Positions 1 through 21,878 of a stretch of DNA of 21,878 bases are shown in pieces (within the stretch, counting starts at the first letter, position 1; every line of letters starts with the position of its first letter). Origin of the DNA: a virus; IMG/VR virus record IMGVR_UViG_3300020159_002989, positions 1-21,878 of that record, one strand, 5' to 3'. Both the position numbers and the translations under genes were made by a program. The notes beneath the pieces are model-generated. The model had not been told where the DNA came from. It ran no database searches and saw nothing but the letters and a program-made list of their open reading frames with translations.

Positions 1-104
1 CCACGGACACGACCTGCAACAGGAGTGCGAGCGACAACTGTTGAAGTTGTTGCGCAAGCGCCTGTGACTGTCATTGGGAGAAGGAGTGGGGCTGATGCTG
101 ACAT
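1..104 (-). CDS. 5' end of an unidentified gene running off the left edge
   Basis: The complement reads open from an ATG at 104 to the window edge (34 codons), beginning MSASAPLLLPMTVTGAC. A clear Shine-Dalgarno GGAGG (complement of CCTCC at 112-116) lies 7 nt before the ATG, which is the main reason to believe in the gene. It is the next gene downstream of the methyltransferase on the same strand, 55 nt after that gene's stop, so co-transcription is likely. The visible residues are small, hydrophobic and Thr/Ala/Val-rich and match no family I recognise. Two plus-strand frames also stay open to the edge but stop at 67 and 111 and have no supporting signals. The product cannot be identified from this fragment. 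Confidence 0.55.
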   Translation of the reverse strand, partial: MSASAPLLLPMTVTGACATTSTVVARTPVAGRVR

Positions 105-159
105 TATTTGACCTCCAAGTCAAAGAGAATTACTATGTAGATAAATAATACAACATTTA

Positions 160-1521
160 TCACTCTTCGGAATGAACCTCAAACAAAGAGGGTTGAGCCT
201 CATTGGCGAGCGTTAAAAGCCTGTTTTTTTCTTTTTCTTCCGCTAACCGTTCAGTCGCTATTAGGGCATATTCAGGGTTTAACTCGCACCCCAAATACGA
301 CCTGCCTAGTCTTTGCGCTACCACGCCCGTAGTCCCAGCACCAAAAAACACATCCAAAACAGTGCATGGAACAATGTCCTCAGTTGGACATTCACACTCC
401 TTGCCCCAACCTATTGTGTCTGTTTGAGAGAAACCTGCGTCCCCTTTTCCATTGATTTCCCCATATGCGCCGTTGTAGTTGTTGGGACGGTAACGAGGGT
501 CGTTCTGTGGAAGTTCGTTGCGTGCTATCCGCTTGCGTGTAACTTGCCGAATCACAGGTGAACCACACTGCGAGCAACAACCCTTCTTGCTGGTGCCAGC
601 GGCAATACAGGGTTCTATTAGATCTTGGGGGAATGTGGCGAAATGCGCTTCCTTGAACGGTTTTGTTGTCACTGTCCACACTGACCTCTTGTTTCTGAAT
701 GCACCAGTCGAACCGTGCATTGCGTTTGATATTCCTGCTTCCTTGCGACTGTCCGCACGAGACCCCCTATCGTCGTAAGCGTATTTGGCTGGTTCTTTAA
801 TTGCTTCGCTGTCAAAAAAATAGTGAGGTTTCTTGGTCAGTAAAAAAATGTACTCGTGGGCTTTTGTGCACCTGTCACGCACTGACTCGGGCATCGGATT
901 GGGTTTTGCCCAGATGATGTCTTGCCGTAGGTACCACCCGTCTGCCTGCAGGGCGAAAGCAACTCGCCAAGGTACTCCAACCAAATCCTTGGCTTTCAAA
1001 CCTTCGGGAACCGTTCGTTTTGTAGTGTTGTCGTTGACACCCTTTTTTTGTTTTACTTTGCCAGATAAGCCGTTCGTATTTCCCTCTTTCGTAGTTGCAT
1101 AACTATCGCCGAGGTTAAGCCAGAGTGTTCCGTCATCTCGCAGAACCCTGTGAACTTCTCGGAAGACTTGAACCATGTTTTCAACGTATTCGTCCACTGT
1201 CGGCTCTAAACCAAGTTGACTGTCTTCCCGTAGTGCGCCACAACGGGGGCATTGAACTTTATATATCCCGTCGCCGATTGCTCCTTCTAAAAGTTTTTGT
1301 CCTGTAGAACAACTTTCACTGAATTTACTATCACGCTTATGGGAACATTCGGGGTCGCCCCCAATCCAAGTTGCTGTGCCGTAATCACGCAAACCCCAAT
1401 ATGGGGGTGATGTAACCACACAGTGAACGCTCTTATCCGAGAGTGAAGCCAGTGTTTTGCGAACATCGCCAAGAAGGATATTTGGGTCAATATCTACGGG
1501 CAGCACGGTGTTATCGGTCAT
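160..1521 (-). CDS. DNA methyltransferase, N4-cytosine/N6-adenine type, beta class, with zinc-ribbon inserts
   Basis: Predicted S-adenosylmethionine-dependent DNA amino-methyltransferase acting on phage or host DNA. Catalytic motif IV is TSPPYWGLRDYG (about residues 37-48). The AdoMet-binding motif I is near the C-terminus as VLDVFFGAGTTG (about 390-401), an order typical of beta-class N4/N6 methylases. Two Cys/His clusters (CSHK/CPRCG near 60-95 and CSQCG/CECP near 320-380) suggest structural zinc. The 453-residue length is normal for the family. It is a close paralogue of the plus-strand gene at 9374-10498, sharing long blocks such as WYLRQDIIWAKPNPMPES. Motif I has DV instead of the usual DP, and an extra N-terminal Cys/His insert is absent from the paralogue. 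The start is ATG 1521; no convincing ribosome site precedes it, and a 6-bp hairpin (1542-1558) lies between it and the upstream gene. Target base and sequence cannot be read from the DNA. Confidence 0.9.
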   Translation of the reverse strand: MTDNTVLPVDIDPNILLGDVRKTLASLSDKSVHCVVTSPPYWGLRDYGTATWIGGDPECSHKRDSKFSESCSTGQKLLEGAIGDGIYKVQCPRCGALREDSQLGLEPTVDEYVENMVQVFREVHRVLRDDGTLWLNLGDSYATTKEGNTNGLSGKVKQKKGVNDNTTKRTVPEGLKAKDLVGVPWRVAFALQADGWYLRQDIIWAKPNPMPESVRDRCTKAHEYIFLLTKKPHYFFDSEAIKEPAKYAYDDRGSRADSRKEAGISNAMHGSTGAFRNKRSVWTVTTKPFKEAHFATFPQDLIEPCIAAGTSKKGCCSQCGSPVIRQVTRKRIARNELPQNDPRYRPNNYNGAYGEINGKGDAGFSQTDTIGWGKECECPTEDIVPCTVLDVFFGAGTTGVVAQRLGRSYLGCELNPEYALIATERLAEEKEKNRLLTLANEAQPSLFEVHSEE

Positions 1522-1563
1522 CTCTTTTTTATTCCCCCGTTGTCTCCCATCAGGAGACGAATA

Positions 1564-1848
1564 CTACTTGTAAATCGTGAACCAAGCAAGCATTCTCTTG
1601 CGAAGTGACGATGATTTAACGTCATTTGCCTTCACGAGAGAAGTACTGGCAGCCGCTTTCAGGAAAGTGTCAGCAGTGACGAACTGTGGCTTCGCTTGTT
1701 CAAGTTTTTCTTGAACTTCAGTTCGAGTGCTTTGTTTCTTGGTATTTACTACAGGCTTCTTTTTGGGTGAGCCCTTCTTTGCAACAGCCTTTTTGTTTGA
1801 AGGCTTTTTGCTAGATGGTTTCTTATTGTTGTTTGATTTTGCTGTCAT
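1564..1848 (-). CDS. Lysine-rich basic protein, histone H1-like tail (hypothetical)
   Basis: The N-terminal half is a low-complexity Lys/Ser/Pro/Ala tail (KKPSSKKPSNKK, AKKGSPKKKP) like the disordered C-terminal tails of bacterial histone-H1-like and actinobacterial HU proteins. The rest is a short, possibly helical segment ending in LRKRMLAWFTIYK. It probably binds nucleic acid, but no folded DNA-binding domain is visible, so a role in DNA compaction is inference. I chose ATG 1848 (94 residues) because TAGTCT (complement of 1856-1861) sits 7 nt upstream, a -10-like box suited to a leaderless mRNA. An in-frame ATG at 1911 would add 21 residues starting MKKAPKSSS and is a real alternative. It lies upstream of the methyltransferase on the same strand and is divergent from the gene at 1930. 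Confidence 0.6.
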   Translation of the reverse strand: MTAKSNNNKKPSSKKPSNKKAVAKKGSPKKKPVVNTKKQSTRTEVQEKLEQAKPQFVTADTFLKAAASTSLVKANDVKSSSLRKRMLAWFTIYK

Positions 1849-1929
1849 AACGAACAGACTAGTACGGACATCATCCCCTAAAAATGAACTACTTTTTGGC
1901 GCCTTCTTCATAGGGTAGCGTTTTACTAT

Positions 1930-2568
1930 ATGTACACAGGATTCTACGAAACCGAGATGGACAAGATAGCCCTTTGTACAGAGTCGGTCAAAACAGCCAA
2001 AATGGCTCTTGTTGAAGAGCAGGGAATTGGTTCGGATTTAAATATTAATGTATTTGGGTGGAAAAAAAATGAATTAGTTATTATTGCGCAAATGAAAAAT
2101 ACTTTCAAAATGACGAAAGAAGAAAGACTGCCCTTGATTATTGAAGCGGCTTGCATAGTCAGACAGGGCTGGGGTATTGATGAATTCACGCTAGCCGCTG
2201 AGGGGTATTGCTCAATGGCGCCAGCAGATACATTCGGCAAAGACCTTTCTTTTCTGTATGCAAACAATGACGATTCGGTCAAGGAATGTATTTCTTTTAC
2301 ACATCTTGGGAAAAATGACAACACATTTGTGGCAATGCCGTACAAAATCCAACTTGGAAGAAAAATAGATTTTCACGATGTGCTCTGGTACCCAGGCGGG
2401 AATGTCATGCGGGATATAGAGTTTCCCGCAGCGCTCAAAGCAGCACTGAAACTTAAAAGCGTTGCAATAACCAAAGAAGGGAAACTAGACAGAGAGGCGT
2501 ACTACGGAACTCTTGCCTCTGCCGTAATGAATTGCGGATTTGAAATATTTTATAGAGACGATGTATGA
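1930..2568 (+). CDS. Hypothetical protein, 212 residues
   Basis: I do not recognise this protein. It is a soluble, mixed alpha/beta sequence with no signal peptide, membrane segment or obvious catalytic motif. It has scattered cysteines (LCTES, ACIVRQ, GYCSM, KECIS, MNCGF) without CxxC pairing. ATG 1930 is the longest start, only 18 nt from the alternative ATG 1911 of the divergent basic-protein gene. ATG 1966 (MDKIALCTES) is a plausible later start. A TAGCGT hexamer at 1915-1920 could be a -10 box. The stop overlaps the MazG-like gene start by ATGA (2565-2568), so the two are probably translated together, hinting at a link to nucleotide metabolism (weak inference). Confidence 0.75.
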   Translation: MYTGFYETEMDKIALCTESVKTAKMALVEEQGIGSDLNINVFGWKKNELVIIAQMKNTFKMTKEERLPLIIEAACIVRQGWGIDEFTLAAEGYCSMAPADTFGKDLSFLYANNDDSVKECISFTHLGKNDNTFVAMPYKIQLGRKIDFHDVLWYPGGNVMRDIEFPAALKAALKLKSVAITKEGKLDREAYYGTLASAVMNCGFEIFYRDDV

Positions 2569-2912
2569 GTCGGGAAGAAGAGAACATGGACTTCGCCAAC
2601 TACCAACTGCGTACAAGTCAAACTGCCATCTATCCTTCGGATAAGGCTCTTGAATATCTCGCTCTCGGTCTCGTCTCCGAAGCGGGAGAAGTTGCTGGAA
2701 AAGTGAAGAGGATAATCAGAGACCACGACTCAGTTCTAAATGAAGAAACCAAAGAAAAACTACTTGCCGAAATCGGGGATGTGCTTTGGTATATCGCTCA
2801 ACTTTGTGAAACACTTGGAACAAACATGAGCGTAGTTGCACGAAACAATGTTGAAAAACTTGCCAAAAGACAAGAAAAAAACACCCTGAGCGGAGAAGGA
2901 GACAGCAGATAA
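2565..2912 (+). CDS. MazG-like nucleotide pyrophosphohydrolase
   Basis: All-alpha NTP pyrophosphatase of the MazG type, which hydrolyses nucleoside triphosphates (often dNTPs or non-canonical ones) to monophosphates and PPi. The metal-binding signature is visible: LVSEAGEVAGKVKR (ExxE, about residues 38-51) followed by AEIGDVLWYIAQLC (ExxD, about 68-81). At 115 residues it is a single-domain version, as common in phages. Phage MazG proteins are proposed to adjust dNTP pools or the host alarmone response; here that is inference. The ATG at 2565 overlaps the preceding stop. ATG 2586 (MDFANYQLRTS), preceded by the purine-rich GAAGAAGAG, is an alternative start. It converges with the HTH/terminase gene on the minus strand. 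Confidence 0.85.
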   Translation: MSREEENMDFANYQLRTSQTAIYPSDKALEYLALGLVSEAGEVAGKVKRIIRDHDSVLNEETKEKLLAEIGDVLWYIAQLCETLGTNMSVVARNNVEKLAKRQEKNTLSGEGDSR

Positions 2913-2914
2913 TA

Positions 2915-2932
2915 ATCTAGAGAAAACTAGAT
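2915..2932. terminator. Weak dyad between convergent genes, possible terminator
   Basis: Perfect 6-bp inverted repeat ATCTAG / CTAGAT around the loop AGAAAA. It lies between the end of the MazG-like gene and the stop codon of the convergent HTH gene, which it overlaps. On the plus strand a short T run (2941-2945) follows after a few bases; on the minus strand there is no good U tract. The stem is A/T-rich, so termination would be weak. Confidence 0.3.
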
Positions 2933-3574
2933 ATCAATCTGTTTTTGCGACACAGAACGACTTTCGGCTTGAACTATTTCAGCGTCCTCAATATCCTCTG
3001 CCCCATCAGCCAGCGCTGGGAAATCACCAAGCAATTGCTGAATTGTTTCTTTCGGCATGATGCCAGCATCCGCCATAAGAGCAAGCAATTTCTTGCCCTC
3101 GGCTTCAGAGTCGAACTTCTCCACCTGAACCACACCAGGGGCACCAGCCAAGACGGCTCGAAGCGGAGATGAATCTCTAACATCCATCTGGACATTGACA
3201 TTTGTCTGATCCATACCAAGCAGTTTTGCTCTTCTGTCAATAATCGAAAGAACCGTTGATACCGCTTTGATATCTGGCTCTATGGAAACCTCAGTACCAT
3301 CGTCCATCTTCTGTTTTCTATGTTGAGTTAGCGGCCAGATTGCGGACTGCAAAGCATCCAATCGTTCAAGTTCCATCTGCAGCACTTCAGGGTAAACAAG
3401 TAATGCCTCTTGACTTAGTTTGTTTAACTGCCTTTTAATGGAGTTAGCCACATTGGATGTGCCGATACCGAATCTGCGAGCGATTTCTGCAATTGGCACA
3501 CCAGCCTGCCTCATCTTAAAAATACGCAGGTCTCGTTCGGCAAGAAACTCTCTTGTTAAACCTTTTTCAGCCAT
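2927..3574 (-). CDS. Helix-turn-helix protein, probable terminase small subunit
   Basis: The N-terminus contains a clear helix-turn-helix (IAEIARRFGIGTSNVANSI, about residues 28-46). It is followed by a helical segment (YPEVLQMELERLDALQSAIWPL) and IKAVSTVLSIIDRRAKLLGMD. That order, ending in a RRAKLLGxD-type motif and then an NVNVQMDVRD stretch, is typical of small terminase proteins that recognise phage DNA and dock the packaging motor. The acidic C-terminus could be the contact for the large subunit (inference). It starts 1 nt after the primase-helicase stop, with AAGG about 10 nt upstream inside that gene, so it is co-transcribed with replication genes. No large terminase subunit lies in the window, so a regulatory or replication DNA-binding role is the alternative. 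Confidence 0.6.
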   Translation of the reverse strand: MAEKGLTREFLAERDLRIFKMRQAGVPIAEIARRFGIGTSNVANSIKRQLNKLSQEALLVYPEVLQMELERLDALQSAIWPLTQHRKQKMDDGTEVSIEPDIKAVSTVLSIIDRRAKLLGMDQTNVNVQMDVRDSSPLRAVLAGAPGVVQVEKFDSEAEGKKLLALMADAGIMPKETIQQLLGDFPALADGAEDIEDAEIVQAESRSVSQKQIDI

Positions 3575-3575
3575 T

Positions 3576-5330
3576 TTAAGACGCCTTCATAAATTCCATA
3601 ACTTCAAACGGGAAGACTTTCCCTCTTCTCATTTTAGTCGGAAACTCCCTCAGGTCACGAGCACCACGGAAATGTCTCACATCGTAAACATAATCTCCGA
3701 CAGCCGTTGGGTCGGGAGTAAGCGAAAGACCGAATTCCGGCCACCGTGACCAAACGGCAGAACCAAAAGGTCGCAAATCTCTAGTGGAAGCAGATGTGCC
3801 AAGGGGGGCATGGTGCTCCAGCCAAAGAGCACAGTTGTAGTAATCGCGCAACATATCAAAGTACTTGGCAACTTCTACGGTGATTGATTCAGATGTCCTA
3901 CCTCCTGGGTCAACGAAAGACTTGTAGATAGGACCGAGCAAGATGAGGTCAGGTTTAATTGTGTCCACCGCTTCTTCAATAATTGAGCGGTCGGATGGGC
4001 GCATTAAATCAACGCCCGAAGGTTTAATCAAAATATGGCACTCGGGGTCACCGTCCAAGTACCCAAGGCGTCGAGCGGCGCCCATGATATTTGATGAGGT
4101 TCTCCTGATGATTCGTTCAGGGTTTTCGAGGTCAATTGTCAAAGTTTTTATTGGCTTCATGCGAGACATATTGAATGGGTTGATTCCAAACGAACTACAT
4201 ATCGCTATCTGTCTCGCCAACATTGTTTTTCCGACACCCTCAGCGGCTACAACGATTACTCGTTCTCCACGCTCAAGAACATTGGGAATAATCCAGTCAT
4301 ATTCATCATTTTCTGTTTCCAGCAAGAAATCAGACCAGTTGACGAGTCTCCCTCTATCAATTTCGTCTTCATGACCGAAAGAACTAATCATCATTGACGC
4401 TTTTGTCAGGCGTACATTTTCGGAAATGTCCTCTCGTGTCAACAACGAATTTATTCGTTCTGCAAGAGCGACCAGAGGCGTTGTCGCCTCGATTATTGCC
4501 TCTGTTTGTTTCTCTTCTTCTTCATGCTGAACAATGTCGTCAAGCGGTTCAGCATTATCCATCTCAATCAAATCATCAATTGTTCCGCCAGCACCAAGGA
4601 GTTCAGAAACATCTTTATAATTGTTTGGGGGAACCCAAGTCACAACTGTGCAACCGTTTTGTTCAAGTGTTTTAGCGACCATTTTCGTGTGGTCTCTACC
4701 GACAGCATCGTTGTCTGAGATAATCCAGACCTGAGCCCCCTCTAGGGCTCGTGTGTGAATATCAAGCCACTTACCTGCGCCACCTGGCGGTGTAGTTGCA
4801 CACAAACCAAGTTTGACTAAATTGTCAGCATCTTTTTCACCCTCAACAAGCCAAATAAGTTCGCCATTGTTTTTACTGTGAAGAACATCTGGCAAACGAT
4901 AGAGAACTTTTGGTGTGTCATCTAGTGTGAAAATGTATTTGCCCTTGTTGACTGGGTCGGGTCTTCGCTGTCGAAAAGTTTTTTTACCCCATTGGTCTAC
5001 GAAGCGCTGTTTTTGAAAAAGAAGTTTTCCGTTTTCGTCACGGTAGTCGTAGGTGGCGACGAGGGAAAGTTTTCGTTCTTCTTTTTTTTCGGGATACAAA
5101 TCAGAAAGTTTCATACCCATTGCCTGACAAACTTGGTCAACAGAACATCCCTGACCCCGATGACAGGTAACCAATATCTTGTTTTCGTTGCCTAAACCGA
5201 TGGAAAGCGAAGGATTGTTGTCGTCGTTACGACACGGGCAACGAGCCTCCCATCCGTTGCTCGTGGGTCGGACGCCGTTTAGTTTGGCAATGAACCTGTC
5301 AACATGTATAGGGACAGAAGCATTACTCAT
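3576..5330 (-). CDS. Bifunctional DNA primase-helicase (CHC2-like zinc, TOPRIM, RecA-like ATPase)
   Basis: Predicted to unwind phage DNA and lay primers at the fork. An N-terminal zinc-binding module is visible at residues 31-62 (CPC, then CHRGQGC). The TOPRIM fold follows near 155-235, with VEGEKDAD supplying the catalytic Glu and ISDNDAVGRDH the acidic pair. The C-terminal half is a RepA/RecA-type AAA ATPase with Walker A AAEGVGKTML (about 361-370) and Walker B-like PDLILLGPI. Walker A begins with Ala where Gly is usual, as seen in some RepA-like helicases. At 584 residues it is the usual size for a phage primase-helicase fusion. The start overlaps the WhiB stop by 8 nt. It lacks an obvious hexameric DnaB-type domain, so it resembles the AAA_25/RepA group more than T7 gp4. 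Confidence 0.88.
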   Translation of the reverse strand: MSNASVPIHVDRFIAKLNGVRPTSNGWEARCPCRNDDNNPSLSIGLGNENKILVTCHRGQGCSVDQVCQAMGMKLSDLYPEKKEERKLSLVATYDYRDENGKLLFQKQRFVDQWGKKTFRQRRPDPVNKGKYIFTLDDTPKVLYRLPDVLHSKNNGELIWLVEGEKDADNLVKLGLCATTPPGGAGKWLDIHTRALEGAQVWIISDNDAVGRDHTKMVAKTLEQNGCTVVTWVPPNNYKDVSELLGAGGTIDDLIEMDNAEPLDDIVQHEEEEKQTEAIIEATTPLVALAERINSLLTREDISENVRLTKASMMISSFGHEDEIDRGRLVNWSDFLLETENDEYDWIIPNVLERGERVIVVAAEGVGKTMLARQIAICSSFGINPFNMSRMKPIKTLTIDLENPERIIRRTSSNIMGAARRLGYLDGDPECHILIKPSGVDLMRPSDRSIIEEAVDTIKPDLILLGPIYKSFVDPGGRTSESITVEVAKYFDMLRDYYNCALWLEHHAPLGTSASTRDLRPFGSAVWSRWPEFGLSLTPDPTAVGDYVYDVRHFRGARDLREFPTKMRRGKVFPFEVMEFMKAS

Positions 5331-5730
5331 TCAATGAGCCTAGCCGAGCGACTTTTCTGCCAACCCGACCAGCATTTACCGACCTGCGGACAGAGGGTGA
5401 GGATTGTCTATCTGGAGGTAAACAAATTCCTTTTTGGCGTCTCAAAACTTCTCTTTCAATTTCGGTTTTCCCACCCCAAACGCCAAGCGGTTCAAAATGA
5501 AGAGAATATTCCAAACATCCCTTGGCAACCTTACATGATGCGCATATTTCTTTCGCGGTTGAAACCTGTTTACCATGACTTACTCGGCTGAACATATATC
5601 GATTGCCGTAGGCAGGATAAAAAATTGTTATGTCTACACCTTTACACGACGCTTGCTCCGTGTCAAAAAAATTACTTATGTCTTTTGCTTCCACGATGCC
5701 CCCGATATTTATTCTCTTTGTGTTCGTCAC
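5323..5730 (-). CDS. WhiB-family Fe-S transcriptional regulator (first copy)
   Basis: WhiB proteins carry a 4Fe-4S cluster and bind region 4 of the primary sigma factor to redirect RNA polymerase; they occur in Actinobacteria and their phages. The four ligands are visible as C29, C63, C66 and C72, spaced X33-X2-X5, followed by the GVWGG turn (residues 83-87). The tail after the WhiB core is basic (VRRSVNAGRVGRKVAR) and may contact DNA. The start is GTG 5730; no Shine-Dalgarno is evident, and an in-frame GTG 12 codons later (MEAKDISNFF, preceded by GGGGG) is an alternative. It sits just upstream of the primase-helicase and overlaps it by 8 nt. Phage WhiB of TM4 is known to inhibit host WhiB2; a similar takeover role here is inference. 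Confidence 0.9.
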   Translation of the reverse strand: MTNTKRINIGGIVEAKDISNFFDTEQASCKGVDITIFYPAYGNRYMFSRVSHGKQVSTAKEICASCKVAKGCLEYSLHFEPLGVWGGKTEIEREVLRRQKGICLPPDRQSSPSVRRSVNAGRVGRKVARLGSLNE

Positions 5731-5754
5731 ACGCTACAACGCAAAGCAGGTATG

Positions 5755-6189
5755 TCAAATGGTTTTCGGGTATTTTCCTATTTTTTTGGCAAGTTCTATG
5801 TCAAGAAAAATTCTCACATAATTGACACGAAGAACGTTGTTCTCATCAATTTCGGATATCACCTCAACACTGTCCTGTGGACAACCTATGGCACTTGCTA
5901 TGCCAGCACGAAGTTCTGCCACATTGACTTCCTCGTTTATTGATTCGTCGTAAAAATCCCATACTTCTTCAATGGTTGGTGGCTGAACGATGGTCAAAGC
6001 CCTCAGTTCTTTCCCTTTTTCTTCGCTAATTACACACCATGTGCAGGCGATTTGTGGGGCTGTGGAAGCCCGTTTGCGAACCTCGATATGACCGCATTCA
6101 AGTTTGTGGTGGTAGGAGACATCCCCCCAACCGCCCTTTCTGTCAATAGAGACAATGATTTTTTGAGGGGCGGATTTTTTATTTATCAC
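5755..6189 (-). CDS. Hypothetical protein with a Cys/His (zinc-ribbon-like) N-terminus
   Basis: I do not recognise the family. The N-terminal 60 residues contain HHKLECGHIEV and ACTWC, a CxH plus CxxC pattern that could bind one zinc, as in many small phage proteins. The second half (VAELRAGIASAIGCPQDSVEVISEI, then YVRIFLDIELAKKIG) looks like a small alpha/beta domain. The start is GTG 6189. The complement of 6196-6201 reads TACAAT, close to the -10 consensus, ending 6 nt before that GTG, so transcription may begin at the start codon. It is the first gene of the minus-strand replication operon, 24 nt upstream of WhiB and divergent from the RuvC-like gene. Confidence 0.7.
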   Translation of the reverse strand: MINKKSAPQKIIVSIDRKGGWGDVSYHHKLECGHIEVRKRASTAPQIACTWCVISEEKGKELRALTIVQPPTIEEVWDFYDESINEEVNVAELRAGIASAIGCPQDSVEVISEIDENNVLRVNYVRIFLDIELAKKIGKYPKTI

Positions 6190-6215
6190 GAATTTATTGT
6201 AGTAATGTTTTGGTC
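6190..6215. promoter_or_regulatory. Divergent promoter region with two -10-like boxes
   Basis: The 26-nt gap separates two genes reading away from each other. For the minus-strand gene, TACAAT (complement of 6196-6201) ends 6 nt before GTG 6189. For the plus-strand RuvC-like gene, TAATGT (6203-6208) ends 7 nt before GTG 6216. Neither start has a Shine-Dalgarno, so both may be leaderless. No TTGACA-like -35 is visible for either. Confidence 0.45.
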
Positions 6216-6746
6216 GTGAAAAGAAATGTTATGGGTTTAGACCTCTCGCTAACAAGCACTGGAATAAGCATTAACGGGTCAACGCAAAGCATCAGGTCAA
6301 AAAACAGGGGCACTAAACGCCTTGTTGAGATAAGGAACAGCATACTGGAGATAGCGAAGGTAGAAAAGGTCGAAATAGTTGCAATTGAGGGTTACTCCTA
6401 TGCCTCACAGTATTCTCAAGCCCACTCCATCGGAGAATTAGGCGGAGTTGTGAAAGTGGCAATAAAGGAACTTGGCTTGCCGATAGTGGTTATCCCTCCA
6501 ACCTGCCGTGCAAAGTTTGCAACAGGGAAAGGAAACGCAGGGAAATCTGATGTGATTGCCTCCATTACCGAGAAAACGGGGTTATTGTTTACGGGTGCCG
6601 ATGGGAACGACCGATGTGATGCTTGGATACTTGAACAAATGACGCTCACATATTTGGGATTATCTGCATATGAATGGAGCCAAGACCAACTCTTGGGATT
6701 AAACAAATGTGATTTCACAGAATTAGAAAAGGGGAACAATGGCTAG
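6216..6746 (+). CDS. RuvC-like Holliday junction resolvase
   Basis: RNase H-fold nuclease expected to cut four-way or branched DNA during phage recombination or before packaging. The acidic active site can be placed: D9 in GLDLSLTSTG, E58 in IEGYSYAS and D129/D132/D135 in GADGNDRCDAW, in the order expected for RuvC. The 176-residue length matches the family. The longest frame begins with TTG 6210; I prefer GTG 6216 because TAATGT ends 7 nt upstream and no ribosome site exists. ATG 6231 (MGLDLSL) is also possible. The end overlaps the next gene by 8 nt. The gene opens the plus-strand operon leading to the modification cassette. Confidence 0.85.
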   Translation: MKRNVMGLDLSLTSTGISINGSTQSIRSKNRGTKRLVEIRNSILEIAKVEKVEIVAIEGYSYASQYSQAHSIGELGGVVKVAIKELGLPIVVIPPTCRAKFATGKGNAGKSDVIASITEKTGLLFTGADGNDRCDAWILEQMTLTYLGLSAYEWSQDQLLGLNKCDFTELEKGNNG

Positions 6747-7083
6747 GTCGCAACCCATATCGCAGGTAGAAATCGAATCAGAGATTATGAGATTACTGGG
6801 AATACTTGAGGAAGAGACTGAAGCCTTTGAAGTTCTCGCTATTGATGCCGCAAAAAAAGATGCGTTGATGAAAGGTAATTGGGCGAAAGAGTATCTTGCC
6901 GCCAAGGGGTCAATTAAAGAGCGTGAAGCGTGGGCGGACTACAAACTTTCCGACGAGGCATATTCGTATAAGATTAGTGAGGCGTTGGTTAAATCTAAAA
7001 GAGAAAAACTATTGACCGTGCGAACATCATTGGACGCACTCAGAACATTGAACGCTAATGTTCGTGTACAAACAGGACAATAA
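6739..7083 (+). CDS. Hypothetical small helical protein next to the RuvC-like gene
   Basis: A 114-residue, highly charged and probably all-helical protein (IESEIMRLLGILEEETEAFEVLA, then ISEALVKSKREKLLTVRTSLDALRTLNANVR). No catalytic motif, membrane segment or cysteine pair is visible. Similar small helical proteins are frequent in the replication/recombination block of actinophages, but I cannot assign a function. The ATG lies 8 nt inside the RuvC-like gene, with AGAAAAGGGG upstream as ribosome site, so the two are translated together. Recombination-accessory protein is the natural guess from context only. Confidence 0.75.
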   Translation: MARSQPISQVEIESEIMRLLGILEEETEAFEVLAIDAAKKDALMKGNWAKEYLAAKGSIKEREAWADYKLSDEAYSYKISEALVKSKREKLLTVRTSLDALRTLNANVRVQTGQ

Positions 7084-7087
7084 AACC

Positions 7088-7924
7088 ATGGAGACAGATA
7101 CCACTTACCCAAAACGAGTGCTGTCGCTCGGCGCGGGGGTTCAATCAACAGCCCTTTTATTAATGATGGTCAAAGGCGAATTACCCAAAGCAGACGAGGT
7201 GATATTCGCAGATACGGGTTGGGAACCGAAAAAAGTTTATTCGCATCTTGAATGGCTCAAAGGCATAATGGCAGAAAACGACATGCCTTTCCACATTGTT
7301 TCCAAAGGTAACATCCGCAGCGATTTCTTAGCCGAACAAAAACGCTACGCCTCAATGCCATTGCATTTAATCGGCGAAGATGGCAAAGGAGGGATGATCA
7401 GACGGCAATGCACAAGCGAATACAAACTCGGTCCTCTAATGAAAAAACAGCGTGAACTTGCTGGCTTAAAGTCTGGACAACGAAGCAAAGAACATCGCAT
7501 CACCACCGTTATAGGCATTTCGTATGACGAGGCGCAACGAATGAGAGACCCAGAGTTCTCGTGGATTAGGCACGACTATCCACTTGTTGACCAAAAGATA
7601 ACAAGACAGGATTGCATCAATTGGTGTATATCAAATGGTTACCCCAGACCACCTCGCTCCGCATGCATTGGTTGTCCATTCAAAAATCAAGATGAATGGC
7701 GTTATCTTAAACAAACACCAGAGGAATGGGATGACGCTGTAGATTTTGATAATTCTCTACGAACTCTGCCTCATTTAATTGCTCGTTTCCGAGGCACCCC
7801 ATTTTTGCACAAATCCAAAGTTCCGTTGTCGGAAGCAGACATAAGAACAGATGAAGAAAAAGGAATCTACGATTTGTTCGGCGATAACTTTGGTCAAGAA
7901 TGTGAAGGAATGTGCGGGATTTGA
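7088..7924 (+). CDS. PAPS-reductase-like PP-loop ATPase (DndC/CysH-related)
   Basis: Member of the adenine nucleotide alpha-hydrolase (PP-loop) superfamily, phage PAPS-reductase-like branch. The PP-loop is SLGAGVQSTALL (about residues 12-23) and a conserved FADTGWEPKKVYSHLEWL block follows. Further signatures are RRQCTSEYKLGPL and a C-terminal cysteine cluster, SACIGCPFK plus CEGMCGI, which could hold an Fe-S cluster or thiol. Family members activate substrates with ATP and often transfer sulphur or a thiol (CysH, DndC in phosphorothioation, thiouridine enzymes). Here its overlap with a DNA methyltransferase and a ParB-like gene suggests DNA modification or nucleotide chemistry rather than sulphate assimilation (inference). 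ATG 7088 was chosen over ATG 7058 because it follows the previous stop and has AGGA about 12 nt upstream. Confidence 0.82.
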   Translation: METDTTYPKRVLSLGAGVQSTALLLMMVKGELPKADEVIFADTGWEPKKVYSHLEWLKGIMAENDMPFHIVSKGNIRSDFLAEQKRYASMPLHLIGEDGKGGMIRRQCTSEYKLGPLMKKQRELAGLKSGQRSKEHRITTVIGISYDEAQRMRDPEFSWIRHDYPLVDQKITRQDCINWCISNGYPRPPRSACIGCPFKNQDEWRYLKQTPEEWDDAVDFDNSLRTLPHLIARFRGTPFLHKSKVPLSEADIRTDEEKGIYDLFGDNFGQECEGMCGI

Positions 7925-8592
7925 TACAAACTCCACAATTGACCTTAGTCCTTGGCGATTGCAGAGAGATGCTGTCAAAACTTGATATTGATTACGAAAA
8001 AACAATTTTTGTAAGCGACCCCCCGTTCAACATTGGGTATCACTACGACACCTATGAGGACGACATGACCGAAGACGATTACTACACTTTTCTCCTTGAA
8101 GTGTTCGGAACCAACAAGCAGGTAATTGTCCATTATCCAGAGGCGCTTTACCGACATTCCTACAACATCGGAATTTTCCCTGACAGGGTTGTGAGTTGGG
8201 TGTACAACTCAAACACCGCCAAACAACATAGAGACATTGCATTTTTTGGAGTTCGTCCAGATTTTCGCAAAGTTGGGCAGGATTACAAAAATCCTTCAGA
8301 CAAAAGAATTGCGAAACGGATAGCAGAAGGCAAAACAGCAAGACTTTACGACTGGTGGGAAATTAACCAAGTCAAAAATGTGAGTTCAGAAAAAACAGAA
8401 CACCCTTGCCAGATGCCCTACGAAGTTATGCGTCGAATAGTAGGAATTCTGCCTGAGGGCTACACAATAATTGACCCTTTCATGGGGAGTGGAACAACTG
8501 GTCTAGCCTGTAAAGAACTAGGGAGAAACTTTATCGGTATTGAACTAGACGAAAAATATTTTGAGATTTCAAAACGGAGACTTAATGTCTAA
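7912..8592 (+). CDS. DNA methyltransferase (N6-adenine/N4-cytosine), DPPF type
   Basis: AdoMet-dependent DNA methylase with motif IV DPPFNIGYHY (about residues 37-46) and C-terminal motif I DPFMGSGTTG followed by IGIELDEKYFEISKRRL. The order places it in the beta class. DPPF suggests adenine-N6 rather than cytosine-N4 methylation, but motif IV alone does not settle this. At 226 residues it is short and appears to lack a separate target-recognition domain. It begins with GTG 7912 or TTG 7921 within the end of the PP-loop gene, and its end overlaps the ParB-like gene by 8 nt, giving a coupled trio. ParB-methylase fusions are common in phages, so the ParB-like neighbour may supply DNA recognition (inference). 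Confidence 0.88.
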   Translation: MRDLIQTPQLTLVLGDCREMLSKLDIDYEKTIFVSDPPFNIGYHYDTYEDDMTEDDYYTFLLEVFGTNKQVIVHYPEALYRHSYNIGIFPDRVVSWVYNSNTAKQHRDIAFFGVRPDFRKVGQDYKNPSDKRIAKRIAEGKTARLYDWWEINQVKNVSSEKTEHPCQMPYEVMRRIVGILPEGYTIIDPFMGSGTTGLACKELGRNFIGIELDEKYFEISKRRLNV

Positions 8593-9352
8593 CATTCACA
8601 AAAACATAGAACACTTGGCTATTCCACTCACCGAACTTGTTCATCTAGAGAACAACCCACGGAAAGGCAACATTGACGCAATTGTTGCCTCTTACAAAGA
8701 GTTTGGTCAAGTAAAACCCATCGTCATTAAAGACAACGGCGATGGAACCTCAACAATTATCGCAGGCAACCACCAATACGAGGCAGCCAAAAAACTCGGA
8801 TGGGACAAAATTGCTTGTGTCAAATTTGAAGGAGATACAGAAAGCGCAATTGCTTACGCTTTGGCAGATAACCGAACGAATGAACTAGGAACGACAGATA
8901 GCAACATGCTGTTTGAACTCCTTGGAGAAGTCGGAGAGCAATATGACAATTTGATAGACGCACTCGGATGGGACGAGTTTGATTTAGCCTCAATGGAAGG
9001 CGAGTATTACCAAGAAGATGACACCCCATACGAGGCTCCCGTCATTCAGCCAATAGCAACACCTGACCTGCCAAGCAATCCGACAGTAATCAGTACGCAA
9101 ATGGAAAACGGCGAAACAATGCTCACAGCCCCAAAAGGTACAGACATACAGCAGGCTGTAACACAGGGAGCCCCATCGGTGGTGGCGAACGGGTCAAAAA
9201 CAATCGTTCAGTACACACTCGTATTTGACAGCCCAGACCAGCAGAGAAAATGGTACGACTTTATTCGCTGGCTAAAATCAGACCCTGGCACAGACGGAGA
9301 AACAACTGCGGAACGAGTATTAAATTTCGTTGACGCACACGCAGATTACTGA
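8585..9352 (+). CDS. ParB-like (ParB/Srx superfamily) DNA-binding or nuclease-like protein
   Basis: The N-terminal 100 residues match the ParB/sulfiredoxin fold: PLTELVHLENNPRKGNID, then GQVKPIVIKDNGDGTSTIIAGNHQYEAAKKLGW and a VKFEGDTESAIAYALADNRTNELG block. The GNHQYEAAKKLG segment is the ParB box that in chromosomal ParB binds CTP and in phage relatives accompanies DNA methylases. The C-terminal half is unlike ParB and carries an alpha/beta segment (IVQYTLVFDSPDQQRKWYDFIRWL). The preferred start is ATG 8585 with GGAG upstream; the frame is open 24 nt further. No ParA is present, so partitioning is unlikely. Cooperation with the overlapping methyltransferase is the better inference. Confidence 0.85.
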   Translation: MSNIHKNIEHLAIPLTELVHLENNPRKGNIDAIVASYKEFGQVKPIVIKDNGDGTSTIIAGNHQYEAAKKLGWDKIACVKFEGDTESAIAYALADNRTNELGTTDSNMLFELLGEVGEQYDNLIDALGWDEFDLASMEGEYYQEDDTPYEAPVIQPIATPDLPSNPTVISTQMENGETMLTAPKGTDIQQAVTQGAPSVVANGSKTIVQYTLVFDSPDQQRKWYDFIRWLKSDPGTDGETTAERVLNFVDAHADY

Positions 9353-9373
9353 TTTTCCTGTAAGTTAGTAGCG

Positions 9374-10498
9374 ATGAAAAACCTTCTACTTGTTGGCGAT
9401 GTTAGAGAAACACTCAAACAAATTGCAGACAAATCAATTCACTGTTGTGTCACAAGCCCACCTTATTGGGGTTTACGGGATTACGGAAACGACGGACAAC
9501 TCGGTCTAGAGCCAACGCCAACCGAATATGTTGACGAATTAGTTAAGGTATTCAAAGAGATACATCGAGTTTTGCGAGATGATGGAACCCTGTGGCTAAA
9601 CATTGGAGATAGTTACGCATCTTTTAGAGATGGGAAAGTTACCCCAGATACCACAAGAGGCGAAAGCAATGGAACTTTCGTAGAAAAAGGTAAAGCGTCC
9701 AACCGCATGGCATCATCCTTTGTCGGCACATCCATAAAACACAAAGATCTGGTCGGAATACCATGGCGTCTCGCCTTTGCTCTGCAAGCAGACGGCTGGT
9801 ACCTGAGGCAAGACATCATTTGGGCTAAACCCAATCCGATGCCAGAATCAGTTGCGGACAGATGCACCAAAAGTCATGAATATATATTTTTGTTAACCAA
9901 ATTGCCAAAATATTATTTTGACCATGAAGCAATTAAAGAAAAAGCCGTATCCAACAACAAGCCTCGACAATTCGGAGCCACAAAACCAGTGGGGACTATG
10001 AGGCAAGATGTCGGCAGGATTTTTGAAGATAATGGAACAAGGAATAAGCGTTCCGTGTGGACGGTGACGGTTAAGCCCTTTAGGGAGGCACATTTCGCCA
10101 CATTCCCCTCGGAACTCATAGAACCGTGTGTCTTGTCTGGAACCTCAGAGCACGGTGTGTGTAATCAATGTGGGAAACAGTATGAACGCAAAATGGAAAA
10201 AGGGAACATACCCGAGAGAAAAACACGAGACAATACATTGGGTGTACATCCAAACAGGTTGACCACCACTCGTCTCAATAGTGTTGACATGATTGCAATA
10301 CCACAACATCAGGTTGGGTGGCAGAAAACTTGCGATTGTGAAAAAAGCACTCCAGTCCCCGCCACCATATTAGACCCCTTCTTTGGCTCGGGAACTACGG
10401 GTCTTGTTGCCCAACAACTGGGAAGGAATTGGGTTGGTTGCGAAATCAACCCCGAATACGCAAAAATAGCGTCCGAGAGGCTCGCTCACGGGTTCTAG
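9374..10498 (+). CDS. DNA methyltransferase, beta class; paralogue of the 160-1521 gene
   Basis: N4-cytosine/N6-adenine DNA methylase of 374 residues. Motif IV is TSPPYWGLRDYG near residues 32-43, and motif I ILDPFFGSGTTG lies near the C-terminus, followed by VGCEINPEYAKIASERL. A Cys4-type zinc site is suggested by CNQCGKQYERK and CDCEK. It is a close paralogue of the minus-strand methylase at the left end but lacks that protein's N-terminal Cys/His insert; conserved blocks include WYLRQDIIWAKPNPMPES and EAHFATFP. Its motif I is canonical (DPFFGSGT), so this copy looks fully active. The start ATG has no Shine-Dalgarno; TAAGTT (9361-9366) ends 7 nt upstream, a possible -10 for a leaderless mRNA. 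Two paralogues may have different target specificities. Confidence 0.9.
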   Translation: MKNLLLVGDVRETLKQIADKSIHCCVTSPPYWGLRDYGNDGQLGLEPTPTEYVDELVKVFKEIHRVLRDDGTLWLNIGDSYASFRDGKVTPDTTRGESNGTFVEKGKASNRMASSFVGTSIKHKDLVGIPWRLAFALQADGWYLRQDIIWAKPNPMPESVADRCTKSHEYIFLLTKLPKYYFDHEAIKEKAVSNNKPRQFGATKPVGTMRQDVGRIFEDNGTRNKRSVWTVTVKPFREAHFATFPSELIEPCVLSGTSEHGVCNQCGKQYERKMEKGNIPERKTRDNTLGVHPNRLTTTRLNSVDMIAIPQHQVGWQKTCDCEKSTPVPATILDPFFGSGTTGLVAQQLGRNWVGCEINPEYAKIASERLAHGF

Positions 10499-10516
10499 TT
10501 GAAATAAACTAGGCAA

Positions 10517-11242
10517 GTGGAAACCAATCTCATAATATGCGGTGATGCCTTAAAGGAACTGCGAAGATTGCCTGACTCAACAATCAATACTGTTGTAACT
10601 TCGCCACCGTATAACAAAAAAGGAATACAAAACGGTAGGACTCAAAACAGTAATCAAATATGGCAAAAGCACAATATTGATTACAACGAGTACCACGACA
10701 ACATGCCCGAAGACGAATACCAGAGTTGGATTATCGAGATAGTTAACGAACTTCATCGTGTCATCACGCCCGACGGTTCTATTTTCTTAAACCACAAACC
10801 GAGGCGTCATAATAATCAAGCCAGATTACCCACAGAGTTCATTCACAAAACAAACGCAACCATCTACCAACTGATTATTTGGAACCGTAAGAACAGCCCG
10901 AATATACGCAAAGACCATTTGCTTCCGAACACAGAACATATCTATTGGCTATCCAAAGACAAACCAAAAACATTTCGAGAGAACATAGACTCAAAATACC
11001 TAGGTGAAATATGGGATATTCCGCCACAAAGACAGACCACACACCCTGCGCCATTCCCTCCACAATTAGTGGAAAACTGCATTCTTCTGACCACGCAACC
11101 AGAAGACATAGTTCTAGACCCATTCAATGGAATAGGCACAACGACATCGGGTGCGAAACGCCTAAACAGGCGATACATCGGGTGCGACCTAGACGCCGAT
11201 TATGTGGCGCAAGCGAACAGAGACTTGACAAAGTATTTTTAG
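10517..11242 (+). CDS. DNA methyltransferase, beta class, TSPPYN type
   Basis: Fourth DNA methylase of the window (241 residues). Motif IV is TSPPYNKKG (about residues 28-36) and motif I VLDPFNGIGTTTSGAKRL is near the C-terminus, followed by YIGCDLDADYVAQANRDL. TSPPYN-type enzymes include cytosine-N4 and adenine-N6 methylases, so the base is unsettled. A basic insert (NHKPRRHNNQARLP) may contact DNA. The start is GTG 10517, 18 nt after the preceding stop. TAAACT (10505-10510) ends 6 nt before it, the same hexamer as in the repeated start-associated element further right. The 3' end contains a TTGACA that belongs to the next promoter. Confidence 0.88.
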   Translation: METNLIICGDALKELRRLPDSTINTVVTSPPYNKKGIQNGRTQNSNQIWQKHNIDYNEYHDNMPEDEYQSWIIEIVNELHRVITPDGSIFLNHKPRRHNNQARLPTEFIHKTNATIYQLIIWNRKNSPNIRKDHLLPNTEHIYWLSKDKPKTFRENIDSKYLGEIWDIPPQRQTTHPAPFPPQLVENCILLTTQPEDIVLDPFNGIGTTTSGAKRLNRRYIGCDLDADYVAQANRDLTKYF

Positions 11243-11253
11243 TCGTCTACACT
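11225..11253 (+). promoter_or_regulatory. Sigma70-type promoter TTGACA-17-TACACT at the end of the methyltransferase gene
   Basis: A full TTGACA -35 (11225-11230) lies exactly 17 nt before TACACT (11248-11253). The expected start of transcription is near 11260, giving a leader of roughly 120 nt before the gene at 11383. A dyad ACACTG-GGA-CAGTGT (11249-11263) overlaps the -10 box and could be an operator. The -35 lies in coding DNA of the upstream gene. Confidence 0.55.
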
Positions 11254-11263
11254 GGGACAGTGT

Positions 11264-11382
11264 TGGTCTTGGCAAATAGTGGTACAACCTATGAAAACAT
11301 TTATTTTTACAGGTTGTGATTTACAAATTTAGCCGATAGACTGAATATACTAGAAAGAAAAATAACTAGACCGAAAGGCAGT
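11264..11382 (+). promoter_or_regulatory. Intergenic leader with inverted repeat and a second -10-like box
   Basis: No gene is visible in this stretch. It holds a 7-bp inverted repeat, ACAACCT (11284-11290) with AGGTTGT (11311-11317), around a 20-nt A/T-rich loop; no U tract follows, so it does not look like an intrinsic terminator. TATACT (11346-11351) is a good -10 hexamer, with TTTACA (11320-11325) as a poorly spaced -35. AAAGG (11373-11377) serves as ribosome site for ATG 11383, so this gene, unlike many here, has a normal leader. Confidence 0.4.
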
Positions 11383-11901
11383 ATGCAAGTGAAAAAACTA
11401 AATGAAGAAATGATTGATAAGTATCATTATTCACTTTGGGATGAAGCAAAGGAAAAACACGGGAGCGTCTACAAGGTTCCCTTCCAAGAAATTTTACAGA
11501 TGGGCGATTTGGTTCGAGGGTTGCATGTCCTGCACCTTTGGCAAAAACAAGGAAGCACGGGGAGCGGGGTGCGTTTTCTGGCGGGTTACAACTTCGGACA
11601 GCAGACATTGGAAAGATTGTCATCGGAGTTTCTTGAATACTTTGGTGTTGAGTCAGAGGAAGAATTCAAAAAAGAAAAAGTACCCGTTGAGAAGCGTGCG
11701 GACAAATTCAGCAAGTTTCTCAAATGGGCGAACGAGCATCATTTTGAACAATTCACGACCGAGCAACTAACCGAGCAAAGTGGTTTCTCGTATCAGACCA
11801 CCTTGAAATACTTACAGGAATCACCAACTTTCAGAAAACTCAAAAAGGGTCTATGGGAAATCCGTTGCGCAAAAACCGACCGAGAAGCGGCGGGCAAATA
11901 A
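11383..11901 (+). CDS. Hypothetical protein with a C-terminal winged-helix-like segment
   Basis: I do not recognise the family. The N-terminal two thirds is soluble and charged, with a helical middle (LERLSSEFLEYFGVESEEEFKKEK). The C-terminal segment FEQFTTEQLTEQSGFSYQTT, then LKYLQESPTFRKLKKGLWEIR, has the helix-turn-helix plus wing rhythm of a winged-helix domain, so DNA binding is plausible. The ATG is preceded by AAAGG at good distance, one of the few strong ribosome sites here. The stop TAA shares its last base with the ATG of the zincin gene (TAATG), so translation is coupled. It may regulate the long C/A-rich operon it heads (inference). Confidence 0.75.
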   Translation: MQVKKLNEEMIDKYHYSLWDEAKEKHGSVYKVPFQEILQMGDLVRGLHVLHLWQKQGSTGSGVRFLAGYNFGQQTLERLSSEFLEYFGVESEEEFKKEKVPVEKRADKFSKFLKWANEHHFEQFTTEQLTEQSGFSYQTTLKYLQESPTFRKLKKGLWEIRCAKTDREAAGK

Positions 11902-12791
11902 TGACCACCATAGAAGACATCAAAAAATACACAGTCCACATTCCACTAGACGGACGCAACGGTGACAGTCTCGGAGGCGACCTAGACATAGAACTAGACG
12001 AACAACAAGACGACTACACCACCCCCGAAGAAGAACAACTCATACAACAATGGTGCGGAGACAACCCCGCACCAGTAATTAAAATCAGAGGACGCAGACA
12101 CAAACAACTCACGCTCACCAAAGAAGCACTGAAACACCTCATAGAAATCATCAGATACCGAACACAAGATTTCAACATAGACCCCCGAGACCCTGACTGT
12201 CGCAACTACATGGCATTCGGACAGAGACTCATTGACTCACTGACCCACACCCTCAACGGCACCACTCGACCACCTAAACCCAAAAAACCCAAATCTCTCA
12301 CCGCAAAACAAAGGGAAGAACTCACCAAACAACGACACAGACTCCTCACCAAAGAAGCACAGATTATTTGGAAAAAAATGGAGCAATGGCACCGAGGGAA
12401 ACCACTACCCAAAATAAAAATCAGTTACACCAGACAAAAAAACAAACGGGGCATGGGGTTCGCACACGAAAGCGGAAAGCCATGGGGGTGGATACAAATA
12501 GACCTACCAACCGAAATCCCCGACGACAACCAATGGTGGCATTGGGCAGTCCTCGTCCACGAACTTGCACACCACGCATGTCCACCGATAAAAGCAGAAA
12601 CGGGCAAAGGATGGCGAGACAACTCACATCACCGTGTCTTCTACTATTGCATCAGGCATGTATGGGAAAAGCGACTGAAGTGTGAACTCACCTTCAAAGA
12701 TGTAAAAACTTGGGGTTACTCGGTAGACCGCATCATAGAGAAACAAGGGAAACACCTCGTAAGGTTCAAACTACCCAACCACAAAAAATAA
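11901..12791 (+). CDS. Putative zinc metalloprotein (zincin, SprT/WLM-like HExxH)
   Basis: A 296-residue protein whose central and C-terminal part resembles zincin metallopeptidases. HELAHH (residues 220-225) gives the HExxH zinc and catalytic site, and H243/H244 in SHHRVFYY could be the third ligand. The preceding block (GMGFAHESGKPWGWIQIDLP, then WWHWAVLVHELAHH) fits the strand-helix layout of SprT-like proteins. The N-terminal 100 residues are acidic and Lys-rich linkers follow. SprT-like proteases act on DNA-protein crosslinks in some systems; here the role is unknown. The start is ATG 11901, overlapping the preceding stop by one base, not the longer frame to 11853. Its codons are heavily C- and A-ending. 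Confidence 0.75.
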   Translation: MTTIEDIKKYTVHIPLDGRNGDSLGGDLDIELDEQQDDYTTPEEEQLIQQWCGDNPAPVIKIRGRRHKQLTLTKEALKHLIEIIRYRTQDFNIDPRDPDCRNYMAFGQRLIDSLTHTLNGTTRPPKPKKPKSLTAKQREELTKQRHRLLTKEAQIIWKKMEQWHRGKPLPKIKISYTRQKNKRGMGFAHESGKPWGWIQIDLPTEIPDDNQWWHWAVLVHELAHHACPPIKAETGKGWRDNSHHRVFYYCIRHVWEKRLKCELTFKDVKTWGYSVDRIIEKQGKHLVRFKLPNHKK

Positions 12792-12820
12792 CCCCAAACA
12801 GTCCCCCGCTAGATAAACTA
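12791..12820 (+). repeat. Start-associated element, copy 1
   Basis: ACCCC, then ACAGTC (12798-12803), 7 nt, then AGATAAACTA (12811-12820). TAAACT (12814-12819) ends 8 nt before ATG 12828. Upstream is the A-rich tract ACAAAAAATA. The spacing from ACAGTC to AGATAAACTA is the same in all four copies. It is a candidate promoter with TAAACT as -10, or a translation signal. Confidence 0.65.
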
Positions 12821-12827
12821 AAAAATC

Positions 12828-13343
12828 ATGGCAAAACGCATGACATATTTAGAACGGTTCAACCAAAAAGTAGAAAAAACAGATTCTTGTTGGCTTTGGA
12901 CAGGTGCGAAAGCCTCTAACGGATACGGCTGCATGTCGTACAATGGCAAGTCCACTAGCGCCCACAGACTCAGTTATCTACTCCACAAAGGTGACATACC
13001 TGAAGGTTTAATCATCTGCCACACCTGCGACATTCCACACTGTGTAAACCCAGACCACCTATGGGTTGGTACATACACACAAAACTCTCACGACATGCTC
13101 GAAAAAAACAGGCAAGGTGAAAACATGCGCGTTAAAACGCATTGTCGCAAAGGACACTTATTCACCCCCGAAAACACGTATGTGAGAACAACCGCCGACG
13201 GGAAAAGTCACAAAAACTGTAGACACTGCCGAAAAATAAACAAAAAAGTAAATAGAAATAACCCTGAGAAAAGACAGAAAATATTGAAATATGAACGCGA
13301 ATACATGAAAAAATATAAACGCAAACAGCCACCCGATAGATAA
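12828..13343 (+). CDS. HNH endonuclease with C-terminal zinc finger
   Basis: Homing-type HNH nuclease common in phages. The N-terminal module [14 protein letters not shown] and [16 protein letters not shown] leads to the catalytic HNH/zinc region [19 protein letters not shown] (about residues 64-82) and NSHDML. A second Cys/His motif, [14 protein letters not shown] with NCRHCRKI (about 104-140), is the zinc tail often attached to such enzymes. The basic C-terminus ([13 protein letters not shown]) should bind DNA. It may be a free-standing homing endonuclease or a nicking enzyme in packaging or recombination; there is no intron nearby. Start-associated element copy 1 precedes the ATG, and its own TAA stop lies inside copy 2. 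Confidence 0.88.
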
Positions 13344-13347
13344 ACTA
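13318..13347 (+). repeat. Start-associated element, copy 2
   Basis: ACAGCC (13325-13330), 7 nt, AGATAAACTA (13338-13347). TAAACT (13341-13346) ends 8 nt before ATG 13355. The AGATAA doubles as the final Arg codon and TAA stop of the HNH gene. It has one mismatch in the ACAGTC block and the weakest C-rich block of the four copies. An A/T-rich stretch precedes it. Confidence 0.6.
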
Positions 13348-13354
13348 CAACGAG

Positions 13355-13888
13355 ATGGAAAACGCTACGAAATATCCGTTGATGCACCTCACCGCCCGAG
13401 AAGTATTACAACTGCGCAGATTTACCGACATCTGTAAAGCAAACAAAAACGACCACCAAGTCACCGACCGCAAATACACAACACAAGCCACAGAAAAAGG
13501 CATCATCATGCTCGGCAAAGCAGGAGAAGTAATCGTCTCCCGCTACTACAACACAGAAATAGATTGGGAAATCTATGTAGGCGCAGACAACGGCTTTGAT
13601 ACAACCATCAACAACAAAAGCACCGAAATCAAAACATCAAGCCAAAAAAATCTTATAATCAACGACCCAGAACACTGCAAATATGGGCTATGGAAACCCA
13701 ACACCGAACAATGCATCGTCGTATGGTGCAACCAACCCAAAAACCAATGGGAAAACATCGGCACAAACACACAATTCCAAATAATCGGCGGAACAACCCG
13801 CGAACATTTCTTTACAAACGCCCACAAAACAGACTACGGCTACGGACCAAGACTCACCCTCAACGCAGATAGCCTCATCCATCTGTGA
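13355..13888 (+). CDS. PD-(D/E)XK-superfamily nuclease-like protein
   Basis: The 177-residue protein carries the core signature of restriction-endonuclease-fold nucleases: an early Glu (GKAGEVIVSRYY, about residue 55), Asp in NGFDTTIN, then TEIKTSSQ as the ExK motif (about 89-96). The order and spacing E-x(n)-D-x(8-12)-ExK suit Mg2+-dependent DNA cleavage. The fold is inferred from these motifs, not from close similarity to a named enzyme. It could act in DNA processing, host DNA degradation or defence against other phages. Start-associated element copy 2 lies 8 nt upstream of the ATG. The stop overlaps the WhiB GTG start (GTGA), linking the two in translation. Confidence 0.75.
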   Translation: MENATKYPLMHLTAREVLQLRRFTDICKANKNDHQVTDRKYTTQATEKGIIMLGKAGEVIVSRYYNTEIDWEIYVGADNGFDTTINNKSTEIKTSSQKNLIINDPEHCKYGLWKPNTEQCIVVWCNQPKNQWENIGTNTQFQIIGGTTREHFFTNAHKTDYGYGPRLTLNADSLIHL

Positions 13889-14274
13889 ACACCCCCGTAT
13901 CACACCAAGCCCGCTCAACACTCCCATTTGACACAGCGCTCTCAGCCTGCCAAGAACACGGCGTCAGCGTTTTCTATCCACTAGCCGAACACGCCCACAT
14001 GTCATCAAAAATGCGGGCACTCATCGTGAAAGCAAAACAAATCTGCGACACATGCCCAGTGAAAACACCGTGCCTCGAGTATGCACTCGTCAACGAATCA
14101 TACGGCATCTGGGGGGGCATGTCCGAAACAGAACGACAATACGAACGCATGAACAGGGGAATCGTCTATCAGCCTTGGCACACGGGCTACGGACATGAAA
14201 TAGAAAGTGCCAACGCCATGCGAGCACGCAAAAGATGGAGAGACCGAAAACTCAAACAAAACGAACTAATTTAA
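13885..14274 (+). CDS. WhiB-family Fe-S transcriptional regulator (second copy)
   Basis: A second WhiB-like protein of 129 residues. Cluster ligands are C22, C54, C57 and C63 (spacing X31-X2-X5), followed by GIWGGMSETER (74-84), the conserved sigma-contacting turn. The C-terminus is basic (MRARKRWRDRKLK) and may contact DNA near the -35 region, as in known WhiB proteins. It shares only the family core with the first copy at 5323-5730, so they are not recent duplicates. GTG 13885 overlaps the nuclease stop. Because it lies in the operon carrying four start-associated elements with non-consensus -35 regions, it is a candidate activator of those promoters (inference). Confidence 0.9.
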   Translation: MNTPVSHQARSTLPFDTALSACQEHGVSVFYPLAEHAHMSSKMRALIVKAKQICDTCPVKTPCLEYALVNESYGIWGGMSETERQYERMNRGIVYQPWHTGYGHEIESANAMRARKRWRDRKLKQNELI

Positions 14275-14281
14275 TAGAACC

Positions 14282-14521
14282 ATGAAACCAAAAGAAAAAA
14301 AATCACCCAGAAAAACAGAAATAACAACAGCCGACATAACCTTCATCGGAGGGACATTAGACAAGCGAACCCTCCGCTTCATATACCCAACACCCCAATA
14401 CCTAGTCATGCACAAAGGCACCGAACTATACAAACGCCTAGACCCCACAGGCGTAGTAGACGCCAACTACCAACACACCACTAACTGGGAAGAATACACA
14501 CCCCGAAAGGAACCATTCTGA
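14282..14521 (+). CDS. Hypothetical small basic protein
   Basis: A 79-residue protein with a Lys-rich start (KPKEKKSPRKTE) and a beta-rich body (DITFIGGTLDKRTLRFIYP). I recognise no family or catalytic residues. ATG 14282 lies 7 nt after the WhiB stop without a Shine-Dalgarno; TAATTT (14267-14272) ends 9 nt before it. The TGA stop meets the next ATG with shared base 14521. Reliable as a gene from its operon position and the same C/A-rich codon usage as its neighbours; function unknown. Confidence 0.65.
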   Translation: MKPKEKKSPRKTEITTADITFIGGTLDKRTLRFIYPTPQYLVMHKGTELYKRLDPTGVVDANYQHTTNWEEYTPRKEPF

Positions 14522-14982
14522 TGTACATCAACACCATCGCAAACATCGCCAGAAACGGACGCCGACGCTCATACGCCCTCCTCTGCTACGCCAGAATGCG
14601 CACCAGAATGTCCCAAGGAGAATGGTTCACCAGAGACGACTACTACAACTTCCAAGTCCAAAAAATAGAAAAATCCAAAATACAGGACTACACAATTCGA
14701 CTCGCCCAAGCAGGACTCCTAGAACGCCACCCCAACAAAACATTATGGAGAATCACCACCGACGGCATCAAATCAATCCCCGCAATAGAACGAAAAATGT
14801 ATCAAATGAGCCCACACGGAAACAGCAACAACAACGAAAACGAAAAAAATCGCCAAAACCGCCTACAACAAGAAGAAACAAAAATCCTCAACGAACTCCT
14901 CACCAAAGCAACAATCCCCAAAACACAAAAACGCGCGCCGAATTTTTTTGGAAAACACCCCCAACAGTCACCCGCCAGATAA
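14521..14982 (+). CDS. Hypothetical winged-helix-like protein with Asn/Gln-rich tail
   Basis: The first 85 residues look like a winged helix: helix SYALLCYARMRTRM, then GEWFTRDDYYNF, recognition-helix-like KSKIQDYTIRLAQAGLLERH and a wing (NKTLWRITTDGIKSI). Such a domain would bind DNA, perhaps as a small regulator. The remaining 65 residues are polar, Asn/Gln/Lys-rich and probably disordered. The TAA stop is embedded in start-associated element copy 3 (the AGATAA part), as in the HNH gene. The start overlaps the previous stop by one base. Family not recognised beyond the fold guess. Confidence 0.7.
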   Translation: MYINTIANIARNGRRRSYALLCYARMRTRMSQGEWFTRDDYYNFQVQKIEKSKIQDYTIRLAQAGLLERHPNKTLWRITTDGIKSIPAIERKMYQMSPHGNSNNNENEKNRQNRLQQEETKILNELLTKATIPKTQKRAPNFFGKHPQQSPAR

Positions 14983-14986
14983 ACTA
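14957..14986 (+). repeat. Start-associated element, copy 3
   Basis: A CCCCC block, ACAGTC (14964-14969), 7 nt, AGATAAACTA (14977-14986), then AAACGC and ATG 14993. TAAACT (14980-14985) ends 7 nt before the ATG. Upstream similarity to copy 4 continues through a CGCGC stretch and an AATTTTT tract from about 14933, so these two copies share about 55 nt. TAA at 14980-14982 is also the stop of the preceding gene. Confidence 0.7.
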
Positions 14987-14992
14987 AAACGC

Positions 14993-15493
14993 ATGGAACC
15001 TTTACTAATAGAATTAGAACCCTGGGAATACGAACACGCTTGCGATGTAGGAATACGCAGATACACCGCAAACTGGAACAAACAAGACGCCCCACATTAC
15101 GCAAACAAAAAACTGCAAGAAGACAATCGGACTGCACTAGTAGCATCAGCAGTCTGTGAACTAGCAGTAGCCAAACATACGAACAGATATTGGTCAGGTC
15201 ATGTATGGCACGCCACAGAACACCAAAAATATCGTCACATACCCGATGTAGGCAAAAACATTGAAGTACGCAGACTCAGAACACGAGAAGAAGCCGCAGT
15301 ACGAAAACACCAAAACAACATACAAAAACTCGTACTATGGGTCGCAAAACCAGTCATGCCAGAACTACGACAAATACACCTATACGGATGGATAACACAA
15401 ACAGACGCATGGCAACAAGGAACAGCCTCAGATTACGACCCCGAAAACACCAAAACCATACACATCAGCAAACTCAACAACCCAAACCTATAA
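14993..15493 (+). CDS. PD-(D/E)XK-like nuclease-fold phage protein
   Basis: A 166-residue protein of a type often seen in actinophages. The pattern ASAVCELAVAKHTNRYW, then HIPDVGKNIEVRRLRTREE, resembles the restriction-endonuclease fold: early Glu, Asp, then an E-V-R motif where ExK is usual. The following LVLWVAKPVMPELRQIHLYGW and TDAWQQG match the late strand and helix. The Lys-to-Arg change could mean a non-catalytic or altered enzyme. The frame is open upstream to 14948, but ATG 14993 directly follows start-associated element copy 3 and is clearly the better start. It is the second nuclease-fold gene in this operon; a relation to the one at 13355 is structural at most. Confidence 0.7.
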   Translation: MEPLLIELEPWEYEHACDVGIRRYTANWNKQDAPHYANKKLQEDNRTALVASAVCELAVAKHTNRYWSGHVWHATEHQKYRHIPDVGKNIEVRRLRTREEAAVRKHQNNIQKLVLWVAKPVMPELRQIHLYGWITQTDAWQQGTASDYDPENTKTIHISKLNNPNL

Positions 15494-15528
15494 AAAACCT
15501 GTGACCGCCGCGCAAATTTTTAAAAACC

Positions 15529-15558
15529 ACCCCCAACAGTCCCACAACAGATAAACTA
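15529..15558 (+). repeat. Start-associated element, copy 4
   Basis: CACCCCC, ACAGTC (15536-15541), 7 nt, AGATAAACTA (15549-15558), then AAACGACC and ATG 15567. TAAACT (15552-15557) ends 9 nt before the ATG. It stands in a true intergenic gap (15494-15566) with a CGCGC and AATTTTT tract upstream as in copy 3, so the conservation is not due to coding sequence. Confidence 0.7.
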
Positions 15559-15566
15559 AAACGACC

Positions 15567-15986
15567 ATGCCCAACAAACAAAAAAAACACCCCACCCCCG
15601 GCACCGAAATCCTCCAAGAAGCCTACAAAATCGTCAACCAAGACCGCCAAAACACCTACGGACACCCCAAAGACGACTACACCAAAGTCACCAACATCTA
15701 CCAAACCCTCACAGGACACCAACTCACCCTCACCGACGCACTCCTCTTCATGGTCTCCGTCAAACTCGCAAGACTCAAAACCAACCTAGATTTAGGACAA
15801 CTCCACTACGACACACTCCTAGACGCCATCGGCTACCTCACCTGCATCAACATGATTCACCAACCAGAAAGCACAACCAATGACAACCCCAAAAACACCA
15901 AAAAAGAAACAAACAATCGAACAAGAAATCAAACAAATAGAAAAAGAAACAACACAACTAAACCGAGAAATCCAAAAACTAGATAA
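15567..15986 (+). CDS. DUF6378-like phage protein with a low-complexity overlapping tail
   Basis: Residues 12-98 follow the pattern of the DUF6378 family of phage and bacterial proteins: EILQEAYKIVNQDRQNTYGH, then LTLTDALLFMVSVKLARLK and DTLLDAIGYLTCI. The layout recalls small all-alpha nucleotide-metabolism proteins, but the family's function is not established. After about residue 104 the sequence turns into an Asn/Lys/Thr/Arg-rich tail that coincides with another gene's frame (15880-16089). The real domain therefore ends near 15880 and the tail is probably a by-product of the overlap. The start follows start-associated element copy 4 with no Shine-Dalgarno. Confidence 0.75.
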   Translation: MPNKQKKHPTPGTEILQEAYKIVNQDRQNTYGHPKDDYTKVTNIYQTLTGHQLTLTDALLFMVSVKLARLKTNLDLGQLHYDTLLDAIGYLTCINMIHQPESTTNDNPKNTKKETNNRTRNQTNRKRNNTTKPRNPKTR

Positions 15987-16089
15987 AGAAATAGCCAAAC
16001 TCACCGAAGAACTCAACACACCCACCTCAGATAAACCTAAAAAACAAAAACAGGTTCAAAAATTTGTCGCACCACTACCCGCGCTGTAG
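15880..16089 (+). CDS. Coiled-coil small protein overlapping the DUF6378-like gene
   Basis: A 69-residue protein starting at ATG 15880 inside the preceding gene, in another frame, with 107 nt of overlap. It has a textbook heptad coiled coil (IEQEIKQIEKETTQLNREI, then QKLDKEIAKLTEELN) with Ile/Leu at a/d positions. The non-overlapping end is Lys/Gln-rich and finishes FVAPLPAL. The heptad makes this frame, not the DUF6378 frame, the likely selected one in the overlap. No membrane segment or catalytic residue is seen. Dimeric adaptor or scaffold-like function is a guess. It is the last gene of the C/A-rich plus-strand operon. Confidence 0.6.
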   Translation: MTTPKTPKKKQTIEQEIKQIEKETTQLNREIQKLDKEIAKLTEELNTPTSDKPKKQKQVQKFVAPLPAL

Positions 16090-16170
16090 TCCGAGTTTGA
16101 AAAGGTTGGCAGTCCCGTTTATGAAAACGATTTTTGACACTTCATTTTCGTTCGCAGTGGTGTGCTTGTG

Positions 16171-16341
16171 ATGCGTTTCCTTGTGCCTTTGTTGTTTGTG
16201 ATGGTCGCCATTTATTGGATTTGTGAGTTGTTGTGGTTTGTGTTTGTCACGAACTTCGAAAATGTTGTTGCTTCTTTTGTGATTTGTTTTGTTGCCGTGT
16301 TTGTTTATTGGTTTGTTCGTGCCTTACAAAAACTATTCTGA
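16171..16341 (+). CDS. Small membrane protein with two predicted transmembrane segments
   Basis: A 56-residue ORF that is almost entirely hydrophobic. Segment one is FLVPLLFVMVAIYWICELLW (residues 3-22). A short polar turn, TNFEN, follows, and segment two is VVASFVICFVAVFVYWFV (32-49), with basic residues at both ends. A two-helix hairpin of this size is compatible with a holin-like or accessory membrane protein, but no lysis enzyme is nearby and the role is unknown. There is no strong ribosome site before ATG 16171. TTGACA (16134-16139) lies upstream but without a good -10 box. The DNA is G/T-rich, in sharp contrast to the C/A-rich genes before it. Confidence 0.55.
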   Translation: MRFLVPLLFVMVAIYWICELLWFVFVTNFENVVASFVICFVAVFVYWFVRALQKLF

Positions 16342-16537
16342 CCATAGAGAGTGGCAACGCTGTCATCGTGAGGATACGAAGGCTAAGCGTGAGTGGCGTA
16401 GAGAGTATGAGCGTGAGCGTAAGAATGCTGAGCGTGTTGCTTTGTATGAGTTGTTGCCTGAGCCTGAGAGGTCTCGTAGGTTGGTGGCTAATGCGAGGCG
16501 AAGGTCGTTAGGTTTGCGTTGGCGTGTCGAAAAATAG
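16319..16537 (+). CDS. Small highly charged basic protein, hypothetical
   Basis: A 72-residue protein from GTG 16319, dominated by Arg, Glu and Lys (REWRREYERERKNAERVALY, then EPERSRRLVANARRRS). It probably forms one long amphipathic helix followed by a basic tail suited to nucleic-acid binding. The frame is open upstream to 16289, but that start would add hydrophobic residues that look like the overlapping membrane gene read in another frame. The 23-nt overlap with the membrane-protein gene suggests coupled translation. Codons are G/T-rich (CGT, GAG, GCT, TTG). No family recognised. Confidence 0.55.
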   Translation: MPYKNYSDHREWQRCHREDTKAKREWRREYERERKNAERVALYELLPEPERSRRLVANARRRSLGLRWRVEK

Positions 16538-16540
16538 TGC

Positions 16541-16560
16541 TACGGGTGGCTTACGGGTGG
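16541..16560 (+). repeat. Tandem 9-bp direct repeat upstream of a promoter
   Basis: TACGGGTGG occurs at 16541-16549 and 16552-16560, an 11-bp period that places both copies on one DNA face. It begins just after the preceding stop and ends 23 nt before the -35 box at 16584, a good position for an activator or repressor. A related CTACGGGTG recurs at 16998-17006. Confidence 0.5.
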
Positions 16561-16583
16561 TATGACTACTACTCATCTAATAC

Positions 16584-16612
16584 TTGACATACACTCAATA
16601 CCGTTATATACT
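16584..16612 (+). promoter_or_regulatory. Strong sigma70-type promoter TTGACA-17-TATACT, leaderless
   Basis: A perfect TTGACA (16584-16589), a 17-nt spacer and TATACT (16607-16612). The ATG of the next gene starts at 16620, 7 nt after the -10 box, exactly where transcription should begin. The mRNA is therefore predicted to be leaderless, as is common in Actinobacteria. No Shine-Dalgarno is present. Confidence 0.75.
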
Positions 16613-16619
16613 TAGACTT

Positions 16620-16769
16620 ATGAACTATCGTTACGATATTAAACCTGACATATACCCATCCACTAAGTGGTTAGTGATAGACACACAGAACCGCAACTGT
16701 CCTGTATCGTCACACAGCACACGGGCAGAGGCATACAAAGAGTGTCTGCGAATGGATAGAGGACGATAA
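16620..16769 (+). CDS. Hypothetical 49-residue protein, leaderless
   Basis: Begins MNYRYDIKPDIYPSTKWLVI and ends ECLRMDRGR. It looks like a small alpha/beta domain: two strands (KWLVIDTQNRN, PVSSHS) and a helix (TRAEAYKECLRMD). This resembles the short phage proteins that carry one strand-strand-helix unit, but no family is certain. The frame is open upstream to TTG 16584, but that codon lies in the -35 box, so ATG 16620 is the only sensible start. It is the first gene under the promoter at 16584-16612 and is followed 2 nt later by a membrane mini-gene. Confidence 0.65.
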   Translation: MNYRYDIKPDIYPSTKWLVIDTQNRNCPVSSHSTRAEAYKECLRMDRGR

Positions 16770-16771
16770 CG

Positions 16772-16882
16772 ATGAAACGCATCTACGGGGTGTTGCTCAA
16801 CATCTATCTCATTACTTTACTAATCGCAAGTATGTTATTCCTGTTTGGTTTCGCAGGCATGACATTCCCCCTAGACCAATGA
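16772..16882 (+). CDS. Single-pass membrane mini-protein (36 residues)
   Basis: A basic start (MKRIYG), then a continuous hydrophobic segment (VLLNIYLITLLIASMLFLF, residues 7-25) and a short polar end (MTFPLDQ). The ATG follows GAGGA (16758-16762) by 9 nt, inside the end of the previous gene. Translation is supported by the ribosome site, the tight spacing and the shared promoter. Function unknown. Confidence 0.5.
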   Translation: MKRIYGVLLNIYLITLLIASMLFLFGFAGMTFPLDQ

Positions 16883-16904
16883 TTGATATAAGGAGTGAAG
16901 TGTG

Positions 16905-16994
16905 ATGACTCGTCTGGTGGGGCTACTTATCCTTATTGCGGGCATATGGTTGTGGCGCAAAGGTATGGAGTATGAGCGTAGAGGCAGGCAATAA
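16905..16994 (+). CDS. Single-pass membrane mini-protein (29 residues)
   Basis: MTRLVGLLILIAGIWLWRKG followed by MEYERRGRQ: a short transmembrane helix with a charged cytoplasmic-type tail. AAGGAG (16890-16895) lies 6-9 nt before GTG 16902 or ATG 16905, one of the better ribosome sites in the window. It closes the mini-gene group at 16171-16994. The size and layout recall regulatory or holin-associated micro-proteins, but nothing specific can be assigned. Confidence 0.5.
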   Translation: MTRLVGLLILIAGIWLWRKGMEYERRGRQ

Positions 16995-17000
16995 CGCCTA

Positions 17001-17023
17001 CGGGTGCTACCCGAGTGCTACTC
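17001..17023. terminator. Two adjacent small hairpins between convergent genes
   Basis: CGGGT-GCT-ACCCG (17001-17013) is followed at once by GAGT-GCT-ACTC (17013-17023); both have the same GTGCTAC core. They lie between the plus-strand mini-genes and the minus-strand HNH stop, which the second hairpin overlaps. There is no U tract on either strand, so they are not classical intrinsic terminators, though the position suits transcription stopping. Confidence 0.3.
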
Positions 17024-17371
17024 CCAAGAGTGCTTCGCCAACCCCAAGTCGAACGCCAACTGAGGATGATTGCCGATTCGATTATGACAGTCCCGACACA
17101 CAGCAATACAGTTGTTTTCATCAACCACCGACCCGCCCTGAGACCGGCGCACCAACTCATGAATGTCCCTTGACGGCTTACGGACATAAGTAACCAGCCC
17201 ATCATGTTCAGCGAACACAGGACACGCAACACAATACGGGTGTTTGTTCAGCATCATCGCAACGAAGATGCGTCTTTCGACATCAGCAACTTCTCGTTTC
17301 GCCGACTTCTGCTTCAGCGGTTTAGTCGACCGTTTGAGGGGCGACCTTTTTAGCGGTTTGCGGGGCTTCAA
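17018..17371 (-). CDS. HNH endonuclease, short phage type
   Basis: A 117-residue HNH nuclease. The basic N-terminus (KPLKRSPLKRSTKPLKQK) should grip DNA. A CVAC pair (YCVACP) and CRDCH bind the structural zinc, and the catalytic motif runs HELVRRSQGGS, then ENNCIAVCRDCHNRIGNHP (about residues 71-105). Proteins of this build occur in many phages, sometimes near terminase genes, where they assist DNA cleavage at packaging. This one lies after a ribbon-helix-helix gene, with a 4-nt ATGA overlap, as the last of three genes on the minus strand. It is unrelated in layout to the larger HNH protein at 12828. Confidence 0.85.
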   Translation of the reverse strand: MKPRKPLKRSPLKRSTKPLKQKSAKREVADVERRIFVAMMLNKHPYCVACPVFAEHDGLVTYVRKPSRDIHELVRRSQGGSVVDENNCIAVCRDCHNRIGNHPQLAFDLGLAKHSWE

Positions 17372-17751
17372 CGCCGATTTCCGAAGTTCGAGTTATCGTT
17401 CTTCATCCACAAAATCTTCCCGCACTTCAGACATTCTTCTCTCCACGGGTAACTTCTACGAAACCCTGATGGGTGGTCACATTCCGCCATTGCAGATTCA
17501 GCCTTTTCGTTGGCGGAAACACGAAGAAACTCAGCCATGGAAATCCCCAAATGTTTGGCGCATTCCTCCCATTTCCGCTTGTCCTCAGTTGATGCTCGAA
17601 ACAAAACCTGTTCTTGTGCTGTTGAAGAGAGTTCGGTCCCGTCTTTGTCTTTCTTTTTCTTTGCAACCAGTCGAGACCGAGTTGGTTCCAAGGTTTCGGC
17701 GACCTTGTCCATCGCTGATTCCAGATTGTCCTCTGCGGGTGTGTTACTCAT
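17368..17751 (-). CDS. Ribbon-helix-helix-like DNA-binding protein with C-terminal zinc motif
   Basis: The middle of this 127-residue protein (VLFRASTEDKRKWEECAKHL, then GISMAEFLRVSANEKAESAM) has the strand-helix-helix pattern of Arc/CopG/DUF1778-type regulators. The C-terminus has CDHPSGFRRSYPWREECLKCG, a CxH plus CxxC zinc site. The N-terminal 45 residues are charged and probably disordered. Ribbon-helix-helix proteins bind inverted repeats as dimers; the palindrome at 18187-18200 and the dyad at 18207-18237, upstream of this operon's first gene, are candidate sites (inference). Start and stop overlap both neighbours by 4 nt. No toxin partner is evident. Confidence 0.7.
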   Translation of the reverse strand: MSNTPAEDNLESAMDKVAETLEPTRSRLVAKKKKDKDGTELSSTAQEQVLFRASTEDKRKWEECAKHLGISMAEFLRVSANEKAESAMAECDHPSGFRRSYPWREECLKCGKILWMKNDNSNFGNRR

Positions 17752-18170
17752 AAAACCTCCTGAACATATTCTTCTGCTTGTAAAACTGCGTCACGCAAAC
17801 CGTCTGACCACTGAAATAAGAGCATTGGAGCCCATTTTGCGTTCATCCACAACGGGATTTCGGCGTTTTTCGCCTGCTCCTCCCCAAAAGGTGCTTTTTG
17901 AGCAAGTGTTCTTTGTACTGCTGTCGCTCTGTCCTGCCAAGATGCCTGTTCGTCAAGCCATGCTTTTGCTTGGTCTAACTCGGATGGTGGGACTTCTTCG
18001 GTGTCGATGCCTAAATAGTTGGCGATTACGGCTACAACGGGACTGGCGGGCATGAGTTCTTTGACTTCGGAGTCTTCGATATCAATGTCGGAGTCCCCGA
18101 TGAAGCGACCAATCAAATCAACATAATCTTCGGGCATTCGGGCGACTAGGGAGGTGGGTGTATCTGCCAT
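17748..18170 (-). CDS. Hypothetical acidic protein, 140 residues
   Basis: An acidic, mostly helical protein (YVDLIGRFIGDSDIDIEDSE, SELDQAKAWLDEQASWQDRA, LFQWSDGLRDAVLQAEEYV). No motif, membrane segment or cysteine is present, and I do not recognise the family. It opens the three-gene minus-strand operon and overlaps the ribbon-helix-helix gene by 4 nt. The complement upstream of ATG 18170 contains TAAGGT ending 6 nt before it, a -10-like box without a Shine-Dalgarno, so it may also be leaderless. Confidence 0.7.
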   Translation of the reverse strand: MADTPTSLVARMPEDYVDLIGRFIGDSDIDIEDSEVKELMPASPVVAVIANYLGIDTEEVPPSELDQAKAWLDEQASWQDRATAVQRTLAQKAPFGEEQAKNAEIPLWMNAKWAPMLLFQWSDGLRDAVLQAEEYVQEVL

Positions 18171-18186
18171 ATGAATACCTTACCCT

Positions 18187-18200
18187 ATTTGTGTACAAAT
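18187..18200. promoter_or_regulatory. Operator-like palindrome in a divergent promoter region
   Basis: ATTTGT-GT-ACAAAT is a perfect 6-bp inverted repeat with a 2-nt centre. It lies 17 nt upstream of the minus-strand start at 18170 and about 35 nt from the -35 box of the plus-strand promoter. It could be the site of the ribbon-helix-helix protein encoded by the minus-strand operon. Confidence 0.5.
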
Positions 18201-18206
18201 CTCAGA

Positions 18207-18237
18207 AAGCCCAATAAAAAGGGGCACTTTTGGGCTT
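18207..18237. promoter_or_regulatory. 8-bp inverted repeat touching the -35 box
   Basis: AAGCCCAA (18207-18214) pairs with TTGGGCTT (18230-18237) across a 15-nt loop. The right arm covers the first two bases of the TTGACA at 18236, so a bound protein would block the promoter. Neither strand has a U tract directly after the dyad, so a terminator is less likely than an operator. Confidence 0.45.
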
Positions 18238-18264
18238 GACAATACGACTGTAAGGCTATATAAT
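18236..18264 (+). promoter_or_regulatory. Perfect consensus promoter TTGACA-17-TATAAT, leaderless
   Basis: TTGACA (18236-18241) and TATAAT (18259-18264) both match the sigma70/SigA consensus in all 12 positions, with the ideal 17-nt spacer. ATG 18271 follows 6 nt after the -10 box, where transcription should begin, so the metallophosphoesterase mRNA is expected to lack a leader. This is the strongest promoter visible in the window. Confidence 0.85.
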
Positions 18265-18270
18265 GGAAGT

Positions 18271-19077
18271 ATGGAAAAACTAGACAACACTAAACAAGCA
18301 GACCAAAGGGTCTTGTTTGCAGGCGACATTCACGGCGACATCAAGCACGCAGAGTGGGTAATCAAGCACGCATCGGAACAGGATTGTACGCACATCATCT
18401 CCGTAGGTGACTTCGGATATTGGGTTCACCAACCTCGTGGAGAGAAGTTCGTGAACCGTGTCGCACAACTCGCAGAGCAAGCACAAATCAAGTTCTTGTG
18501 GATTGACGGCAACCACGAAAACCACGACATCCTTCGTGACCTTACCGACAAGTACGGCAAGCACGCACCCATCAACACACCAAATGAGTGGTTGCAATAC
18601 ATCCCTCGTGGATGTCGTTTCACCATCGCAGGCAACATCCTGATGGGTTACGGCGGTGCGTATTCAGTTGACTGGTTAGACCGTGTAGAAGGAGAATCAT
18701 GGTGGCGTGGCGAACTCATCAACCCTTTCGATGTTGACCTACTTAGTAGCGAACCCGTTGACATCTTGATGACGCACGACGCACCGTATGACAACGGCAG
18801 GAAAATCACATACAAGGATGACCTACAAGTATCTATCGCACAACGACATCTCGTGAAGGAAATCCTTGACAAGGTGACACCACAGTTTCATGTTTGCGGA
18901 CATCACCATGTTCGTGAAACTTGGATGGACGGCGACACCGAAGTCAATGTCCTCGGGCGTGACGGCATGGGTGCGGAAAGCGTCCTGATATTGGACTTGT
19001 CACAACCCGAAGATGACCGAACATTTGATTTGGACATCGGAGTTGAGTTCAATCGACTTTTGGAAAGTTACAAGTGA
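18271..19077 (+). CDS. Calcineurin-like metallophosphoesterase
   Basis: A 268-residue phosphoesterase with the full dimetal signature: FAGDIHGD (DxH, residues 17-24), VGDFGYW (GD), IDGNHENHD (GNHE, about 79-87), LMTHDAPYD (H) and CGHHHVRE (GHxH). These coordinate two metals and cleave phosphomono- or diesters. The substrate could be RNA or DNA ends, cyclic nucleotides or phosphoproteins, and cannot be chosen from sequence. GxYGGAYSVDW and WW segments are typical of the phage/bacterial YfcE-Ser/Thr phosphatase-like branch. It heads a plus-strand operon with a perfect promoter and a leaderless start. The next gene overlaps its stop. Confidence 0.9.
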   Translation: MEKLDNTKQADQRVLFAGDIHGDIKHAEWVIKHASEQDCTHIISVGDFGYWVHQPRGEKFVNRVAQLAEQAQIKFLWIDGNHENHDILRDLTDKYGKHAPINTPNEWLQYIPRGCRFTIAGNILMGYGGAYSVDWLDRVEGESWWRGELINPFDVDLLSSEPVDILMTHDAPYDNGRKITYKDDLQVSIAQRHLVKEILDKVTPQFHVCGHHHVRETWMDGDTEVNVLGRDGMGAESVLILDLSQPEDDRTFDLDIGVEFNRLLESYK

Positions 19078-19346
19078 TGCGTAAAGGCAAAGAGCGGATG
19101 CCCGAACCTCGTCCGAAAGACGAGTACGAGACAGAAGCAGACAGATTACTCGCATACGCGCAGTTCGTAGCAGATACAAAATGCAGTGCGGTAGACCTCG
19201 GCGACTACTACTACGAGTATTCGGGTGATATCACGATTCTCGTGACTCACGACAAAGTCACAGCACACAACATGAAAACCGAAACTGTCGTGGTCGCACA
19301 ACCACAACCACCGACGGAAGCAGATTGGGCGTGGGCAATACGATGA
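19077..19346 (+). CDS. Hypothetical protein, 89 residues
   Basis: Starts MRKGKERMPEPRPKDEYETE. It is charged, with a helix (EADRLLAYAQFVADT) followed by a beta-rich part (GDYYYEYSGDITILVTHDKVTAH). No family or active-site pattern is recognised. ATG 19077 shares its A with the last base of the phosphoesterase stop (GTGATG); GTG 19074 is a one-codon-longer alternative. The stop overlaps the next ATG by 4 nt, so it belongs firmly to the operon. Confidence 0.7.
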   Translation: MRKGKERMPEPRPKDEYETEADRLLAYAQFVADTKCSAVDLGDYYYEYSGDITILVTHDKVTAHNMKTETVVVAQPQPPTEADWAWAIR

Positions 19347-19666
19347 GCAAACTCGAAATGGAAGATAGCACCAAAGAGACACGGCAACTAGCGGAAGTTT
19401 GGCATCGTCTCACAACACTTTTCCCGACAACACCACTGATTGCGACTGTAAGCGGAACTGCGTCCGAAAGCGAAAAGCAGTACGGTGCGTTCGCAAACGG
19501 TCAAGAAGCATACGAGTGGTATGTCAAGCAACCGTGGACTACGGTGCGCATCAGATTCGTACCATTACGCAACCCGAATATCAAACGGACATACAACGAT
19601 TTTTACAACCCGATGCGTCACGAAAATCTAGAAAAAGAATATAACCACACAATCAAGGAGATATAG
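19343..19666 (+). CDS. Hypothetical protein, 107 residues
   Basis: Starts MSKLEMEDSTKETRQLAEVW and ends EKEYNHTIKEI. One helix (ETRQLAEVWHRLTTLF), a beta segment (LIATVSGTA) and a FANGQEAYEWYVKQPWTTVRIRF stretch suggest a small alpha/beta domain. I recognise no family. ATG 19343 overlaps the previous TGA (ATGA) and was preferred to the in-frame GTG 19325, which would lie deep in the upstream gene. Confidence 0.7.
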   Translation: MSKLEMEDSTKETRQLAEVWHRLTTLFPTTPLIATVSGTASESEKQYGAFANGQEAYEWYVKQPWTTVRIRFVPLRNPNIKRTYNDFYNPMRHENLEKEYNHTIKEI

Positions 19667-19668
19667 AC

Positions 19669-19908
19669 ATGAATAAAACATATGAAGCAATAACAGTTGA
19701 CGACAACATCGTCGGTTCAACGATTATCGACATCCGTCCGATGACGGCAGACGAGATGAAAGCAGAAGGATGGGAGAAACGAGAAATCCCAATGGTTCTC
19801 GTCCTCTCTAGTGGCACAATCTTGTACCCGTCGCAAGACACGGAAGGCAACGATGCGGGTTCTCTATTCGGGAAAACCTCAGATGGTGTATCCATCGGTA
19901 TCTACTAA
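19669..19908 (+). CDS. Hypothetical protein, 79 residues
   Basis: Starts MNKTYEAITVDDNIVGSTII. It has a beta-rich pattern (IDIRPMTADEMKAEGWEKRE, IPMVLVLSSGTILYPSQD, GNDAGSLFGK) resembling small phage proteins whose GTxLYPSQDxEGN block recurs in actinophages; function unknown. AAGGAG (19655-19660) at good distance makes this the best ribosome site of the operon. The TAA stop shares its last base with the next ATG (TAATG). Confidence 0.7.
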   Translation: MNKTYEAITVDDNIVGSTIIDIRPMTADEMKAEGWEKREIPMVLVLSSGTILYPSQDTEGNDAGSLFGKTSDGVSIGIY

Positions 19909-20327
19909 TGACAACCGCACTCTTGGTCAAGGCAAATGGCGAAGTCCGTCATATTGAACTACCAGTAACGGACGCACACATCATGGTTCACCACATGGTG
20001 GGCGGATGGTTTGATGTTGTCAGACACCCAATAAAGCGAGACTTACACGCATATGTTCACGACACAGGACTCATCGAAAAGCAGGAAGTCAATGTGGCGA
20101 TGACTTACTTGTTTGACCAAATACTTGTCGGCGATATCGTTCTCAGTCGGGCAACCCCCGATGGGTCGGAAGCAGACTTCGCAGTTGACGAACACACGAT
20201 TGACCTTTACAAAGAGTGCAACACCAATAAAGACCTGAAGTCAATATTGCAAGAAAAGGCAAATAATGTTGACACCAAGTGGTCGGTCGAACTCCATAAC
20301 CTAAAAGAATACGACGAAACAAAATGA
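19908..20327 (+). CDS. DUF3846-like protein
   Basis: A 139-residue protein whose N-terminus, LLVKANGEVRHIELPVTDAH, then IMVHHMVGGWFDVVRH, DLHAYVHDTGLIE and FDQILVGDIVLS, follows the strand-helix-strand pattern of DUF3846. This family occurs in phages and mobile elements, with no firm function. The C-terminal 45 residues are an unrelated charged extension. It starts at ATG 19908 by TAATG overlap and is the last sizeable gene of the operon. An ATGA overlap at its end opens a 17-codon frame (20324-20377, MITEVTQEKEKCGGSWF) that may or may not be translated. Confidence 0.7.
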   Translation: MTTALLVKANGEVRHIELPVTDAHIMVHHMVGGWFDVVRHPIKRDLHAYVHDTGLIEKQEVNVAMTYLFDQILVGDIVLSRATPDGSEADFAVDEHTIDLYKECNTNKDLKSILQEKANNVDTKWSVELHNLKEYDETK

Positions 20328-20385
20328 TTACCGAAGTAACCCAAGAAAAAGAAAAGTGCGGGGGTAGTTGGTTCTGACCTTGCCG

Positions 20386-20407
20386 TAACCCGTGCGGTTA
20401 TTTTTTT
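20386..20407 (+). terminator. Intrinsic terminator of the metallophosphoesterase operon
   Basis: TAACC-CGTGC-GGTTA forms a 5-bp stem with a 5-nt loop, followed directly by seven T residues (20401-20407). It lies 59 nt after the last long gene. The stem is short, but the U tract is uninterrupted. The remaining intergenic stretch up to 20488 contains no gene that I can support. Confidence 0.6.
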
Positions 20408-20488
20408 GTTGTCTCACGGGACTCTGGTTCTTCGATTCCCAAGCACACTCACTGGTGATGCTTATTGGGGTCGAGAACTTCTAGAGAT

Positions 20489-20965
20489 TTACCAAGCCTC
20501 TTCTTCTTCAACTTGAACTTGAGCCATTGGCTGTGGTTTGTTGCGGGCTGGCGCAGATGCAACAGCCTTCGCTTTCGGCACAGACCCACCTGATGCTGAG
20601 TTATCTGTCTTTTGCTTACGGACAAACGAGTCAATGTTTCCAACTGACAAACCGATGTTGTCGGCAAGGACTTCGACTGTCGACCGCTTTGCGCCGGTCT
20701 CCTTGTCGTCCCAAGACCGTTGTTCCAACCGTCCCGTTACAACAACTTTCACGCCCTTCGCAAGAACGTTTGCGGCGTCCTCGGCGAGGAAACGCCAGGC
20801 GACAACATTGAAGAACGAAACTTTCTCCTGCTTTTCGCCGTCGGTGTCAGTCCAATAATGGTTTACTGCCATGCTGAAAGTCAACTTGCCCACTCCTGTC
20901 GGCAAAAACTTCAGTTCTGGGTCGGCGGTTACATTGCCGACCAAAGTTACGGGTGATGCACTCAC
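20489..20965 (-). CDS. ssb: Single-stranded DNA-binding protein
   Basis: An OB-fold SSB of 158 residues that coats single-stranded DNA in replication and recombination. The core is visible as PVTLVGNVTADPELKFLP, GKLTFSMAVNHYW, VSFFNVVAWRFLAEDAANVL and KGVKVVVTGRLEQRSW. A flexible Ser/Ala/Pro/Gln linker follows, ending in the acidic EEEEAW. The bacterial tip that binds partner proteins is normally DDxxPF; here Trp ends the tail, so it may prefer phage partners (inference). The start is GTG 20965, with AGGAGG (complement of 20973-20978) 7 nt upstream, a near-perfect ribosome site. The longer frame to 21019 would add unlike-SSB residues before that site and is rejected. Confidence 0.92.
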   Translation of the reverse strand: MSASPVTLVGNVTADPELKFLPTGVGKLTFSMAVNHYWTDTDGEKQEKVSFFNVVAWRFLAEDAANVLAKGVKVVVTGRLEQRSWDDKETGAKRSTVEVLADNIGLSVGNIDSFVRKQKTDNSASGGSVPKAKAVASAPARNKPQPMAQVQVEEEEAW

Positions 20966-21015
20966 TTCGGATCCTCCTAGTGTAAATCCCAGCCTCGATG
21001 ACTGGGTAGTTGCTA

Positions 21016-21031
21016 GCATCCTAGCGGATGC
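21016..21031. promoter_or_regulatory. Hairpin/dyad between the divergent SSB and acidic-protein genes
   Basis: GCATCC-TAGC-GGATGC is a perfect 6-bp inverted repeat with a 4-nt loop, overlapped by GCTAG/CTAGC. It stands about 20 nt before the plus-strand ATG 21050 and about 50 nt before the SSB start, suiting an operator for both. TATTAT (21037-21042), a -10-like box, ends 7 nt before ATG 21050. Confidence 0.4.
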
Positions 21032-21049
21032 GGGACTATTATGTCAACC

Positions 21050-21307
21050 ATGACCAAACCAACTTACGAAGAAACTCGACTCAAAGTCCGTGACCTGCTG
21101 ATGGAAATCCTTGTCTCTCTGGCGGTTGACGACGAGACGACCGACGAAGAAATCGCCACATTTGAGGACGACATGGGAGGGGTGGCTGATTTGATGCTTG
21201 ATTCGCTTGGGTTTCAGGTTGTTTCGGTGGACAACGAAGAAGGAACTCAGTTCACGGCGAAGTTCGACATCATCGAAGGCGACCCGCTCGACGACGACCT
21301 GAGTTAG
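21050..21307 (+). CDS. Hypothetical acidic protein, 85 residues
   Basis: A very acidic small protein (VDDETTDEEIATFEDDMGGV, IEGDPLDDDLS) with a helix near the start (YEETRLKVRDLLMEILVSLA) and a beta-like end (FQVVSVDNEEGTQFTAKFDII). No family is recognised. The charge recalls DNA-mimic or SSB-partner proteins, but that is a guess from composition. I prefer ATG 21050 because TATTAT ends 7 nt before it; ATG 21041, three codons earlier, lies inside that box. It converges with the next gene, overlapping its stop by 4 nt (21304-21307). Confidence 0.65.
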   Translation: MTKPTYEETRLKVRDLLMEILVSLAVDDETTDEEIATFEDDMGGVADLMLDSLGFQVVSVDNEEGTQFTAKFDIIEGDPLDDDLS

Positions 21308-21783
21308 AACGCTGGTTGTTCTGGGGGACGGTCGGCAGTCCCGTCTTTAGACAAAACTTCCTTGATGGCTCGGGCAATGTACTTTTGGGACAGTTTGTAA
21401 ACCTCATGATGGAGGTCGGAGATGGCTGTGGTGTTCATGACTTTTTCCCACATATGTTCATCAAAAATATTATGTCGCTTCATCAGCATTTCATCCACAT
21501 CTCGGCGTTCGGCGAGTAGTTCAACATCCCAATAGTGCCGTCGTTGTAGATACGAGATGATGTATGAGGCGGTTTCATCGTCGTTGTCTATCTCTCGGTA
21601 AAGCGCATCAAGAACTTCTACGGTCATGCTCATTAGTCTGCTCTCCTTTTCCATGGCATTCTGAACGAACTCTGCTAGTTCCCTCAACAAGTTGGGTGGA
21701 ATAGATACGGGCGGTAGTTCTAGTTTCTTCCCCTTGAACTCATCCCACAAACTGTTTAGTTCGTTTTCAAAATCTTCTTCCAT
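21304..21783 (-). CDS. Hypothetical acidic helical protein, 159 residues
   Basis: Starts MEEDFENELNSLWDEFKGKK. It is predicted mostly helical (NLLRELAEFVQNAMEKESRL, MTVEVLDALYREIDND, VYKLSQKYIARAIKEVLSK). Histidines and acidic residues (RRHYWDVELL, HNIFDEHMWEK, DLHHEVYK) are scattered without a metal motif I can name. No family recognised. The frame is open upstream to the window edge, but ATG 21783 follows a hairpin with U-rich tail and a TATTCT box that ends 6 nt before it, so the start is there and the mRNA may be leaderless. It ends against the plus-strand acidic gene with a 4-nt convergent overlap. Confidence 0.65.
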   Translation of the reverse strand: MEEDFENELNSLWDEFKGKKLELPPVSIPPNLLRELAEFVQNAMEKESRLMSMTVEVLDALYREIDNDDETASYIISYLQRRHYWDVELLAERRDVDEMLMKRHNIFDEHMWEKVMNTTAISDLHHEVYKLSQKYIARAIKEVLSKDGTADRPPEQPAF

Positions 21784-21795
21784 AAAACAAGAATA

Positions 21796-21817
21796 CCACC
21801 CCAAGTTACTGGGGTGG
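21796..21817 (-). terminator. GC-rich hairpin with U-rich tail upstream of the minus-strand gene
   Basis: CCACCCCA (21796-21803) pairs with TGGGGTGG (21810-21817) over a 6-nt loop. On the minus strand the hairpin is followed by TATTCTTGTTTT, so it should end transcription coming from beyond the right edge. The same tail holds the TATTCT box of the following gene, so terminator and promoter overlap. Confidence 0.55.
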
Positions 21818-21848
21818 CTCTTGTTATCACAAGTTGCGTTGAGTGTTG

Positions 21849-21878
21849 TTACACGAGTTCGAGAACTGCGTGTTGCGC
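21849..21878 (-). CDS. 3' end of a gene entering from the right edge
   Basis: The complement reads GCG CAA CAC and onward as AQHAVLELV and then TAA (21849-21851). The position just ahead of a terminator-like hairpin on the same strand supports a gene end. Only nine residues are visible, so nothing can be said about the product, and another open frame in the same strand cannot be excluded. Confidence 0.3.
   Translation of the reverse strand, partial: AQHAVLELV

Follow-up and report, generated by a model that had tools for sequence, protein, structure and literature searches.

The window analysed here is the whole of an IMG/VR virus record (IMGVR_UViG_3300020159_002989, 21,878 bases), and coordinates below refer to it unless another region is named. 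Its locus of interest is framed by two recognizable genes, a DUF6378 gene on the plus strand upstream (15567-15986; Pfam PF19905, E 1.8e-16) and a convergent HNH endonuclease gene on the minus strand downstream (17018-17371; Pfam PF01844 above cut-off, phrog_15522 E 7.8e-13). A plus-strand ORF for a Lys-rich coiled-coil product, CC69 (15880-16089), is the immediate upstream neighbour of five mini-genes on the same strand, m1 to m5. A sequence-only reading of the window had reported five ORFs of 56, 72, 49, 36 and 29 codons here, and every one of them was recovered. That reading had also treated them as a single set; m3, m4 and m5 do follow one promoter together, whereas m1 and m2 lie upstream of it and do not belong to the same set. 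A terminator scan of the m5/HNH end found none (fold z -1.2).

The lineage carrying these genes consists of large phages of up to 145 kb that encode a WhiB protein and are known here from metagenomes alone. In the 145-kb relative, G003, the mini-genes lie at 55.6-57.0 kb, and DNA-metabolism genes surround them there as they do in the window. The host is probably actinobacterial, on the grounds of the WhiB gene and of distant relatives of the primase in Arthrobacter, Streptomyces, Gordonia and Microbacterium phages only. WhiB has been described, in the account given in PMC6802176, as a marker of freshwater actinophages, and the isolated freshwater actinophages of similar G+C outlined in PMC10202952 have genomes of about 39 kb, compared with up to 145 kb in the present lineage.

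Viral loci were scanned with the flanking HNH and DUF6378 genes plus m3, which gave 104 viral loci. From 105 loci and the window, we kept those with hits to both flanking genes, 67 entries that correspond to 27 distinct sequences (hereafter regions); loci at contig ends, for example L009, L081, L082, L087 and L031/L218, were excluded from the counts. L017-L021 and L030 are nearly identical among the 27, and the number of distinct proteins is 15-18 for m1, m2, m3 and m5. The usual operon in relatives is m0-m3-p177-m5, where m0 is a membrane ORF of 24 amino acids and p177 a soluble gene of about 177 amino acids between m3 and m5. Homologues of m5 occur in all 27 regions, those of m1, m3 and p177 in 26 each, of m2 in 23, of CC69 in 22 and of m4 in three; p177 is missing only from the window.

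By length alone, the mini-gene set is only mildly unusual. Seven plus-strand ORFs of at least 29 codons were observed, compared with 4.5 in random sequence of the same composition (fraction reaching this number, 0.096), and four of at least 56 codons compared with 0.73 (fraction 0.004). It is the conservation of their reading frames that separates the mini-genes from chance. Close relatives had been proposed as the place to look for disrupting stops or frameshifts and for a conserved order: there are no in-frame stops across the 27 regions, in any distinct family sequence, and the gene order is kept throughout. The other two frames, by comparison, contain a stop in 17/18 and 17/18 sequences of m1, 16/16 and 16/16 of m2, 16/16 and 16/16 of m3, 2/2 and 1/2 of m4, and 15/19 and 14/19 of m5. 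The pN/pS ratio in the annotated frame (values for the other two frames in brackets) is 0.29 for p177 (1.28, 1.44), 0.31 for m3 (1.18, 1.35), 0.43 for m5 (0.91, 1.81), 0.48 for m2 (1.09, 1.39) and 0.07, from a single pair, for m4 (0.70, 3.42). For m1 it is 0.65 (0.79, 1.69), suggesting weak selection, and for m0 it is 0.44 (0.38, 6.78), no lower than in one of the other frames. CC69, at 0.79 in frame and 0.80 in one other frame, is not distinguished as coding. As judged from sequence comparison, m2, m3, p177 and m5 have strong evidence of coding, m1 and m4 fair evidence and m0, by pN/pS, weak evidence; taken as a whole, the case that the mini-genes are conserved protein-coding genes arranged in an operon is strong.

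The first, fourth and fifth of the window ORFs had been proposed to encode membrane proteins. Two of them are clearly hydrophobic, and the third is borderline in the window. m1 (16171-16341), with 56 amino acids, has two predicted membrane helices that would form a hairpin (two segments with a 19-residue Kyte-Doolittle mean of at least 1.6, best 2.38); its start is GTG in some relatives, and in the window it has no clear ribosome site. m4 (16772-16882), with 36 amino acids, has one predicted membrane helix (one segment by the same measure, best 2.49). m5 (16905-16994), with 29 amino acids, or 30 if counted from a GTG at 16902, has a single hydrophobic stretch followed by a basic C-terminus. 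Its best hydropathy value in the window is 1.34, but 11 of the 18 distinct sequences in its family reach the 1.6 threshold, so that we describe it as a borderline short anchor. The ribosome sites claimed before 16772 and 16905 correspond to purine-rich stretches, GAGG and AAGGAG, that are indeed present.

The second upstream gene, m2 (16319-16537), has a GTG start that overlaps m1 by 23 nt and encodes a soluble, very basic protein of 72 amino acids (net charge +9), with 38 invariant columns among 15 sequences. A profile search showed that it belongs to a wider family, with 57 loci in viral contigs. In other phages (e.g. L201, L213, L219), relatives of m2 adjoin a relative of the window gene p212, outside the mini-gene operon; p212 (1930-2568) encodes an uncharacterised protein of 212 amino acids and is present in 7/7 long relatives. 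m2 therefore appears to move independently of the remaining mini-genes. A likeness between m2 and the N-terminus of HNH endonucleases, suggested by MPYKD...REY motifs, found no family support and was dropped.

A strong promoter had been claimed ahead of the last three ORFs, and one was found: a sigma70-type promoter, TTGACA-17-TATACT (16584-16612, plus strand), that agrees with the consensus at 11 of 12 positions and is kept as TTGACA-17-TATANT in 27/27 regions. A consensus scan of 15900-17100 returned this one promoter compared with 2.0 expected in shuffled sequence; it is thus the strength and conservation of the promoter, not the count, that are notable. The ATG of m3 (16620) lies 7 nt 3' of the -10 element in the window. 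An ATG is found at exactly this distance in 23/27 regions, the exceptions being L005, L008, L010 and L029; for L069, L074 and L091 a script flagged an earlier TTG, and these regions were counted since the printed sequence has ATG at 7. This placement fits leaderless translation, and m3 would accordingly be leaderless in the window. The first ORF after the promoter is m3 in the window and in L002, and m0 in most relatives.

When the strict promoter-plus-start arrangement was sought in the window and all of G003 (166,751 bases together), five places were found, and four of these five represent two loci shared by the genomes, namely the mini-gene operon and a metallophosphoesterase gene. In the window, the latter gene (18271-19077) is preceded by a second promoter of this kind (18236-18264, plus strand) with an ATG 6 nt after the -10 element, in the same arrangement as in G003. 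Counts in five sets of randomised sequence were 3, 3, 8, 1 and 2; what stands out is therefore the matching location in the two genomes and not how many places there are.

The genes behind the promoter are closely packed. m0 is usually the leaderless first gene by its position and is coupled to m3 by a stop/start overlap of -4 (ATGA) in 18/18 regions with a full-length m0, that is, in 18 of the 27 regions. It is absent from the window, L002, L005 and L029, and shortened in L003, L004, L008, L010 and L015. In L008 and L010 the start has changed to ATA, and the 12-codon m0 of L003, L004 and L015 keeps the start, the stop and the overlap. Where m0 precedes it, as in most relatives, m3 has its own upstream TAGGAG. 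Further along, p177 and m5 overlap by -4 or -1 in 25 of the 26 regions with p177. From this layout we infer transcription of the operon from the promoter, leaderless translation of its first ORF and coupling of the genes that follow.

m3 (16620-16769) encodes a soluble protein of 49 amino acids with a predicted beta-beta-beta-alpha arrangement, and its AlphaFold2 model has a mean pLDDT of 84. DUF2188 and DUF1508-type small domains likewise show three strands followed by a helix, and all matches of m3 to them are below significance. DUF2188 was seen weakly in three of 15 m3 members (best E 0.034, below the Pfam gathering cut-off), and window m3 itself matched no family, DUF2188 included. A Foldseek search of the m3 model against PDB gave no significant match (E 1.2, 7.5), and the top two short solved structures among its insignificant matches were HVO_2922 and NMB1088, both of which we take to carry the DUF1508 label. 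Profiles of m3 and p177 had no matches among the sequences of solved structures.

The p177 proteins are well conserved (81% mean column identity in an alignment of 16) and gave a confident single-domain AlphaFold2 model (pLDDT 84), for which Foldseek found no significant match in PDB. Its likenesses in BFVD, A0A6J5NA91 (75% identical) and A0A6J5NG04 (TM 0.72), are uncharacterised phage proteins, as is S5Y969 of Mycobacterium phage Catdawg (TM 0.59). A relationship between p177 and p212, which might then be paralogues, is suggestive and not established: BLASTP gave E 5e-4 for one pair, and the hhalign probability was 1.5 with the p212 sequences of the lineage and 39 when a broader set of p212 sequences was used.

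In place of p177, the window contains m4 and what may be a p177 remnant of eight codons (16879-16905, plus strand), ATG ATT GAT ATA AGG AGT GAA GTG TGA, which translates as M-I-D-I-R-S-E-V-stop. Its first codons are those of p177 in relatives (MIDI), and its right part equals the last codons of L002 p177 (AAGGAGTGAAG); it overlaps the m4 stop (ATGA) and the m5 start (TGATG). m4 was otherwise found only in L008 and L010, the three regions providing two distinct sequences; the window copy is 88% identical to that of L008 at the DNA level, with 69% of the changes at third codon positions. The backbone of the window is L002-like, with DNA identities of 91% in m1, 89% in m2, 83% in m3 and 87% in m5. 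L002 is its closest relative in m1, m3, m5 and CC69 (83-91%); m2 is the exception, being nearer to L011 (92%). L002 is without m4, and both joints of the window match L002, with GATAACGATGA on the left and AAGGAGTGAAG on the right. The window would thus be a derivative that combines an L002-like backbone, the rare m4 and a p177 stub. A pattern search with the m4 end matched only the L008 and L010 contigs, so the window joint was seen once, in one contig, and might in principle have arisen during assembly. We favour a real exchange event because the frame and the overlaps are preserved at the joint.

Another replacement was observed in L218, which lies outside the 27-region count (its HNH gene runs off the contig, and it yielded no DUF6378 hit). 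There, the promoter, m0 and m5 are present, and an ORF of 251-261 amino acids (L218:3472-4257) replaces m3 and p177. This ORF looks like a fusion, matching APS_kinase at E 9e-17 and CTP_transf_like at E 1.5e-5, and has a weak similarity to nicotinamide-nucleotide adenylyltransferase, below the curated NCBIfam cut-offs. The space behind the promoter therefore differs in content: p177 in most relatives, m4 with p177 in L008/L010, m4 with the p177 stub in the window, and the kinase/adenylyltransferase ORF in L218. Because of these differences, we describe it as an exchangeable slot, with the promoter and m5 as its conserved borders. Conservation of the sequence, of the gene order and of the promoter, together with exchange at the slot, is evident from the sequences compared. 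Between m5 and HNH, L002 has an extra Thr-rich ORF of 293 amino acids with a signal-peptide-like start (region coordinates 1867-2748), and other relatives differ in the length of DNA at this place.

Searches for relatives outside this lineage were largely negative. Window DNA, p177, m1, m2 and p212 had no match in 50,697 phage records by near-identity and protein searches, m3 had one insignificant match there (E 0.4), and genome contigs scanned with the p177 profile and with the primase contained no relative. The five ORFs m1-m5 had no convincing family in Pfam, PHROGs, NCBIfam or PADLOC, a defence-family search of the mini-gene proteins gave no convincing match, and no homologue of known function was found for m0-m5 or p177. 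No description of an m0-m3-p177-m5 operon was recognised in a literature search covering titles and abstract openings.

We consider it reasonably probable that these genes form a small-protein locus in which a leaderless promoter, coupled mini-genes and an exchangeable slot serve an early, host-facing accessory role. Host RNA polymerase carrying the principal sigma factor would read the near-consensus promoter, and the transcript would begin at or beside the first ATG, so that the first ORF, mostly m0 and in the window m3, would be translated without a leader. The ATGA and TGATG overlaps would tie the following short genes together, while the slot would take up p177 with or without m4, m4 with a stub, or the kinase/adenylyltransferase gene. 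The inner membrane may be where the products of m0, m1, m4 and m5 act, and the slot may hold fast-turnover genes for host takeover or counter-defence. Our best guess is an early accessory locus for one of these two purposes; counter-defence is suggested because of the turnover of the slot and one NAD-related cargo, that of L218. This single case would fit the phage pathways for NAD restoration outlined in PMC12774641.

The main rival holds that m0, and perhaps m5, are cis elements whose translation brings ribosomes, by way of the overlap, to the gene that follows, the peptide itself being secondary. The near-invariant m0/m3 and p177/m5 overlaps speak for it, as do the 12-codon m0 with its retained start, stop and overlap and the window p177 remnant that retains both of its overlaps; coupled small ORFs with conserved linkage and a non-conserved peptide figure in the account of Shell et al. 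(PMC4633059). Against it, the matched part of the m0 peptide is 72-100% conserved among full-length members, hydrophobicity is kept in 8/8 m0 proteins, and m5 shows the in-frame constraint reported above. We regard this reading as possible and rather doubtful. Superinfection exclusion, in which the membrane mini-proteins would block DNA entry by a second phage, strikes us as unlikely. Exclusion systems commonly consist of small membrane proteins, and several tiny predicted inner-membrane proteins do stand here behind a strong host-type promoter; they resemble, however, no named family in the four collections searched, and both the slot and the first gene vary, whereas exclusion proteins could act alone.

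A holin-like function had also been suggested, and the proteins are indeed small and hydrophobic: m1 is a two-helix hairpin with both termini likely inside, and a count of one to four helices in a short protein applies to m1 (two) and m4 (one). A holin or lysis role is nevertheless very improbable because the lysis genes of G003, an endolysin gene (19057-19818; VanY and PG_binding_1 domains, PHROG endolysin E 4e-13) and a gene for a two-helix, holin-like protein of 126 amino acids (20809-21189), lie about 35 kb from its mini-genes, and the searches made found no lysis gene within the 21.9-kb window. That the mini-genes are chance ORFs of an intergenic region is hardly credible: chance ORFs of 29-36 codons are common, as the counts above illustrate, but these have kept their frames, lengths, starts and order in 27 distinct regions despite many substitutions.

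The proposed early accessory locus shares features with three described systems. Shell et al. 2015 (PMC4633059) document leaderless mycobacterial ORFs in which RTGA overlaps provide the coupling. As far as that account extends, the present operon is similar in its ATG at the presumed 5' end of the mRNA, its RTGA overlap, its very short products and its actinobacterial setting, here deduced from WhiB; it differs in being phage-borne and in having serial mini-genes, a conserved membrane peptide and changing cargo, with a transcript start predicted from sequence only. Gp11 of a Staphylococcus phage is presented in PMC11237401 as an early small membrane protein acting on the host. The mini-genes similarly include small membrane proteins among early-type genes, and the envelope is a plausible target, a comparison made at the level of protein type. 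For archaeal viruses, the summary in PMC11065993 describes how counter-defence genes were located by means of early promoters that are both strong and conserved; in the mini-gene locus, likewise, a single strong and conserved promoter precedes genes that differ between relatives. Unlike the archaeal loci, the mini-gene locus has a bacterial-type promoter and retains its membrane mini-genes as the cargo changes, and counter-defence is a conjecture here.

More speculatively, the locus might represent an undescribed type of accessory locus, in which a leaderless promoter with m0 first and m5 last frames a one-gene slot, the overlaps survive exchange, and cargo for takeover or counter-defence is expressed early at the membrane; we advance this tentatively, as a proposal that may well prove wrong. 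Genes as short as 24-56 codons mostly go unnoticed in phages, and a single genome offers little means of proving them real; comparing 27 regions indicates that most of the mini-genes are under selection and places them around a site of exchange. If the slot reading is true, the promoter and m5 could together be used to probe large actinobacterial phages for new takeover or counter-defence genes. The shortening of m0, from 24 codons to 12 to complete absence, and the p177 stub also provide a natural test of peptide function versus translational coupling.

Finally, several features of the wider window were noted. Four ORFs (160-1521, 7912-8592, 9374-10498 and 10517-11242) are DNA methyltransferase-like by motifs recognised by eye, and a scan for RNA families and tRNAs found none in the window. 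The plus strand is extremely rich in A+C at 11500-16100, with an AT skew of at most 0.53 and a GC skew reaching -0.37, and this richness switches to T+G at m1.
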